Assembly: GCF_900110205.1 (NCBI RefSeq) | Contig: NZ_FOCV01000005.1 | Span: 1 to 64,000 of the forward strand | Direction of reading: 5' to 3' | Source: Rhizobium tibeticum | Lineage (GTDB): Bacteria > Pseudomonadota > Alphaproteobacteria > Rhizobiales > Rhizobiaceae | Length of the DNA: 64,000 nucleotides | Shown: piece by piece, positions 1 through 64,000 of the stretch | Layout of the letters: each line of letters opens with the position of its first letter | Position numbering within the stretch: the first letter of the stretch is position 1 | The notes under the pieces: model-generated | The model's input: only the letters and a program-made list of their open reading frames with translations | The model's database searches: none | What the model was told of the DNA's origin: nothing | Program-made: the position numbers and the translations under genes

Positions 1-1
1 C

Positions 2-187
2 CGGCGGCGCGAGAGCGTCGAGCATCCGTTCGGCACGATCAAGCAATGGATGAACCAGGGCGCGTTCCTGATGCGGCGGCTGGAAAACGTCCGCGGGGAG
101 TTCAGCCTGACGGCGCTCGCCTACAACATCAAGAGGGCCATCTCCATCATCGGTGTGCCGGGCCTGATCGCCGCGTTGCGGACATAA
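2..187 (+). pseudogene. C-terminal fragment of an IS transposase
   Basis: An open frame enters from the left window edge and ends at TAA 185-187, giving 61 residues. It contains HPFGTIKQWM, then FLMRRLENVRGEFSLTALAY and NIKRAI, the usual C-terminal end of DDE transposases of the IS1182/IS5 type (the HPFGTIK motif carries part of the last catalytic region). The rest of the element lies outside the window, so whether it is intact cannot be judged. The next two genes downstream are broken, which fits insertion-driven damage here. Confidence 0.75.
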
Positions 188-309
188 AACGCCCCATTTT
201 GCGTTGTTCTCAACCCAAAATAAACGCCACTATGCCCATGAACGCCACCATCGCACCCGAAAACGGAAAAGCTGGAAATTGGACAAAACGCCGCCGTCCA
301 CGCCGAAAA

Positions 310-602
310 TCAACTACTTTCCATCATTCGAAGAGTTCTCGGACGGTCTGCTTGAGTTCGGCGTCATCAAGCCGTTTGACGGCCAACCAGCTACCGTGGG
401 CAATGGTGGCATGGTGGCGTTCGAGGCCCGCTCCCGCGCCCAGGTCAAGGAAGTCCACGCGGCGGCCTTGGCCCTCGGCGGCCAGGACGAAGGTGCTCCC
501 GGTCCGCGAGGCGAGAATGGCGCAGACCCCTACTGTGCCTATTTCCGCGATCCTGAGGGCAACAAGTTTCTGGTCTACCGTGCAGGTCCAGACGAAAGTT
601 GA
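310..602 (+). pseudogene. N-truncated VOC/glyoxalase-family remnant
   Basis: The frame ending at TGA 600-602 reads KPFDGQPATVGNGGMVAF, then EVHAAALALGG, DEGAPGPR and YCAYFRDPEGNKFLVY. This is the second half of a small vicinal-oxygen-chelate (glyoxalase/bleomycin resistance) protein of about 120-130 aa. The first beta-alpha-beta half, with its metal-ligand His, is missing. The sequence before about residue position 310 is unrelated and leads straight back to the transposase tail. I infer an IS-associated truncation rather than a working gene. An in-frame ATG exists at 204, but the protein made from it would have an unrelated N-terminus. Confidence 0.6.
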
Positions 603-715
603 TGCTGAAGCCGCTGGGAGGCGTAACAGGTTTACGCCTCCTCCCCTGCGCAGGGTGATCTGGTCAGTAGCGCACCGTGCTGGCGTTGCCGTCCCACCCG
701 TCTTCGTCGACAACA

Positions 716-1790
716 ATGAACGCCGGAGTATTTGTCGTGGAATCTCTCTCGCAAACTCGTGAACCCCTGTTCAAACCGCTTCGATTGCCTTGTGGTTTGA
801 CGCTGAACAATCGAATTGCAAAATCAGCGATGTCGGACTCCTTGGGAGACGGAACCGGCCATCCAACCGCTGCGCAGATAAGGCTATATCAACGCTGGGC
901 CGAAGGCGGACTGGCCGTATCGATAATTGGCGAGGTGCAGCTTACGTCCGGCTATGCCGAGAACCCCGGCAACCTGGTATTGAACGAAGCGTCGGACCTC
1001 GAACGGTTTCGGAAACTTGCTCAACACGGCAGCGAGAACGGCACCGGGCTCTGGCTACAGCTCGGCCACGCCGGAGCCCTTGCCTACGCACCAACCAGCA
1101 ACCCCAAGGGCCCGACTGCTTTCAACCTGCAGGGGCTGCGTTGCGCGGAAATAACATCCGAAGAAATACGTCAACTGCCCTCTCAATTTGCGACGACAGC
1201 CCGGCTAGCGCAGAAAGCTGGCTTTGGAGGTGTGCAAATTCACGCAGCACACGGATTTCTGCTTAGCCAGTTTCTTTCGCCACTGTTTAATAAGCGGACG
1301 GACGGGTACGGGGGCGCGATCGCCAATCGCATGCGGCTATTGCTGGAAGCCATCGGGAGCAAAGTCCGCCTCCGACAGGTCTGGACGCGGACCCTACTTC
1401 CTCGAACTCGCAAAGCGAGCCCGTGCTGTGACGACCAAGCCTCTTATGCTGACCGGAGGCTTCAAGACGCGTGCACAGGCCGAAGACGCGGTGGCAAGCG
1501 GTGCAGTTGACATTGTCGGTCTCGCGCGTGCGCTCGTCCTTGAGCCTGCGCTTCCCAAACTCTGGAAAGAAAATCAGAAACCCGAGCCGAGCTTTCCAAG
1601 ATTTTCAGATGCCCCGGAGGGTGGGATTACTGCGTGGTACACAATGCGGCTGGCTGAGATCGGCGCTGACAAGGAAACGCTCGTTTTCGGCGACCTTGAA
1701 CAGGCAATCCAAGCCTATGCAGCCCGCGACGAATCTCGAACAGAAGTCTGGTCGGCTCATTTCGAAAAAAATTCCGTTGGAACAAGCTAA
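716..1790 (+). pseudogene. Old Yellow Enzyme-type NADH:flavin oxidoreductase, internally deleted and frameshifted
   Basis: The ATG at 716 opens a frame with the OYE N-terminus (LFKPLRLPCGLTLNNRIAKSAM, shown here in parts: RLPCGLTLNNRI and KSAMSD), an FMN-site LQLGHAG, and QIHAAHGFLLSQFLSPLFNK with NxRTDGYGG, all family hallmarks. At about 1365-1385 the frame switches to one ending at TAA 1788-1790, which carries the C-terminal FMN-phosphate part (PLMLTGGFKTR, AVDIVGLARAL). Roughly 65-80 residues that normally lie between (the KLNS...DLIDISGG strand region) are absent, so this is a deletion plus frame change, not a simple sequencing slip. Such enzymes reduce activated alkenes with NAD(P)H. The product is probably non-functional. 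Confidence 0.75.
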
Positions 1791-1874
1791 ACCGACCACG
1801 TCAGGTTCAGGCCGCCCCTTCATTGAGCGGTCGGCCACTCGGCCTCTCAACATGCCGTAGCTCCCAGGTTCTGG

Positions 1875-2453
1875 CTAATAGCGCTCCATCGTCGCGATGA
1901 GCGACGTTGCCATCCGCTTCGCCTGGCGGGCAGGCTCCGCTGAGCGAGCAATTTCGGCTACGGCCGTTGCTCCCTCTTGGAGAAGATTGATCTCGTCCGC
2001 CACACGTCGCGGGTCGCGGAACCGCGCCGCATGAGCGAGTTCTTCGAAGTATGCGAGTGCCAAGCGCTTGTGCATCTCGGCGGCTCGAAACACGGGATCG
2101 GCGATGTCCTTGTGCTCTCCGGCAGCAGCCATGAAGCCGCAGCCTCTAAACTCCTTGTCCTTAAACCATAGTTCCAGAAAGTCGAACGTCGACAGAATTC
2201 GCTCCAGGGGATCGGTCGCGCGCTTCTCGACGAACTCGCGCATCTCACGGCGATCCGCCTGGTCGCGCCGCTCGAGCGCCGCGAGGATAAGGTCCTCCTT
2301 TGTCTCGAAGTGTCGGTAGAGGGTCGTTTTCGCGACGCCGCTTTCCGCGATAATCAAGTCGATGCCAGTCGCGTGGTACCCATGCTCGTTGAATAGCCGC
2401 AGAGCCGTCTCAAGCAAATGGTCCTTGATCTCTGATCGCCGCATAAACATCAC
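1875..2453 (-). CDS. TetR/AcrR-family transcriptional regulator
   Basis: A 192-aa protein. Residues about 6-55 form a TetR helix-turn-helix (LLETALRLFNEHGYHATGID, then SGVAKTTLYRHFETKEDLI). The C-terminal ligand-binding part includes a GCGFMAAAGE stretch typical of the TetR group related to YcdC/BetI-like repressors of small membrane or redox genes. ATG codons at 2453, 2450 and 2444 are all possible starts; none has a strong ribosome site. It is divergent from the DUF417 gene at 2673, and the 220-bp gap holds three related operator-like sequences, so it probably represses itself and that gene. The inducer is unknown. Confidence 0.88.
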   Translation of the reverse strand: MMFMRRSEIKDHLLETALRLFNEHGYHATGIDLIIAESGVAKTTLYRHFETKEDLILAALERRDQADRREMREFVEKRATDPLERILSTFDFLELWFKDKEFRGCGFMAAAGEHKDIADPVFRAAEMHKRLALAYFEELAHAARFRDPRRVADEINLLQEGATAVAEIARSAEPARQAKRMATSLIATMERY

Positions 2454-2458
2454 TCAAT

Positions 2459-2619
2459 GAAACTGATCTGTATCGATAATTAGTTGCCCGTAGAGCCCAG
2501 CGCAATAGCTGCCGCACCATCTCTTGCTTCTATTGGGCTCGCCTAATCGCAACTTCGTGATTTGAAAACGATACTGATCAGTAGTAATAAGTTAGAAACG
2601 ATACAGATCAGTATCGTTT
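2459..2619. promoter_or_regulatory. Operator array between the TetR gene and the DUF417 gene
   Basis: The best site is 2596-2619, AAACGATAC-N6-GTATCGTTT, with perfect 9-bp arms. A second copy at 2565-2588 has an intact left arm (AAACGATAC) and a degraded right arm around the same TGATCA core. A third, reversed partial copy (CTGATCTGTATCGAT) lies at about 2462-2477, beside the TetR start codon. The sites share ACTGATC/GTATCG elements, so one dimeric repressor, most simply the adjacent TetR protein, should bind all three. Binding is inferred from position and symmetry. Confidence 0.7.
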
Positions 2620-2672
2620 TGATTTAAACGGGTCGAGAACCCGCCATTACCACCAACAATGGGAGAAGAAAA

Positions 2673-3200
2673 ATGACCGAGATTATTCATCATGTCGGCC
2701 TCCAGCCGAAATCGAAACACATAGCAAGCATCCAGCACATAGCAGAGACGTATGGCCGCACGGCGACGACAGTTGGCCTGTATGTATCAATCACCGTGAT
2801 CTACGCCTGGTTCGGCGGCATGAAATTCACAGCCTACGAGGCCCAAGGCCTGGTCGATCTGGTCAGCAACAGCCCCCTTGTAAGCTGGATGTACTCCATC
2901 TTGAGCGTGCGAGGCTTTTCAAGCTTCCTGGGCGTCCTCGAAATCAGCATCGGCGCCCTTATAGCCGCAAGACTTATCAGCCCGATTTACTCGCTGGTGG
3001 GGGGTGTCCTGTCATCCGGGCTGTTCGTCACCACCATCAGCTTTATGATTACGACCCCTGGTGTGATTGTGCCCGAACTCGGGTTCCCCGCCATCTCGGT
3101 CGCTCCCGGCCAATTCCTGCTCAAGGACGTAGGCCTTCTGGCGCTATCGCTCTGGATTGCAATGGATTCGCTGACCGCAATCCGCTTCACGAGAAACTAA
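2673..3200 (+). CDS. DUF417 (YkgB/RclC-like) inner-membrane protein
   Basis: A 175-aa protein with about four hydrophobic segments (TTVGLYVSITVIYAWFGG; FLGVLEISIGALIAARL; LVGGVLSSGLFVTTISFMI; VGLLALSLWIAMDSL). FGGMKFTAYEAQG followed by SPLVSWMYS is the DUF417 signature, the family of E. coli YkgB/RclC. RclC belongs to a reactive-chlorine response; for this homologue the role is unproven. GGGAGAAG sits just before the ATG. It starts 53 bp downstream of a perfect palindromic operator and is divergent from a TetR gene, so it is probably TetR-repressed. A stem-loop at 3234-3265 follows it. Confidence 0.85.
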   Translation: MTEIIHHVGLQPKSKHIASIQHIAETYGRTATTVGLYVSITVIYAWFGGMKFTAYEAQGLVDLVSNSPLVSWMYSILSVRGFSSFLGVLEISIGALIAARLISPIYSLVGGVLSSGLFVTTISFMITTPGVIVPELGFPAISVAPGQFLLKDVGLLALSLWIAMDSLTAIRFTRN

Positions 3201-3233
3201 AACCAGAAGGCTGGCGTATCAGCCGCTAGAGAA

Positions 3234-3265
3234 AACGCCCCGGCCAAGCTTGGAATCGGGGCGTT
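3234..3265 (+). terminator. Stem-loop after the DUF417 gene
   Basis: Nine-bp perfect arms AACGCCCCG / CGGGGCGTT enclose a 14-nt loop, 33 bp past the stop codon. No T-run follows (TTCGCC), so it is a weak or factor-assisted terminator candidate. Confidence 0.5.
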
Positions 3266-3344
3266 CGCCATTCACCAAATTTCAAACTCGTGCCATTGTG
3301 CGGAGCGCGATCTTCTTCCACACAACGTACGGAGGGTTAGTGCC

Positions 3345-4286
3345 GTGAACGGGTTGTCCCACGGCATTGGGACGGGCATCGAGACGTGGGCCAGTTTCGG
3401 TTTGATTGGAGCGCTGGGCTTCGTCCTTGGCTTCGCGATGAACCACGGTTCGATCTGTACCTTCATCGCTACGACCGAATTGATTTCACAACGCAGGCCC
3501 GCGCGATTTCTCGCTCTGGCCGAATGCGCAGTGTGGGCCGCGATTGCATATATCATCCTCGACACGCTACCAACGATGCATGGCGGATGGTCTCCTTTGG
3601 TCCACATGGTGGCCGCAGCCATCCTCTTCGGCGTCGGCGTATACGTGAACGGTGCCTGCATATTTGGATCGGTTGGACACTTCGGTAACGGAGAACTGGA
3701 TTTCGCGTTCACCTTCCTCGGGATATTTATGATCCTGTCCCTCGACACTGTGTTCAGTCTGCGCGGCGAACCGATGCCGATCAGCGGTTCACCGCCGCTT
3801 GCTCTGGAAGCCTTATTGGTGGTCTTGTCCGCGTTCCTGTTGCTCAGACTTGGCCTCTCCATAAAAGGGGAGACAAACTTCCGCCGTTTGACGGTGGCGA
3901 TGAGTGCAATCGGAATAACTTCGGCCGTCTTATCTGCCTTCGCCACTCGTTTCTCAATCACGACCTCAGTCGGCTCGATGCTTTCCATCCCGGTGACGAG
4001 TTCACTCATCTTTGTCTGCATGTTTAGCGGCAGTCTCATCTCGGCGAGAATTCGCCGACATCGGTTTTCGCTGAGCTGGCCGACATGGAAAAGCTTATCA
4101 CGAAGAACAATTGGAGGCCTGCTGATGGGCTTTGGGGCGCTCCTCATCCCCGGTGGAAATGACACGCTCCTGCTTGTCGGTCTCCCGATGGGAGCATGGC
4201 AAGCCTTCGTCGCCTATTTTCTCATGGTGGCGGCGCTTGCCGTGCTGATCGCTAGGTTTGGTTCGACAGCGCGATCTTGGTCTTGA
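3345..4286 (+). CDS. YeeE/YedE-family (DUF395) sulfur-compound transporter
   Basis: A 313-aa polytopic protein with about nine membrane segments. It has the two half-repeat motifs of the family: GFAMNHGSICTF near residues 30-40 and NGACIFGSVGHFGNGE near 100-115. The Cys residues there match those that relay thiosulfate or other sulfur anions through YeeE-type channels. A third motif (LLIPGGNDTLLL) lies near residue 270. The start is GTG at 3345, chosen because GGAGGG lies 9 bp upstream. No rhodanese or TusA-like partner gene is adjacent, unlike many yeeE loci. It is tail-to-tail with the MDR gene, 26 bp apart. The substrate is inferred from the family only. Confidence 0.8.
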   Translation: MNGLSHGIGTGIETWASFGLIGALGFVLGFAMNHGSICTFIATTELISQRRPARFLALAECAVWAAIAYIILDTLPTMHGGWSPLVHMVAAAILFGVGVYVNGACIFGSVGHFGNGELDFAFTFLGIFMILSLDTVFSLRGEPMPISGSPPLALEALLVVLSAFLLLRLGLSIKGETNFRRLTVAMSAIGITSAVLSAFATRFSITTSVGSMLSIPVTSSLIFVCMFSGSLISARIRRHRFSLSWPTWKSLSRRTIGGLLMGFGALLIPGGNDTLLLVGLPMGAWQAFVAYFLMVAALAVLIARFGSTARSWS

Positions 4287-4312
4287 AGACTTCAGCCAAA
4301 GTCCGAGCGCCA

Positions 4313-5275
4313 TCACGCTGGATCGGTCACGAGCACGATCTTGCCCTTAGGCTGAGGGAGTTGCCCTTCAAGCATAAGATGGGCATCCCGCGCTTGCTCG
4401 AACGGCAGTGTAAGGCCGACGTTTACCTCCAGGGCGTTTTCGTTCAGCAGGTCTGAGATGCGCCGAAGGCTCTCGGTGGAAACATCGACCAGAAAGAACC
4501 CCGCCGTCACCTCATGCCTTTCCGCGAGCATCTGGTCCGGCTTGGATACGGCAGAAATCAACATCCCGCCCCGTTTCAGTACTTTGAACGACCGTGTTTG
4601 GGATTCACCGCCTACGAAATCCATCACGGCATCTACGTCATGGACCTCGTCTTCGAAGAGCGCTGCCTTGTAGTCGATTACGCGTCCTGCTCCCAACGAA
4701 CGAACACGCTCGATGTCCTCCGAAGAGGCCGTGCATATCGAGTTCAGTCCAGCGCTTTTTGCAAATTGGACGGCAAAGGCTCCAACATTTCCCGCAGCCC
4801 CATGAATCAACACCGTCTGACCTTGCATCAGACCTGCTTGGTCGAACAACGCTTGCCAAGCCGTGACCGCGATGACCGGTAGCGACGCTGCAGCCACGTA
4901 ATCGATCGACGGCGGCTTCCTGTCCAGCATAGATGCCTTGGCCGCTGCGTATTGCGCATACCCTCCGCAGAACCGCTTGTTCGTTACGCCGTAGACTTGA
5001 TCACCGACCGCCAAGTGATCAACGTCGCTTCCCATGGCGACAACCTCGCCCGATATATCGGAGCCTAGAATGAGAGGAAGGGGCTGGGGAAGTGCACTGT
5101 TACCAGAGCGAATCCATCCATCCCACGGTCCAACGCCCGCAGCGTGCACCCTCACGATCACCTCGTCGGTTCCGGGCGTGGACGTCGTAATGTGTTCCAG
5201 CATCATCACTTCGGGCGGGCCGAACTCGTGAATGCGCCATACCTCTCCCGAGAAATGCTGCGGGCGATCGGACAT
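4313..5275 (-). CDS. Zinc-independent MDR oxidoreductase, NADPH:quinone reductase-like
   Basis: A 320-aa medium-chain dehydrogenase/reductase. The N-terminal GroES-like fold includes VRVHAAGVGPWDGWIRSG and LGSDISGEV. The Rossmann part has VLIHGAAGNVGAFAVQFAKS, whose GAAGNVG binds the dinucleotide. The catalytic-zinc ligands and the four structural-zinc cysteines of alcohol dehydrogenases are missing, as in quinone-oxidoreductase-like MDRs. I chose ATG 5275 (MSDRPQHF) rather than an upstream start at 5344 because GGAGG lies 8 nt before it. The likely reaction is NADPH-dependent reduction of quinones or enones in the cytosol; the substrate is unknown. Confidence 0.85.
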   Translation of the reverse strand: MSDRPQHFSGEVWRIHEFGPPEVMMLEHITTSTPGTDEVIVRVHAAGVGPWDGWIRSGNSALPQPLPLILGSDISGEVVAMGSDVDHLAVGDQVYGVTNKRFCGGYAQYAAAKASMLDRKPPSIDYVAAASLPVIAVTAWQALFDQAGLMQGQTVLIHGAAGNVGAFAVQFAKSAGLNSICTASSEDIERVRSLGAGRVIDYKAALFEDEVHDVDAVMDFVGGESQTRSFKVLKRGGMLISAVSKPDQMLAERHEVTAGFFLVDVSTESLRRISDLLNENALEVNVGLTLPFEQARDAHLMLEGQLPQPKGKIVLVTDPA

Positions 5276-5541
5276 CGGCTTTCCTCCGGTTGCGGTGGCT
5301 CTGCGCGAGAGTGTCGACCTTGGGGCGACGACGTGCACCCTCATTTCTCGGCAGATGTCAGCGGTTCGTCGCCGAATAGACCAAAATTGGGACGAGCGCC
5401 CAGCCCTCCTAAAGCTAGATGGCTTGGCTGCAGAGTGCGGTTGAGGGCGCGAATGAAAGACAGTCTCTGCCTATTTCCGCAAGGATACAACTGCTGCGAG
5501 GCTTGCGGTGGTCGCCGGACACAGTGTCGGACGCTTTGGAA

Positions 5542-6450
5542 TCAGTCCGGCATTGCGAAGGCGTCGACAATCCGTTCCACGGCATGCTGGATGCCCGTGC
5601 CCAGTTGCCGTGATTTCTGCCACAGAACGACATAGTGATACGTTGCTCCTGGCTCGAAACGTCTGGTTTCCAGCCCGAGATGGCGATACTCTTGTGCAAT
5701 GATCTCGTTCGTAATCGAGACGCCAATCCCGGCTGCAACGAAACCCGCGTCATGCCCGTGGACATCGTATTGCACGACGATATCCGGCTCTGACCCCATA
5801 TAGCGCAAGGCGTTCACGTTCATCTGATGAGCGGAATATTGAGGCTCGATATCGATCAGGGCTTCCCCAATGAGGTCTTCCGGTGTGATGATCGGCAACT
5901 CTGAAAACCGGTGGGCCGGCGGGAAGAGGCAAACATTGACCGCGGTTCCCAGCGGGACCCAATCGAACAGATTGTCATCAAGCGGAAGCCTCGAAATACC
6001 GATGTCGGATCTGCCGTAGGTGACATGGTCTGCGACGTCCTTGTAGCTTCCGGTCCTCACCTGGATCGTGCGCGACGGGTTCGCCTCCCGGATTTTCTTG
6101 ACGGCCCGCGGCATGAGCTGGAGGCAGAATACGCTTGGGGCTGCGATCCCGATCACGCCCGCCTCGTCGGACCTAATCATGTCGATCGCCTTGCCGAGCC
6201 GGTCGAGCCCGGCAAAGGCCGCATCCGTGCTTCGAAGAAGGTCCCATGCTTGACCAGTCGGGACAAGGCGATTGTTTTCGCGAACGAAGAGCGCAAATCC
6301 CACAAGCGCCTCCAGTTGCTGAACGTTCTGGCTTACCGCCGGCTGCGTGACTTTCAGCATCTGTGCCGCAAGGCGTTCGGACCCAGCGCGCATCACTTCG
6401 CGAAAAACTCGCAGATGGCGAAGTTTAATACTCGATCCCGATATATCCAC
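5542..6450 (-). CDS. LysR-family regulator next to the amino-acid ABC/CapA cluster
   Basis: A 302-aa protein with an N-terminal winged HTH (residues about 9-65: LRHLRVFREVMRAGS, LKVTQPAVSQNVQQLE) and a LysR effector domain. The start is GTG 6450, preceded by GGAGGGCGG. It resembles LysR proteins that control opine or basic-amino-acid uptake operons (NocR/OccR type), a similarity judged by eye. It is divergent from the permease gene at 6676; the 225-bp gap is AT-rich (6480-6640), unlike its surroundings, and should hold the shared promoter. The likely target is the 6676-10331 cluster, with the transported compound or a derivative as inducer. Confidence 0.85.
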   Translation of the reverse strand: MDISGSSIKLRHLRVFREVMRAGSERLAAQMLKVTQPAVSQNVQQLEALVGFALFVRENNRLVPTGQAWDLLRSTDAAFAGLDRLGKAIDMIRSDEAGVIGIAAPSVFCLQLMPRAVKKIREANPSRTIQVRTGSYKDVADHVTYGRSDIGISRLPLDDNLFDWVPLGTAVNVCLFPPAHRFSELPIITPEDLIGEALIDIEPQYSAHQMNVNALRYMGSEPDIVVQYDVHGHDAGFVAAGIGVSITNEIIAQEYRHLGLETRRFEPGATYHYVVLWQKSRQLGTGIQHAVERIVDAFAMPD

Positions 6451-6675
6451 CCGCCCTCCTCTCGCCCCGGATATAAGCCCTGCTTATCGTATCTTTTCAT
6501 ATCTTATAAATTGACCCTCCTCCCGTAAAGTATAAATCTGAATACAGAGGCGATAACCTTGGGTTAACACACTTTAATATTGCACCTTACGGTTAAAGCA
6601 AAGAATAATCCGCCATTTACAAAGTAAACACTTCTAATCCGCAGGAACGTTTTGCCCGCGGCACGGAGAACTATT

Positions 6676-7341
6676 ATGCACGGGCTTGTTGAACAGTTTG
6701 CCGCGGGGACAATAACCACCCTCACGGTATTTGCTTCGAGCGCCATTCTCGGCACGGCGGTCGGTTTCTGTGTCGCTGCTGCCACTACGTCGCAACTCCG
6801 TCTCGCGGCGGCAGTCGGCACTGCATACGTCAACGTCATCCGGGGCGTCCCGGAACTTCTCATCATCCTCGTGGCGTTCTTTGGCGGAACCGGAGCCCTA
6901 AGTTGGGCCGTTGGACGCTATGTCGAGATCAATGCCTTCGCCGCCGGCGTCGGTGCGCTGACGATCGTCTTCGGCGGCTACGCCGCCGAAGTCTTCAGGG
7001 GCGCGATCAAGGCGATCGCGGCAGGTCAGACCGAGGCCGCGGCATCCCTCGGCCTTGGGCGGCTCCACACCTGGCACCTGATCATCGTCCCGCAGATGAT
7101 TCCGCTGGCTCTTCCAGCCTATGGCAATCTCTGTATCTCGCTCATCAAGGATACCTCGCTGGTTTCGATTGTCGGCCTCAGCGATGTGATGCGCGTGGCC
7201 TATGTCGGGGCCGGATCATTTCGTGCGCCGTTGCCCTTCTACCTCGCCGCTTCCGCGATCTACCTAGCATTCACGAGCTGCGCTCTGTCCGGTTTCAGGG
7301 TTCTCGAGCGCCGTTTCGAACCCAAGGGAGGACGGGCATGA
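6676..7341 (+). CDS. Polar amino-acid ABC transporter permease (HisQ/OccQ-like)
   Basis: A 221-aa inner-membrane protein with about five membrane segments. It shows the family N-terminal pattern AAGTITTLTVFASSAILG, the VIRGVPELLIILVAFFGG segment, and the EAA loop AGQTEAAASLGLGRLHTWHL with the conserved EAAxxLG for coupling to an ATPase. ATG 6676 has GGAG 10 nt upstream and matches the family N-terminus; an in-frame upstream TTG at 6652 is less likely. Its stop overlaps the next start (ATGA), so the two permeases are translationally coupled and should form a heterodimer. Confidence 0.92.
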   Translation: MHGLVEQFAAGTITTLTVFASSAILGTAVGFCVAAATTSQLRLAAAVGTAYVNVIRGVPELLIILVAFFGGTGALSWAVGRYVEINAFAAGVGALTIVFGGYAAEVFRGAIKAIAAGQTEAAASLGLGRLHTWHLIIVPQMIPLALPAYGNLCISLIKDTSLVSIVGLSDVMRVAYVGAGSFRAPLPFYLAASAIYLAFTSCALSGFRVLERRFEPKGGRA

Positions 7342-8090
7342 ACCTTGACGTCACGCTCGAAGCATTCAGGATGCTGCCTGTGGGCCTCGTGTTAACGCTC
7401 GGGCTCACCGTCGCCTCGCTTGCCGCAGGTTTTGCGCTGTCGATACCACTTGCCCTGATGCGGACATCTGCCACCCGCTGTGTATCCGCACCGGTTCTCG
7501 CCTACACCTACGTTTTTCGGGGCACGCCGCTGCTCGTCCAGCTCTTTCTCATCTATTACGGGATCGGGCAGATCGATCTTGTCCGTCACAGCTTCCTGTG
7601 GTCGGTTTTTCGAGAGCCTTTCTGGTGCGCGCTCATTGCTTTCACGCTGAACACGACGGCCCACACGACGGAGGTGTTTCGCGGCGGCTTCATGGCCATC
7701 CCGAAAGGACAGGTCGAGGCTGCACGATCGCTCGGTTTGTCGCGCATGCACACGCTGCGGCTCGTCACTTTCCCACTGATGATACGCATCGTCTTGCCCG
7801 CATACACCAACGAGGCGATTGGCATGCTGAAAGCGAGTTCGCTAGCCAGCACGATCACACTTCTTGAGGTGACAGGATTGGCCCGGCAGCTCGTGTCGGC
7901 AACCTTCGCACCCTACGAAGTGTTTGTCGTCGCAGGGATTCTCTACCTCTCCTCCACTCTCTGCATCGCGTGGCTGTCCCGATGCCTAGAGGTGCAACTG
8001 AAACCGAGTGCACGGCCTTCGACAACACGACCGGCTGCTGCGGCCAAAAAGGACGAGGCCGCCGTCGGCGGACACCTCGCGCGCCCGTGA
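7338..8090 (+). CDS. Polar amino-acid ABC transporter permease (HisM/OccM-like)
   Basis: A 250-aa inner-membrane partner of the preceding permease. It has YTYVFRGTPLLVQLFLIYYG in the first half and the EAA loop KGQVEAARSLGLSRMHTLRL. About 30 C-terminal residues are Ala/Lys/Arg-rich and hydrophilic, longer than usual for the family. It starts on the ATGA overlap with the HisQ-like gene. The operon continues with a solute-binding protein, but no ATP-binding subunit is found anywhere in the window, so the ATPase must be encoded elsewhere or shared. Confidence 0.92.
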   Translation: MNLDVTLEAFRMLPVGLVLTLGLTVASLAAGFALSIPLALMRTSATRCVSAPVLAYTYVFRGTPLLVQLFLIYYGIGQIDLVRHSFLWSVFREPFWCALIAFTLNTTAHTTEVFRGGFMAIPKGQVEAARSLGLSRMHTLRLVTFPLMIRIVLPAYTNEAIGMLKASSLASTITLLEVTGLARQLVSATFAPYEVFVVAGILYLSSTLCIAWLSRCLEVQLKPSARPSTTRPAAAAKKDEAAVGGHLARP

Positions 8091-8153
8091 AACATTCGGC
8101 CGATCTGCGGAGCTTCACTTCTAACCAACCGGAGCAGAAAGGGGAACGACATC

Positions 8154-8987
8154 ATGAAACTTGCCTACATAACATTGGCGGTGGTCCTGGCTTGCACGCC
8201 ATGCGCAGCGGAAGAAGGGACGTCGCTTGCAATCGGCTCCGAGGGCGCCTCGCCGCCATGGAATTCGATCGACGCGTCTGGGCAACTCATCGGCTTCGAT
8301 ATCGATGTCGGCAAGGAACTTTGCCACCGTGCCAAGATCGAGTGCCGATTCATAGCTCAGGACTGGGACGGGATCATTCCGGCCCTCACCGTTGGAAAGT
8401 TCGATGCCATCATGTCGGGCATGGCGATCACCGAAAAGCGCAAGAAATCGATCGCGTTCTCGCAGCCTTACGCCGGTGGCTTCAACCAGATCGTCGTTAG
8501 AGGCGATTTGAAGCTTGCGCCGACCGACACGTCGCAGAAGCTCGATCTGACGGTAATCGACGCCTCGAAACAACAGGTCCTTGACCAGCTCAAGCAGGCG
8601 CTGGAGGGCAAGACGCTTGGTGTTCTGCGATCCTCCAACTCCGAGGTCGTGCTCAATGAACTCTTCGGATCAAGTGCGACAATCCGCAGCTACGATTCTC
8701 AGGACAATCTTCAGCTCGATCTTGCCGCGGGCCGTATCGATGGCGGCCTCGCGGATTACTTCACCTGGAAAACCTTTCTCGACAGCAAGGACGGCGAAGG
8801 CGCAAGTTTCTTTGGCCCCGAGCTGTCTGGAGGTCCGTGGGGACCCGGCGTTGGCGTCGGGCTGCGCCAGGCCGATACCGAGCTGCTCGCAACTTTCAAC
8901 AGGGCCATCGACGAGGCACGTGAAGATGGCACCCTGGAGCGGCTCAGCCTCCAATGGTTCGGTATCGACGTCTCTCCGTCACGATAA
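8154..8987 (+). CDS. Periplasmic amino-acid-binding protein (SBP family 3)
   Basis: A 277-aa protein with a signal peptide (MKLAYITLAVVLACTPCAA) and the bilobal family-3 fold. SEGASPPWNSIDASGQLIGF and DIDVGKELCHR are the canonical N-lobe, and WDGIIPALTVGKFDAIMSGM with ITEKRKKSIAFS the hinge and binding region. C17 lies in a weak lipobox, so it may be lipid-anchored. AGGGG lies before the ATG. The family delivers polar amino acids or opines to Q/M-type permeases, here the two upstream. There is a strong stem-loop between this gene and the next (8999-9029), which could keep its mRNA level high. Confidence 0.9.
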   Translation: MKLAYITLAVVLACTPCAAEEGTSLAIGSEGASPPWNSIDASGQLIGFDIDVGKELCHRAKIECRFIAQDWDGIIPALTVGKFDAIMSGMAITEKRKKSIAFSQPYAGGFNQIVVRGDLKLAPTDTSQKLDLTVIDASKQQVLDQLKQALEGKTLGVLRSSNSEVVLNELFGSSATIRSYDSQDNLQLDLAAGRIDGGLADYFTWKTFLDSKDGEGASFFGPELSGGPWGPGVGVGLRQADTELLATFNRAIDEAREDGTLERLSLQWFGIDVSPSR

Positions 8988-8998
8988 AGGCAAGGTCC

Positions 8999-9029
8999 CT
9001 TCCAGGCACAACACGACGGTGCCTGGAAG
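8999..9029 (+). promoter_or_regulatory. Intercistronic stem-loop between the binding protein and CapA genes
   Basis: Perfect 11-bp arms CTTCCAGGCAC / GTGCCTGGAAG around a 9-nt loop, starting 12 bp after the binding-protein stop. There is no U-run. Such stem-loops often protect the 3' end of a binding-protein mRNA and lower expression of what follows; that role is inferred. Confidence 0.55.
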
Positions 9030-9059
9030 ATCCTATCCGATCAGAAGGTAGAACCATTC

Positions 9060-10331
9060 ATGACACACTCCTTCACGGTGATTGCGACCGGTCAGTCTCT
9101 CATTCACCAAGATTTTCGTGCGACCGCAGACGACCGGCTTCGAGCGATCGAGGAAATAATCCGGTCGGCCGACGTCTCCTTCACCAACTTCGAAATGACG
9201 GTCTTTGGCGATCATGCCGGATGGCCGTTGAAGGGATCTTATTTCGGATATGCACCGCCGTCCGTGCTCGACTGCCTTCGCGAGATGGGCTTCAACGCGC
9301 TGTCGCTCGCAAACAACCACGCATTCGATCTTGGCCCTTCCGGCGTGCTGTCGACGATCGAGGAAGCATCGCAGCGCGGTTTTTTGCATGCGGGCACGGG
9401 ACGCGACTGGCAAAGTGCGGGTGCTGTCGCAATGAAACAGATTGCGGGACGCACGGTCGGATTGATCGCCATGGATGCCGGGCCGGGACCTGCATTCATG
9501 TATGCCGAAGATCCCGGCCAGGGAAGGCCATCTCGTCCCGGGATTAACGAGTTGAGGGTTGAACGCAGATTCGAGGTCGATCAGCATAATTTCGAGATCT
9601 TGAGCACGCTTCAGCGACAGTTTGGTTCAACCGATCTCGAGCACGCCAACTACGCGCAGCCGAATGACCCGCCTCGAATTCATACCGACCGCGAGATCAA
9701 TTTTTACGGCACGGTTTTTGCGCGATCCGTCGAGCAGGCCCGCAGGATTGCCGTCGATCCGCAAAGCGCAATCGCCCAACTCGGCGCAATCCGGAAGGCG
9801 AGCGCGGACGGTGCGTTCGTCATCGCGTATCTGCACCACCATCATTGGGAGCCCGACTGGCAGCGCACTCCGCTGTGGGTGCAGGATTTCGCCCGCTTAT
9901 GTGTCGAGGCGGGCGCCCGGATGTTCGTCAGCCACGGCGCGCCAGTGCTTCAGGCCATCGAGATCCATCAGGACGCCCCGATCTTCTATGGCCTGGGAAA
10001 CTTCATTTTCCACACTGCGCATGGCGATGAGGAATGGAGCCCAAGCGAAGTCTGGAAAAGCGTCATCGCATCCTGCGTCTTCAATGAAAGTGGCGATCTT
10101 CAAAGGATCGAGCTCGACCCGATCGTGATCGGAGGTCTTCAAGCGCTGCGGGATCGAAACCTGAGCCGCCTCGCTTATCCGGTTCTCGCGATGGAAGATG
10201 CCGCAGTAGACATCCTGACGGAGCTGAAACAGCGATGCCGCGCCTTTGGTACGGAACTGACGATCGAGGGCGAGCGCGGCTTCATTTCGAATTCGGAAGG
10301 ATCGGCTGAACGCCTACCATCCCGGACGTAA
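9060..10331 (+). CDS. CapA-family (PGA_cap) metallophosphatase-like protein
   Basis: A 423-aa protein of the CapA/PgsA family, which has a calcineurin-like phosphoesterase fold. Visible motifs are VIATGQSLIHQDFR at the N-terminus (replacing the usual GDhhh), TNFEMTV, LSLANNHAFDLGPSG with the conserved NNHxxD, AYLHHHHWE, and VSHGAPVLQ followed by GLGNFIF. No signal peptide is apparent, while many CapA proteins are membrane-anchored. Family members act in poly-gamma-glutamate synthesis or in handling peptide or capsular polymers. Here it sits in an operon with an amino-acid importer, so a role in processing a gamma-linked or modified amino acid is possible. That is inference. Confidence 0.8.
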   Translation: MTHSFTVIATGQSLIHQDFRATADDRLRAIEEIIRSADVSFTNFEMTVFGDHAGWPLKGSYFGYAPPSVLDCLREMGFNALSLANNHAFDLGPSGVLSTIEEASQRGFLHAGTGRDWQSAGAVAMKQIAGRTVGLIAMDAGPGPAFMYAEDPGQGRPSRPGINELRVERRFEVDQHNFEILSTLQRQFGSTDLEHANYAQPNDPPRIHTDREINFYGTVFARSVEQARRIAVDPQSAIAQLGAIRKASADGAFVIAYLHHHHWEPDWQRTPLWVQDFARLCVEAGARMFVSHGAPVLQAIEIHQDAPIFYGLGNFIFHTAHGDEEWSPSEVWKSVIASCVFNESGDLQRIELDPIVIGGLQALRDRNLSRLAYPVLAMEDAAVDILTELKQRCRAFGTELTIEGERGFISNSEGSAERLPSRT

Positions 10332-10350
10332 AACAACGGATCTGACCGAT

Positions 10351-10389
10351 GTGAGGCGGTGCCACGTACCCTTGTTGGCATCGCCTCAC
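10351..10389. terminator. Long stem-loop between convergent CapA and XRE genes
   Basis: Arms GTGAGGCGGTGCCA / TGGCATCGCCTCAC pair over 14 bp with one mismatch and an 11-nt loop. It lies 19 bp past the CapA stop and overlaps the last codons of the convergent XRE gene. No U-run follows on either strand, so termination strength is uncertain. Confidence 0.5.
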
Positions 10390-10859
10390 GCCTCCATTGC
10401 TTGCTCCTCCGCCATAGAGCTGACCAATTGAGCAACACGGCTGCGTAAACGCGGTGAGAGCTGGAGGACGTCTTCGATCAGTTGACGGCCTTCCGAGGTT
10501 GAAATGTAGGCGATCCGCTCATCGATTTCCGCGACGGCGAGGTAACCGTCGCCGCTCGCGGGCTCAGGAAGGCCATCGAAGAACCGCGAGACGGGCATCC
10601 GAAGGCAGCTTGCGACCTCATAGAGCATCGAGGCGCTGACCCGGTTCTTTCCGTTCTCATATTTCTGAACCTGCTGGAAACTGACCCCGATACCGGCGGC
10701 AAGATCGCTTAGGGAAACATTCGACTGGATGCGCCGGATGCGAATCTGCTGTCCGACATGCCTGTCGACAGGATGCGTGTCGCCTGAAGGTGATGGGACA
10801 GCCCGAACGGCCGCATGCCCACGCTTGGCGCGCCACGTCTTTTCGTTGCCTTGCTTCAT
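10386..10859 (-). CDS. XRE-family HTH regulator
   Basis: A 157-aa protein. A basic N-terminal tail of about 30 residues precedes an HTH_3 domain at about 35-90 (IRIRRIQSNVSLSDLAAGIG, SFQQVQKYENGKNRVSAS). The C-terminus is helical (QLIEDVLQLSPRLRSRVAQL). The layout matches the rhizobial XRE group that includes PraR-like regulators, but I cannot assign it precisely. It is convergent with the CapA gene. The 379 bp upstream are non-coding. Confidence 0.82.
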   Translation of the reverse strand: MKQGNEKTWRAKRGHAAVRAVPSPSGDTHPVDRHVGQQIRIRRIQSNVSLSDLAAGIGVSFQQVQKYENGKNRVSASMLYEVASCLRMPVSRFFDGLPEPASGDGYLAVAEIDERIAYISTSEGRQLIEDVLQLSPRLRSRVAQLVSSMAEEQAMEA

Positions 10860-11238
10860 TGAAACACCCCGTAGGTGAGAGCTTCTGCGGTACGCCCCCG
10901 CTGAAAAACTCGCTTAACCCGAAGCCGGGGAGTTAGAACACCGTACACGACGGTCCTATGGCCTTTAGTTCCGGAGAACCTGGACATACGCCACAGGCTC
11001 CCCGACCAAAGGTCAAGGAGTGTGGTGCCGTATCGGCCGGCACCAACCGCGTGTAGAGGGTTCTAATCCCCAAGACAGCGCGTACTGCCTCAACGCGCAT
11101 CATAGGCAATCGCCGTGCTCAATGCAACGCAATTTTTCAAGGAAAATCAGCCACTTCCGCAGCACCGACCAACAAGAAACGCCCCGCGTTGCTACATACA
11201 ACGGAGGTCGATTGCAAGGGTCGCGGTCTCCGGTCTGC
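10860..11238. other. Non-coding stretch upstream of the XRE gene
   Basis: No convincing gene on either strand. One stem-loop stands out at 11023-11045 (arms TGGTGCCG / CGGCACCA). It does not fold as a tRNA and has no U-run. The XRE promoter should lie near 10860-10960. Confidence 0.5.
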
Positions 11239-12645
11239 CTATGAAAAGGCCCAGGGACCGCCTGTTTCGGTCACGTCACCGGATCTGAAGGCACGGGCCA
11301 GTTCGGCCCATAGTGGATCTTCCGTGAAGCTCGCCATGCCACCGCAGGCCTCTTCAAGCGTCATCGAGCCGAAGCACGTTATCAACGAAGAAAGGCCACT
11401 TGGGCCGGCATTGTGAAGAAGCGAAAAGGGTTCGAATGGCGCCGAGATGACACGGTGACCCCAGGCACCCGACCGTTCGTCGCGCAGGAGATTGCCCAAA
11501 AGCGCGCGATCCCCGCCTGTCTTTGCGAGCGCATTGCACAAGGCATAACGCATCAAGGGGTAGTAGACGGCATGGCGGCTGCCGCCCAGCACGCGCACGC
11601 CCGGAAGGATTGCAATGACGATAAAGACAAGGAGAAGGCTGGGCACGATGCTGCGGCCGATCAGTGCCTCGGACAAGGCTGGAGCGGCAAATGGAAGACG
11701 AACCGCATGTTTTTGGTCCGAGCACAGGAAGCCGCCCGCAAGATGGAGCGGGAAGATACGGCCCTCTTCGCATCCCCAGAAAAAGTGCGTGGCGTTCCTG
11801 AGCCACCCACGCCAAGGACCGGAATCGAGCCGGTCGATGGCACACAAGATCGCAAGCGGAAGTTCGGTATCGGCGAAGAGCGCGGAGGAAAGCCAGGATT
11901 GCGGGTCCGCGAGATGCATGACGACCATATCGGCAACGTCTCGATCGTCCAGCTGCAGGAGATCGACTTCCGGTTTAAGGAACCGTTGCCAAAGGCTCAC
12001 ATTGGCCTGCTGAATGGCATCGGCGGCGGATGAAAATTCGGCAGCGGGCATCTCCTGGGCCAGGCGGGTAAGGGAGGCCGGCGCATGCTCAGGTCGATCA
12101 GCGTTCTTTAAGTGGAACCGGTAGCCGCCATTTTCGGCCAGGACGCTATAGGGGATCATTCTGCTGCGTGTCAGGCCGAAGAGATTGATCGACTGACCAT
12201 CGAGCGTCAGCCAGCCGGGACCCTTGCGGCCACGCTCGACGAATTTGACCGTGGAACAGGCATAGGAAATGTAGGAGCGGCTATTGCGCGCCTGAAGGCC
12301 CATCAGGCTAAACAAATGGGTGTAGAAGGCGTCGGGCTCGAACAGAAGATGCAGATGGGGGCCGGTCTGCATGACCGGATTGTCGATAATTTCCGCCTGA
12401 AAGCGTTCGATCTGGCGCTGATTATACCCCCTTCTGCTCGCGCAGCTTGCGATCCATGAAACCAGCAACGATTTTGCATGTTGACGGGCGCTGCAAGCAG
12501 GACCTGGCGACGCAGCAAACAAGGTTGCCGCGTAGTCGCGGACGGGAGCAGTGGGGAAATCGCGCACCCAGGGAAAAAGATCAAGGATGAGTGCCATGAC
12601 CTCCGCCTTGGTAAATCGGTGCTGGCCAAGAGGTGCCGTGTTCAT
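11239..12645 (-). CDS. Unrecognised 468-aa protein coupled to an MFS transporter
   Basis: I do not recognise this family. The protein is 468 aa, mostly soluble in composition, with one strongly hydrophobic stretch (SIVPSLLLVFIVIAILPG, about residues 338-355). Notable motifs are GPHLHLLFEPDAFYTHLFSL near 95-115, SYISYACSTVKFVERG, LDGQSINLFGL, WLRNATHFFWGCEEGRIFPL and RHAVYYPLMRYALCNAL. The start ATG overlaps the stop of the MFS gene by 4 bp (ATGA), so the two are made together. Codon use and G+C resemble the neighbours. With an AraC regulator and an MFS carrier upstream and a divergent methyltransferase, it could be a biosynthetic or modifying enzyme for an exported small molecule; this is inference from context only. 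Confidence 0.7.
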   Translation of the reverse strand: MNTAPLGQHRFTKAEVMALILDLFPWVRDFPTAPVRDYAATLFAASPGPACSARQHAKSLLVSWIASCASRRGYNQRQIERFQAEIIDNPVMQTGPHLHLLFEPDAFYTHLFSLMGLQARNSRSYISYACSTVKFVERGRKGPGWLTLDGQSINLFGLTRSRMIPYSVLAENGGYRFHLKNADRPEHAPASLTRLAQEMPAAEFSSAADAIQQANVSLWQRFLKPEVDLLQLDDRDVADMVVMHLADPQSWLSSALFADTELPLAILCAIDRLDSGPWRGWLRNATHFFWGCEEGRIFPLHLAGGFLCSDQKHAVRLPFAAPALSEALIGRSIVPSLLLVFIVIAILPGVRVLGGSRHAVYYPLMRYALCNALAKTGGDRALLGNLLRDERSGAWGHRVISAPFEPFSLLHNAGPSGLSSLITCFGSMTLEEACGGMASFTEDPLWAELARAFRSGDVTETGGPWAFS

Positions 12646-13850
12646 GGACTCAAACGCGGCCCCTCGGCCGTCGTCTCCCTTCGCTGACTCACGCAGAAGA
12701 TCAGGAATGCGACGGTCATCAGAACGATCCCGAAGCAGCCAAGGATTATGGAGGGCTCAACACCGGGTCCGACAACCGCAATCAGGCCGTAGACTGCCAA
12801 TCCGATTGCGACACAAAGCGTGTGGATCTGGCTGCGGGCACGTCCCAGCATGTGGCTCGGGACGGAGCGTTGAACCTGAACATCGATGATAACACGCGCT
12901 ACATTGTAGCTGACGCCAAGCATCGTCATCTGCACGATGGTCATCGTCAGGCCCTGCAGGAGGATAAAGCCGGTAAGGATGAAGCCGGAAAGAGCAAGAT
13001 GGCTGACCAGTCGATGGCTGCGAGGCTCAAGAAAGAGCAGGCCAATACAACCGGCAACCGAGCCGGCTGCCCAAGCCGCCTCCGGGTAGGAAAAATCGAG
13101 CGCCGTCCCCTTCAGCTGTTGGATAACGAGTGTTGATGCCAAAGCATTGACAAGCATCCCCATCGCATAAATCAGCGCATAGATAGCTGCGCTCGTGAGC
13201 AGCGGGCCTGAAGGCAAGGCGGTGGGCACCACGTCGGATAGCCGAAGCCGAACTATCGGTTTCCGCCCTGTCTCACGAATGACAAGCCAGGAGCGGCTCG
13301 AGATCGCCACGAAGGAGAGTGCAAAACAGAAAAGCGGGACGAGCACGCCAAAACGCTCTGGTACCATGACAAGGAGGATACCGGTCGAAAGTGCGGCCAG
13401 GAGGTTTCCGACCTGCATGGCAATATACGACATAGAGTTAAAGGCCATCAGCCGCTCGGCGGCAGCAATGGACGGTATCAAGGCTTGCAGAGCCGTCAGG
13501 TAGGTTCGGTCGACGACTGCGTACGCCAACCAGGAAACGACGAGAACTGGAATGGGATCGAAACAGGCTAGTCCGGCAAAGGTTGCGCCCATGATGATCA
13601 GCCTGAAAATATCACAGACAAGGCAGGTCAAGCGGCGGTCGAAGCGGTCGGCGGCAGAGCCGCCCAAGTTGGTTGTAAGAAACTCCGCTATGCTGCCTGC
13701 TGCGAGAAGGACAGCAACCACGGCTGGGCTGCGGCTGGCATCGACCACGATCCAGGCTACCAGGACGAAATAGGCATTGCGCCCGGCCGCCGCCGCCGCC
13801 ATGGCGCACAAATAGCGATATCGCAGATTGATTTCTGACAAGCAGTTCAT
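12642..13850 (-). CDS. MFS transporter, probable small-molecule exporter
   Basis: A 402-aa major-facilitator protein with 11-12 membrane segments. GSAADRFDRRLTCLVCDIFR fits the conserved loop 2-3 motif (G-x3-D-R-x-x-R-R), and a central cytoplasmic loop (WLVIRETGRKPIVRLRL) divides the halves. Its general pattern is that of the EntS/MFS_3 exporter group, many of which export siderophores or drugs. It lies 110 bp after an AraC regulator on the same strand and is coupled to the unrecognised 468-aa gene. The substrate is unknown. Confidence 0.85.
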   Translation of the reverse strand: MNCLSEINLRYRYLCAMAAAAAGRNAYFVLVAWIVVDASRSPAVVAVLLAAGSIAEFLTTNLGGSAADRFDRRLTCLVCDIFRLIIMGATFAGLACFDPIPVLVVSWLAYAVVDRTYLTALQALIPSIAAAERLMAFNSMSYIAMQVGNLLAALSTGILLVMVPERFGVLVPLFCFALSFVAISSRSWLVIRETGRKPIVRLRLSDVVPTALPSGPLLTSAAIYALIYAMGMLVNALASTLVIQQLKGTALDFSYPEAAWAAGSVAGCIGLLFLEPRSHRLVSHLALSGFILTGFILLQGLTMTIVQMTMLGVSYNVARVIIDVQVQRSVPSHMLGRARSQIHTLCVAIGLAVYGLIAVVGPGVEPSIILGCFGIVLMTVAFLIFCVSQRRETTAEGPRLSP

Positions 13851-13960
13851 CCCGAGCAGCCACCACGGTCCGCTGCCCGTCGCAAGGCACCAGCCATGGA
13901 GATGCTACCCTCAGGGAAGTGCGCCGGCTTTCAGAATTTTGACATTTTGTTTGTGGTCAC

Positions 13961-14839
13961 CTACTGAGACCAAGCCGCACGATAAACGGCCGGAGGCGCA
14001 CCGAGTTCCTGCCGGAAGCTTGTCGAAAAATGGCTTCCGCTCGAATATCCGCACATCAAGGCTATTTCCGTGATCGAGTGAGAGGTCGTCCGGAGGAGGA
14101 AACTTGCCCGTTCGAGCCGGCGGCTGTTGAGGTAGGAATGCGGCGAGGCGCCTGTCGATTGCTTGAAGGCTCTGCACAGATGGGTAGCGCTCATTCCAAA
14201 CTCTTGCGAAAGCTCCGTCAACGTCAGTTTCTCGCTCAAGAGGTCTTCGATCCTTTCGGTGATCCGCCTGAGAACGACCGGCGCAAGCCCGCCTCGCGTG
14301 CCCTTTTGCGGTCCGTTTGAACGCCGGAGCATCAGTCCGAAAATCGTTGTCAGGTGACCCTCGACAATCAGGCCGCTCGCCCGGTCGGATTGTGAGAGTT
14401 CACCAGCAATCTTGCGCGCCGCAAACTGGATCGCGAGGTCGTTGAAACCAAGTTCCGGCTTCAGACGCTCAGCCCTTCCGAATTCGTCGAAGAGGTTTCG
14501 GGCAAACTGTCTCTCGACCGATATCAGAAGATAAGATGCCGTCGAATCTCCTTCATCCCAGCCGCTCCAGGTGCGGCCAGGTGGAACGTAGGCCAGCGAT
14601 CCCTCGGGACGGGCGACGAATCCGATCCGGCTTCCGTCCAAGTAGTTCTCGCCGGCGGTCGCAGTTCCCTGAATATTGAGAAAGATGGAGTGCTTATCGG
14701 CCGAAACCTCGATTTCCTGACGTTTCAGGCCCGTCCGGCGTACCAGGTCGGCTCTCACCCCTTTCCATTGCCCTTGCCGGTGCAGGACGGTCTCACAGTT
14801 GGAAGACTTGATGCAGCTCGGCTCCATGCAACCACGCAT
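13961..14839 (-). CDS. AraC-family regulator of the MFS/orphan cluster
   Basis: A 292-aa protein whose C-terminal about 100 residues form two HTH motifs (KLTLTELSQEFGMSATHLCR and the second with SHSITEIALMCGYSSGSHFS), ending RQELGAPPAVYRAAW, typical of AraC. The N-terminal part resembles the effector half of RhrA/FeaR-like regulators (YVPPGRTWSGWDEGD). AraC proteins of this shape often control siderophore genes in rhizobia, a hint rather than proof. ATG 14839 has AGGAG upstream; ATG 14827 is also possible. It is divergent from the methyltransferase gene, with a 231-bp shared promoter region. Confidence 0.85.
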   Translation of the reverse strand: MRGCMEPSCIKSSNCETVLHRQGQWKGVRADLVRRTGLKRQEIEVSADKHSIFLNIQGTATAGENYLDGSRIGFVARPEGSLAYVPPGRTWSGWDEGDSTASYLLISVERQFARNLFDEFGRAERLKPELGFNDLAIQFAARKIAGELSQSDRASGLIVEGHLTTIFGLMLRRSNGPQKGTRGGLAPVVLRRITERIEDLLSEKLTLTELSQEFGMSATHLCRAFKQSTGASPHSYLNSRRLERASFLLRTTSHSITEIALMCGYSSGSHFSTSFRQELGAPPAVYRAAWSQ

Positions 14840-15070
14840 TCGGTTCCATCACTCCTGTCTGCAAACGAGTTTTAGCGATAACGCGCTGCACCTCAAGTTG
14901 CCAATCCGACGCTTATTAACCGATGGTCGAATTTCACGCGAATTTTTTGAAAGTACATCAAGATTCTGAATGAGCGGACATCGTCGATCACAAATTATGC
15001 CGTGCAGCATCGCCGCCCGATCCTCCGATAACGTGCAAGCTGCGGCGATGCATGTGAGGACGATCCGTAC

Positions 15071-16033
15071 ATGCATGATTTTTCCGACTTTCTTGAAGAA
15101 TGCGAGCGTGCCCCGCGCCTGAACGAGCTCGCGGCCTTCTTCGCGTCCACCGCAGCCGGCCATTCAGGCGTCCCCTCGCACCGGCCAACAATCGACCGTC
15201 GCCTGCTGCCCAGGGATACGATCTTTAGGCGTTTTATCGCCCTTCACGAAATCCGCCAGGGTCCGTTCGATCAACATTATCTGAGCAGTATTCCTTACCG
15301 CTTTGAGGAGGAATGCCGGCTAGGATGCGGGATACTCAGGTATGCCACGAGCCGGCGGCGATCACTCAAACTCTACTCCCTCGGAACTGCCGAGGGTACG
15401 ATGGCACGCACAGTCAGCGAGCTTGGGGTTGGAAAGGTTCAGTCACTTTCATGCAGTCCCAACGTAGAGAACCTGCGCAGCTTCTATGCCTACGGCGTGC
15501 CGCCGCACGCAACCTTCTTCCAAGGGCCGTTTCATCATCTCACAGTCGACGTCATCCGCGCCTCCGAAGACTTGAGGGCCTTTGCGAGCGGCTTCGATAT
15601 CATTCTCGAGGACACGACATTTCAGATGTATTCGCCAAACCGGGAGGAGCAGGTTCGATTCGTCTCACAGCATCTGACGCCGGACGGCATCTTCGTGTTT
15701 GTTGAGAAGTTCAAGCATGATGAGAGAGAATATCGTCGTCGCGAATACCAAAAGGACTTCGGTTTCAAGACCCGCTTCTTCAGCGGCGATGACATCAGAG
15801 CAAAGGAGGAACAGGTGCTCACGCGGATGAACGAGAGCGAGGTGACGCTCGCCGAAATGGCCAAGGTGCTGAAGCCGCTTTTTGAGCACTGCTATGTGAC
15901 GTGGAATAGCGGTAATTTCTATACGCTTGCCGCAAGCAACAGCGCGGACAACATCGAACAATTCATCGGAAAGCTCTGCGCGCCCGCCCTGCCGGTCGAA
16001 TACGTCTACGAAGATATTCCTCGTAAGCTCTAG
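15071..16033 (+). CDS. Class I SAM-dependent methyltransferase-like protein
   Basis: A 320-aa protein. LKLYSLGTAEGTMARTVSEL at about residues 100-118 is a glycine-rich motif I of a Rossmann methyltransferase. FDIILEDTTFQMY and LTPDGIFVFVEKF match the motif IV and V strands. The N-terminal 90 residues are a helical extension. GAGGA precedes the ATG. It is divergent from the AraC gene and may be coregulated with the MFS/468-aa pair. A methyl acceptor cannot be predicted. A second role, such as a non-catalytic SAM-binding protein, cannot be excluded. Confidence 0.65.
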   Translation: MHDFSDFLEECERAPRLNELAAFFASTAAGHSGVPSHRPTIDRRLLPRDTIFRRFIALHEIRQGPFDQHYLSSIPYRFEEECRLGCGILRYATSRRRSLKLYSLGTAEGTMARTVSELGVGKVQSLSCSPNVENLRSFYAYGVPPHATFFQGPFHHLTVDVIRASEDLRAFASGFDIILEDTTFQMYSPNREEQVRFVSQHLTPDGIFVFVEKFKHDEREYRRREYQKDFGFKTRFFSGDDIRAKEEQVLTRMNESEVTLAEMAKVLKPLFEHCYVTWNSGNFYTLAASNSADNIEQFIGKLCAPALPVEYVYEDIPRKL

Positions 16034-16124
16034 CCGTCAGTTGCCCTCGCCTAGCACGTTCAATCACTCAGCAGGCGAATTCTCGCGTCGCGCCGTAGCT
16101 CGCACAGACAACGCAAGCAACGCC

Positions 16125-16589
16125 CTATTCTTCGCGCGGGCGCAGTTTGGTCATTGCTTCTACAAGCGCCAAAAGTGACTCCACCGCATCAGCGGGAAGC
16201 GACTCGATCACTTTGATGAGCTTTCGGCGCTTGTCCGCCTCGGAGGGTGTCTTTCCAAACCGATATGGAGCGGCTGCCATGATGAAGTCAATCGGTGAAA
16301 AATCCAGAACTTCGCTCAGATGGATGAGCCGGGTGACGTGCATCTTCGTCTCATTGCGCTCGTAGCGGCCGTAGACTTGCTCGTGCAGGCCGAGAAACGG
16401 CGCCACCTCAGCCCTGGTCAACCCGGTCCTGTCGCGCGCCTGCCGGAGCGCTTCGGAAATGCGGCGATCGAGCTCGCCAAGTTCGGGCCCTTCGAAGCCG
16501 GGACAACGATAGATGGCTTTATCGATCTCCGGATCGGTCGTCTCAACGAGACGTTTGTCCTCGACGTACCTGTCAAATTTTGTCGTCAT
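16125..16589 (-). CDS. XRE-family HTH regulator
   Basis: A 154-aa protein. An N-terminal extension of about 40 residues (FDRYVEDKRLVETTDPEIDK) leads into an HTH at about 45-100 (ISEALRQARDRTGLTRAEVA, YGRYERNETKMHVTR). The extension with YVEDKRLVET is like a type II antitoxin or stand-alone phage-type regulator, but no toxin gene is adjacent. It is convergent with the methyltransferase gene. Targets are unknown. Confidence 0.75.
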   Translation of the reverse strand: MTTKFDRYVEDKRLVETTDPEIDKAIYRCPGFEGPELGELDRRISEALRQARDRTGLTRAEVAPFLGLHEQVYGRYERNETKMHVTRLIHLSEVLDFSPIDFIMAAAPYRFGKTPSEADKRRKLIKVIESLPADAVESLLALVEAMTKLRPREE

Positions 16590-17506
16590 TAAAGGCAGCC
16601 TATCATTGTCCTACCTCCCTCTTACATCACCCTCACTGCATCTGGCTACCGCGGACGCCGGCAACGGAAATAGGAGCACAGGTCAAGAAATGGCAGCTAC
16701 TTGACGAGGAGTGAGACGTGATGCGCGGCAAAGCCTCCCTTGCGTGCATCCGGCCGCAAGCGCCAGACGTCATTGCGAGGGTCGCCCTGATGACCGCTTC
16801 CGCCAGGGATGGATGCCCGACACAGGCTGGCCAGGTTCCGCCTTAACGACAGCCCGGCCCGCAGGGCGGCGCAAACCGCCTCACAAGGCGACGAAATCGG
16901 CTGTCGTTATGTTGGCATTAAAACGCGCAATTCTCCTTAAACGTGTCACGAGATTGCGGGCGCACCTTTGCGGGGGAGAGCGATGGCGGCGATCAAAATG
17001 AAGTCCTACACGTCTCCAACGCGGATCCTGCTTGTGCTCGATTGGGAAGACGGAAGCCAGACGTATAACTGATTTCCTCCAACCACACAGGGACGCATGG
17101 AGATGGAAGGCGAGCAACTGGGCTTTGCTTGCGAGCAGACGGGGAGAGCCGAGAGGTCAGCCTACCCGTTGGTGATCCTCTCGAGCCCTCTCAGGGGACC
17201 CGAAAGCGCCCCCTGCGTGTCCTTTTTGGCGGAAGGACAGGAGCAACTTAGGCAGAGTGCGCGCGCTTGGAAAGTTGGACCAAGGTCCGATTGGAAGGAG
17301 GGAGGCTGCAGGAGGGTTGGTCCGCGACATCCTAAAGCCTCCCTCATCCTTCGGGGCAGAAGGACATGGGTCACTTAGCGCTCACAGAACGCTCGGGTAG
17401 TCGGACTTAGGTCTGACGAGTTCACCGCCATTTTGCGAGTCTAGCGGGATTTCCGGCACACCCGCTCGTCACAAGAGTCCCGGAAGAAGCGGAAACGCAG
17501 GAGGAA
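16590..17506. other. 0.9-kb stretch without a convincing gene
   Basis: Neither strand holds a frame that looks like a conserved protein. The only candidate with a good ribosome site is a 29-codon frame at 16983-17072 on the plus strand (GGGGGAG before ATG; product starts MAAIKMKSYTSPTR). It could be a truncated N-terminus. The rest may be decayed sequence. Confidence 0.5.
16983..17072 (+). CDS. Possible 29-aa small ORF or truncated gene start
   Basis: GGGGGAGAGCG lies directly upstream of ATG 16983. The frame reads MAAIKMKSYTSPTRILLVLD and ends WEDGSQTYN. The composition is protein-like, but no family is recognised and the length suggests a truncated remnant. Weakly supported. Confidence 0.25.
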   Translation: MAAIKMKSYTSPTRILLVLDWEDGSQTYN

Positions 17507-18058
17507 TCAGAGCCCGTGAGCTAGGACCTTCTGGCAGCCTGGCGACAAACGCTGCATGTTTTCCCTGAGGCAGGCGATGCCGCGTCCGCCGCCGAGCGGA
17601 ACGGCACGGCAGTAAGACCGGAAGTCCGGCCCGCAGGCCTCGCGGGCAATGACCATTTCCTCACGCGGTGAAAGCTGCGGTGCGGCCGCGGCCGGCGCTT
17701 CGGCGTCGGGGGTGCCAGCATCCGGCGTGGCCGGCGCCGTCGATGCATCGGAAGACGATTTCGGCGCGGCGGCCTTGCTGCCTCCGCCGAGCGCGCTGAT
17801 TGCCTGCTTGCATCCCGACGAGAGTGACGTTTCGTGCTGCTGCAGGCAGGCAAGCGCCTCCTTGCCTCCCGGCGTGACGCCGGAGCAATTGGACATGAAA
17901 TCGCTGCGGCAGGCGGACTTGATTGCGTTGCGCTGCGCGTCGGTCGGTTGCTGCGCCAAGGCGGCACCCGCGAACAAGGCGACGCCCAGCACGGACAGGC
18001 CAAGTCTCCTTCTCCACATGCCACGTCTTTCCAGTGACGACGACGAGAAATTTTCCAT
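17507..18058 (-). CDS. Secreted protein with two cysteine-rich repeats
   Basis: A 183-aa protein. A signal peptide (LGLSVLGVALFAGAALAQQP) precedes two copies of a Cys-rich repeat (PF00839-like): ACRSDFMSNCSGVTPGG...ACLQQ...GCKQAI and ACGPDFRSYCRAVPLGG...ACLRE...GCQKVL, four Cys each with identical spacing, which may form disulfides in the periplasm. An Ala/Pro/Ser linker separates them. I chose ATG 18058 because GGGAGAGGA lies just upstream; the frame stays open to 18319 but that part is not protein-like. It is downstream of the RND genes on the same strand, 158 bp away. Function unknown. Confidence 0.8.
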   Translation of the reverse strand: MENFSSSSLERRGMWRRRLGLSVLGVALFAGAALAQQPTDAQRNAIKSACRSDFMSNCSGVTPGGKEALACLQQHETSLSSGCKQAISALGGGSKAAAPKSSSDASTAPATPDAGTPDAEAPAAAAPQLSPREEMVIAREACGPDFRSYCRAVPLGGGRGIACLRENMQRLSPGCQKVLAHGL

Positions 18059-18216
18059 AGTTCCTCTCCCTGCGGAAATCACAGTGTCGACCATGTCGGC
18101 ATCGTGAGGCTGCTCTAGCCCTCTTCCTCCGAGGGCGCTCCATTGCTTTATCGACGGGGCAGAAGATCGAGCGCGGCGGCCCGTTCGTTCCTCGCCGGGA
18201 ATAGCAATTCTCAATG

Positions 18217-21200
18217 CTACGTCTGTGCGTCGGGCACCGCCACCGCGCGGCGCTTCCGGTATTCCTCGAAGTGCTGCAGGATCACGTAGAAGGACGGCAC
18301 CAGCAAAACCGCCAGGCACGTCGATGCAATCATGCCGCTGAAGACGGAAATGCCGATCGATCGGCGGGCGTTGGCGCCGGCGCCGGTCGCCAGCACCAGC
18401 GGCACCACGCCAAGGATGAAGGCAAACGACGTCATCAGGATCGGCCGGAAACGCAGCCGCGCGGCAAGCACGGCGGCAGCGGCGATTTCCATGCCCTGCG
18501 TGCGTTTTTCACGTGCATATTCAACGATCAGGATGGCGTTCTTCGAGGAGAGCGCGATGAGCAGAATGAGACCGATCTGGGTGTAGAGATTGTTGGCAAC
18601 GCCGAGCGCCGTCAGTGCGCCGACCGTCCCGAGCAGAGCGAGAGGAACGGCGAGAATGACGGCGAACGGCAATATCCAGCTTTCGTATTGTCCGGCCAAA
18701 ACGAAATAGACAAGCAGAATGGCAAGGCCAAAGACGTAGTAGATCTGCCCGCCGACCGCCCTCTCCTGATAGGACAGCGCCGTCCACTCGAAGCCGGCGC
18801 CTGGCGGCAGCGTCTGATCGGCAATCTGCTCCATGACATCGAGCGCCTGCCCCGAACTGAAGCCGCTGGCGGGACCCCCGACGATCGTGGCGGTAGGATA
18901 GAGATTGTAGAGACTGATCAGCGACGGCCCGGGCACGCTGGTGACATCGATCACAGTACCAAGCGGGACCATGGTGCCATCGCCGGCCTTGACCTTCAGG
19001 TTGCGGATATCATCCGGCCGCACGCGAAAATTCGGATCCGCTTGCACATAGACCTGGAAGGTACGGCCGAACTTGTTGAATTGGGTAACGTAGCTCGATC
19101 CGACGTAGCCCGAGAGGGCGGAGAACACCTGCCCGACCGTGACGCCAAGCGTCTCGGCCTTGATGCGATCGACCGAGACCTCAAGCTGGGGAGCATCCGC
19201 GCGGAACGACGTCTGCAGCCGCTGCAGCGAGGATTGCGAATTCCCGTGTTCGACGATCGTGTCGGCCAGCGTCTGCAGCAGCGGGAAATCGAAGCTGCCG
19301 TCCTTGAGCAGCACCTGCATGGTGAAGCCGCTGGCATTGCCGATGCCCTGGATCGCAGGTGGGACCAAGACCAGCATCTTGGCCTGCATGACACTTTCCA
19401 GTGCGCCATTCAGATGCTGGTATATCGACGGCAGATCCTGGCCTTTTTCCTTTCCTCGCACGTTCCAGTCCTTGAGAACGACATAGGCGACACCGGCGTT
19501 CGGCAGGCTTGCATTGTTGTCGAGGACCGAAATGCCGCTGATTGTCAGAACCTGATCGACGCCCGGTGTCGCCTCGGCGATCTCGCTGACCCGCAGCATC
19601 ACGGCATCGGTGCGCTCCTTCGACGCACCATCCGGCAGCTGCGCGCTGATCAGCACGTAGCCTTGATCCTCGATGGGAAGGAAGGCCGTCGGAAGCCGGG
19701 CGAGCCCCCAGAAGGCAACACCAATCAGCGCCAAACCCACGAGGACTGCGATGGCACTATTGCGCACAAGGCCGGCGACGAGCCGGGAGTAGCCGTTCTC
19801 AGCGGCATCATAGATACGATTGAAGCTGCGATAGAAAATGTTGCGCTTCTCGGGCGCAACGGGCGGCCGCAGCCAAAGGGCGCATTGCGTCGGTTTCAAC
19901 GTTATCGCGTTGATCGCGCTGATCAAAGCGGTCGCGGCAATGACCAGCGCAAATTGTCGGTATAGCTGCCCCGTCAACCCAGGCAGGAAGGCAGCCGGAA
20001 TGAAGACCGCCATGAGAACCAGCGTAATACCGATGACCGGACCGAGAAGCTCGTCCATCGCCTTTTCTGCCGCTTGCCTACCGGGCATCCCCTCCTCGAC
20101 GTGACGTGACACGCCCTCGACGATGACGATCGCGTCATCGACAACGATGCCGATCGCAAGGACGATCGCAAACAATGTCGACAGATTGACGGTGAACCCA
20201 AGGGCTGCCATCGCCGCAAAGGCACCGATGATCGTCACCGGAACGGTCGTCGCCGGCACGAGCATGGCCCGCCAATCCTGCAGGAAGAGCAGGATCACGA
20301 TCAGCACCAGAACGCCGGCCTCGATCAGCGTCACGTAGACTTCGCGAATCGACGCCTTCACGAATTTCGTCGTATCGAACGGCATGCTGTATTCGAGGCC
20401 AGGCGGAAAGCTCTTTGAAAGCTCCGCCATCTTCGCCCTGACGGATTCGGCAACTGCGATGGCATTTGCGTCCGGCAACTGGAAAATGCCGATGCCGGTG
20501 GCGGGGCGCCGGTTCTGCAGGAATGACTGGCTATAGGTTTGAGCGCCAAGCTCGACACGGCCAATGTCGCGCACGCGCGTTATCCGGCCGCCACTGTCGG
20601 AATCGACCTTGACGATGATGCCTTCGAAGTCGGCGACTTCGTTGAGACGTCCGCTGATATTCAACGTGTACTGAAAATCCTGGCCGCTTGGCACTGGCGG
20701 TAGTCCCACCTGCCCCGCAGTGACCTCCTGGCTCTGCTGCTGAATGGTGTTGACGACGTCCTGCGGCGTCAATCCCCGGGCTTGCAGGAGATCCGGGTCC
20801 ATCCAGATACGCATTGCGTACTGGCCCGTGCCGAAGACGCTGACATTGCCGACGCCTGAAAGCCGGGCGAGTTCATTCTGCAGGTTGATGACAGCATAAT
20901 TTGACAGAAAAAGGCTGTCGTAGCGGCTATCTGGCGAGGTGAGGCTGACGAAACCGAGGATCGATGTCGACTTCTTCTGCGTCGTCACGCCTTGCACCTG
21001 CACCGCCTGTGGCAGTGAGGGCATGGCAATGGCGACACGGTTCTGCACGAGGACCTGCGCCTGGTCGGGATCCGTGCCGATCGCAAAGGTGACGGTCAAC
21101 GAATAGGTGCCGTCGCTGGCACTGGTCGATTGCATGTAGAGCATGTTTTCGACGCCGTTGACCTGCAATTCGATTGGCAGTGCAACGGTGTCCACCAGGG

Positions 21201-21369
21201 TTTTGGCGCTCGCGCCCGGATAGCGCGTCGTCACCTGCACGGTGGGCGGAACCACGTTCGGATATTGCGCAACCGGCAGCTGGAAGAGCGCGACGGCACC
21301 GATCAGGACGAACACCAGAGCAAGGACGTTTGAGAGCACCGGCCGCTCGATAAAGAAGCGCGAAATCAT
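18217..21369 (-). CDS. RND multidrug efflux transporter (HAE1 family, AcrB/MexB-like)
   Basis: A 1050-aa inner-membrane pump of full family length. It begins MISRFFIERPVLSNVLALVF (TM1) and has the TM4 proton-relay motif GIVVDDAIVIVEGVSRHVEEG with adjacent acidic residues, FLPGLTGQLYRQFALVIAAT (TM5-6), and a second-half ILLIALSSKNAILIVEYARE. It exports hydrophobic compounds by proton antiport as a trimer with the adaptor encoded just upstream (34-bp gap). No outer-membrane factor gene is in the locus, so a shared TolC-like channel is expected. Rhizobial homologues (for example Bep or Sme pumps) handle drugs and plant flavonoids; the substrate here is unknown. Confidence 0.95.
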   Translation of the reverse strand: MISRFFIERPVLSNVLALVFVLIGAVALFQLPVAQYPNVVPPTVQVTTRYPGASAKTLVDTVALPIELQVNGVENMLYMQSTSASDGTYSLTVTFAIGTDPDQAQVLVQNRVAIAMPSLPQAVQVQGVTTQKKSTSILGFVSLTSPDSRYDSLFLSNYAVINLQNELARLSGVGNVSVFGTGQYAMRIWMDPDLLQARGLTPQDVVNTIQQQSQEVTAGQVGLPPVPSGQDFQYTLNISGRLNEVADFEGIIVKVDSDSGGRITRVRDIGRVELGAQTYSQSFLQNRRPATGIGIFQLPDANAIAVAESVRAKMAELSKSFPPGLEYSMPFDTTKFVKASIREVYVTLIEAGVLVLIVILLFLQDWRAMLVPATTVPVTIIGAFAAMAALGFTVNLSTLFAIVLAIGIVVDDAIVIVEGVSRHVEEGMPGRQAAEKAMDELLGPVIGITLVLMAVFIPAAFLPGLTGQLYRQFALVIAATALISAINAITLKPTQCALWLRPPVAPEKRNIFYRSFNRIYDAAENGYSRLVAGLVRNSAIAVLVGLALIGVAFWGLARLPTAFLPIEDQGYVLISAQLPDGASKERTDAVMLRVSEIAEATPGVDQVLTISGISVLDNNASLPNAGVAYVVLKDWNVRGKEKGQDLPSIYQHLNGALESVMQAKMLVLVPPAIQGIGNASGFTMQVLLKDGSFDFPLLQTLADTIVEHGNSQSSLQRLQTSFRADAPQLEVSVDRIKAETLGVTVGQVFSALSGYVGSSYVTQFNKFGRTFQVYVQADPNFRVRPDDIRNLKVKAGDGTMVPLGTVIDVTSVPGPSLISLYNLYPTATIVGGPASGFSSGQALDVMEQIADQTLPPGAGFEWTALSYQERAVGGQIYYVFGLAILLVYFVLAGQYESWILPFAVILAVPLALLGTVGALTALGVANNLYTQIGLILLIALSSKNAILIVEYAREKRTQGMEIAAAAVLAARLRFRPILMTSFAFILGVVPLVLATGAGANARRSIGISVFSGMIASTCLAVLLVPSFYVILQHFEEYRKRRAVAVPDAQT

Positions 21370-21403
21370 CTTGTTCGCCTCCTGGAGCGGGTCCGGCGCC
21401 GTC

Positions 21404-22594
21404 TCATGGGACCTTCGATCCGCTGGGATCGCCTGTTGCCGCGGCGGCGTCTATCGTGATTTTCTCCGGCGTGACTTTCATGTCGGGCACGGCCCGCTGG
21501 ATGCCGGCCATGACAACCCAGTCGCCAACGGCGATACCCTGCTCGATGACCCGCATCGAGCCGTCGCGCTGGCCGATCTTGACCGGTCGCTGTTCGATCA
21601 CGTCGTCCTTGCCCAGCACCAGCACATAGTTCCCCTGCTGGTTGGTGCCGATCGCATCATCACGAACGAGAAGCGCCTTGTCCTGATGGGCCACGGGAAC
21701 ACGAACCCGAACGAAAAGGCCTGGCAGGAGGGCGTGGTCCTTGTTGTCGATGATACCGCGAACCGAAAGCGTGCCCGACGAGGCATCGATCTGCGGAGCG
21801 ACATAGTCGAGATGGCCTTTGTGCGGATATCCCTGTTCGTCCCCCAGCCCGATTTCCACCGGTATGGTTGGGAGATCGACTTGTGTCAGCTTTCGTCCTG
21901 CCCTTGCGAGGCTCTGCTTGATCCTCAGCACCTGCGCTTCGCTGACGTTGAAATAGACGTACAGCGGATCGGTTTGCACGATGGTGGCAAGCTTTGTCGG
22001 GCCGGACACTCCGACCAGAGCGCCGACATCGACGAGATGATCGGTCACCGTGCCATCGAAGGGCGCCACAACCTCGGTGTATCCAAGATTGATGTTTGCA
22101 AGATCGAGGCTGGCCTGCGCGTTCAGAATGGAGGCGTTTGCCTCATCGAGCGTCGCCTTGGCGCTGTCGACAGCCGTCTGCGTCGTTACCTGCTGCTTGT
22201 TGAGATTGAGTTGCCGGTCGTATTCCTGCTTCGCCCCGACCTGCGACGCCTGCTGCGAGGCCAACTGCGCCTGAGCTTGATCGACCTGCGCCTTGTAGGT
22301 GTCCCGCTGGATGCTGAAGAGCTTGTCGCCCTTCTTCACTGCAGTGCCATCCTTGTAGTCGACCGACTCAAGAAAGCCCTGGACGCGCGCTTCGATATCG
22401 ACGGCGCTGATAGCATCAGTATTGCCTGTCAGCTCGAAGTATTCAACTACCGGCTGTTGCAGCGGTTGCGCGACATTGACCTTGGGCGGCGGCGGCGGCA
22501 CATACGCATTGCCCCCGCTGTCGCATGCCGATAAGCCGGCGACCACTGCCAAAATCCCGATAAACTGTAGCCCTCGATACGATCTACCACGCAT
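21404..22594 (-). CDS. RND efflux periplasmic adaptor (membrane fusion protein)
   Basis: A 396-aa protein. Start ATG 22594 has GAGGCAGGGA upstream and gives a lipoprotein signal (FIGILAVVAGLSACDSGG, lipobox LSAC), so it is anchored to the inner membrane. The lipoyl-like half QPVVEYFELTGNTDAISAVD, the coiled-coil hairpin (QAQAQLASQQASQVG through ILNAQASLDLANINLGYTEV), a lipoyl second half VAPFDGTVTDHLVDVGALVG and a beta-barrel domain appear in order. It forms the periplasmic bridge of the RND pump. An open frame runs to 22744 but lacks a better start. Confidence 0.92.
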   Translation of the reverse strand: MRGRSYRGLQFIGILAVVAGLSACDSGGNAYVPPPPPKVNVAQPLQQPVVEYFELTGNTDAISAVDIEARVQGFLESVDYKDGTAVKKGDKLFSIQRDTYKAQVDQAQAQLASQQASQVGAKQEYDRQLNLNKQQVTTQTAVDSAKATLDEANASILNAQASLDLANINLGYTEVVAPFDGTVTDHLVDVGALVGVSGPTKLATIVQTDPLYVYFNVSEAQVLRIKQSLARAGRKLTQVDLPTIPVEIGLGDEQGYPHKGHLDYVAPQIDASSGTLSVRGIIDNKDHALLPGLFVRVRVPVAHQDKALLVRDDAIGTNQQGNYVLVLGKDDVIEQRPVKIGQRDGSMRVIEQGIAVGDWVVMAGIQRAVPDMKVTPEKITIDAAAATGDPSGSKVP

Positions 22595-22990
22595 TTCCCT
22601 GCCTCGATGAATGCACGAGCTTCGGATTTCATGCGTGCCTCGCGGTGGATCCCAACACTCCAGGGGCCGAGGCGGAGTGTAGTATGGGACAATATTTCCG
22701 CGAAAGGCAATAGCAACGCACGCGATAAAGAGTTGCCGATACAAGCCGAGATGTGCGAAAAGAGATGAACTTACAGTTACATTTCGGCAGCAAGAAAAGA
22801 AACGTGCAGTAGCTGCGCTTCCGTCCGGTCGGGCGGAGGTTGCCGAGCCGTTTTGAAGTGTCTCAAAGGCACGCCCTAAAGGAGTAGGCTCGCCTACCCC
22901 TTTCTAGCGATGGCAATGGCGCCGGCAACCTTAACGCACCCAGCATTCAACGCGTACCCCATCAACCGTTGCCAAAGTGAGGGCCGTGAC
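22595..22990. promoter_or_regulatory. Divergent promoter region, RND adaptor / DUF2092
   Basis: No gene in this 396-bp gap. A compact stem-loop at 22878-22903 (GTAGGC-TC-GCCTAC inside AAAGG/CCTTT flanks) lies about 90 bp before the DUF2092 start and has only a three-base T tract. No divergently encoded regulator of the pump is present here. Confidence 0.45.
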
Positions 22991-23782
22991 ATGTCGAAAT
23001 TCATCTTGCCGACGCGCTTCAAGGTACTGGTTGCCGTGTGCGCGGTAACTGCCGGATTGAGCGGCCCGACCGGGGCATGGGCGGACGACTCGAAGGAGCT
23101 GCTGAAGGCAATGTCCGACTATATGGCGGCTCAAAAAAATTTCTCCTTCGACTATGTCTCGTCGGTGGAAGCCGTGACGCCGGCCTTCGAGAAGCTCCAG
23201 TTCGTCAGCTCAGGGACCGCAACGGTCAGCCGGCCGGACAAGATTCGGGTGACGCGGACGGGAGGCTTTGCCGACCTTGAGGCGAGCTTCGACGGGACGA
23301 GATTCACGGTTCACGGAAAGAACCTCGATGCTTACGCCCAGATCGACGCGAAAGGCAGCCTCGACGAACTCTTCGACCGGCTCGAAAATGCCGGCGCCGA
23401 GATTCCGGGCGCCGACCTCTTGCTGTCGAACAGTTTCGATATGCTGATGGACGGCGTCACCGAGGCCAAGCACATCTCAAGCGCCGTTGTCGACGGCATC
23501 GAATGCGAATACCTGACCTTCCGAAAGAATGATGTCGACTGGCAGATCTGGATCGAGACGGGCTCGAAGCCTATTCCGAAGCGCTATGTCGTCACCAGCA
23601 AGCATGTCGTGCAGGCACCGGAATACACGCTTGAGGTCCGGAATTTCCGCACGGGAGAAGATGCGAAGGCGGCAAGTTTCGCGATCGACATCCCTGGCGA
23701 TGCAAAGAAGGTCGACCTCAGTGAACTCGGTCAGATCGATGAGCTGCCGGCGCCGGCGGGCCCAATGGGAGACGCACAATGA
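22991..23782 (+). CDS. DUF2092-family exported protein
   Basis: A 263-aa protein with a signal peptide (VLVAVCAVTAGLSGPTGAWA) and the DUF2092 pattern: LLKAMSDYMAAQKNFSFDYV at the N-terminus, SSGTATVSRPDKIRVTRTG, and the C-terminal CEYLTFRKNDVDWQIWIETG with PIPKRYVVTSK. The fold resembles LolA/LppX-type lipid-handling beta-sheets, so it may bind a lipid in the periplasm (inference). ATG 22991 follows GAGGG. The stop overlaps the next gene (ATGA). Confidence 0.82.
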   Translation: MSKFILPTRFKVLVAVCAVTAGLSGPTGAWADDSKELLKAMSDYMAAQKNFSFDYVSSVEAVTPAFEKLQFVSSGTATVSRPDKIRVTRTGGFADLEASFDGTRFTVHGKNLDAYAQIDAKGSLDELFDRLENAGAEIPGADLLLSNSFDMLMDGVTEAKHISSAVVDGIECEYLTFRKNDVDWQIWIETGSKPIPKRYVVTSKHVVQAPEYTLEVRNFRTGEDAKAASFAIDIPGDAKKVDLSELGQIDELPAPAGPMGDAQ

Positions 23783-24108
23783 ACACTGTCGTACGGATTT
23801 TCGCCTTTGCGCTCGCAGTCGCCTTTGCCTCTCTTGACGTCAGCATCGAGGGCAATGACCTGACAACCTTGACCGTCAGGGCGTCCACCCCGGCCGAGGC
23901 GGTGGTCGGACGTCCGCTGACGCCGCTCTCCTACGCGGGCGTCGCCCGCCGGACCACCCGCCGTGTCGTGCGTCGGACAAACGTCTACATCAGCACTCTG
24001 CCGGCGGGCTGCGTCTATGGAGCGTACTATGGGGGCTACTATTACCGCTGCGGATCGCTCTACTACGCCAAGAGCGGCGCTACCTATGTGCAAGTGGTGA
24101 TCGAATAG
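23779..24108 (+). CDS. Small exported protein, Tyr/Gly-rich C-terminus
   Basis: A 109-aa protein with a signal peptide (FAFALAVAFASLDVSIEG region) and a C-terminal part YGAYYGGYYYRCGSLYYA with two Cys (C78, C91 approximately). It overlaps the DUF2092 gene by 4 bp, a pairing I believe is common in rhizobia, so the two probably act together in the envelope. Function unknown. Confidence 0.7.
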   Translation: MNTVVRIFAFALAVAFASLDVSIEGNDLTTLTVRASTPAEAVVGRPLTPLSYAGVARRTTRRVVRRTNVYISTLPAGCVYGAYYGGYYYRCGSLYYAKSGATYVQVVIE

Positions 24109-24114
24109 AAGGCT

Positions 24115-24560
24115 CGAGCATTCACGTCTGCTTCAAGGGCAAGTCAGGAAAGGAATGTGCTTGAGCCACAGCGACCGGCGCATCAGGTGCGCCGTGCGCA
24201 TCCTCCAGGAACTGCCCGGCCAGCAGCTGTTCCAGTATATCGACGACCATGGCGCCTGCCATCCCATCCAGTGAGACGGGCATCCCGGGCCGATGTCAGC
24301 TCGCGGCAATTCCGCACCGGGGTGCAACACAAATCGCAGCACTGGCCGCGCTCGAACCGCAGCAAAGCCAGCGTGGACGCGCGCGGCAGATGAACGAGAT
24401 CATCGATGCGGTTGCCGAACGCCTGGTCAACACACGAAAGCGTCGAAATGGGCGAGCTTGCCACGCTGGCGGGTGCCCGGCCGAGCCGAAGCGCCAGATT
24501 GTTGCGCTGGATGGACGAGGGGAAATCGTTGCGCTACGCTGGTTGAAGGGCCTCAACGGC
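24115..24560 (+). pseudogene. Decayed C-terminal fragment of a type IB DNA topoisomerase
   Basis: Reading across three frames gives the known order of bacterial topoisomerase IB segments. HVCFKGKSGKECA (24119-24160) matches the FxGKSG strand; SDRRIRCAVRILQELPGQQL then FQYIDDHG (about 24165-24255) matches the LPGQ-FQY region; DVSSRQFRT (about 24290) matches the segment with the catalytic-site Lys/Arg neighbourhood; EIIDAVAERLVNTRK (about 24390-24440) matches the VAxxLGNT helix. Each piece is in a different frame with stops between, and the N-terminal half and the Tyr end are absent or degraded. It lies between intact genes and 7 bp after the previous stop. Confidence 0.72.
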
Positions 24561-24694
24561 CGCTGACAGCGGCTGGTTTGCTGCATTCGCACGCTTCACG
24601 ACGATTGCAATGGAACCAAATCGCACCTCAGTCCGTTATGGGCCATTGCCGCGAATGCGGCCACGGGAGATGGCGCCAGGGCGCCAGGGCGCAA

Positions 24695-25504
24695 ATGGCA
24701 CGTCAGACCTATTGGAAGGGCTATCTCAAGCTGTCACTCGTCACCGCCGCGGTATCGCTGACGCCGGCGACAACGGAAAGCAACCAGCTTCGATTTCATG
24801 TCCTGAACCGAAAGACGAAGAACCGCGTCGAAAGCCGCTACGTCGACAGCGTCACCCGCAAGCCGATTGCCGACAAGGATCAAGCCCGAGGATATCCGCG
24901 CGGCGAGGACGACTACGTCATTCTCGAAGACAAGGAACTCGACGAAGTCGGCTTGGAAAGCACGAAGACGATCGACATCGATACCTTCGTGCCGCGCGGC
25001 TCAATCGACTGGATCTGGTACGACAAGCCACATTTTCTCACCCCGGAGGACAAGGTCGGCACCGAAGCTTTCTGTGTGATCCGCGAATCGATGAACGCAA
25101 ACGATGTCGTTGGCATCGCCCGGCTCGTCCTCTACCGGCGCGAACGGGCAGTCCTGCTTGAGCCGCAGGGCAAGGGCATTATTCTGTGGACGCTTCATTT
25201 CGGCGACGAGGTTCGCCCGCCGGCAGCGACACTGGACAGCCACAGCAAGGTGGATGACACCGTGCTCTCCCTGATGAAGAAGCTGGTGAAGGACCGGACC
25301 GAGGAATGGCAACCGGCCATGGTGCAGGACCCGATCCAGAAACGGCTGAGGGCAATGATCCGTGCGAAGCAGAAAAGCCTCGTCAAAGCGACACCACCAT
25401 CTTCCAAGGGGCAGCCACCGAAACCGACGGGCAACGTCGTCAATATCATGGACGCACTGAAGAAAAGCCTCGCCAAGGAAACAGGCCGTCCGAAATCTCA
25501 CTGA
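24695..25504 (+). CDS. ku: Ku protein (NHEJ), first copy
   Basis: A 269-aa bacterial Ku. MARQTYWKGYLKLSLVTAAV matches the Ku N-terminus; RVESRYVDSVTRKPI and YPRGEDDYVILEDKELDEV the core; SIDWIWYDKPHFLTPED the ring; a basic C-tail (MIRAKQKSLVKATPP, then NIMDALKKSLAKE) follows. Ku dimers thread onto broken DNA ends and recruit LigD. I chose ATG 24695; the frame is open further upstream but that sequence is degraded. It converges on ligD (21-bp gap). A second Ku lies beyond ligD. Sinorhizobium is known to carry several Ku proteins, some of which act as heterodimers. Confidence 0.93.
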   Translation: MARQTYWKGYLKLSLVTAAVSLTPATTESNQLRFHVLNRKTKNRVESRYVDSVTRKPIADKDQARGYPRGEDDYVILEDKELDEVGLESTKTIDIDTFVPRGSIDWIWYDKPHFLTPEDKVGTEAFCVIRESMNANDVVGIARLVLYRRERAVLLEPQGKGIILWTLHFGDEVRPPAATLDSHSKVDDTVLSLMKKLVKDRTEEWQPAMVQDPIQKRLRAMIRAKQKSLVKATPPSSKGQPPKPTGNVVNIMDALKKSLAKETGRPKSH

Positions 25505-25525
25505 GACATCGCATCCAGCAGTCCG

Positions 25526-28039
25526 TTATTTTTGCTTCTCGAGCGGGACGGCAGCGGCAAAGAAGTCCGCCCACGGATCGCTTCGCAAGGTATTGAGACG
25601 CGCCGGAGCGTTGTCGACCGTGAAATAGGCCGGGCCGATTTCCTCGGTCAACTCTTTCCACTCAAGCGGCATGGAGACGGCAGCGCCGGGGCGTGCGCGC
25701 GTCGAATAGGCGGCGACAGCCGTATTGCCGCGCCCATTGCGCAGATAGTCGATGAAGATCTTGCCGTTCCGCTTCGCCTTCGTGGCGGTTGCCAGATATT
25801 TATCCGGCTGATCTTTCGACATACCGTCGGCGAGCGCCTTGGCGAAGGCCTTGACCTGCGTCCAGCTGGCCTTCGGTTTCAGCGGCGTCACGACATGCAG
25901 CCCCTTGCCGCCGGAGGTCTTGACGAAGGCCGCGAGACCGGCCGCTTCCAGACGCTCCTTCAGTTCATGGGCGGCGGCGATCACATCCGTCCAGCTGACG
26001 CCATCAGCCGGGTCAAGATCCATCGTGATCATGTCGGGCCGTTCCCAACTGGCTGTCGTGGCACCCCAGGGATGGATCTCCAGCACCGCGGACTGGACAA
26101 GCGCAATCATCCCGTCGAAGTCCATGATGCGCAGCAATTTCTCGCCGCCCCTGTCCTTCGGATCGGTGATCTGTTCGATACTCGAATTCATGCCCTTCCA
26201 GGCATGCTTTTGAAAGAACCGCTGTCCGCCAATACCATCAGGACAACGCAGCAGCGCCAGCGGCCGCTTGGTGACATAGGGTTCGATGAAGCGCCACACC
26301 CCCGCATAATAGCTGGCCAGCCCCTGTTTCGTGATGCCCTCCTCCGGCCAGTAAATGCGATCTGGGTGGGTGAGCGTGACGCTGGACTGAGGCAGTTCCT
26401 TTGCGGTCTTACTTGTTGCTTCGGGCATCACATCCTCTGGCGCCTTGTCTTCCCTCAAGCCACGAAACGCAGCATGCCGCAAATTGCCGTCGGCCGACCA
26501 GGCCTGAAACTCCACCTCGGCAACGAGCTCCGGCCTGACATAGACCAGCCCACGGCGCTCTTCGGCAGTGAGTTCATCGTCAAACGAATTCTCACTCTGC
26601 TCCATCGCCGACAACGTGTCATAGAGATCTTGTGCGACATTGACGCTGAAGCCCGTTCCTACCCTGCCGACATGCTCGAGCTTGCCACTGCGGTTGACGC
26701 CCATGGCAAGCGAGCCGATCGCATTTTTCATCGAGGTCGACGGCACATAGCCGCCGATGACCAGTTCCTGCCTCTGCAGGCATTTTGATTTGACCCATTC
26801 GCCAGTGCGCCCGGACACATATTCACTGTCCGCCAATTTCGAAATAATGCCCTCAAGACCGAGCTGGCGGACATGGTCCAGCACCAAGGCACCTTTCTCA
26901 GCGAAATGCTCGCTGTAGCGGAGCCTTCCGTCAGCGTCTGCCAGCAGACCCAACAGCAACGCCTTGCGGTTGATGAGCCGGGCTTGCTGCAGGCCGTATC
27001 CGTCAAGATAAAGCAGATCAAAGGCGTAAAAGACAAACCGATCGTGACGCCCTTGACTGAGATCGTTCTGGAGGGACGAAAAGTCGGAGGCGCCGTTTTC
27101 CCGCTCGACGACGATCTCTCCATCCAGGATGGCTGACTTGGCCGGCAGTGCCACGAAAGCATCGACAATCTCTTGGCCGAACTTCTCGGTCCAATCGAGG
27201 CCGCTGCGCGTGAGCAGGGTCGCCCTGCCATTCTCAAGCCGTACCTGCAGCCGGTATCCGTCAAATTTGATTTCGTGGATCCACCCTTCGCCCGACGGCG
27301 GTTTGGTCTTGAGCTTGGCAAGCTCGGGCTCGACAAAGGCGGGCATCGCGGCCTTTTCGGCTCCCTTTGGCCACTCATGGCGTTTCGGCTTGGGCGGGGT
27401 CGCTGCAGGCTTGGCGGAGGTCGGCTTTGACGTGCCCTTGGGGCGGGAGTTCCAGGTGGCGTCAGGGTGCTTGGCAATCTCTTCGATCTTGCGGCCGCTC
27501 TTGACCGATTCCGGCCGCTGTTTGAGAATGTCGCCCTTGTGGCGCGCTTCCTCGTCCTCGGCCTTGATGAGCAGCCAGTTTTCCTGTCTCTCGGCCGGTT
27601 TGCCGTGCATCCGAACGAGATGCCAGCGGCCGCTGAGTTTCTCACCGTCGAGGTCGAACTCCAGATGGCCCTTCTTGTAGCCCTTATGCGGATCGCCATT
27701 CGGCGTCCATGTGCCCCGATCCCAAACAAGCACCGTGCCGCCACCATATTGCCCCTTCGGGATGATGCCTTCGAAGTCGCCATAGTCCAGCGGGTGATCC
27801 TCGACGTGAACGGCAAGCCGCTTTTCATCGGGATTGAGGCTTGGCCCGCGTGTGATGGCCCAGCTCTTCAGCGCGCCATCGAGCTCAAGCCGGAAGTCAT
27901 AGTGAAGTCTCGTCGCATCGTGTTTCTGAATGACGAAGCTGAGCGCTGCAGGTGCCGCAGACTTGGTGCCACGCCGGCTTCCTCGCGGCTCCGGCGTCAC
28001 CTTGAAATTGCGCTTTGCCTGATAGGCCTCCAGAGCCAT
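25526..28039 (-). CDS. ligD: ATP-dependent DNA ligase D (NHEJ)
   Basis: An 837-aa multidomain enzyme in the order phosphoesterase-ligase-polymerase. The 3'-phosphoesterase domain (about 30-190) has QKHDATRLHYDFRLELDG and VEDHPLDYGDFEG with the metal His/Asp residues. The ligase domain (about 225-525) has the nucleotidyl-accepting Lys258 in EIKFDGYRL and an ELVAEVEFQAWS motif V. The primase-like polymerase domain (about 545-830) has ITMDLDPADG with catalytic aspartates and FVKTSGGKGLHVV. All key residues are present. It starts 2 nt after the ku stop at 28042, so ku and ligD are one transcript for repair of double-strand breaks. Confidence 0.96.
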   Translation of the reverse strand: MALEAYQAKRNFKVTPEPRGSRRGTKSAAPAALSFVIQKHDATRLHYDFRLELDGALKSWAITRGPSLNPDEKRLAVHVEDHPLDYGDFEGIIPKGQYGGGTVLVWDRGTWTPNGDPHKGYKKGHLEFDLDGEKLSGRWHLVRMHGKPAERQENWLLIKAEDEEARHKGDILKQRPESVKSGRKIEEIAKHPDATWNSRPKGTSKPTSAKPAATPPKPKRHEWPKGAEKAAMPAFVEPELAKLKTKPPSGEGWIHEIKFDGYRLQVRLENGRATLLTRSGLDWTEKFGQEIVDAFVALPAKSAILDGEIVVERENGASDFSSLQNDLSQGRHDRFVFYAFDLLYLDGYGLQQARLINRKALLLGLLADADGRLRYSEHFAEKGALVLDHVRQLGLEGIISKLADSEYVSGRTGEWVKSKCLQRQELVIGGYVPSTSMKNAIGSLAMGVNRSGKLEHVGRVGTGFSVNVAQDLYDTLSAMEQSENSFDDELTAEERRGLVYVRPELVAEVEFQAWSADGNLRHAAFRGLREDKAPEDVMPEATSKTAKELPQSSVTLTHPDRIYWPEEGITKQGLASYYAGVWRFIEPYVTKRPLALLRCPDGIGGQRFFQKHAWKGMNSSIEQITDPKDRGGEKLLRIMDFDGMIALVQSAVLEIHPWGATTASWERPDMITMDLDPADGVSWTDVIAAAHELKERLEAAGLAAFVKTSGGKGLHVVTPLKPKASWTQVKAFAKALADGMSKDQPDKYLATATKAKRNGKIFIDYLRNGRGNTAVAAYSTRARPGAAVSMPLEWKELTEEIGPAYFTVDNAPARLNTLRSDPWADFFAAAVPLEKQK

Positions 28040-28041
28040 GG

Positions 28042-28869
28042 TCAGCTCGCCTTCGTCTGCCCGCTAGCGGCGCGTTTGCTGGCCGGTGGCTTAGCACTCA
28101 GCTTGGCGCTCTGGCGCAGGGCGTCCATGAGATCGATGACCTTGCCCCGCGGCTTTGGCTTCGCTCTCGGCAGCTCCCTGCCCTCGATTTTCGCCTTCAC
28201 CAGCTCCGAAAGCGCCGTCTCGTAGCGATCGTCATATTCCTGCGGATTGAAGGCGCCCTTTTTCGTGCCGATGATATGGCCGGCCAGTTCGAGCATTTCG
28301 TTGTCGAACTTCATATCCGGAATGTCCTTGAAGACGGTATCGGGCTTGCGGACCTCGTAGTCGAAGCTCAACGTCGTCGCGACGACATAGTCGTCCTGCG
28401 GCCGGATCAGCACCGTGCGGTTACGGCGAAACAGCACGGCCTCTGCGATCGCCGCAACCTTTTGATCGTGCATGGCGCGAGCGATCAGTACGAGAGCCTC
28501 CTCGTCATCTTCGCCCGCCGGCGCCAGATAGTAGGGGCGATCGAAATAGAGCTTGTTGATTTCATTGTAGGGTACGAAGTTCTGCACGTTCAGGACTTTG
28601 TCGCTCTGCGGCATGACGCCGGCGATCTCGTCGCCCTCGATGACAATGTATTCGCCGTTGTCCAACTGATACCCCTTGACCTGGTCATCCCGTTCAACCG
28701 GTTTGCCGTTCTCGCTGTCAACGAACTGGCGCTCCACGCGATGGCCGGTCTTGCGGTTGATGATGTTGAACGAGATGCGGTCCGAGGTGGAGACGGCAGT
28801 GTATAATCCCACGCCGCACACGAGGTCTCCGACCTTCAAATGGCCTTTCCAGCTTGCCCGAGCTGCCAT
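28042..28869 (-). CDS. ku: Ku protein (NHEJ), ligD-coupled copy
   Basis: A 275-aa Ku. MAARASWKGHLKVGDLVCGV, HRVERQFVDSENGKPVERDD, YIVIEGDEIAGVMPQSDKVL and NKLYFDRPYYLAP follow the canonical order. The C-tail is Lys-rich (RELPRAKPKPRGKVIDLM, KRAASGQTKAS). Its TGA is separated by 2 nt from the ligD ATG, giving coupled translation. It differs clearly from the Ku at 24695 (for example RASWKGHLKVG against RQTYWKGYLKLS), so the two are old paralogues rather than a recent copy. Confidence 0.95.
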   Translation of the reverse strand: MAARASWKGHLKVGDLVCGVGLYTAVSTSDRISFNIINRKTGHRVERQFVDSENGKPVERDDQVKGYQLDNGEYIVIEGDEIAGVMPQSDKVLNVQNFVPYNEINKLYFDRPYYLAPAGEDDEEALVLIARAMHDQKVAAIAEAVLFRRNRTVLIRPQDDYVVATTLSFDYEVRKPDTVFKDIPDMKFDNEMLELAGHIIGTKKGAFNPQEYDDRYETALSELVKAKIEGRELPRAKPKPRGKVIDLMDALRQSAKLSAKPPASKRAASGQTKAS

Positions 28870-28879
28870 GACATTCCCC

Positions 28880-29110
28880 TCAGTTGTCGTTTTGCAGTTT
28901 AGTCCGGCGCCTTTCGTCCAAGGCTATGATCTTCTCAACGGATGCGACGTCGTCGCTCGTCACTACCGGAACCGGGTCGGCAGCGATGGCTTCGAGCACA
29001 TCCTTCGATAGCCCTCCGTTGCGGATCACCCACTCAAGGGTCTCACGGGTCTGGCGTTCGGCCTTGAGCTGCGCGTAGAGCGCGATAATCAGCCGGTCTC
29101 GGGCATCCAT
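28880..29110 (-). CDS. Small hypothetical protein upstream of ku
   Basis: A 76-aa reading from ATG 29110 (MDARDRLIIALYAQLKAERQ, then WVIRNGGLSKDVLEAIAADP), Asp/Glu/Arg-rich and helical. A longer start at 29173 would add 21 residues. It ends 11 bp before the ku start on the same strand, so it could lead the ku-ligD transcript. The ribosome site is weak. No family is recognised. Confidence 0.5.
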   Translation of the reverse strand: MDARDRLIIALYAQLKAERQTRETLEWVIRNGGLSKDVLEAIAADPVPVVTSDDVASVEKIIALDERRRTKLQNDN

Positions 29111-29173
29111 CTGCCCGCTCTTGCGATCGATCTTTCGGATGTGAGGCACGTGATCACCCGCCCGCGTTTGCAA

Positions 29174-29696
<523 letters not shown>

Positions 29697-29726
29697 AAAA
29701 AAATAGCCACCGCTTGCACGGTGGCT
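29697..29726 (-). terminator. Strong intrinsic terminator
   Basis: On the minus strand AGCCACCG-TGCAAG-CGGTGGCT is followed by A and then seven T. Stem 29705-29726, T-run 29697-29703. It either ends the candidate sRNA or serves thuR as a distant terminator. Confidence 0.85.
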
Positions 29727-29812
29727 GAGAGTATGAGGTCAAGGACCTCCAGAGGGAACAGTTGCGTCATCGACCGGGAGGATGGTCGACATGCGTCAGC
29801 AACCGTCGTCAA
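29697..29812 (-). ncRNA. Candidate trans-acting small RNA with anti-Shine-Dalgarno loop
   Basis: Read on the minus strand, about 115 nt contain three hairpins in a row. The first is TCGACC-ATCCTCCC-GGTCGA (29770-29789), whose loop exposes a CCTCCC-type anti-ribosome-site sequence. The second is GAGGTC-CTT-GACCTC (29735-29749). The third is an intrinsic terminator with eight-bp arms and seven U (29697-29726). The layout resembles rhizobial alpha-r14-type riboregulators, which present CU-rich anti-SD loops; membership is not shown. The 5' end is a guess (a TTGATT...GCATAT promoter-like pair lies just beyond). No protein gene ends at this terminator except thuR, 240 bp upstream. Confidence 0.5.
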
Positions 29813-29969
29813 TATGCAGCTTTGGCGCCGTCCGCTCAATCAACCATGGACCGAAATCCGCTATTTGCGGAAACCATCTTTCCAGATTTTTGCGGAAACG
29901 CGCGATATTCTACCCGCACACTCCCGGGCAGCTCAGCCGTGCGGAGCCCTGGCGCCGAAACGAGGAGGA

Positions 29970-30995
29970 TCAGGGCTTGGACGGCCTCGCTGGCCCGGTC
30001 GATTCCCGCAGTATGAGTTCGACAGGCCACAATTCGTGGATCTCCAGCGCGGACCGCCCCGAGAGCAATTGCAAGACAAGATCGGCGCAACGCGATCCGG
30101 CCGCACGCATCGAAGAGCGCGTCGCCGAAAGCGACGGCACCATGTTGTCTGCTGTCAGGTACGGAAAAACGTCGTCGTGGGCGATCACCGAGACGTCTCG
30201 GCCGATCTGCAGCCCCAGCGATCGAACCGCGCGATAGACGCCGAGCGCCGTCATCATGGATCCCGCCACAAAGGCAGTCGGCGGGTTCGGTTGTTCCAGG
30301 AAGGACCGCGCGAAACGAAAGCCAAGCTCGTCGGTGAAGTTTCCGTTCGCGATCAGCTGCGCATCGGGCTCTATACCGTGGCTTTGAAGGGCCTTGCGAA
30401 ACCCGCTGTCTCGATGAAGGGCGTAGGTGGCGCCCGGCCGGCCATTGATCATTGCGATACGCCGATGGCCGAGGTCGATCAGATGCGATGTTGCTCGTTT
30501 GATCGCGGCTTCGTTGTCGATGTCGAGCCAGGCATGCGGCACGTCGATGGCGGATCGGCCATGCACAAGAAACGGCATGCCGAGTTCGTGCAGTAGCGCA
30601 ATGCGCTCATCGTCGGGTTTGGGCGAATGCACGATGATGGCGTCCACGCGTCGACTTTCCACGAGTCGTCGATAAAGCTGCATCTCGTCTTCATGGTTCG
30701 GATCCGCCATCGGGATGACGAGAATGTCGGTCTCCTCTGCCACCAGTCGCTCCGCCATACCGGCCATGAACTCGGCAAAGTGGAATTCGCCGGCCCGCCC
30801 CATCACCACGCCGATCGCCCCGGCCCTACCGGTCTTCAGCCGCACTGCGTTGACGTTCGGGCTGTAGCCCAGCCGGACCGCAGCTTCGGCAACACGTGCA
30901 CGTGTGGTCTCGCTCACCTCGGGGTAGCCGCTCAGCGCCCGACTGACAGTTGTCGGCGACAATCCCACCTGCTTCGCGAACTCTTTAAGCCTCAT
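29970..30995 (-). CDS. thuR: LacI-family repressor of trehalose utilisation, ThuR-like
   Basis: A 341-aa LacI/GalR regulator. The N-terminal HTH and hinge MRLKEFAKQVGLSPTTVSRA, LSGYPEVSETTRARV is followed by a periplasmic-binding-like core (TSHLIDLGHRRIAMINGRPG) and an effector domain. It is divergent from thuE, exactly as thuR is in Sinorhizobium meliloti, where trehalose and sucrose induce the operon. A 17-bp direct repeat, CCAAACCGTTTTCAATT, occurs at 31086 and 31261 in the shared promoter and is the best operator candidate. Confidence 0.88.
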   Translation of the reverse strand: MRLKEFAKQVGLSPTTVSRALSGYPEVSETTRARVAEAAVRLGYSPNVNAVRLKTGRAGAIGVVMGRAGEFHFAEFMAGMAERLVAEETDILVIPMADPNHEDEMQLYRRLVESRRVDAIIVHSPKPDDERIALLHELGMPFLVHGRSAIDVPHAWLDIDNEAAIKRATSHLIDLGHRRIAMINGRPGATYALHRDSGFRKALQSHGIEPDAQLIANGNFTDELGFRFARSFLEQPNPPTAFVAGSMMTALGVYRAVRSLGLQIGRDVSVIAHDDVFPYLTADNMVPSLSATRSSMRAAGSRCADLVLQLLSGRSALEIHELWPVELILRESTGPARPSKP

Positions 30996-31085
30996 ACGAC
31001 ATTGTGTCTTTCGTCCTGGCCTACCTGGCTGGACGCCAGCAGGTGCTGTCTTCCTTATGGCCTAAGCGTCGCAGTTCGCAAACAG

Positions 31086-31277
31086 CCAAACCGTTTTCAA
31101 TTCTAGATATTCCTCGGCGGGCGATCCTGTTCTTTTCCCACAACCGAAATCAACGCCATCCCTCTGATTTTTCTGTGTTATCAATATGTGATTGCGGTTG
31201 TGCGACTTTGGCACGAGTGCCCGCTTGACTCAATATCGACCTTCTGACAGTTTTTTCCAACCAAACCGTTTTCAATT
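31086..31277. promoter_or_regulatory. thuR-thuE intergenic region with a repeated operator candidate
   Basis: CCAAACCGTTTTCAATT occurs identically at 31086-31102 and 31261-31277. Its core AAACCGTTTT has the partly symmetric, CG-centred form usual for LacI-family operators. One copy lies about 35 bp before the thuE start, the other about 90 bp before the thuR start, so a dimer or looped tetramer could block both promoters. Binding is inferred. Confidence 0.6.
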
Positions 31278-31309
31278 TTCTCAATGTTTGGTTCTTTTGG
31301 GAGGAAGAT

Positions 31310-32575
31310 ATGAAGTTTCGTTTCACAGCGGTCGCCATTGCTGCCGCGTTGATTGGCGTCGCACAGCCGTCCTTTGCCGTAAACATCAGCATCTCGGCCA
31401 GCTCCACCGGCAAGAACCTGGAGCTGTTCCGCAAGCAACTCGACGCCTTCGAGAAGGCAACCGGCAACAAGGTCAGCATCGTGACCATGCCATCCTCCTC
31501 GACCGAGCAGTTTTCGCAGTATCGCCTCTGGCTCGCCGCCGGCAACAAGGACGTCGACGTCTATCAGACGGACGTGATCTGGGCGCCGCAGCTGGCCGAC
31601 CAGTTCGTCGACCTGAAGGATGCGGCGAAGGATGTCGTCGGCGATTTCTTCCCGTCGATCATCGCCTCGCAGACCGTGAACGGCCGCCTCGTCGCCATGC
31701 CGCTCTACACCGATGCACCGGCGCTGTTCTACCGCAAGGACCTGCTCGACAAGTACGGCAAGCAGCCGCCGAAGACCTGGGACGAAATGGCGGCAACCGC
31801 CAAGGAAATCCAGGAGAAGGAACGCGGCGCCGGCCAGAAGGATCTCTGCGGCTTTGTCTTCCAGGGCAACGCCTATGAGGGTCTGACCTGCAACGCGCTG
31901 GAATGGGTCAAGTCGTCGGGCGGCGGTCAGATCATCGAAGCGGATGGCACCATCTCCATCAACAACGAGAAGGCTGCAGGCGCGCTCGACCGTGCCAAGG
32001 GATGGATCGGAACAATCTCTCCTCCCGGCGTCCTCGCCTATCAGGAAGAAGAGTCCCGCGGTGTCTGGCAGACCGGCAACGCCGTCTTCATGCGCAACTG
32101 GCCCTATGCCTACGCGCTCGGCAATGGCGCAGACAGCGCCGTCAAGGGCAAGTTCGACGTCGCAACGCTTCCGGTCGCCAAGGAAGGCGACACCCCGTCA
32201 TCGACGCTCGGCGGCTGGAACCTTGCGGTCTCCAAGTATTCGCAGAACCAGGACGCCGCCATCGCGCTCGTCAAGTTCCTGACCTCCCCGGAACGCCAGA
32301 AGCAGCGCGCCGTCGAGCTCTCGAACCTGCCGACGCTGCAGGCGCTCTACGACGACAAGGACATCGCTGCCGCGCAGCCGTTCATGCCGAACTGGAAGCC
32401 GATCTTCCAGAACGCCGTTCCGCGTCCCTCCGCTTCGGCCAAGGTCAAGTACAACGAGGTGTCCTCGAAGTTCTGGACCGCCGTTCACAATTCCCTCTCC
32501 GGCAACGGTACTGCCGCAGAAAACCTCGAGCTTCTCGAAGCCGATCTGACGTCGCTAAAGGGCGACAACTGGTGA
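31310..32575 (+). CDS. thuE: Trehalose/maltose-binding protein ThuE
   Basis: A 421-aa periplasmic solute-binding protein (family 1, MalE-like). The signal peptide is FTAVAIAAALIGVAQPSFAV. The mature part shows SSSTEQFSQYRLWLAAGNKD, DVYQTDVIWAPQLADQFVDL, the sugar-site region MPLYTDAPALFYRKDLLDKY and a late FLTSPERQKQRA. GGGAGGAAG precedes the ATG. It is first in thuEFGKAB and would deliver trehalose, maltose or sucrose to ThuFG. Confidence 0.92.
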   Translation: MKFRFTAVAIAAALIGVAQPSFAVNISISASSTGKNLELFRKQLDAFEKATGNKVSIVTMPSSSTEQFSQYRLWLAAGNKDVDVYQTDVIWAPQLADQFVDLKDAAKDVVGDFFPSIIASQTVNGRLVAMPLYTDAPALFYRKDLLDKYGKQPPKTWDEMAATAKEIQEKERGAGQKDLCGFVFQGNAYEGLTCNALEWVKSSGGGQIIEADGTISINNEKAAGALDRAKGWIGTISPPGVLAYQEEESRGVWQTGNAVFMRNWPYAYALGNGADSAVKGKFDVATLPVAKEGDTPSSTLGGWNLAVSKYSQNQDAAIALVKFLTSPERQKQRAVELSNLPTLQALYDDKDIAAAQPFMPNWKPIFQNAVPRPSASAKVKYNEVSSKFWTAVHNSLSGNGTAAENLELLEADLTSLKGDNW

Positions 32576-32659
32576 TTGACAGTACCGGCAGCGGCGGCCC
32601 CCCGCCGCTGCCCTCTCCTGAAGACGCCATCGTCAATCGCCTCAAGAAGCGGGGACCTC

Positions 32660-33646
32660 ATGACTGAAGCCGCAATGCCTCAAAGCGTCGGATCGCGAGC
32701 GCGCGCCGCCAGCACCTCGTCGGATTTGCACGCCGAGCGCGTCCGCTCGGCCTGGATGTTCCTGGCTCCGACCCTGTTCATTCTGGCAGTCGTTGCCGGA
32801 TGGCCTCTTTTCAGAACGGTCTATTTCAGCTTCACGAACGCATCGCTCACCAGCCTCGGCGACGCGCAGTTCGTCGGCTTCAAGAATTATCTCTCCTGGA
32901 TCACGCTCAAGAGCGGGCGCACCGTCTATAGCGGCCTGCTGGCCGATCCCGCCTGGTGGGGCGCCGTCTGGAACACGATGAAATTCGCGTTTCTGTCAGT
33001 GACCATCGAAACCGTCCTCGGCCTCGTCGTCGCCTTGGTGCTGAACGCCCAGTTTCCAGGCCGCGGCATCGTGCGTGCCGCCATTCTCATTCCCTGGGCG
33101 ATCCCGACCATCGTTTCCGCCAAGATGTGGGCCTGGATGCTCAATGATCAGTTCGGCATCTTGAACGACATCCTGCTTGGCCTCGGCCTGATCAGCCAGA
33201 AGATCGCCTGGACCGCCAATCCCGACACGGCGATGATCGCGGTACTGATCGTCGATATCTGGAAGACGACGCCCTTCATGGCGCTGCTCATTCTCGCCGG
33301 CCTGCAGATGGTCCCCGCCGATATCTACGAGGCGGCCAAGATCGACGGCATCAACCCGATCCGCGTCTTCTGGCGGCTGACGCTGCCGCTGGTGCGCCCG
33401 GCCATCATGGTCGCGGTGATCTTCCGCATGCTGGATGCCATGCGCATCTTCGACCTCATCTATGTGCTGACGCCGAACAATGCACAGACCAAGACCATGT
33501 CCGTCATGGCGCGTGAAAATCTCTTCGATTTCGACAAGTTCGCCTATGGGGCAACCGCTTCAACCGTGCTCTTCCTGATCATCGCAACGGTTACCGTGCT
33601 CTACATGTGGCTCGGTCGCGTCAAACTCGGTGGGAGCGAACGCTGA
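32660..33646 (+). CDS. thuF: Trehalose/maltose ABC permease ThuF
   Basis: A 328-aa MalF-like permease with about six membrane segments (AWMFLAPTLFILAVVAGWPL near residue 35 first) and the EAA loop DIYEAAKIDGINPIRVFWRL. I chose ATG 32660, preceded by GGGGACC; an in-frame upstream start at 32576 lies inside the thuE-thuF spacer. Its stop overlaps the thuG start (TGATG). Confidence 0.93.
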   Translation: MTEAAMPQSVGSRARAASTSSDLHAERVRSAWMFLAPTLFILAVVAGWPLFRTVYFSFTNASLTSLGDAQFVGFKNYLSWITLKSGRTVYSGLLADPAWWGAVWNTMKFAFLSVTIETVLGLVVALVLNAQFPGRGIVRAAILIPWAIPTIVSAKMWAWMLNDQFGILNDILLGLGLISQKIAWTANPDTAMIAVLIVDIWKTTPFMALLILAGLQMVPADIYEAAKIDGINPIRVFWRLTLPLVRPAIMVAVIFRMLDAMRIFDLIYVLTPNNAQTKTMSVMARENLFDFDKFAYGATASTVLFLIIATVTVLYMWLGRVKLGGSER

Positions 33647-34476
33647 TGTTGCTGACCCTGACCAAGAACACGCTCTTCTATCTGCTCGTCACCGTCATCG
33701 TCATCGTTGCGGTCTTCCCGTTCTACTATGCGATCCTGACGAGCTTCAAAGCCGGCACGGCCCTTTTCGAGGTGAACTACTGGCCGACTTCGATCTCGCT
33801 CACCAACTACACGACGGTCCTGACCACGGGCAGCTTCATTCGCAGCCTCGGCAATTCTCTGCTCGTCGCCTGCCTCGTCGTCGCGGCCTCGCTGCTGCTT
33901 GCCGTCACCGCGTCCTATGCGCTTGCCCGCGTCAATTTCCGCGGCCGGGCACTGCTGATGCTGACGATCCTGTCGGTCTCGATGTTCCCGCAGATCGCCG
34001 TGCTCGCCGGCCTGTTCGAGCTGATCCGCTGGATCGGCATTTTCAACACGCCTTTCGCGCTGATCTTCTCCTACATGATCTTCACCCTGCCCTTCACTGT
34101 CTGGGTGCTGACCACCTTCATGCGCGATCTGCCCATCGAAATCGAGGAAGCGGCGATCGTCGACGGCGCCTCCCCCTGGGTCATCATCACGCAGGTTTTC
34201 ATGCCGCTGATGTGGCCTGCTTTGGTCACCACAGGCCTGCTTGCCTTCATTACGGCCTGGAACGAATTCCTCTTCGCCCTAACATTCACCTCGTCGGACG
34301 CTCAAAGAACCGTGCCGGTTGCCATCGCCCTGCTTTCGGGCGGCAGCCAGTTTGAAATTCCTTGGGGCAACATCATGGCGGCATCCGTCATCGTCACGGT
34401 ACCGGTCGTTGTCCTGGTCCTGATATTCCAGCGACGCATTATTTCCGGCCTCACAGCCGGCGGCGTCAAAGGTTGA
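33646..34476 (+). CDS. thuG: Trehalose/maltose ABC permease ThuG
   Basis: A 276-aa MalG-like permease with six segments and the EAA loop EIEEAAIVDGASPWVIITQV. The ATG at 33646 shares its A with the thuF stop (TGATG), giving coupled synthesis of the ThuF-ThuG heterodimer. An open frame upstream within thuF is a shadow. Confidence 0.93.
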   Translation: MLLTLTKNTLFYLLVTVIVIVAVFPFYYAILTSFKAGTALFEVNYWPTSISLTNYTTVLTTGSFIRSLGNSLLVACLVVAASLLLAVTASYALARVNFRGRALLMLTILSVSMFPQIAVLAGLFELIRWIGIFNTPFALIFSYMIFTLPFTVWVLTTFMRDLPIEIEEAAIVDGASPWVIITQVFMPLMWPALVTTGLLAFITAWNEFLFALTFTSSDAQRTVPVAIALLSGGSQFEIPWGNIMAASVIVTVPVVVLVLIFQRRIISGLTAGGVKG

Positions 34477-34488
34477 AGAAAGCAAGAT

Positions 34489-35517
<1,029 letters not shown>

Positions 35518-35588
35518 CACCCATCAAACCACAGGATCCGACCGCTTCCCATCGGTTTCGGACCACCATCGCATGAAGGAGCAGTAAC

Positions 35589-36374
35589 TTGGCTATTCGC
35601 ACCATTGTCTGGGGTGAAAACATCCACGAAACCACCAATGCCATCGTTCGGGGCATCTATCCGGAGGGCATGCACACCACGATTGCCAATGCGCTGAACA
35701 CCGATCCAGCTATCAGCGCGACGACGGCGACGCTGCAGGAGCCTGAACACGGCCTGACCGAAGCGCGCCTCGCCGAAACCGATGTCCTCACCTGGTGGGG
35801 CCACAAAGACCATGGCGCCGTATCCGATGTCGTCGTCGAGCGCGTCGCCAAGCGCGTCTGGGAAGGCATGGGCCTTCTCGTTCTGCACTCCGGCCACTTC
35901 TCGAAGATCTTCAAGCGCCTGATGGGTACGCCCTGCGCTCTGAAGTGGCGCGAGGCCGGCGAGCGCGAACGCCTCTGGACCATCAACCCGCGCCACCCGA
36001 TCGCAGCCGGTATCGAGGAGAATTTCGTGCTGGAAAACGAGGAAATGTACGGCGAGCAGTTCTCGGTACCGGAGCCGCTGGAAACCGTCTTCATTTCCTG
36101 GTTCCAGGGCGGCGAAGTCTTCCGCTCGGGCCTCACCTGGCGCCGTGGCGCGGGCAACATCTTCTACTTCCGCCCCGGCCATGAAACCTATCCGACCTAT
36201 CATGATGCCAACGTCCAGAAGGTACTCATCAACGCCGTGAAATGGGCTTATAACCCGCAGGGCGATCTCAAGAGCATCACCGATGCCCCGAACGTTCCGG
36301 TCGAAAAGGCGCTCGAACCGATCGTCGAGCGCGGTCCGAGACTGCACCAGGCCGGCGAAGCCGGTTACCGCTGA
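35589..36374 (+). CDS. thuA: ThuA, trehalose utilisation protein
   Basis: A 261-aa protein of the ThuA family (class I glutamine-amidotransferase-like fold). It contains [20 protein letters not shown] at the start, [20 protein letters not shown]-like text (here [14 protein letters not shown]), [15 protein letters not shown] and [18 protein letters not shown]. The start is TTG 35589, supported by AAGGAG nine bases upstream. ThuA acts with ThuB on imported disaccharide; genetics in S. meliloti link both to trehalose catabolism, with 3-keto-sugar chemistry proposed. It lies 71 bp after thuK. Confidence 0.92.
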
Positions 36375-36385
36375 GGAGCATAGCA

Positions 36386-37492
36386 ATGCGTCTACTCGTT
36401 CTTGGCACAGGCGTTATGGCCAAAAACCAGGTTGCCAACTTTCTCGCCATTGATGGCGTGGAGGTTGTCGGCGCCGTTGATACGGACCCGGTCCGCCTCG
36501 CCGAATTTGCCGATCACTTCCACATCGAGAAGCGTTTCCAGACGCTCGAGGAAGCGATCGCATGGGGCGAATTCGATTCCGCCACCAACGTCACGCCGGA
36601 TCGCATCCACCACGCGACCAGTCTGGCGCTGATCGCCGCCGGCAAGCATGTGTTTTGCGAAAAGCCGCTGGCGGAAAACTACGCCGACGCGCTGGAGATG
36701 ACGGAAACCGCGGAAGCTGCAGGCGTCGTCAACATGGTCAACCTGACCTATCGCAATGTGGCGCCTCTGCAGCGCGCCCGCGAAATGGTGCTGGCCGGCG
36801 AGCTCGGCACGATCCGCCATGTCGAAGCCTCCTACCTGCAGAGCTGGCTGGTTTCTCGCGCCTGGGGTGACTGGCGCACGGAATCGCGCTGGCTATGGCG
36901 CCTGTCGACCGGTCACGGTTCGAACGGCGTGCTCGGCGATGTCGGCATCCACATCCTCGACTTCGCCGCCTATGGCGCAGCAACCGACATCGACCATGTC
37001 TTTGCCCGCCTGAAGACCTTCAACAAGGCACCGGGCGGCCAGATCGGCGAATATCTCCTCGACGCCAACGACAGCTTCACCATGTCGGTCGATTTCACCA
37101 ACGGTGCGCTCGGCGTCATTCACGCCACCCGTTGGGCGACCGGCCACCTCAACGAATTGAAGCTGCGCATCTACGGCGAAAAGGGCAGCCTGGAAGTGAT
37201 CCATCGTCCCGATGGTTCGGACCTGCGCGGCTGCTTCGGCGAGGACATCGAGACCGCCACTTGGCGCGACATCGAAGTGCCCGCGGTTCTCACCAACTAC
37301 CAGCGCTTTGCGGAAGCGGTCAGAACCGGAAAGCAGGACGACCCGACCTTCCGCCACGCTGCCAACCTGCAGAAGGTCATCGACCTTGCGATCGTGTCGG
37401 AGAAGGAGCGGCGGGAGCTCAATCTGCTGGAGGCCTCCGAACAGGATAGCCCAGCAGACAAGCGGATACCGCCGCTGACTGTCGTGGTCTGA
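36386..37492 (+). CDS. thuB: ThuB, Gfo/Idh/MocA-type sugar oxidoreductase
   Basis: A 368-aa protein with an N-terminal Rossmann domain (LLVLGTGVMAKNQVANFLAI) and the Gfo/Idh/MocA motif CEKPLAENYADALEM, where EKP-type Lys takes part in catalysis. The C-terminal domain has GDVGIHILDFAAYG. It probably oxidises a trehalose- or sucrose-type sugar to a 3-keto derivative with NAD(P). It follows thuA by 11 bp and ends the operon. Confidence 0.93.
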   Translation: MRLLVLGTGVMAKNQVANFLAIDGVEVVGAVDTDPVRLAEFADHFHIEKRFQTLEEAIAWGEFDSATNVTPDRIHHATSLALIAAGKHVFCEKPLAENYADALEMTETAEAAGVVNMVNLTYRNVAPLQRAREMVLAGELGTIRHVEASYLQSWLVSRAWGDWRTESRWLWRLSTGHGSNGVLGDVGIHILDFAAYGAATDIDHVFARLKTFNKAPGGQIGEYLLDANDSFTMSVDFTNGALGVIHATRWATGHLNELKLRIYGEKGSLEVIHRPDGSDLRGCFGEDIETATWRDIEVPAVLTNYQRFAEAVRTGKQDDPTFRHAANLQKVIDLAIVSEKERRELNLLEASEQDSPADKRIPPLTVVV

Positions 37493-37564
37493 ATACAAGG
37501 GGACGAGCTGCCAGCCAGAAACGATAAGGGCTCGCTCATGCGGGCCTTTGTCGCCTTGGATTTA

Positions 37565-38725
37565 CTATCGAAGGCGCTCTGCCAGCAGACCAATCAAAGC
37601 CGCATCGGCATTTGCGAAAGCGAGCCTCAGATAACGCTCCTGCCCTTCTCCAAAATAGCTTCCGGGCAAGCAAACGACGCCCGTCTCTTTTGCCAGCCGC
37701 TCCGCGACGGCCGATGAACCGAGCTGTTCAAAGGGATGACGGATGAAGGCGAAGTAGGCGCCGATCGCGCCGATCTCCCAACCGGGCAAGACTGCCATTA
37801 CGGCCTTTAGCGCATCCGCGCGGCGCGCGATTTCCAGACGGTTGCCAGCACGCCAACCGGCGAGGATTGGCATCGCCTCGGCAACGGCGATCTGCGCCGC
37901 GCGCGGAGCGCAGATCTGCATATTGTCCATCACCTTGGTAATCTCGGCGACGACGCTCGCACCGGCCGTGATCGCTCCGAGGCGATGGCCGGGAATGCAG
38001 AAGGACTTCGAAAAGCTGTAAAGCAGGATAAGCGTGTCTTCCCAGCCCGGAATTGTCAGCAGCGGATGCGGCGCGCCGTAACCATCGGGCAGAAAGTCGC
38101 GATAGGTCTCGTCGACGATCAGCCACGCCCGGTGCTTGCGGCACAACATCAACAGGTCGCGCAGCAGCGCCGGCGGATAGATCGCGCCGGTCGGATTGTT
38201 CGGCGTGACGATCGCCAGCACCTTCGCACCTTGCGCCAGAGCCTTTTCGGCGGACTGGACGTCTGGCAAGAAACCGTTCTGCGCATCGCACTCGACGAGG
38301 GCACGCTTGATGCCAAGCATCGACAGCGTCGTTTCCTGATTGAAATAGAACGGATTGGTCAGCGCCACCGTATCGCCGGAACCGGCAAGCGCAATCGCCA
38401 CGGACATGAAGGCCTGATTGCAGCCGGCGGTTATATGGATGTTGTCTGACGACACCGCGGCGCCGTAGACTTCCGACATATGCCGCCCATAGGCTTCCCG
38501 CAGCACGTCCTCGCCCTCGATCGGCCCGTAGCCGGTCATCTTCGGTGAGGACGCGGCTTGGCCCAACAGCCGCAGCATATCGGGGTGCGCGGGATAGCCG
38601 GGCACGGCCTGCGAAAGGTCGACCAGCGGCCCCTTCCCGCCCTTGTATTCACGAGCCCAAGCAAGGACGGACGGGATAGGCGGGGGAGACAGTCGCGCAA
38701 CAAGCGGATTGGGTTCGGCAGACAT
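37565..38725 (-). CDS. PLP-dependent class I/II aminotransferase
   Basis: A 386-aa fold-type I aminotransferase. IHITAGCNQAFMSVAIAL holds the PLP-phosphate loop, VTPNNPTGAIYP the conserved NPTG, VDETYRDF the PLP-binding Asp, and LYSFSKSFCIPGHRLGAI the Schiff-base Lys (SFSKS). Substrate range cannot be read from sequence; the group includes aspartate and aromatic aminotransferases. It lies tail-to-tail with thuB (72-bp gap) and upstream of nothing in an evident operon. Confidence 0.9.
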   Translation of the reverse strand: MSAEPNPLVARLSPPPIPSVLAWAREYKGGKGPLVDLSQAVPGYPAHPDMLRLLGQAASSPKMTGYGPIEGEDVLREAYGRHMSEVYGAAVSSDNIHITAGCNQAFMSVAIALAGSGDTVALTNPFYFNQETTLSMLGIKRALVECDAQNGFLPDVQSAEKALAQGAKVLAIVTPNNPTGAIYPPALLRDLLMLCRKHRAWLIVDETYRDFLPDGYGAPHPLLTIPGWEDTLILLYSFSKSFCIPGHRLGAITAGASVVAEITKVMDNMQICAPRAAQIAVAEAMPILAGWRAGNRLEIARRADALKAVMAVLPGWEIGAIGAYFAFIRHPFEQLGSSAVAERLAKETGVVCLPGSYFGEGQERYLRLAFANADAALIGLLAERLR

Positions 38726-38799
38726 GCGTATCTCTTACGGAACGAGGTGGACCAGACTCCTGCACAAAATGGGCTGCCTCGGCAACATGCATTCGAACG

Positions 38800-39516
38800 T
38801 CAGGAACCGCAGAAAGCCTTGAGCTTTGAAAGCTTCGGCACGTGGATATGCCGATTGGCAACGATCCCGATAATCCCCTCGGCCTTCAGCTTCGACATCT
38901 GACGGGAAACGGTTTCGATCGTCAGCCCGAGGAAGTCGGCAATATCCGCCCGCGATAGCGGCAGGTCGAACTGGCGCCGGTCGCCGGTCGCCTCGGGATC
39001 GAGATGCGTCGCGATCAGGAGCAAGAAGCTTGCGACCTTCTCCGCCGCCGTCTTGCGCCCCAGCGTCACCATCCAGTCGCGCGCTTCATCCAGCTCGCGC
39101 AGTGTCTGCGTCATCAGACGTTCTGCAAGCGCGGGGTTGCTCTTGACCATGCGCTCCAGCGCAACCTTTGGAATGCGACAGAGGTTGACGTCGGATGCCG
39201 CCTCCACCGACACGGCATTCTCGTCGGCATTCAGTCGGCCAAGGAGATCGGGAGCAAATTGCAGTCCAACGATCTGTTGGCGTCCGTCTTCCAGCGTCTT
39301 CGTGAGCTTCACGACGCCACGGATCACGGTGGCGTAGGATTCGGCCGGCATCTTCTCGCCAGCCAGCTCATCGCCGGCTTCGTGGTTGACGAGGCGCGTA
39401 TGCGCAGAAAGCGCCTGCAACTCATCGGCGCCGAGCGCGCCGCATATGCCCTTGTGGCGGACCTCACAACTCATGCAACGCACTGGTATGTTTGAATTAT
39501 GTATGTCTTTGCGCAT
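38800..39516 (-). CDS. fnrN: FNR-type oxygen-sensing regulator (FnrN-like)
   Basis: A 238-aa Crp/Fnr protein. The N-terminus has Cys14, Cys17 and Cys25 in VRCMSCEVRHKGICGALG and a fourth Cys in DVNLCRIPK, the set that binds an oxygen-labile [4Fe-4S] cluster in FNR. FixK proteins lack these. The C-terminal HTH includes LSRADIADFLGLTIETVSRQ. Start ATG 39516 follows GGAG; 39540 is less likely. A perfect FNR box lies 58 bp upstream of the start, as expected for the autoregulation known in Rhizobium FnrN. Other targets probably include the cyd genes. Confidence 0.9.
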   Translation of the reverse strand: MRKDIHNSNIPVRCMSCEVRHKGICGALGADELQALSAHTRLVNHEAGDELAGEKMPAESYATVIRGVVKLTKTLEDGRQQIVGLQFAPDLLGRLNADENAVSVEAASDVNLCRIPKVALERMVKSNPALAERLMTQTLRELDEARDWMVTLGRKTAAEKVASFLLLIATHLDPEATGDRRQFDLPLSRADIADFLGLTIETVSRQMSKLKAEGIIGIVANRHIHVPKLSKLKAFCGS

Positions 39517-39573
39517 CAACTCAGCTCCGCGCAAAAGCATAGACGACAGCCACAGCGGGACAATAGCGTTTTC

Positions 39574-39587
39574 TTGATTGAAATCAA
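39574..39587. promoter_or_regulatory. FNR box (anaerobox), perfect
   Basis: TTGATTGAAATCAA fits TTGAT-N4-ATCAA exactly. It is 58 bp upstream of the fnrN start codon, a usual activator/autoregulator distance. Confidence 0.85.
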
Positions 39588-39588
39588 A

Positions 39589-39762
39589 GTGTCACCGGAT
39601 GGGCTGACGCGCTTCGACGGCAACACCTTCGCCATCACGCCGAAGGGCCGGCCTTTCGTTCGGGTGATCGCGGCGACGTTCGACCGCTACCTCAGGGACA
39701 GGCGAAACATTCCGTCGCCTTGTGATCGAGATCAAGTTTTGCCGCGGCGAACCTTGCTATGA
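39589..39762 (+). pseudogene. hemN: 3' remnant of hemN (oxygen-independent coproporphyrinogen III oxidase)
   Basis: A plus-strand frame ending at 39762 reads DGLTRFDGNTFAITPKGRPF, then VRVIAATFDRYL, which matches the conserved end of HemN (TP-x-GRPFVR-x-x-A-x-x-FD-x-YL). The radical-SAM part is entirely missing: two bases before the remnant is the FNR box, and upstream is the fnrN promoter. HemN makes heme without oxygen, and in several alphaproteobacteria its gene neighbours an FNR homologue. I infer a deletion that removed most of hemN. Confidence 0.65.
39722..39735. promoter_or_regulatory. Second FNR box, one mismatch
   Basis: GTGATCGAGATCAA differs from TTGAT-N4-ATCAA at the first base only. 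It lies about 140 bp before the regulator gene that heads the cyd operon, so it could place cydDCABX under FnrN. Confidence 0.6.
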
Positions 39763-39832
39763 CTGACCGCGACACCAAATTGCCGCAGCCCTCACTGGCC
39801 GATTGCCTGTAGAGCCGACCCCGTTATAGTGG

Positions 39833-39850
39833 TTTCAGAAATTTCTGAAA
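39833..39850. promoter_or_regulatory. Palindromic operator candidate before the GbsR-like gene
   Basis: TTTCAGAAATTTCTGAAA is a perfect 18-bp palindrome, 24 bp before the chosen ATG (39874). Position and symmetry suggest autorepression by the winged-helix protein it precedes. Confidence 0.6.
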
Positions 39851-39873
39851 TCACAGACACAACGGAAACCGAG

Positions 39874-40452
39874 ATGAACCTTCCGCCGCTTGTTCAATCC
39901 TTCGTTCTGCACTTTGGTGAAATGGGCTCGCGCTGGGGCATCAACCGCACGGTCGGCCAGATCTACGCCCTGCTCTACGTGTCGCCTTCGCCGCTCTGCG
40001 CCGAGGAAATCGCCGATTCGCTCGGCATTTCGCGATCGAACGTGTCGATGAGCCTGCGCGAACTGCAGACCTGGAACCTCGTCCTGCTGAAGCACCGACC
40101 CGACGACCGGCGCGACTTCTTCACGACGCCGGATGACGTCTGGCTGATCCTGCGCACCCTTGCCGAGGAGCGCAAGAAGCGCGAGGTCGATCCGACGCTC
40201 TCGGTGCTGCGGGAAATCCTCATGCAGCGGCCGGCAAGTGAGGCCGAGCGTCATGCGCAGGAGCGCATGAGCGAGATGCACACGCTGATCGAACAGCTAA
40301 CGCATTGGTATGAGGACGTAAAACAACTTGAAACCGAACGGCTTGCAACGTTACTCTCGCTCGGAGCGAAAGTGACGAAGCTGTTGGAGGCCAAGGACCG
40401 AGTCGTTTCGCTCGGCCGCAGCCGCCGGCCCAATCCTGCGAACAAGAGTTAG
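39874..40452 (+). CDS. GbsR/MarR-type winged-helix regulator heading the cyd operon
   Basis: A 192-aa protein. A winged helix at about residues 15-95 has FGEMGSRWGINRTVGQIYAL, CAEEIADSLGISRSNVSMSL and RRDFFTTPDDVW, the GbsR pattern (DNA-binding helix plus wing). The C-terminal half is a coiled coil (about 120-170). A GTG at 39829 is in frame, but ATG 39874 leaves the perfect palindrome in the leader and gives the family N-terminus. It ends 5 bp before cydD, so it is the first gene of the cydDCABX transcript. The signal is unknown. Confidence 0.82.
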   Translation: MNLPPLVQSFVLHFGEMGSRWGINRTVGQIYALLYVSPSPLCAEEIADSLGISRSNVSMSLRELQTWNLVLLKHRPDDRRDFFTTPDDVWLILRTLAEERKKREVDPTLSVLREILMQRPASEAERHAQERMSEMHTLIEQLTHWYEDVKQLETERLATLLSLGAKVTKLLEAKDRVVSLGRSRRPNPANKS

Positions 40453-40456
40453 CGCT

Positions 40457-42157
40457 ATGGGGAGTGCTTACTTAGACGCAAAAGGAAAGCAGGCTTTCGG
40501 CAAGCCGGCAAAAACCGTGCCCGGACATGGTGGGTTGCGAAAGACAGCCGCGATCCTGACCCTGGCATCGCTGATGTGGATCCCACAGGCGGCACTTCTC
40601 GCCACGGCCGTCGGCCGCATTGCCGACGGCGGCGGCTTCACCGATGTTTTGTGGCTCGCCGTCTTTATCGCCCTGCTCGGCATAGCGAAAAGCTGTCTCG
40701 AGGCAGCTGGCGGCCGCATGGCGTTTCGCGCCGCGCGCGCCGAACTGACAGCGCGGCGTGAACTGGCTGCCGCAGCCCTTGCCCGACGCTCGCCGATCGA
40801 CAGCACGAAGCCGAGCTCCGGCGAGGCCGCAAGCGTTCTCGGCGAGCAGGCCGAGATGATCGTTGCCTATCTCTCGCGCTTCCAGCCGGCCCGCTTCAAG
40901 GCGAGTGCCGTGCCGCTGGTCATCCTTGCCTGTGTCTTGCCGATTTCGTGGATTGCGGCCCTCATTCTCTTGATCGCCATGCCGCTGATCCCGGTCTTCA
41001 TGGCATTGATCGGCTGGCGCGCGCAGGCGGCAAGCGAAAAACAGCTGGCAGCGACCGGCGGCCTCAACGGTTTCCTCCTCGACCGGCTGCGCGGGCTGGC
41101 CACCATCCGCGCGCTTGGTGCCGTCGACGCGACCGCGACGAGGCTGAGCGCCGACGCCGTGTCGCTGAAGGTCCGGACGATGGCTGTGCTGAAGATCGCC
41201 TTCCTGTCGTCGGCCGTTCTGGAGCTTTTCGCGGCTCTGGGCGTCGCGCTGGTCGCCGTTTACATCGGCTTCTCCCTGCTTGGAGAAATCCGCTTCGGCG
41301 CCTGGACAGCCGGGCTCGACCTGACGACCGGCCTCTTCGTGCTGCTGCTTGCGCCCGCCTTCTTCGAGCCGCTGCGCGAACTCTCGGCCGTCTGGCATGA
41401 CCGGGCCGCCGGTGAAGCTGCGATCAAGGCGATCGATGCGCTGAGCACTGGCGGCCTCATGCTGCCCGAGGACGCCGACCCATGCGCAGGCAAGCCAACC
41501 ACGCCAGCTGGCGCCATCCGACTGCAGAATGTCGGCTTCCGCTACGGCAAGGATACCGGCATGACGATCGACGCCTTCGATCTGAACATCCGTCCCGGCG
41601 AGCATGTCGCACTGCTCGGCGCCAGCGGCTCTGGAAAATCGACCCTGCTCGCCCTGATTGCCGGCCAGGCTGCCTGCGAGACCGGCAGCATCACCATCGA
41701 CGGACAGCCAGCCAACCCCGCCCTGTGGGCCAAGATCGCCTGGGTCGGCCAGAAGCCGCACATATTTGCAGGCACGATCGCGGGCAACATTTCGCTCGGT
41801 CGGCCCGGCGTTTCGATGCAGGCCGTGGCGAGGGCGCTTGAGCTCGCCAAGCTTCCCCGCTTCGCCCGCAGTCACGCTCGACGCCCGCTCGGCGATGGCG
41901 GCATGGGACTTTCGGGCGGCGAAGCGCTGCGCCTCGCAATCGCCCGCGCCGCCTGCAATATGGACGCCTGCATCGTGCTTGCGGACGAGCCGACGGCGCA
42001 CCTCGACGCCGAGACCGCAAGCGAGATCACCGAGGGCCTGCTTGCTCTTGCAAGGGGACGCACGCTTGTTGTGGCAACCCATGACCCGCGGCTTGCCGCG
42101 CGCATGGACCGGACGATCGCCCTCGATCTGGAAACCGCACGGGAGGCCGCCGAATGA
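40457..42157 (+). CDS. cydD: CydD, ABC exporter subunit for cytochrome bd assembly
   Basis: A 566-aa half-transporter: six-segment membrane domain (about 30-320) and ABC domain (about 345-560) with Walker A GASGSGKST, signature LSGGEALRLAIARAA, Walker B CIVLADEPTAH and switch His VVATHD. With CydC it exports glutathione and cysteine to the periplasm, needed to assemble bd oxidase. The stop overlaps the cydC start by 4 bp (ATGA). Confidence 0.95.
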   Translation: MGSAYLDAKGKQAFGKPAKTVPGHGGLRKTAAILTLASLMWIPQAALLATAVGRIADGGGFTDVLWLAVFIALLGIAKSCLEAAGGRMAFRAARAELTARRELAAAALARRSPIDSTKPSSGEAASVLGEQAEMIVAYLSRFQPARFKASAVPLVILACVLPISWIAALILLIAMPLIPVFMALIGWRAQAASEKQLAATGGLNGFLLDRLRGLATIRALGAVDATATRLSADAVSLKVRTMAVLKIAFLSSAVLELFAALGVALVAVYIGFSLLGEIRFGAWTAGLDLTTGLFVLLLAPAFFEPLRELSAVWHDRAAGEAAIKAIDALSTGGLMLPEDADPCAGKPTTPAGAIRLQNVGFRYGKDTGMTIDAFDLNIRPGEHVALLGASGSGKSTLLALIAGQAACETGSITIDGQPANPALWAKIAWVGQKPHIFAGTIAGNISLGRPGVSMQAVARALELAKLPRFARSHARRPLGDGGMGLSGGEALRLAIARAACNMDACIVLADEPTAHLDAETASEITEGLLALARGRTLVVATHDPRLAARMDRTIALDLETAREAAE

Positions 42158-43842
42158 GCGCATCGCTTTCCAACCTCAAGCCGATCGTCAAGCTCTTCGT
42201 GACCGAACAACGCCGCGGCTTGATCCTCGGGGCCGCGCTTTCGGCGACCACGGTATCTGCAGGGATTGCTCTGCTCGGCCTCTCCGGCTGGTTCATCACG
42301 GCAACCGGCATCGCCGGGCTTTCGGCAGCAACGCTCGCCACCTTTGACGTCTTCATGCCGTCGGCCGGCATTCGCCTGCTTGCGCTCGGCCGGACCGCTT
42401 CGCGCTACGGCGAGCGGCTCACCACCCATGACGCAACGCTGAGCGTGCTCGCGGCTCTGCGCGAACGCTTGTTTCGTGGATGGTCCGTGGCCGGTGGCGC
42501 CCGGGAGCTTGCACGCCGGCCCGCCCGCCTGCTCTTCCGCCTGACGGGCGACATCGACGCGCTCGATTCCCTTTATCTGCGCGTGCTGGTTCCGGCAGGC
42601 GTTGCGATCTGCACGGCGCTTGCCGCGAGCATCGCGCTCGGCCTCATGCATCCACTCTTCGGACTGGCGGCCGGCATCGTGCTGCTTGCCGCCGGTCTCG
42701 GCATTCCCGTCGTCGCCGGACGTCGGGCAGCAAAGCATGCTCGCCGCCGTGCCTATGGCATCGAGGCCGTTCGCGCGCGCACCGTTGATCTCGTCGCCGG
42801 CCAGACAGACTTGCTGATGGCCGGGTGCCTGGATGCACAGCGTGCGGCGATCGCCGAAGCCGACCGCTATGCCGCTTGCGCCGACGACCGCCTCAACCGC
42901 GTCGAAGCCGGCGTCACATTCGGCTTCGGCCTCATCGCTACCGCGTTGCTCAGCGGTTCGCTCATGGCTGGGGCAGCATTGAGCGTAGCGGGCACAATCA
43001 GCCCGCCGGTCGCCGCGCTCGGGGTGCTGATGATCTTCGCCGCAGTCGAGCCCTTCGGTGCGCTGCGCCGTGGTGCGATGGAGCTCGGCCGAACCCTGCT
43101 TGCCGCCCGCCGCATCGCGCCGCGCCTGTCGGCAGATGAAGGCGCACACCGCAACGCTGCATCGGCTCCCGATCTGGCTTTTTGCCTGAACGAAGTGACC
43201 GCGGGATATGAGGCGGAAATGCCTGTGCTAGGCAGCATCACCCTCGATCTAAAGGTCGGCGAAAAACTCGCATTGATCGGCGCAAGCGGTAGCGGCAAAT
43301 CGACACTCCTTTCGCTTCTCGCAGCCGAAATAGAGGCCAGCCACGGAGCCGTCGAATGCGTCGAGGCGACCCTCTTGACGCAGCGCACGGAGCTTTTCCA
43401 AGATAGCGTTCGCGGCAATCTGCAACTCGCGAGCTCCGATGCAAGCGACGTCGCGCTGCATGGGGCACTCGCCGCCGCCGGTCTCCTGCGCGCAGTCGTC
43501 GCTCTGCCACGCGGCCTCGACACGCCGCTTGGCGAAGGCGGCATGGGGCTCTCGGGCGGTCAATCGCGCCGCCTTGCCCTCGCCCGGCTCTTCCTGCGCG
43601 ACGCGCCGCTCTGGCTGCTGGATGAGCCGACGGAAGGCCTCGATGGCGCAACCGCGCGCGATGTCATGAGCCGTCTGGTGGAGAAAGCGCAGGGACGCTC
43701 GCTCGTCATCGCCACGCATATCCGTAGGGAGGCCGCGATCGCGGACGTCATCGCGGTCATGGAGGATGGGCGCATCACCGACGTTTCGCGCCGCGGAGAG
43801 GCAGCGTTCGAAAAGGCTTTGAACCGGTTGAGACCGGACTGA
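42154..43842 (+). CDS. cydC: CydC, ABC exporter subunit for cytochrome bd assembly
   Basis: A 562-aa partner of CydD. N-terminal membrane domain (GLILGAALSATTVSAGIALL first segment), ABC domain with GASGSGKST, LSGGQSRRLALARLF and WLLDEPTEGLD; switch region VIATHIRR. The AAASGDIDAL-like RLTGDIDALDSLYLRVLVP stretch is the coupling helix region of CydC. Expressed from the ATGA overlap with cydD. Confidence 0.95.
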   Translation: MSASLSNLKPIVKLFVTEQRRGLILGAALSATTVSAGIALLGLSGWFITATGIAGLSAATLATFDVFMPSAGIRLLALGRTASRYGERLTTHDATLSVLAALRERLFRGWSVAGGARELARRPARLLFRLTGDIDALDSLYLRVLVPAGVAICTALAASIALGLMHPLFGLAAGIVLLAAGLGIPVVAGRRAAKHARRRAYGIEAVRARTVDLVAGQTDLLMAGCLDAQRAAIAEADRYAACADDRLNRVEAGVTFGFGLIATALLSGSLMAGAALSVAGTISPPVAALGVLMIFAAVEPFGALRRGAMELGRTLLAARRIAPRLSADEGAHRNAASAPDLAFCLNEVTAGYEAEMPVLGSITLDLKVGEKLALIGASGSGKSTLLSLLAAEIEASHGAVECVEATLLTQRTELFQDSVRGNLQLASSDASDVALHGALAAAGLLRAVVALPRGLDTPLGEGGMGLSGGQSRRLALARLFLRDAPLWLLDEPTEGLDGATARDVMSRLVEKAQGRSLVIATHIRREAAIADVIAVMEDGRITDVSRRGEAAFEKALNRLRPD

Positions 43843-43918
43843 GCCACACCGCATGACCGCCAGGCAATCCGGTTTGGCGGGAACCCTTCGTACCCCGTGG
43901 GACCGTGGGAGAAAGACA

Positions 43919-45499
43919 ATGGAACTAGACATCGTCGCGCTATCGCGCTTCCAATTTGCGCTGACTGCGCTTTACCACTTTTTATTCGTGCCTTTGACGC
44001 TCGGGCTCTCCGTGCTGCTTGCCATCATGGAAACCGTCTACGTCATGACGGGCCGCCAGGTCTGGCGGCAGATGACGAAGTTCTGGGGCATACTGTTCGG
44101 CATCAACTTTGCAATCGGGGTCGCCACCGGCATCGTCATGGAGTTCCAGTTTGGCATGAACTGGAGCTACTACAGCTACTATGTCGGCGATATTTTTGGC
44201 GCACCGCTGGCCATCGAAGGGCTGATGGCGTTCTTCCTTGAAGCAACCTTCGTCGGCCTGTTCTTCTTCGGATGGGACAAGCTTTCGAAGGTCGGTCACC
44301 TGGTCGCGACATGGTGCGTGGCACTCGGCTCCAACTTCTCGGCTCTCTGGATCCTCGTCGCCAACGGCTGGATGCAGAACCCGGTCGGCTCGGCGCTCAA
44401 TCCGCAGACAATGCGCATGGAAATCACCAGTTTCTTCGACGTGGTCTTCAATCCGGTCGCCCAGGCGAAATTCGTCCACACCGTATCGGCCGGTTATGTC
44501 TGTGCATCGATCTTCGTGCTCGGCGTCTCGGCCTGGTACCTGTTGAAGGGTCGACACCTCGAAATCGCCAAGCGTTCAATGACGGTTGCGGCATCGTTCG
44601 GCCTGGCATCGGCGCTTTCGGTCGTCGTCCTCGGTGACGAAAGCGGCTACCTCGCGACCGAAAACCAGAAGATGAAGCTCGCCGCCATCGAGGCGATGTG
44701 GGAGACGGAACCAGCGCCCGCCGCCTTCACTGCCTTCGGCTTCCCCGACCAGGAAGCGCGCGAGACGCATTTTGCCATCCATATTCCCTGGGTCATGGGT
44801 TTGATCGGCACACGCTCGCTGACGACGGAGATCCCCGGTATCGACAAGCTCGAGCAGCAGGCGGAAGCCCGCATTCGCGACGGTATCAAGGCCTACGACG
44901 CGCTGATGCAGATCCGCGCCGCAGCAACGCCGGAGGGTATCGCACCTCAGGTCCGCACCTCGTTCGAGGAACTGGGACACCAGCTCGGCTACGCTCTTCT
45001 TCTGAAGCGCTACGTCGACGATCCGCGCCAGGCCACGGACGCGCAGATCACCCAAGCCGCACGGGACACGATCCCGCATGTACCGACGCTCTTCTGGTCG
45101 TTCCGCATCATGGTCGGGCTCGGCATGTTCTTCATTGTCTTGACGGCCACCTTCTTCTGGCTCTCGGCACGGCGTCATCTGGACAGGTACCCGCTCCTCC
45201 TGAAGATTGCCGTCTTCGCGATCCCGCTTCCCTGGATTGCCATCGAGGCGGGTTGGATCGTTGCTGAAATCGGCCGTCAGCCGTGGGTCATCGAAGGTGT
45301 TTTGCCGACGGCAATGGCGGTGTCGAGCCTCGGCGCAAGCACGGTACTGCTGACGATCATCGGCTTTGCCGTGCTCTACACCACGCTCATCATCGTCGAG
45401 ATGACGCTGATGATCAGAGCCATCCAGAAGGGGCCGGAGCCGGACGACGAGCCGGAAGCAGAGCTTATTTCCGAAACCCTCGTTCCCGCTGCGGAGTAA
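43919..45499 (+). CDS. cydA: Cytochrome bd ubiquinol oxidase subunit I
   Basis: A 526-aa membrane protein. Heme ligand His near residue 19 is in LYHFLFVPLTLG; GRQPWVIEGVLPT is the conserved quinol-oxidase motif; FAIHIPWVMG and the Q-loop region lie between; WSFRIMVGLGMFFI has the second heme-ligand Met. Start ATG 43919 (MELDIVALSRFQF) fits the family; the frame is open 22 codons further upstream. It oxidises ubiquinol at very low oxygen. RBS GGGAGAAAG. Confidence 0.96.
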   Translation: MELDIVALSRFQFALTALYHFLFVPLTLGLSVLLAIMETVYVMTGRQVWRQMTKFWGILFGINFAIGVATGIVMEFQFGMNWSYYSYYVGDIFGAPLAIEGLMAFFLEATFVGLFFFGWDKLSKVGHLVATWCVALGSNFSALWILVANGWMQNPVGSALNPQTMRMEITSFFDVVFNPVAQAKFVHTVSAGYVCASIFVLGVSAWYLLKGRHLEIAKRSMTVAASFGLASALSVVVLGDESGYLATENQKMKLAAIEAMWETEPAPAAFTAFGFPDQEARETHFAIHIPWVMGLIGTRSLTTEIPGIDKLEQQAEARIRDGIKAYDALMQIRAAATPEGIAPQVRTSFEELGHQLGYALLLKRYVDDPRQATDAQITQAARDTIPHVPTLFWSFRIMVGLGMFFIVLTATFFWLSARRHLDRYPLLLKIAVFAIPLPWIAIEAGWIVAEIGRQPWVIEGVLPTAMAVSSLGASTVLLTIIGFAVLYTTLIIVEMTLMIRAIQKGPEPDDEPEAELISETLVPAAE

Positions 45500-45505
45500 T
45501 CCATC

Positions 45506-46660
45506 ATGGTCCTGCACGAGCTGATAGACTACGAAATCCTGCGCTTGATCTGGTGGCTGCTTCTCGGCGTACTCCTGATCGGCTTTGCCACCACGGATGG
45601 CTTCGACCTCGGCGTCGGCACATTGTTGCCTTTCGTCGCCAAGACCGATACGGAGCGCCGCGTCGCCATCAACACGATCGGCCCTGTCTGGGAAGGAAAC
45701 CAGGTCTGGCTGATCGTTGGCGGGGCCGCGACTTTCGCCGCCTGGCCGCCGCTTTACGCCGTGTCGTTCTCGGGCTTCTACCTCGCGATGTTCGCGATCC
45801 TGTTCGCGCTCATCCTGCGCCCGGTCGGCTTCAAGTATCGCTCCAAGCGCGAGAGTGCCCGCTGGCGCAACAACTGGGACTGGGCGCTGTTCGTCGGTGG
45901 TTTCGTACCGTCGCTGATCTTCGGCGTCGCCGTTGGCAACGTGCTGCAAGGCGTGCCGTTCCGCTTCGACCCGGCTGACATGCGCATCTTCTACGAGGGC
46001 TCGTTCTTTGGCCTTCTCAACCCTTACGCTCTGCTTTGTGGCCTGCTCTCGGTCGCCATGTTCGTCATGCACGGCGCTTCCTGGCTGGTCCTGAAAGCAA
46101 GCGGCACGGTCGCCGAACGGGCAAGACGCTATGGCAGCCTCGCCGCGCTCGCCGTCATCATCCTTTTCGCACTCGGCGGCATCTTCCTGGCGCTTGGTGT
46201 GAGTGGCTACAGCATCACCAGCGAGATCAACCGGGCCGGCCCGTCGAACCCTCTGCTCAAGACGGCCACCCACGATGGCTTCTGGCTGACGAACTATGGC
46301 ACCCACTCGTGGATGCTGATTGCGCCGGTCCTCGGCTTCCTCGGAGCAGCAGCCGCCTTCCTCGCCCTTCGGGCAAAATGGGAAGTCGCTACCCTGCTCT
46401 TCAGCAAGCTCTCGATCTTCGGCATCATCTCGACCGTCGGTCTCTCGATGTTTCCGTTCATCCTGCCCTCCTCACTCGACCCGAGGTCGAGCCTGACGGT
46501 ATGGGATGCCTCGTCGAGCCACATCACGCTGTTCGTCATGCTTGTCGTGTCGCTGATCTTCCTGCCGATGATCGTCGCCTACACCGCCTGGGTCTACAAA
46601 GTCCTCTGGGGCAAGGTCGATGAAGAGACCGTCAACGACAAGAGCGGCCACGCTTACTAA
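45506..46660 (+). CDS. cydB: Cytochrome bd ubiquinol oxidase subunit II
   Basis: A 384-aa protein with eight or nine membrane segments. The N-terminus ILRLIWWLLLGVLLIGFATT, then DGFDLGVGTLLPF and NTIGPVWEGNQVWLI are CydB signatures. It forms the CydAB heterodimer. Starts 7 bp after cydA with GGAG upstream. Confidence 0.96.
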   Translation: MVLHELIDYEILRLIWWLLLGVLLIGFATTDGFDLGVGTLLPFVAKTDTERRVAINTIGPVWEGNQVWLIVGGAATFAAWPPLYAVSFSGFYLAMFAILFALILRPVGFKYRSKRESARWRNNWDWALFVGGFVPSLIFGVAVGNVLQGVPFRFDPADMRIFYEGSFFGLLNPYALLCGLLSVAMFVMHGASWLVLKASGTVAERARRYGSLAALAVIILFALGGIFLALGVSGYSITSEINRAGPSNPLLKTATHDGFWLTNYGTHSWMLIAPVLGFLGAAAAFLALRAKWEVATLLFSKLSIFGIISTVGLSMFPFILPSSLDPRSSLTVWDASSSHITLFVMLVVSLIFLPMIVAYTAWVYKVLWGKVDEETVNDKSGHAY

Positions 46661-46672
46661 AGGAGAAAGACG

Positions 46673-46783
46673 ATGTGGTATTTCGCATGGATCCTCGGCC
46701 TGCCCCTGGCCGCCGCCTTCGCCGTCCTCAACGCCATGTGGTATGAGCTGATGGACGACGAAGCCAAGAAGCGACAGCAGTAG
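46673..46783 (+). CDS. cydX: CydX/CbdX small subunit of cytochrome bd oxidase
   Basis: A 36-aa single-span protein, MWYFAWILGLPLAAAFAVLN followed by AMWYELMDDEAKKRQQ. MWYFAWILG is the CydX signature, with the conserved Trp/Tyr pair; a charged C-tail follows the one membrane helix. AAGGAG precedes ATG. It begins 13 bp after cydB, and CydX is known to stabilise bd oxidase in other bacteria. Too short for many gene callers. Confidence 0.93.
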   Translation: MWYFAWILGLPLAAAFAVLNAMWYELMDDEAKKRQQ

Positions 46784-46811
46784 CGCTTCGGCGTCCTGTT
46801 TGAAACCAACG

Positions 46812-46846
46812 AAGGGACGGTCTGCGCAGGCGCTCGTCCTTTTTTT
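46812..46846 (+). terminator. Intrinsic terminator after cydX
   Basis: A GGGACG...CGTCC stem with a small internal GCG/CGC hairpin is followed directly by seven T (46840-46846), 30 bp past cydX. Confidence 0.85.
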
Positions 46847-46907
46847 GCGTGAGAGACGTCAGCTTCGAAATTCTGATGCTCACGAACTCGAAGGTTAATA
46901 GCTGGGG

Positions 46908-47391
46908 CTAATAGCTGGCCTCGACGAAAATCCGGAGCTTCGACGCCGGCCCGATCCTCGGCCTCGAAGCGCGACGCGGTCGGGCTGTCCAGATCGATGA
47001 CGCCAAGAATTTTACCGTTGCGTTGAAGCGGCACGACGAGTTCCGAACGCGAGGCGGCGTCACAGGCGATATGCCCGGGAAACGCATCTACGTCCTCGAC
47101 GAGGATCGAAGTCCCCTTTTCCACAGCCGTACCGCAGACCCCGCGGCCGACCGCGATTCGAACGCACGCGGCCTTGCCCTGGAATGGTCCAAGAACCAGC
47201 TCCTTGTCCGATTTCAGGAAGTAGAAGCCCGCCCAGTTCAGATCCGGCATCATTTCGAACATCAGAGCCGATGTATTCGCGGCATTGGCGATCATATCGC
47301 TTTCGCCGTGCAGCAGCCCCTTCAGCTGCTGGCAAAGCTCTTTGTAGAAATCGGCCTTGTTGGCGGAATTTATGGTCGCGGCCTGAAACAT
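46908..47391 (-). pseudogene. msrC: Free methionine-(R)-sulfoxide reductase (GAF), frameshifted near its end
   Basis: The protein from ATG 47391 shows the fRMsr pattern of a single GAF domain: LNWAGFYFLKSDKELVLGPF, CVRIAVGRGVCGTAV with two of the three redox Cys, FPGHIACDAASRSELVVPL with the third, and GVIDLDSPTASRFEAEDRAG. After GVE the annotated frame runs 100 codons into nonsense. Inserting two bases at about 46938-46942 restores KLRIFVEASY and a stop at 46908-46910, the normal end of this about 160-aa family. The enzyme reduces free Met-R-sulfoxide via thioredoxin. It may be intact apart from the last ten residues, or the shift may be an error. Confidence 0.8.
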
Positions 47392-47769
47392 ATCCGTTAT
47401 CGCTTCCGTTTGCGTGGTGAGCGTCGATATAGGGGCACGCACCCCGATTGCCAAACGCAATCGTCAGGAGCAGGATGGACCATCATGTCACTCGATGGCG
47501 ATAGTTATCAGCAACCATCTTGTCGGTCGATGATCCGACTCTATGTAGTGCCCTGTCGCGACCTATTGCGGATCGCGAATTAAGTCGGCCGGCAGCTGCG
47601 GTTTGCGCGCACGGCGATATCGGGCGGCGGTCAGTTAAAACGCAGCCGCCCCTCATTGTTAGGGCATTGCGACGAGCGCAGCAGCTATCTCGGCAAAGCT
47701 GCGCAAGACGTCATGAAGCCGCTTCGGCTGGGCAGATTGATCCATTGATTTCAAGCAGAGGTAAGGACG
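47392..47769. other. Non-coding gap
   Basis: 378 bp between divergent genes. No frame on either strand looks like a protein and no strong hairpin was seen. It must hold both promoters. Confidence 0.5.
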
Positions 47770-48030
47770 ATGACACCGGAAGACAGACGGGCGGTCTTTA
47801 GCCACCGCCAGATAGCGGCAATCATTGAAGGCATCATGCAGGAAGACGGCACCGAGGAGCCGATCACGGGAAAATCGCTTGGCGAGGCGATCCTCTTCGT
47901 GTCGGAAGAAGCGGCGACCAGCGCATCCAGCGCCCATGTCATTTACGGCGAGAACGGCTCGCTTAGCTATACCGATTGCCTGAGCGTTTACCGCGACTAC
48001 GGCGTGGCTCTTCGCCAGACGCCGAATTGA
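47770..48030 (+). CDS. Small hypothetical protein, 86 aa
   Basis: GAGGTAAGGACG lies before ATG 47770. The 86-aa product (EDRRAVFSHRQIAAIIEGIM, then LGEAILFVSEEAATSASSAH) is acidic, soluble and protein-like, with one Cys. No family recognised. It is 61 bp upstream of the Nudix gene on the same strand and may be cotranscribed. Confidence 0.65.
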   Translation: MTPEDRRAVFSHRQIAAIIEGIMQEDGTEEPITGKSLGEAILFVSEEAATSASSAHVIYGENGSLSYTDCLSVYRDYGVALRQTPN

Positions 48031-48091
48031 GACAAACGCTGGGCGGGCTGCGCTGAGCGCTCTTGCCCGTAAGCAGAAGGATGCAGTCGAT

Positions 48092-48577
48092 ATGGCGAAG
48101 CGAAGTGCAGGCCTGCTGATTTACCGCCTCCATGATGGTGGCTACGAGGTCCTCCTGGTTCACCCGGGGGGCCCCTACTGGGCAAAGAAGGACATCGGCG
48201 CCTGGTCGATCCCCAAGGGCCTCGTCGACGAGGACGAAGATGAACTTGATGCGGCAAGACGTGAAGCCCGCGAAGAGCTGGGCGTCGACGTCGAAGGAAG
48301 CTTTCACCATCTCGGGGAATACAAGCAACCCGGTGGCAAGATCGTTGCTGCCTGGGCAGTCGAGGCCGACATCGATCTGGAAGCAACGGCCAGCAATCGC
48401 TTCCAGATGGAGTGGCCGCCGCGCTCCGGCGTGATGGTGGAATTTCCCGAAGTGGATCGGGCCGAATGGTTCACGCTGGCGGATGCGGAGCGAAAGATCC
48501 TGAAAGGTCAGCAGCCCCTGCTCGTGGATTTCCTTCGACGGCGGTCGCAAAGTCCCCTGGAGGCATATGCGAGCTGA
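48092..48577 (+). CDS. Nudix hydrolase
   Basis: A 161-aa Nudix protein. The Nudix box GLVDEDEDELDAARREAREE followed by LGV provides the metal-binding REXXEE at about residues 55-68. RSAGLLIYRLHDGGYEVLLV is the first strand pair and VVHPGGPYWAKKDIGAWSIP-type text (HPGGPYWAKKDIGAWSIPKG) is typical of the Ap4A/NTP-pyrophosphatase-like branch. The C-terminus contains EWFTLADAERKIL. It hydrolyses a nucleoside diphosphate linked to something; the substrate is unknown. Confidence 0.92.
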   Translation: MAKRSAGLLIYRLHDGGYEVLLVHPGGPYWAKKDIGAWSIPKGLVDEDEDELDAARREAREELGVDVEGSFHHLGEYKQPGGKIVAAWAVEADIDLEATASNRFQMEWPPRSGVMVEFPEVDRAEWFTLADAERKILKGQQPLLVDFLRRRSQSPLEAYAS

Positions 48578-48693
48578 TCAATGATGACAGCCGGGCTTGC
48601 GATTGTGCATGGCAGCTATTCGCAATCAGCTCTCGCGTTGCCGTCGGCGGTCCGTAAGAGTTCAAACACTCTCCTGCGGACGAATCTAGAAAC

Positions 48694-49680
48694 ATGACAG
48701 CCCATTCTTCGCCACTGCGCGGTGTTCTCGTCGCGTTCGGCGCCTATGCCGTATTTGCCTTCAGCGATGCATCGATCAAGATATTGCATGGCGACGTGCC
48801 GGCCTATCAGATCGCCTTCATCGGTGCGCTGTTCGGCTGCGCAGCACTGCCCTTCATCAAAGGCAGGGATGACACCTTTGTCGATATCGTCAGAAGCACG
48901 AACCGCACCCTTTGGCTGCTGAGGTTCGTCTGCGGCGCCATAGGAGCAATCGCTTCGATCATCACGTTCACAAAGCTGCCGATGGCCGAGGCCTTCTGTC
49001 TGCTGTTCCTTCTGCCGTCGTTCGTGACCATTCTGTCGGTCATCTTTCTCGGGGAAGACGTCCGCTGGCAGCGCTGGGCCGCCGTCATCGTCGGCTTCAT
49101 CGGCGTTCTGGTCGTGCTCCGTCCGGGCTTCCGCGAGTTGTCGGTCGGTCATCTTGCGGCGGCGATCGGCGGCCTGGCTGCAGCAATCTCGATCGTCGTC
49201 ATGCGAAAGATGGGGCCGGCAGAAAAGCGCCTGTCGCTGTACGGCGCAGCCTTGCTCGGCACGCTCGCCGTCAGTGGCATCCTGATGCTGTCGGAGGTGG
49301 TTGTTCCAACCCCGCGCCAGTGGCTGTTCATCGCAAGCTATGGCCTGCTTGGCGCGGCCGGTAACGTGCTTTTGATGACAGCCGCCCGGCTGGCACCGGC
49401 AAGCCTGGTCGCCCCTCCTCAGTACAGCCAGATGTTGTGGGCGATCGCATTCGGATATCTGATCTTCGACGACACCATCGACCTTCCGATGGCTGCCGGC
49501 ATCGTTCTCATTATCTGCTCGGGCCTGCTGACGCTCGCCCGTGAAAAGAAGCGTGGTACGCCGCTGCCGCGAGCCGTCGTTTCGGCTGACAGCCAGGCGC
49601 CGCTTGCAACATCGACCGAGGCGACCGGCGACGTGGAGCGACCAGCTCAAACGGCCTCGCACGCGATTTCTCAAGCCTAA
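48694..49680 (+). CDS. EamA-family (DMT) permease
   Basis: A 328-aa drug/metabolite-superfamily protein with ten hydrophobic segments and two EamA halves (LVAFGAYAVFAFSDASIKIL; LAAAIGGLAAAISIVVMRKM). The last 40 residues are a hydrophilic Ala/Thr-rich tail. It is followed by a strong terminator (49686-49722). Substrate unknown. Confidence 0.9.
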   Translation: MTAHSSPLRGVLVAFGAYAVFAFSDASIKILHGDVPAYQIAFIGALFGCAALPFIKGRDDTFVDIVRSTNRTLWLLRFVCGAIGAIASIITFTKLPMAEAFCLLFLLPSFVTILSVIFLGEDVRWQRWAAVIVGFIGVLVVLRPGFRELSVGHLAAAIGGLAAAISIVVMRKMGPAEKRLSLYGAALLGTLAVSGILMLSEVVVPTPRQWLFIASYGLLGAAGNVLLMTAARLAPASLVAPPQYSQMLWAIAFGYLIFDDTIDLPMAAGIVLIICSGLLTLAREKKRGTPLPRAVVSADSQAPLATSTEATGDVERPAQTASHAISQA

Positions 49681-49685
49681 AAAAA

Positions 49686-49738
49686 CCGCCTTTGCCGGAG
49701 TCAATGACGTTGGCAAAGGCGGCTCTTCTATTTTTTCA
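49686..49738. terminator. Bidirectional intrinsic terminator
   Basis: Arms CCGCCTTTGCC / GGCAAAGGCGG (11 bp, 49686-49722). On the plus strand CTCTTCTATTTTTT follows; on the minus strand the stem is followed by seven T at 49679-49685. It serves the EamA gene and the convergent gene at 49760. Confidence 0.9.
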
Positions 49739-49759
49739 GAGTCTGGGTGATCGGGACCG

Positions 49760-50110
49760 TTAGCGGCGCAGGACCGGGCAGCCGCGGATGTTGCCGAAGC
49801 TGATTTCATCGGCGCCACGGCGCGTCCAGCCCTCGACGATCACGCGGCGGGGCGTGACGTCGACCACGCGGGCACGACGAAAGCCGTAGTCGCGCGCGAT
49901 ATCTTCTGCGAGCCGCGGGTCACAGCCACGCTGACGCCGCTGCGGGCGATCATAGTCAGACGGTGGCGGACGGTAGTAACCGGCAGGCGGTGGCGGGCGA
50001 CCACTGCCAATGTAGACGTCTACCTGAGCGGATGCCGGTGCAGCTGCCCCGGCAACAGTGCCGGCGGCGAGCAGCGTCGCAAGGCCCGCCTTGGCCAAAA
50101 ATTGCATCAT
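49760..50110 (-). CDS. Small secreted basic protein A
   Basis: A 116-aa protein with a signal peptide (AGLATLLAAGTVAGAAAPASA), a Pro/Tyr/Arg-rich linker (GYYRPPPSDYDRPQRRQRG) and a C-terminal domain DYGFRRARVVDVTPRRVIVE with a final NIRGCPVLRR. That domain recurs in the next gene upstream (50281-50583), so the pair arose by duplication. The two Cys (C63 and C111 approximately) may pair. Function unknown. Confidence 0.75.
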   Translation of the reverse strand: MMQFLAKAGLATLLAAGTVAGAAAPASAQVDVYIGSGRPPPPAGYYRPPPSDYDRPQRRQRGCDPRLAEDIARDYGFRRARVVDVTPRRVIVEGWTRRGADEISFGNIRGCPVLRR

Positions 50111-50280
50111 CGAAAGTTCTCCATTAGGGTGCGGCGAAGCCCTTCCCCATTCGATACACTCTTACCGGCAAGGTCAGGTCCAACCTTTCCGGATCTGCGC
50201 ATTCATATGCGATTCGCACAAAGCAGGGTGAAAATGGCGTGGCCAAGGCAAGCTGACGGCGCCATTGTGGATGGTGCCAA

Positions 50281-50583
50281 TCAACGGCGGATCAAGGGGC
50301 AGCCGCGAACGTTGGCGAAAACCATCCGGTCCCAGCCCCGATAATTGCGGCCGGAAACGACCACGCGCCGCGGCGTGACGGTCGTGACGCGCGCGTAGCG
50401 CAGGCCTGTCCAACGTGCCTTCTGGACAGCTTGCACGGGCGAGCAGGCATAGGCGGGACGGTATTGGACATCGACAACTGGCGCACGTCCCCATTGCGAA
50501 GCCGAGGCGGTCGGTGCCCCGAACGGAACCGAGGCCAATGCGATAATGGCGGCAAACGAAGCCTTGGCGATGAAATGGGTCAT
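50281..50583 (-). CDS. Small secreted basic protein B, paralogue of A
   Basis: A 100-aa protein. Signal peptide AIIALASVPFGAPTASA; C-terminal domain GLRYARVTTVTPRRVVVSGR and NVRGCPLIRR, clearly related to the protein encoded at 49760-50110. I chose ATG 50583 (MTHFIAKAS) because it starts the signal peptide. The two genes are 170 bp apart, same strand, each probably with its own promoter. Confidence 0.72.
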   Translation of the reverse strand: MTHFIAKASFAAIIALASVPFGAPTASASQWGRAPVVDVQYRPAYACSPVQAVQKARWTGLRYARVTTVTPRRVVVSGRNYRGWDRMVFANVRGCPLIRR

Positions 50584-50685
50584 GACACGAACCTCTGAAC
50601 CGTTGCTTACATCTCCCATTCGGGATTATGGCGACGATAACCCTCTGAAACTGAATGATCTTCGAACCGGCCGTTCAGTTCCGGT

Positions 50686-51108
50686 TCAGCCGCCGAGATG
50701 CAGCACGATCTCACGCCGATGCGGCCGGTCGCGGTGTTCGAACAGGTAAATCCCCTGCCACGTGCCGAGCGCGAGGCGCCCCCCGACAACCGGAATGCCG
50801 ATGGAAACCTCAGTCAACGCAGCCTTGATATGCGCCGGCATATCGTCCGGTCCTTCGGTCGTATGAACGATCCAGCGCATCGAGGGATCGGACGCGGGAG
50901 GCACCAGTCGGCGAAAGAATGCATCGAGATCGGTGCGGACGTCCGGGTCGGCGTTTTCTTGAATGAGCAATGAGCATGAGGTGTGGCGCACGAAAACGGT
51001 CAGCAGCCCCTCGGCCGCGCCATTGGTGCGAACGAAGGATGCTGCCTCCGCCGTAACCTCGTAAAGGCCCTGTCCCCTGGTGGAAACGGTGATGATCTTC
51101 TGGGGCAT
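50686..51108 (-). CDS. YjbQ-family protein
   Basis: A 140-aa protein of the YjbQ/UPF0047 family. VFVRHTSCSLLIQENADPDV and HTTEGPDDMPAHIKAALTEV carry the conserved His/Cys/Asp residues, and LGTWQGIYLFEHRDRPHRRE ends the family block. Some homologues show a weak thiamine-phosphate synthase activity; the physiological role is unclear. Confidence 0.93.
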   Translation of the reverse strand: MPQKIITVSTRGQGLYEVTAEAASFVRTNGAAEGLLTVFVRHTSCSLLIQENADPDVRTDLDAFFRRLVPPASDPSMRWIVHTTEGPDDMPAHIKAALTEVSIGIPVVGGRLALGTWQGIYLFEHRDRPHRREIVLHLGG

Positions 51109-51198
51109 GGCGCCGGTTCCGCTAAACGTCTCTTTTACCAGACGTGGCGTTGAGCTGCCCTCATGTCAATGCAGCTTCCTCGGCAGCTTCCTCGCTGC

Positions 51199-51552
51199 TC
51201 AAAGCTGCAGAAAGGGAACGAATCCACCGAAAATCATCCGCTTGCCATCGAAGATCGACTTCCACTCGTCGCCTTGAAGACGAGGGTCTGCCATCACCTT
51301 CGCCATGATGTCATCGCGCTCCTGGCGCGAGCCATAAACGATCCAGGAAAAAACCACGACTTCGTCGTCGGCCGCCTGCACGGCGCGCGGAAACGAGGTC
51401 AGTTCCCCATACGGCACGTCGTCGGCGATGCATTCCACATACTCTTTCGCACCGTAAGACTTCCAGATCGCACCTGTTGTCGCCGAAAAGGCCTTGTACG
51501 CCTCAATGTTCTTCTGCGGCACAGCCACGACGAACCCATCGACATAGGACAT
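51199..51552 (-). CDS. DUF1428-family protein
   Basis: A 117-aa protein. MSYVDGFVVAVPQKNIEAYK at the start, GAKEYVECIADDVPYGELTS and VVVFSWIVYGSRQERDDIMA, ending FDGKRMIFGGF, is the complete DUF1428 pattern (a ferredoxin-like dimeric fold). Function unknown. Confidence 0.93.
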   Translation of the reverse strand: MSYVDGFVVAVPQKNIEAYKAFSATTGAIWKSYGAKEYVECIADDVPYGELTSFPRAVQAADDEVVVFSWIVYGSRQERDDIMAKVMADPRLQGDEWKSIFDGKRMIFGGFVPFLQL

Positions 51553-51769
51553 GGTTTTCTCCCTTTTGCGTTCTTTTGCGTTGTTGCACGTCCAAGGACC
51601 AACGGAGTTGGCTTGGACCGACAGCCCTCTTCAAATTAAGATTAGGCAGGATCGGCGATAGGCAAGAGATCTGCCGCGAACTTCCAATCGGGAATAATTC
51701 GCTGACCGTTGTCGGCGCTCCTCCTCTTTCGGCGTCCTTGCCACAGATGAAGCGCCAGGAGGACAACCG

Positions 51770-52252
51770 ATGCAGAAGATCACGCCTTGCCTTTGGTTCG
51801 ATAACCAGCTCGACGACGCCATCAGCTTTTATAGGGCGATATTCAAGGGCGCCGGGGACCCGCAGGTGAAGCGAGGCCCGGATGGGAAGGCATTTGCCGC
51901 GACGTTCGACCTGGAAGGCCAGCAGTTCATGGGCCTGAACGGCGGCCCTCAGTTCAAGTTCAGTGAGGCCGTCTCATTCTTCGTTCGTTGCAAGGATCAG
52001 GCAGAGGTCGACTATTACTGGGAACGGTTGCTCGATGGCGGCAAGGCGCAGCAATGCGGCTGGCTGAAGGACCGGTTCGGCGTCTCCTGGCAGATCATAC
52101 CCGACGCGCTGATGCGCTATCTCAACGATCCGGACGCAGAAAAGGCTATGCGTGCGCAGGCCGCCATGATGCAGATGGTGAAGATCGATATCGCGGCGCT
52201 CGACGAAGCCTACGCAGGCTGCGCGCCGGACATCTCCACAAGCCGGGTCTGA
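51770..52252 (+). CDS. PhnB-like VOC-superfamily protein
   Basis: A 160-aa protein. ITPCLWFDNQLDDAISFYRA and FEGQQFMGLNGGPQFKFSEA-like text (here LEGQQFMGLNGGPQFKFSEA), VSFFVRCKDQAEVDYYWERL, and CGWLKDRFGVSWQIIPDAL match the PhnB/3-demethylubiquinone methyltransferase-like VOC group. Such proteins are usually not methyltransferases; the name is inherited. Its end overlaps the convergent LysR gene by 43 bp. Confidence 0.88.
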   Translation: MQKITPCLWFDNQLDDAISFYRAIFKGAGDPQVKRGPDGKAFAATFDLEGQQFMGLNGGPQFKFSEAVSFFVRCKDQAEVDYYWERLLDGGKAQQCGWLKDRFGVSWQIIPDALMRYLNDPDAEKAMRAQAAMMQMVKIDIAALDEAYAGCAPDISTSRV

Positions 52253-53228
52253 TCCTTCGCCTGTGCCTGCGTCTCGGCCTCCTGGCACTGCGTGGTGATG
52301 CGCAGGCTTCGGAACCGCTCGACGAGAAAATCGACGAGCGCGCGAACTGCTGTCGGCAGTCCTCGCGTTGCGGTGAAGACAAGGTAGATCGTCGCCTGGG
52401 ACATCTGGTGATTGGGCAGAAGGCGCACGAGCCTGCCATCGCGAATTCCCTCGGCGCAGATATGGTCGGGCAGAAGCCCGACCCCTATCCCGGCATATAT
52501 CGCTTCCAGCACGGCCGCGACGCTGCGGCAGCTCATGCGCGGCCTGTGCTGATGCCGGTATCGGGTGCCATCGGGTCCAGTGAACTCCCAGACATCCCAG
52601 TCCTGCCACTCCGTCAGCGGCCCGGCAAAAGACACCGTCGCAGCGTCGGCGAGGCATTCGACGCCTTCGATCGAGCGCAGTGAACTCGCAACTTTCCGGT
52701 TCGCCACAAGGATCAGATCCACCTTGCTGAGCACGCGCATCGTCAGTTCGGAATCCGTCTCTTCGGCCAATTGCGCGCGAACCGCGAGATCGAGGCGCTC
52801 GTTGATGATGTCGACCCGTCGATCCGTACTGAGGATCTGCAGCTGAACCTTGGGGTAACGGTTGAGAAACTCCGGGATGATTGCGCCAAGCGAGCCATCC
52901 AGCAATCCGTGGGGCACGCTGATACGAATCTGCCCCTGCGGTTCACCGGTCGCATCGTTGATGGCCTTGGCGGCGCGATCTGCCTCGCGCAGCATGTTTT
53001 CGCAGTGATTGTAGAAGGCACGTCCGATTTCCGTCACGCGGAATCGATTGACCGTCCGCTCCAGTAGCCTGACGCCGAGTCTTGCCTCCAGCGCTGTTAT
53101 GTGCCGGCTGAGCTTCGATTTCGGCATGTTCAGCACCGCCCGGCGGCGGAAAAGCCATTGTGACGGACGACGGCGGCAAAATAGACGAAATCGTTCAGAT
53201 CCTGGAAAACACCCTCTGCGTTCAGCAT
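52210..53228 (-). pseudogene. LysR-family regulator with a frameshift in its N-terminus
   Basis: The LysR HTH is split between two frames. From ATG 53228 (RBS AGGGG) the sequence reads FVYFAAVVRHNGFSAAG and then stops at 53130. From 53136 another frame continues NMPKSKLSRHITALEARLGV and the full effector domain to 52210. Adding one base in the GGG run at about 53139-53147 joins them as SAAGAVLNMPKSKLSRH, the normal LysR helix pair. Without it, the downstream frame would start inside the HTH and not bind DNA. Either a recent mutation or an error. The HTH has otherwise normal sequence. Confidence 0.82.
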
Positions 53229-53306
53229 CGGGGCACCCCTTTCAGTAAGCTCGATAGGCCTGCGATCATTATCGCTTACCGCTACCAAGGGGTGATGCCA
53301 ACCGCA

Positions 53307-53348
53307 TGGAACGCGATTTCGTTCCAAATTTGGAACACTGCGTTCCAA
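53307..53348. promoter_or_regulatory. Tandem inverted-repeat operators upstream of the LysR gene
   Basis: TGGAACG-N6-CGTTCCA (53307-53326) is followed by TTGGAAC-N5-GTTCCAA (53330-53348), with CCAAATTTGG between. Four alternating GGAAC half-sites lie in 42 bp, about 80-120 bp before the LysR start and 365 bp before the porin. This is more ordered than chance and suggests cooperative binding of a dimeric regulator. Confidence 0.6.
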
Positions 53349-53712
53349 TCCGTGCCCTTCAATTTGGCCTTTGGCGGGACTACTTGCGGTGCGATTTCCT
53401 TTGGCGCCGTTGCATTGTGGCGTTACGCGCGCTCCTACGAGCCCCGAGAACAGCATGACGAAGGCGATGCGCCGCACACCTGCGACGCAGCGGAATCGCG
53501 AGCTTAAGTGTTTGATATTGTTACATAAAAACAACAGAATACAGCAAAGAACCGTCACAAGCAGGGATTTCGTCACAGGCAGAATTGATAGATTTGATCA
53601 AGGATGAAATTAAGGCTTCAGCGGTTCGCTGATCCGCCAGCCGAAAGGCAAACTACCGGAACGGCCCCATCTCCCCTGGCGGCGGTTCAATCGAAAAGGA
53701 AATGGATTTCAA

Positions 53713-54738
53713 ATGAATATACGGATGGCTTTGTTGACCTCCGCCGCAGCGTTTGCTGCTGCGTCTACGCCGGTCTTTGCTGCGGACGCAATCGTCGCAG
53801 CTGAACCCGAGCCGGTTGAATACGTCCGCGTCTGCGACGCGTACGGCACAGGCTACTTCTACATCCCGGGCACCGAAACCTGCCTCAAGGTCAATGGTTA
53901 CATTCGTTTCCAGGTTGACGGCGGCCCGGATGAGAAGGGTACGTCGGACTGGAACGCTCGCACACGCGCCCAGGTTCAGTTCACCGCCAAGAGCGACACG
54001 GAATATGGTCCGCTGACCGGCGTGATCGTTTTCCGTAACAATGGCGACAACGCTTCGACCAGTACCATTTTGGACTCGGCATACATTGATATCGCCGGCC
54101 TGCGCGCTGGTCTGTTCTACAGCTGGTGGGATGACGACCTTTCGGGCGAGCCAGACGTCCTGTCCAGCTTCCAAACGCTGCACAACTCCATTCGCTACCA
54201 GTATGAAAACGGCGATTTCTACGCCGGTATCAGCGTAGACGAGCTTGAAGACGGCTATTACAAGCCTGGCGAAAACCCCAACAACGTCGGCGTTGCCTTC
54301 GGCATCGGCGGCAAGGCTGGCGCGATCAGCTACCAGGTTATCGGCGGTTACGACACCGACAACGAAGAAGGTGCTGTCCGCGGCATGCTTTTCGCTGATA
54401 TCGGCCCGGGCACGCTCGGCCTGGCAGCTGTCTATGCGTCTGGCCCGAACTCCTACTACTCTCAGTCGGAATGGACGGTTGCCGCCGAATACGCGATCAA
54501 GGCCACCGACAAATGGACGATTACCCCGATCGCCCAGTACTTCGGTAACTATGTGCCTGATCTTGACACCTTCCACGGCGACTCCTTCGACGGTCTGGGC
54601 GATGCATGGAAGGTCGGCATCACCGTCGACTATCAGATCGTCGACAACCTCTACGCCAAGGCAACGGTCGATTACACCGATCCGGACGACGCCGACGAAG
54701 TGACCAAGGGCTTCTTCCGCCTGCAGCGCGCGTTCTAA
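53713..54738 (+). CDS. Rhizobium-type outer-membrane porin
   Basis: A 341-aa porin of the alphaproteobacterial family (RopA/Omp-like). Signal peptide ALLTSAAAFAAASTPVFAAD, then YVRVCDAYGTGYFYIPGTET and CLKVNGYIRFQVDGG, whose two Cys form the conserved N-terminal disulfide, and a C-terminal ATVDYTDPDDADEVTKGFFR ending ...QRAF with terminal Phe for BAM recognition. Codon use is that of a highly expressed gene. Two terminators follow (54749-54776, 54823-54863). Confidence 0.95.
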   Translation: MNIRMALLTSAAAFAAASTPVFAADAIVAAEPEPVEYVRVCDAYGTGYFYIPGTETCLKVNGYIRFQVDGGPDEKGTSDWNARTRAQVQFTAKSDTEYGPLTGVIVFRNNGDNASTSTILDSAYIDIAGLRAGLFYSWWDDDLSGEPDVLSSFQTLHNSIRYQYENGDFYAGISVDELEDGYYKPGENPNNVGVAFGIGGKAGAISYQVIGGYDTDNEEGAVRGMLFADIGPGTLGLAAVYASGPNSYYSQSEWTVAAEYAIKATDKWTITPIAQYFGNYVPDLDTFHGDSFDGLGDAWKVGITVDYQIVDNLYAKATVDYTDPDDADEVTKGFFRLQRAF

Positions 54739-54748
54739 TTCGAAATCC

Positions 54749-54776
54749 CGGCGCCCTGGATCAACCTTGGGCGCCG
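54749..54776 (+). terminator. Stem-loop directly after the porin gene
   Basis: Arms CGGCGCCC / GGGCGCCG with a 12-nt loop, starting 11 bp after the stop. No U-run; probably a first, protective hairpin of a double terminator. Confidence 0.6.
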
Positions 54777-54822
54777 CCCAGTATTGCGTTTTCTGATCTG
54801 TTTGACCTCCGATCAGTTACGG

Positions 54823-54863
54823 GGACGGGTCCGGTTTCCCTGCCGGACCGTCCTTGCTTTTTT
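54823..54863 (+). terminator. Strong second terminator after the porin gene
   Basis: GGACGGGTCCGG / CCGGACCGTCC with one bulged base and an 8-nt loop, then TTGCTTTTTT. Confidence 0.85.
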
Positions 54864-54980
54864 CCCAAGCATGCCACGCTTCCGCAGCGAGATATCTCGA
54901 TCAATCAGATGCCATGGGGCAGAACGGTTCCGATATCGAACAACGCTGCTTCAAGCAGCCACCGGTGGCTTCGCGCCACA

Positions 54981-55361
54981 CTAACCCGCGAGCTCCTCGA
55001 TCGAGTCCACCCGATCGGGGTAGAAGGCGAGATGCTCCTTGATCTCGCTGACCGCAGCATACGGATCTTCATAGGTCCAGATCGCGTTCCCCGCGGTGTC
55101 GCCACCCGAAACGATGTTGAAATACGAGGCCTCCCCCTTATAGGGGCAATAGGTATGGTGGTCACTTCGGGTCAGGAGCGCCATGTTGACATCAGCACGC
55201 GGTATGTATTGCACGGCGGGATAGGACGCTTCCTTCAGCGTCAACGCGTTGCGACTGTCGGCAATGACCTGACCGCCGAGCTTGACGACGACGCGCGCCG
55301 GATTTTTCCTGACGGTGATTGGATGATCGGGACCAGGTATCTTCATCGGTTGTGCAGACAT
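54981..55361 (-). CDS. DUF427-family protein
   Basis: A 126-aa protein. HPITVRKNPARVVVKLGGQV, EASYPAVQYIPRADVNMALL, HTYCPYKGEASYFNIVSGG and AVSEIKEHLAFYPDRVD form the complete DUF427 pattern. ATG 55361 has AAGGAG upstream. Function unknown. Confidence 0.93.
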   Translation of the reverse strand: MSAQPMKIPGPDHPITVRKNPARVVVKLGGQVIADSRNALTLKEASYPAVQYIPRADVNMALLTRSDHHTYCPYKGEASYFNIVSGGDTAGNAIWTYEDPYAAVSEIKEHLAFYPDRVDSIEELAG

Positions 55362-55493
55362 CGACAGCTCCTTTCGGCCAGACATCAGATATAGGGACCG
55401 ACGTGGCGAATTTCATGCGCCGATCAACTGGAATCGCGCTGGCTTCATAGGCGTGGCGGATCTGCGCACATCGTATTGTGCCTTGGCCGCGTT

Positions 55494-56384
55494 CTACCTC
55501 GCCATTGTCGCCCGTCGCTGAAGCGCCCCGAGCCCCAGGACAGCCGCCAACACGCACCCGACGCCGCCGATCTGGTATTTTGACAGCGGTTCACCGAGGA
55601 TCCCGAAGGCCAGCAACAGCGCTGAGACCGGTGCGACTGCGGTGAAGAGCGACGCCTCAACACCACTCACGCGCTCCGCCCCCGCATACCAGAGAATGAA
55701 GCCGGCAACAGTCGGCACGAGTGCATAGTAAATCACCGCCGACATTGCACTTGCAGGCAATGCGCTCGGCACGCCCTCAACCAAGAGGGCCGCGACCATA
55801 GCGACAAGGAAGCCGATCCCGGTCATCAACGCGGATTGCGTCAGCGCCGGGATCGGTGAACTGAGGTTCTTGTTCAGGAGTATGAACAGGCTTTCGCAGA
55901 TCACCGCTCCGAAAACCAGCGCGTTGCCAAGGAGGGATCCACTGCCTGCGTCGGGCGAAAGAGCAATGAAGAGAACGCCGGCAGCCGCCAGCGCGATCGC
56001 CAACAGCATCGATGAATGTGGTCGCTCGCCCAAAACCGCGACGGAAAGCGCCGCGGCGACGACCGGCAGCGTTCCAATGATGACGCCCGCGTCGGCGGCT
56101 GTGGTCAGCCTCAGGCCCGAGATCAGCAAGGTTGTGTAGCCAACGCTACCCGCACCGGCCTGAACGACGAGGATGATCCAGTCGCGAGGCGGCAAGCCTG
56201 GCAAGCGCGTCCGGGTCATCCACATCAACAGCACGAAGAATGGGAAGGCTGTGGCGAAGCGCAGAGCTGTTGCCGTGAGTGGCGGCATGCCTGATGCAAT
56301 GACCCGGCTTGCGATGACCGTGCTGCCGACTGTTATCATCGCCAAAGTCAGATAGAGGTAACCTTGCAAATGTCGCTGCATCAT
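55494..56384 (-). CDS. EamA-family (DMT) permease, amino-acid exporter type
   Basis: A 296-aa ten-segment permease with two EamA halves (YLTLAMITVGSTVIASRVIA; LLGNALVFGAVICESLFILL). AGGAGAAG precedes ATG 56384. It follows an AraC gene (56451-57251) on the same strand, a pairing seen where AraC controls a metabolite exporter. Substrate unknown. Confidence 0.9.
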   Translation of the reverse strand: MMQRHLQGYLYLTLAMITVGSTVIASRVIASGMPPLTATALRFATAFPFFVLLMWMTRTRLPGLPPRDWIILVVQAGAGSVGYTTLLISGLRLTTAADAGVIIGTLPVVAAALSVAVLGERPHSSMLLAIALAAAGVLFIALSPDAGSGSLLGNALVFGAVICESLFILLNKNLSSPIPALTQSALMTGIGFLVAMVAALLVEGVPSALPASAMSAVIYYALVPTVAGFILWYAGAERVSGVEASLFTAVAPVSALLLAFGILGEPLSKYQIGGVGCVLAAVLGLGALQRRATMAR

Positions 56385-56450
56385 CTTCTCCTGTTTGCAC
56401 AGAAGAAAGACGAAAACCGCACGGCGATCTTGTATGAAATTGCAGCGCAG

Positions 56451-57251
56451 TCAGGCGACCGCATTCGCGTAGGCGCGCGGGGAAACTCCGTACTTGCGCA
56501 CAAATACCCGCGTCATATGGCTTTGGTCGACGAAGCCGCTGGCAACGGCAGCTTCAGCCAAGGGCGCGCCGCCGGCGATCAAGTGTCGGGCAAGATGGAT
56601 GCGGCGCTGGACCAAATAGGCGTGTGGTGTCATGCCGGTCGCCTTGGCAAAACCGCGCAACACCTGAAATCGGCTGAGCCGGCTTGCGCAGGCGAGATCG
56701 GACAGTGAGATGGCGACCGTTGGATCGCAGTCGATCATCTCCTGCGCGGTCCGGATCGACTGAGGAGCAGCCTGCCGTTCATTCGGCACGACCTCCGCAA
56801 CGACACGGGCGACGAGTTCAAGAAGGACTTCCTCAAGCTGCAGTCGATGCCCTCCTGCGCTCGTCACCAGCCCAAAGGCTGCCTCGAAGCACGCCGCAAT
56901 CGCCTGGTCATGCAGTACCGGATGCGAAATCTCGACAGCCGATCGCCGCCCCTGCGTGATCTCGGAGACATTGGTAGCGATCATATCGGGATCGAAGTAG
57001 AGGATCCGCCACGATCTGCCGCCACCAATCGGCGTGCCATCATGCACTTCGTTCGGATTGACCGTGATGATATCGCCGGCGCCCGCCTCAACCATCCCTC
57101 GGCCGCTCAGGGACTTTTGCGCACCTGACGAAACCAGCCCGATGCCGAACTGCTCATGCGTATGGCGCGCGAAGCTTTGGTTGCTATCGGCAGCCACGGC
57201 CTCGATGCCGGGAACGACCGACCTGAACATGCGAAATTGACTGCGAGCCAT
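56451..57251 (-). CDS. AraC-family regulator with cupin sensor domain
   Basis: A 266-aa protein. The N-terminal cupin (SFARHTHEQFGIGLVSSGAQ, ITVNPNEVHDGTPIGGG) is of the AraC-binding type, followed by the two-HTH domain (LSDLACASRLSRFQVLRGFA, YLVQRRIHLARHLIAGGAPL) and the end GVSPRAYANAVA. I chose ATG 57251. It lies 66 bp before the EamA gene, which it probably controls. Confidence 0.9.
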   Translation of the reverse strand: MARSQFRMFRSVVPGIEAVAADSNQSFARHTHEQFGIGLVSSGAQKSLSGRGMVEAGAGDIITVNPNEVHDGTPIGGGRSWRILYFDPDMIATNVSEITQGRRSAVEISHPVLHDQAIAACFEAAFGLVTSAGGHRLQLEEVLLELVARVVAEVVPNERQAAPQSIRTAQEMIDCDPTVAISLSDLACASRLSRFQVLRGFAKATGMTPHAYLVQRRIHLARHLIAGGAPLAEAAVASGFVDQSHMTRVFVRKYGVSPRAYANAVA

Positions 57252-57367
57252 GTCTGCGCTTCCGAGGTAACAACGCATAGTGCCAGCGCAAGCCACTGAA
57301 AACAACGGTGAGAAATCGGTCGATGCAGCGATCCCGTCAAGCCATCAAGACTGGTCAGCCTGACCAC

Positions 57368-57529
57368 TCAATGGATCGTTTCGCGAAAATCGTCGTCGGC
57401 AAGAATCGCAAAGACATCCTCAAGCGCGGCGACCAGGATGTCGGTGAGCTCGTCCCCGCGATTTTCGACAAAGGCTGCCTTGGTTGCCTCATCCTGCAAT
57501 TCGAAGAAGCGCTCGATCTCGTTCGACAT
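57368..57529 (-). CDS. Small 53-aa acidic protein
   Basis: Minus-strand ATG 57529 with AAGGA 6-10 nt upstream opens a 53-aa frame: MSNEIERFFELQDEATKAAF, then NRGDELTDILVAALEDVF, ending DDDFRETIH. It is acidic and helical, composed as a real protein, and better than the competing long frames here. No family recognised. Confidence 0.65.
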   Translation of the reverse strand: MSNEIERFFELQDEATKAAFVENRGDELTDILVAALEDVFAILADDDFRETIH

Positions 57530-57673
57530 CTCATTGTCCTTTCACGCGCCACCGACATGTGGCGATGGGACAAAGTTAAGGCCCCATTCTTGCGTCGAAC
57601 TGGATCCAAGGTCCGCAGCAATGTTCAAAAATCAGACACGTCCATGATGTTCCTCAATGCCACGCGACGGCAC

Positions 57674-58885
57674 CTAGAAGCTAGGGAGCCTGCGGCTCTT
57701 CCATTGGCTTTTTGGAATTGGATTTCCCACGTCGTAGGCAAAGGATACGACTTTTGTGGCACCGGCATCGACTTCACACCGAAAGCTCACATCATACCAA
57801 CGGGCACTGGCGCGGAACGCAACCCCGTTTAATTCAAGGACCGTCCCTTGCGCCAACCCAGCGCGCGGCAACATCTCGGGCCTGTAACCAGAAGGTGAGT
57901 GTATCAGTTGCTGGCGCAGTTCCGAACTACACAGTTCGGCGACACGAGCGCTGCGCGGCAAATCACCCATTGCAGTTCGCGCCACCGGATCGTTGGTCAT
58001 ATTCTGCGAGAACAGCGTCTTCGCCTTCGTCAATTCGGTCGGCTTGTCCACCGCCGTGGTAGCCGTCACCTCGGGTTTTGCTGCAGCGGGCGGCTTTGCC
58101 TGCTGGAAACTCGTCTTGGCTTCGCTCGCAGTTCCGGCGGCAGGGCCATTTTTCTCGGCATGATGATCCGCCAGGTCGACCTGCGGGAGTTCGACATCCT
58201 CAGGAACCGGATTGGCTGGCGGTTCCTTGCTTTCGGGTGCCTTGGCCGCTTGCGCAGTTTCCTCTGGCTTCGCTTGATCCTGTTGAGGTTCCGGCTTGGG
58301 CTCGGCTGAAGGAGGCGCCACATCTGGCTTCACGCCGGCGACGGACGCATCCCCCTCATTGGATTTTTCTGGTCCGGTATCCTTGTCGCCAAATTCGACC
58401 ACCGGTCGCAGCACCGACAGGGGTTGCGACTTGCCGGACAGCTCCTTGGATTGGGCATTTTCTGCAGCAGCCGTCTCCGGCGGTTTTTCCGGTGGCTTCT
58501 CTTCGCGCGCCTTTGCCTCCTGCGACGGGGGTGGCGGCGGAGGTGGCGGAGGTGGCGGAGATTGCTCGGCCTTTGCTTCCTTCGGCGGTTCCGCCGGCTT
58601 CTCGGCCGGCTTTTCTTCCGCCTTCTTCTCCTCCGGCTTCTTCTCCTCCGGCTTCGGCTCCTCCGGCTTGGGCTCTTCCGGCTTCTTCAGCTCCGGCGGC
58701 TTTTCCTCGGGCTTCTTTTCCTCCGGCGGCGGCACGAGGTCGACGCTGACAGTTTCCTCCTCCGGCTGGGGCTGGGGCACGGGCAGCTTCACGAGAAAGA
58801 AGGCGACGACGGCAAGGTGCAACAGCACGGAGGCAAAGATGCCCCAGCCGAACGCTCCCCATTTTTTTGCCGAAATCTGCTGCAT
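57674..58885 (-). CDS. TonB-like proline-rich DUF930 protein
   Basis: A 403-aa protein with one N-terminal membrane anchor (GWGIFASVLLHLAVVAFFLV), then a long Pro/Glu/Lys-rich region (about 45-135, repeated KPEEPKPEE-type units and an 11-Pro run), an Ala/Pro/Glu linker, and a C-terminal DUF930 domain (about 290-400: LFSQNMTNDPVARTAMGDL, AELCSSELRQQLIHSP, WYDVSFRCEVDAGATKVV). The layout resembles TonB, with an anchor and extended periplasmic spacer, but the C-terminus is not a TonB domain. Three Cys are in the DUF930 part. An envelope-spanning scaffold role is inferred. Confidence 0.85.
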   Translation of the reverse strand: MQQISAKKWGAFGWGIFASVLLHLAVVAFFLVKLPVPQPQPEEETVSVDLVPPPEEKKPEEKPPELKKPEEPKPEEPKPEEKKPEEKKAEEKPAEKPAEPPKEAKAEQSPPPPPPPPPPPSQEAKAREEKPPEKPPETAAAENAQSKELSGKSQPLSVLRPVVEFGDKDTGPEKSNEGDASVAGVKPDVAPPSAEPKPEPQQDQAKPEETAQAAKAPESKEPPANPVPEDVELPQVDLADHHAEKNGPAAGTASEAKTSFQQAKPPAAAKPEVTATTAVDKPTELTKAKTLFSQNMTNDPVARTAMGDLPRSARVAELCSSELRQQLIHSPSGYRPEMLPRAGLAQGTVLELNGVAFRASARWYDVSFRCEVDAGATKVVSFAYDVGNPIPKSQWKSRRLPSF

Positions 58886-59043
58886 GCCTACGAACGATGC
58901 CCTACGCCACGCTACCGATGTGGCCTCTTAAGAAGGCATCATCAAGCCATAAAACAAAAAAGCCTCGCGCTCCACGCACGCAATGCGTCGGCGCAGGACA
59001 CGATCCACATATTTGCCAGTCGCAGGCCCGGCAGCCCGACAAA

Positions 59044-59337
59044 TCAGCCCAGCGAACCTATGATCTCGCGATAGGCGGCCTCCGGAAATGCCTTCAATGT
59101 CCGCGTGCGCACATTGCCAGCCATTCCAAGAGACAAGTTGAAACGGGCCATCACGGCATCGTCCGGTGCCTCGCATACGGCGACAAGGTCATGATCGCCC
59201 ATCGTCAGGAAAAAATTTTGGAAGGAACCGCCCATATCGCCAAGCAGCTTCTTTGCCGCGTCCAGGCGCTTTGTCGAGTCGCGAACGTTGCGAATGCCCT
59301 GATCCGTCCAATTGATAAGCACGATGTAAGTGGTCAT
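59044..59337 (-). CDS. GYD-domain protein
   Basis: A 97-aa protein matching the GYD family: YIVLINWTDQGIRNVRDSTK, LLGDMGGSFQNFFLTMGDHD, LVAVCEAPDDAVMARFNLSL and a final ALKAFPEAAYREIIGSL-type end. It begins at ATG 59337, short and complete. The fold is ferredoxin-like; function unknown. Confidence 0.88.
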   Translation of the reverse strand: MTTYIVLINWTDQGIRNVRDSTKRLDAAKKLLGDMGGSFQNFFLTMGDHDLVAVCEAPDDAVMARFNLSLGMAGNVRTRTLKAFPEAAYREIIGSLG

Positions 59338-59493
59338 TGCACACCTCCCAACGGAGGGTCTCGGCCCACGCAACAGGCTATGGCGACCTCGCTCATGCGC
59401 TGTGGTCGGTCCCTTCCCCCGTGGGGTATACCTTACTCCTGTCCCCGTTCGACAACAAGAAACACCACGGCCCGCAGATGCGCGCCAAAAGCA

Positions 59494-59518
59494 AAAAGCC
59501 GGGCACAAGGCCCGGCTC
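59494..59518 (-). terminator. Intrinsic terminator of rpoD
   Basis: On the minus strand AGCCGGGC-CTTGT-GCCCGGCT is followed by TTTT (59494-59497), about 30 bp past the rpoD stop. Confidence 0.85.
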
Positions 59519-59546
59519 TTTGATGCGTTTGGTCGAAGACCAACTC

Positions 59547-61601
<2,055 letters not shown>

Positions 61602-62057
61602 TTATGTCGTCGCCTTCCTGACGCTATTCAAACTCGCCGCAGTGAACGGCCGCACGCAGCCGATACGCGGCAAACGACCGTCTCGAATCACCTAGTCCCA
61701 CCTAACGGGATGAGATTTAATGCCTGATTAACCACGATTGCCGGCGACGGACGACAGAGCTTAAAAGTCATCATATGTCCGGCCATGGTTGTGCGATCCG
61801 CCCTTGACCCAGTTCACCGCTTTCCAAGTCGAACGGTGATTCCCATATTTTTTGTTCTCGTCAAGCTTTTCTAGCAAAAAAGCCTCAGAAAACCCGGAAA
61901 AATCCTTATCCACAGGCCCGGAACCGCTCAAGCGATTGCCAAGCATAAATAGGATGTCACCACGAGAAGACAAGAGCAGCGGACATTCTTCTTGAACGGC
62001 AAAGTTGCCGCCAAGAACCGTTTGCCCGCCGCTAGTTGTTTGATCCGGGTCGAAAGC
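61602..62057. other. Low-GC gap upstream of rpoD with an unexplained open frame
   Basis: This gap is distinctly more AT-rich than its flanks, and it contains the rpoD promoter. On the minus strand, a 97-codon frame (61761-62054) runs directly in frame after the GFA stop codon; it has protein-like text such as QTTSGGQTVLGGNFAVQEEC and FSEAFLLEKLDENKKYGNHR, but only TTG or internal ATG starts. It could be a C-terminal fragment of a transferred gene or a chance frame. Confidence 0.4.
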
Positions 62058-62405
62058 TTAGTGAGACTGCCCATCCCAGGGTTGGATCTCTAGACTTGCA
62101 AGATCGACGGCGGGAATGCAGCGGACGTTGATGCACGCCATCTCGGCGCCATCCGGCATTTTGGCTTCGGCGAAAGGAGCAATGCCGCATGTGTCGCAGA
62201 AGCGATGCTGAATGGTGCGCGTATTGAACGTATAGGTCGACAGGTTCTCACGCGGCGTTTTCAGCGTGAACTTGTCGCGCGCAACGAAGGCGAGCAGTCC
62301 TCCGCGCCGCCGGCAAAGTGAACAATTGCAATCAAGGGCGGAGGTGAACTCCCCGTCCACTTCAAACGCGATTTTGCCGCAATGGCAGCTTCCCTCGTAA
62401 ATCAT
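62058..62405 (-). CDS. GFA-family (glutathione-dependent formaldehyde-activating-like) protein
   Basis: A 115-aa zinc protein. SCHCGKIAFEVDGEF and CNCSLCRRRGGLLAF give the CxC/CxxC zinc ligands, FCDTCGIAPFAEA the third group (CxxCG). The rest is a GFA/CENP-V fold. Many members are not formaldehyde-active, so function is open. Confidence 0.92.
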   Translation of the reverse strand: MIYEGSCHCGKIAFEVDGEFTSALDCNCSLCRRRGGLLAFVARDKFTLKTPRENLSTYTFNTRTIQHRFCDTCGIAPFAEAKMPDGAEMACINVRCIPAVDLASLEIQPWDGQSH

Positions 62406-62414
62406 AAGTCCCCC

Positions 62415-63452
62415 TCAGTTCCAATCCATAACCACCTTGCCGGAATTGCCGGAGCGCATCGCCTCGAACCCCTCACGGAAGTCATCGATGCCGATCCGGT
62501 GCGTAATGACGGGCGACAAATCCAGCCCGCCCTGCACGAAGGCTATCATCTTGTACCAGGTCTCGAACATCTCGCGACCATAGATGCCCTTCAGATTGAG
62601 CATCTTGAAGATGACTTTGTTCCAGTCGATCTCGAAGCCGGCGGGTGCGATGCCGAGGATGGCGATCTTGCCACCATTGTTCATCTTGTCGATCATGTCG
62701 CGGAACGCCGGTGCGGCGCCGGACATTTCCAGCCCGACGTCGAAGCCCTCGGTCATGCCGATCAACTTCATCACATCGGCAAGGTTCGGCGTCGAGGCGT
62801 CGACGACATAGTCGATGCCAAGCTTGCGGGCGAGCTCGAGCCGGTGCGGGTTGATATCGGTGATGACGACCTTGCGCGCCCCCGATCGCTTGGCGACCAG
62901 CGCCCCCATGATGCCGATCGGGCCAGCGCCGGTGACAAGCACGTCCTCGCCGACGAGATCGAAGGACAGCGCCGTGTGCACCGCGTTGCCGAATGGATCG
63001 AAGATCGCGGCTATCTCGTCTGGAATATCATCCGGGATTGGCACCACGTTCGCCTCGGGAATGCAGACGAACTCGCCGAAGGAACCGGGGCGGTTGACGC
63101 CGACGCCCAGCGTATTGCGGCAGAGATGGCCTCTGCCTGCGCGGCAGTTGCGGCACTTGCCGCAGACGATATGTCCCTCGCCGGAGACCCGCTCGCCGAC
63201 ATGGTATTTCGTTACCGCCGAGCCGATCTGTGCGATCTCGCCGCAGAATTCGTGGCCAACCACCATCGGTACCGGAATGGTCTTCTGCGCCCACTGGTCC
63301 CAGTTCCAGATATGCACATCGGTGCCGCAGATCGCGGATTTTTTCACCTTGATCAGCACATCGTTCGGCCCGACCTCGGGAACGGGAACATGCTCCATCC
63401 AAAGCCCGACCTCCGGCTTCGCCTTGACCAGTGCCTTCATCATGTTCGACAT
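62415..63452 (-). CDS. tdh: L-threonine 3-dehydrogenase
   Basis: A 345-aa zinc MDR enzyme. Catalytic zinc ligands in [17 protein letters not shown] and [10 protein letters not shown], the structural zinc in [18 protein letters not shown] site [18 protein letters not shown], and [17 protein letters not shown]-type end of the Rossmann strand. It converts threonine to 2-amino-3-ketobutyrate, which Kbl cleaves to glycine and acetyl-CoA; tdh follows kbl by 21 bp on the same strand. Confidence 0.96.
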
Positions 63453-63473
63453 GATCTTACTCTCCCAAACCCT

Positions 63474-64000
63474 TTAGATGACACCGAGTTCGCGGCCAGC
63501 TTGCGCGAAGGCTGCGATCGTCCGCTCGACGTCCGCACGCGAATGCGCGGCCGACATCTGCGTGCGGATGCGTGCCTGCCCTTTCGGCACAACCGGGAAA
63601 GAGAAGCCGATCACGTAGACGCCCTTTTGCAACATCAGCGCCGCCATGTCCTGCGCCAGCTTGGCATCGCCGAGCATGACCGGAATAATCGGATGCCCCT
63701 CGCCGGCAAGCGTGAAGCCAAGCTTCGTCATCTCGGAGCGAAACAGCATCGCATTTTCCGCCAGCCGCTCGCGCAGCGCGGCACCATTCTCGATGAGATC
63801 GAATACCTTGAGGGATGCAGCGGCAATGACTGGCGCCAGCGTGTTCGAAAACAGATAGGGACGCGACCGCTGGCGGAGCCACTCGACCGTTTCCGCCTTG
63901 GCCGCGGTATAGCCGCCGGAAGCACCGCCGAGTGCCTTGCCGAGCGTGCCGGTGATGATGTCGACCCGGCCTTCGACCCCGCAATGCTCGGCTGACCCAC
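63474..64000 (-). CDS. kbl: 2-amino-3-ketobutyrate CoA ligase, 5' end outside window
   Basis: A partial frame running off the right edge (about 175 residues). Visible motifs are [20 protein letters not shown], with the PLP Lys in [47 protein letters not shown] and [20 protein letters not shown]. It is an alpha-oxoamine synthase (fold-type I) completing threonine degradation with Tdh. Confidence 0.94.

Follow-up and report, generated by a model that had tools for sequence, protein, structure and literature searches.

A very probable further alpha-r15 (AbcR) small RNA gene beside thuR in Rhizobium tibeticum, a diverged and lineage-specific copy

The window (the whole stretch of DNA that was analysed, 64,000 nucleotides of Rhizobium tibeticum) carries a predicted small RNA (sRNA) gene 165 nt beyond the end of thuR in the same orientation. 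A preliminary description of this DNA supplied the name thuR; the family of the encoded regulator was tested with Pfam, and its function is putative. The same description had placed the sRNA at 29697-29812, between thuR and the ku-ligD genes. The locus is correct, with the predicted transcript trimmed to about 29804-29698. The placement also stands, with the correction that a 97-aa open reading frame (28883-29173, minus strand) and an apparently decayed small gene intervene on the ku side. The 97-aa frame lies between the sRNA and ku, is conserved in L061-L067, L080, L082, and L191, and had no match in NCBIfam or Pfam. A small open reading frame (MQVIGTQVIPEQGG...) follows the sRNA on its strand in 20 of 33 loci (L061-L093; e.g., L074, 5378-5506, plus strand); the version in the relatives had no Pfam match. 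In the window, this frame was not matched at the corresponding place (about 29440-29680, minus strand), where a frameshifted remnant was recognized by eye. Several relatives have GGAAC-N16-CGTT before the small frame, which resembles the consensus of the EcfG general stress promoter. A second Ku homologue (24695-25492, plus strand), 33% identical to the Ku encoded at 28045-28869, is located on the far side of ligD. Two exact copies of TTGAAAACGGTTTGG lie between thuR and thuE (window 30995-31310); they are probably operators of the LacI-type regulator. The coordinates of the features are summarized in Table 1.

Table 1. Features of the sRNA locus and its upstream region (window coordinates).
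Feature	Position	Strand	Basis and remarks
sRNA gene, alpha-r15 (AbcR) family	29698..29804	-	predicted transcript of about 107 nt; ar15 match, same in own-genome search
Hairpin 1, with GGUUGC/GCAACU as outer and UCGACC/GGUCGA as inner stem and AUCCUCCC as loop	29760..29804	-	fold
Seed aSD1, the hairpin 1 loop AUCCUCCC	29776-29783	-	fold; predicted unpaired, 1.0 per base
Hairpin 2, GAGGUC-CUU-GACCUC	29735..29749	-	fold of the window sequence; weakest helix in orthologues, 80% of cells paired
Conserved UGUUCCCUCUGGAGGU with seed aSD2	29745..29760	-	invariant in 21 sequences
Intrinsic terminator (hairpin 3), AGCCACCG...CGGUGGCU	29698..29726	-	8-9 bp stem followed by A and seven U
Predicted -10, CATATT	29811..29816	-	located 6 nt ahead of the predicted start; no variation among 21 rows at T29814, A29813, and T29811
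Predicted -35, TTGAGC	29834..29839	-	17-nt spacer by eye; overlaps conserved TTGATTGA (29836-29843)
Upstream element B, TGGAAAGATGGTTTCCGC	29867..29884	-	conservation about 0.9 in core
Upstream element A, GGTAGAATATCGCGCGTTTC	29895..29914	-	conservation about 0.7-0.8; same letters in L191 by eye
thuR, LacI-type regulator gene	29970..30995	-	upstream of sRNA, same strand; Pfam LacI and Peripla_BP_1; conserved neighbour

Folding of the minus strand from 29804 to 29698 returned the three hairpins that had been described from the letters alone, including the strong terminator with its seven U and a first loop exposing an anti-Shine-Dalgarno motif. The segment 29830..29680 has a predicted folding energy of -57.6 kcal/mol against a mean of -45.3 for shuffled sequences (z = -3.0; none of 200 shuffles was as good). 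A terminator scan of 3 kb called a single site against a shuffled mean of 3.0, i.e., not above chance level; this site is the sRNA terminator, the sole terminator-like site in 28500-31500. The sigma-70 promoter scan of the 3 kb called none. On their own, the fold and the terminator are weak evidence for an sRNA gene, and the case for one therefore rests on homology. A coding explanation was rejected, as no reading frame was common to all 22 rows of the alignment described below (inspected by eye, the first three frames of at least 10 aa in each row).

The whole window had no match in Rfam at the gathering cut-offs. When 29000-30000 was searched up to E = 10, the best match was to ar15 (RF02345), with 38.6 bits and E = 3.8e-6, and it ran through the model from end to end (positions 1-112 of 112). 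The window copy thus falls 1.4 bits under the ar15 gathering cut-off (38.6 versus 40), and its score is the lowest among the 16 scored. All 15 distinct orthologues that were scored with Rfam exceed the cut-off (41.1-64.1 bits): the twelve orthologues L044-L055 score 41.1-55.9 bits, and a further set gave 42.1 (L065), 57.6 (L068), and 64.1 bits (L069). L061, which has the same sequence as L045, scores 41.1 bits. The Rfam cut-off overlooks what looks like a genuine ar15 copy.

The preliminary description had pointed to alpha-r14 as a covariance model to be checked. The anti-Shine-Dalgarno loop theme and the three-hairpin layout are common to the window sRNA and the alpha-r14 (NfeR1-type) sRNAs; however, the Rfam search of 29000-30000 listed no alpha-r14 match up to E = 10, while ar15 is matched over its whole model, and the motif is present in only one of the three loops. 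We rejected membership in alpha-r14 on these grounds and regard it as extremely improbable. Features of alpha-r15 are present in the window: three hairpins, of which the last is a Rho-independent terminator, and UCCUCCC exposed in the 5' loop. In PMC3712013, alpha-r15 sRNAs are described as having several copies per genome, with the variable 5' hairpin proposed as the discriminating part; similarly, three AbcR homologues are given for S. meliloti in PMC7143759. The genome of R. tibeticum agrees with this multicopy pattern, with three copies over the cut-off in addition to the window copy. Two of them form a tandem pair (AbcR1/AbcR2, C152:95314 and 95529, 115.4 and 109 bits) that is located 65 kb from the window sRNA and adjoins a LysR-type gene (Pfam LysR_substrate and HTH_1); S. 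meliloti AbcR1/AbcR2 lie beside lsrB, as stated in PMC8844928. The third is at C122:109203-109308 on the minus strand (L011 1501-1606, 83.1 bits). A fifth match in this genome, with 18.2 bits, is probably noise. Judged from the sequence, the window sequence is very probably the gene of an alpha-r15 (AbcR) small regulatory RNA, an extra and diverged copy.

We used a 22-row alignment (21 distinct sequences), with the structure taken from the fold of the window sequence, to assess whether the pairing was kept. The paired positions can pair in 95.4% of the cells, versus 25-59% when the partners are slid by one to three columns, a control that leans in favour of the structure since the latter was derived from one of the rows. 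The eight pairs of the terminator are kept in 100% of the cells (21 distinct rows); hairpin 2 is poorly kept across the orthologues. Changes on both sides of a pair occur in three pairs (five cells). Three such pairs were reached by 11 of 500 shuffles, and neither the five cells nor the covariation score was reached by any of the 500. Overall, the stems stay paired, with a small number of compensatory changes. Seed aSD1, as UCCUCCC, is present in 12 of the 22 aligned sequences and absent from ten (L070, L071, L073-L076, L078, L079, L092, and L093). In several of the sequences lacking aSD1, the bases of the former loop are closed off by the inner stem, and the nearest relative, G111, has ACCUCCC at this position. 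The aSD2 core CCCTCTGGAGGT was found in all 22 sequences, which had been gathered with that very string. The two anti-Shine-Dalgarno seeds of S. meliloti AbcR1/2 each act independently, according to PMC8844928, and A. tumefaciens AbcR2 is said, in PMC7486931, to be without the first motif. The loss of aSD1 therefore has a precedent.

The region between thuR and the sRNA is unevenly conserved. Across 21 rows, conservation per 10-nt bin is 0.24-0.51 over 29980-29921, figures depressed in part because the far end of the profile is cut by row ends, and 0.50-0.88 over 29920-29801. The conserved upstream block is about 110 nt long and contains a promoter-like pair. The predicted -10 hexamer was not called by the sigma-70 scan. 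Upstream of it, TTG and TTGA of TTGNTTGA (29843-29836) are invariant in the 21 rows; the exact TTGATTGA is absent from L065, L068, and L069. Elsewhere in the genome of R. tibeticum, element A was found in one place, with three mismatches, and element B in seven places, each with three mismatches. The LsrB box GCAT-N3-TG-N3-T was not found in the 171 nt upstream of the sRNA, and LsrB control was rejected as a candidate; this box marks the AbcR1 promoter and not the alpha-r15 family, and in the same genome it occurs at -61 of AbcR1 and is absent at AbcR2 and from the 200 nt upstream of the C122 copy. The best match of the operator-like TTGAAAACGGTTTGG near the sRNA has five mismatches, so direct control by ThuR is unlikely and was likewise rejected.

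Matches to ar15 over the cut-off were found in 59 of the 100 genomes searched (the genome of R. tibeticum and its genus). By DNA similarity at E = 0.001, 16 of 100 genomes matched, its own included, and this search placed a thuR-side copy in 12 relatives (L044-L055). The sRNA follows thuR in 21 of the 80 named ThuR loci among the matches listed; a distance of 136-180 nt separates its start from the preceding ThuR match in 20 of these 21 loci, and one of 891 nt in L069. Of the 21 named loci with the sRNA, seven (L061-L067; again among the matches listed) have the ku-ligD side, so this neighbourhood is not general. Loci L080 and L082 have thuR followed by the 97-aa frame, ku, and ligD, without the sRNA. 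The plasmid collection gave no match at E = 0.01; at E = 10, there were 39 records with weak partial matches.

A covariance model, R1, was built from 22 sequences. The window sRNA scored 109.8 bits with R1, yet the window is one of the training rows. With a threshold of at least 89 bits, R1 found copies in 22 of 81 sources, all of them training rows, and otherwise nothing above 20.1 bits. Over the genus and with strict filters, a copy with at least 89 bits was found in 25 of 148 genomes, R. tibeticum included, and the next score was 64.1. The other ar15 copies score 36.1-64.1 bits with R1. The sRNA stands above chance because of this homology, namely the ar15 match (E = 3.8e-6) and the R1 copies in 25 of 148 genomes.

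In a phylogeny of 50 distinct sRNA sequences from 42 loci, all 21 thuR-type copies group in a single clade that contains none of the other copies (local support 0.92), a result to be read with care given the roughly 110 sites. An ar15-like sequence located at another place (L196 1501-1606, G168:C15; 64.1 bits with R1) groups next to the thuR-type clade. In the ThuR phylogeny, whose 53 rows are the window and 52 of the 80 named loci (among the matches listed), the presence of the sRNA needs three changes, e.g., one gain and two losses. Since two thuR-bearing lineages are without the sRNA, it is dispensable. The sRNA is very probably a lineage-specific copy kept by one group of Rhizobium species beside a sugar-uptake regulator gene.

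The proximity of thuR raises the question of whether the sequence is only the 3' untranslated end of thuR with its terminator, in which case the hairpins would give the mRNA end its shape and a processed 3' fragment might arise from it. The preliminary description had held that no protein gene explains the terminator well. This does not stand entirely: since thuR ends 165 nt before the sRNA in the same orientation and no second terminator-like site was found in 28500-31500, the thuR mRNA may also end at the sRNA terminator, and the block that follows thuR is conserved. However, conservation is poor directly after thuR and then rises in the promoter-like block, the distance between thuR and the sRNA in L069 is 891 nt, and family homologues are located elsewhere in the R. 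tibeticum genome without thuR. The sRNA INDEPENDENCE from thuR: L191 (genome G146) keeps the sRNA, with 102.4 bits in R1, next to a broken thuR. Genome G146 had no close ThuR (best E = 2.8e-79, versus 1e-159 or lower in the orthologues). Upstream of the sRNA, L191 has a broken thuR remnant (by eye) and then a ThuA frame (Pfam); element A and the TTGGTTGAG / CATAGT pair are recognisable by eye, and Ku and the 97-aa frame are on the other flank. ThuE was not found in the 3.1-kb L191 stretch, whose flanks are short. Loci L070, L092, and L093 keep thuR and the sRNA, and no ThuE was detected beyond noise in the flank searched, even at E = 10. The decayed thuR with an intact sRNA and the three relatives without detectable thuE indicate that the sRNA is not merely the thuR 3' end; if it were only a relic of that end, one would hardly expect it to survive the decay of the gene. 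Together with the upstream conservation, these loci favour an independent gene, and we consider the 3'-end explanation improbable.

A further possibility is that the sequence is a degenerating alpha-r15 copy which has ceased to function in R. tibeticum. The ar15 score of the window copy, the lowest of the 16, the decay of the small downstream gene in the window (no match; remnant by eye), and the loss of the sRNA in some lineages would agree with decay. Against this, the window retains intact stems, aSD2, terminator, and predicted -10 and -35 elements, with aSD1 exposed; we judge a nonfunctional copy to be quite unlikely.

The sRNA would act as follows. A transcript of about 107 nt would start near 29804, driven by its own promoter, and end in the U-tract near 29698. 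The aSD1 loop UCCUCCC and the aSD2 linker GUUCCCUCUGG would pair with the ribosome-binding regions of target mRNAs, probably helped by Hfq, with the result that translation would be blocked and the mRNAs lowered; by analogy with the family, the chief targets would be mRNAs for periplasmic substrate-binding proteins of ABC transporters. Hfq, the covering of ribosome-binding sites, and the decay of mRNAs for ABC substrate-binding proteins belong to the AbcR family mechanism as given in PMC7143759, PMC3712013, and PMC8844928. By the same analogy, the sRNA probably dampens the synthesis of nutrient transporters.

The neighbouring thuE was considered as a dedicated target and rejected. Its ribosome-binding site pairs with aSD1 over 7 nt; the AbcR1 loop pairs with it over 9 nt, better than the aSD1 of the window copy. 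By duplex energy, thuE ranks 87th of 260, in a ranking that is governed mainly by the stem bases of the query segment. Since the sRNA is kept where no ThuE was matched (L070, L092, L093, and L191), thuE is not its sole target.

On the 284-kb contig, the longest aSD1 match is 9 nt, before a Peripla_BP_4 protein. Strings of aSD1 of at least 6 nt occur in 30 start regions versus a shuffled mean of 12.4 and a maximum of 36; for aSD2, there was no excess on this contig (10 start regions versus a shuffled mean of 18.6). Eight genes have aSD1 matches of at least 7 nt, two of which encode substrate-binding proteins, out of six found (P = 0.012, for a pattern seen first and tested afterwards on one 284-kb contig with 260 genes called by a crude script). 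The six had been selected visually among 25 candidates before Pfam confirmed them, and others may be missed. Genome-wide, CGGGAGGAT followed by a start codon was found in nine places, one of these being the opposite strand of the sRNA locus; the other eight include four open frames of more than 200 aa, one of them a substrate-binding protein. With the control CAGGAGGAT, there were 11 places and three frames of more than 200 aa, one substrate-binding-like by eye; thus, the genome-wide pattern had no excess of substrate-binding proteins over the control.

The computational evidence consists of the family match, orthology, the kept pairing, the invariant aSD2, the conserved upstream block, and the persistence of the sRNA beyond the decay of thuR. 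We consider it likely that the locus is the gene of a trans-acting alpha-r15 (AbcR) sRNA, present as an additional lineage-specific copy that has a promoter of its own. The rhizobial riboregulator design that had been proposed for it is supported, with an sRNA gene, an exposed anti-Shine-Dalgarno loop, and a terminator. As far as sequence comparison can tell, it genuinely belongs to a known family, as a lineage-specific member, and what is new is a copy under a conserved control region of its own. Among the titles and opening abstract lines of the AbcR, ar14/ar15, and thuR literature, with subscription papers mostly outside, we found no paper on the thuR-side sRNA locus.

More tentatively, the thuR-side copies may be a distinct further branch of AbcR, duplicated in one Rhizobium lineage, placed under a new input, and with the first seed partly given up, a possibility to which we give somewhat less than even weight. 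If this were true, the input would be the control region of about 110 nt, which has neither an LsrB box nor the thuR-thuE operator-like repeat, and whose elements A and B are without another near-exact copy in the genome. Part of the lineage would then have an aSD2-only regulator, and new wiring and the loss of a targeting module would be combined in one family. A copy that has a conserved control region to itself and outlasts a decayed neighbour illustrates how networks of this kind can gain inputs through duplication. The natural series of both seeds, one seed, and no copy suits the testing of each seed's role. AbcR sRNAs tune the nutrient uptake of rhizobia in soil and on roots.

Compared to known systems, the enterobacterial GcvB is presented, in PMC7143759, as a functional analogue of AbcR that regulates ABC transporter mRNAs; GcvB was not listed by Rfam up to E = 10, and the likeness to the window sRNA is one of analogy only. 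The window sRNA shares with alpha-r14/NfeR1 the strategy of an anti-Shine-Dalgarno loop, and differs in that the alpha-r14 model does not match and that alpha-r14 sRNAs carry the motif in all loops (PMC7143759), the window sRNA in one. With alpha-r15/AbcR1-AbcR2 (RF02345), it shares a full-length match, the three hairpins, the 5'-loop UCCUCCC, the CCCUCUGGAGG block, and the intrinsic terminator; in contrast to alpha-r15, 10 of the 22 thuR-side orthologues are without aSD1. Relative to the tandem AbcR pair of its own genome, the window copy has diverged (38.6 versus 109-115 bits). It is without the LsrB box of AbcR1, as are AbcR2 and the C122 copy. Whereas AbcR1/AbcR2 are located beside a LysR-type gene, the window copy follows thuR, and the thuR-side copies have a conserved upstream block of their own.
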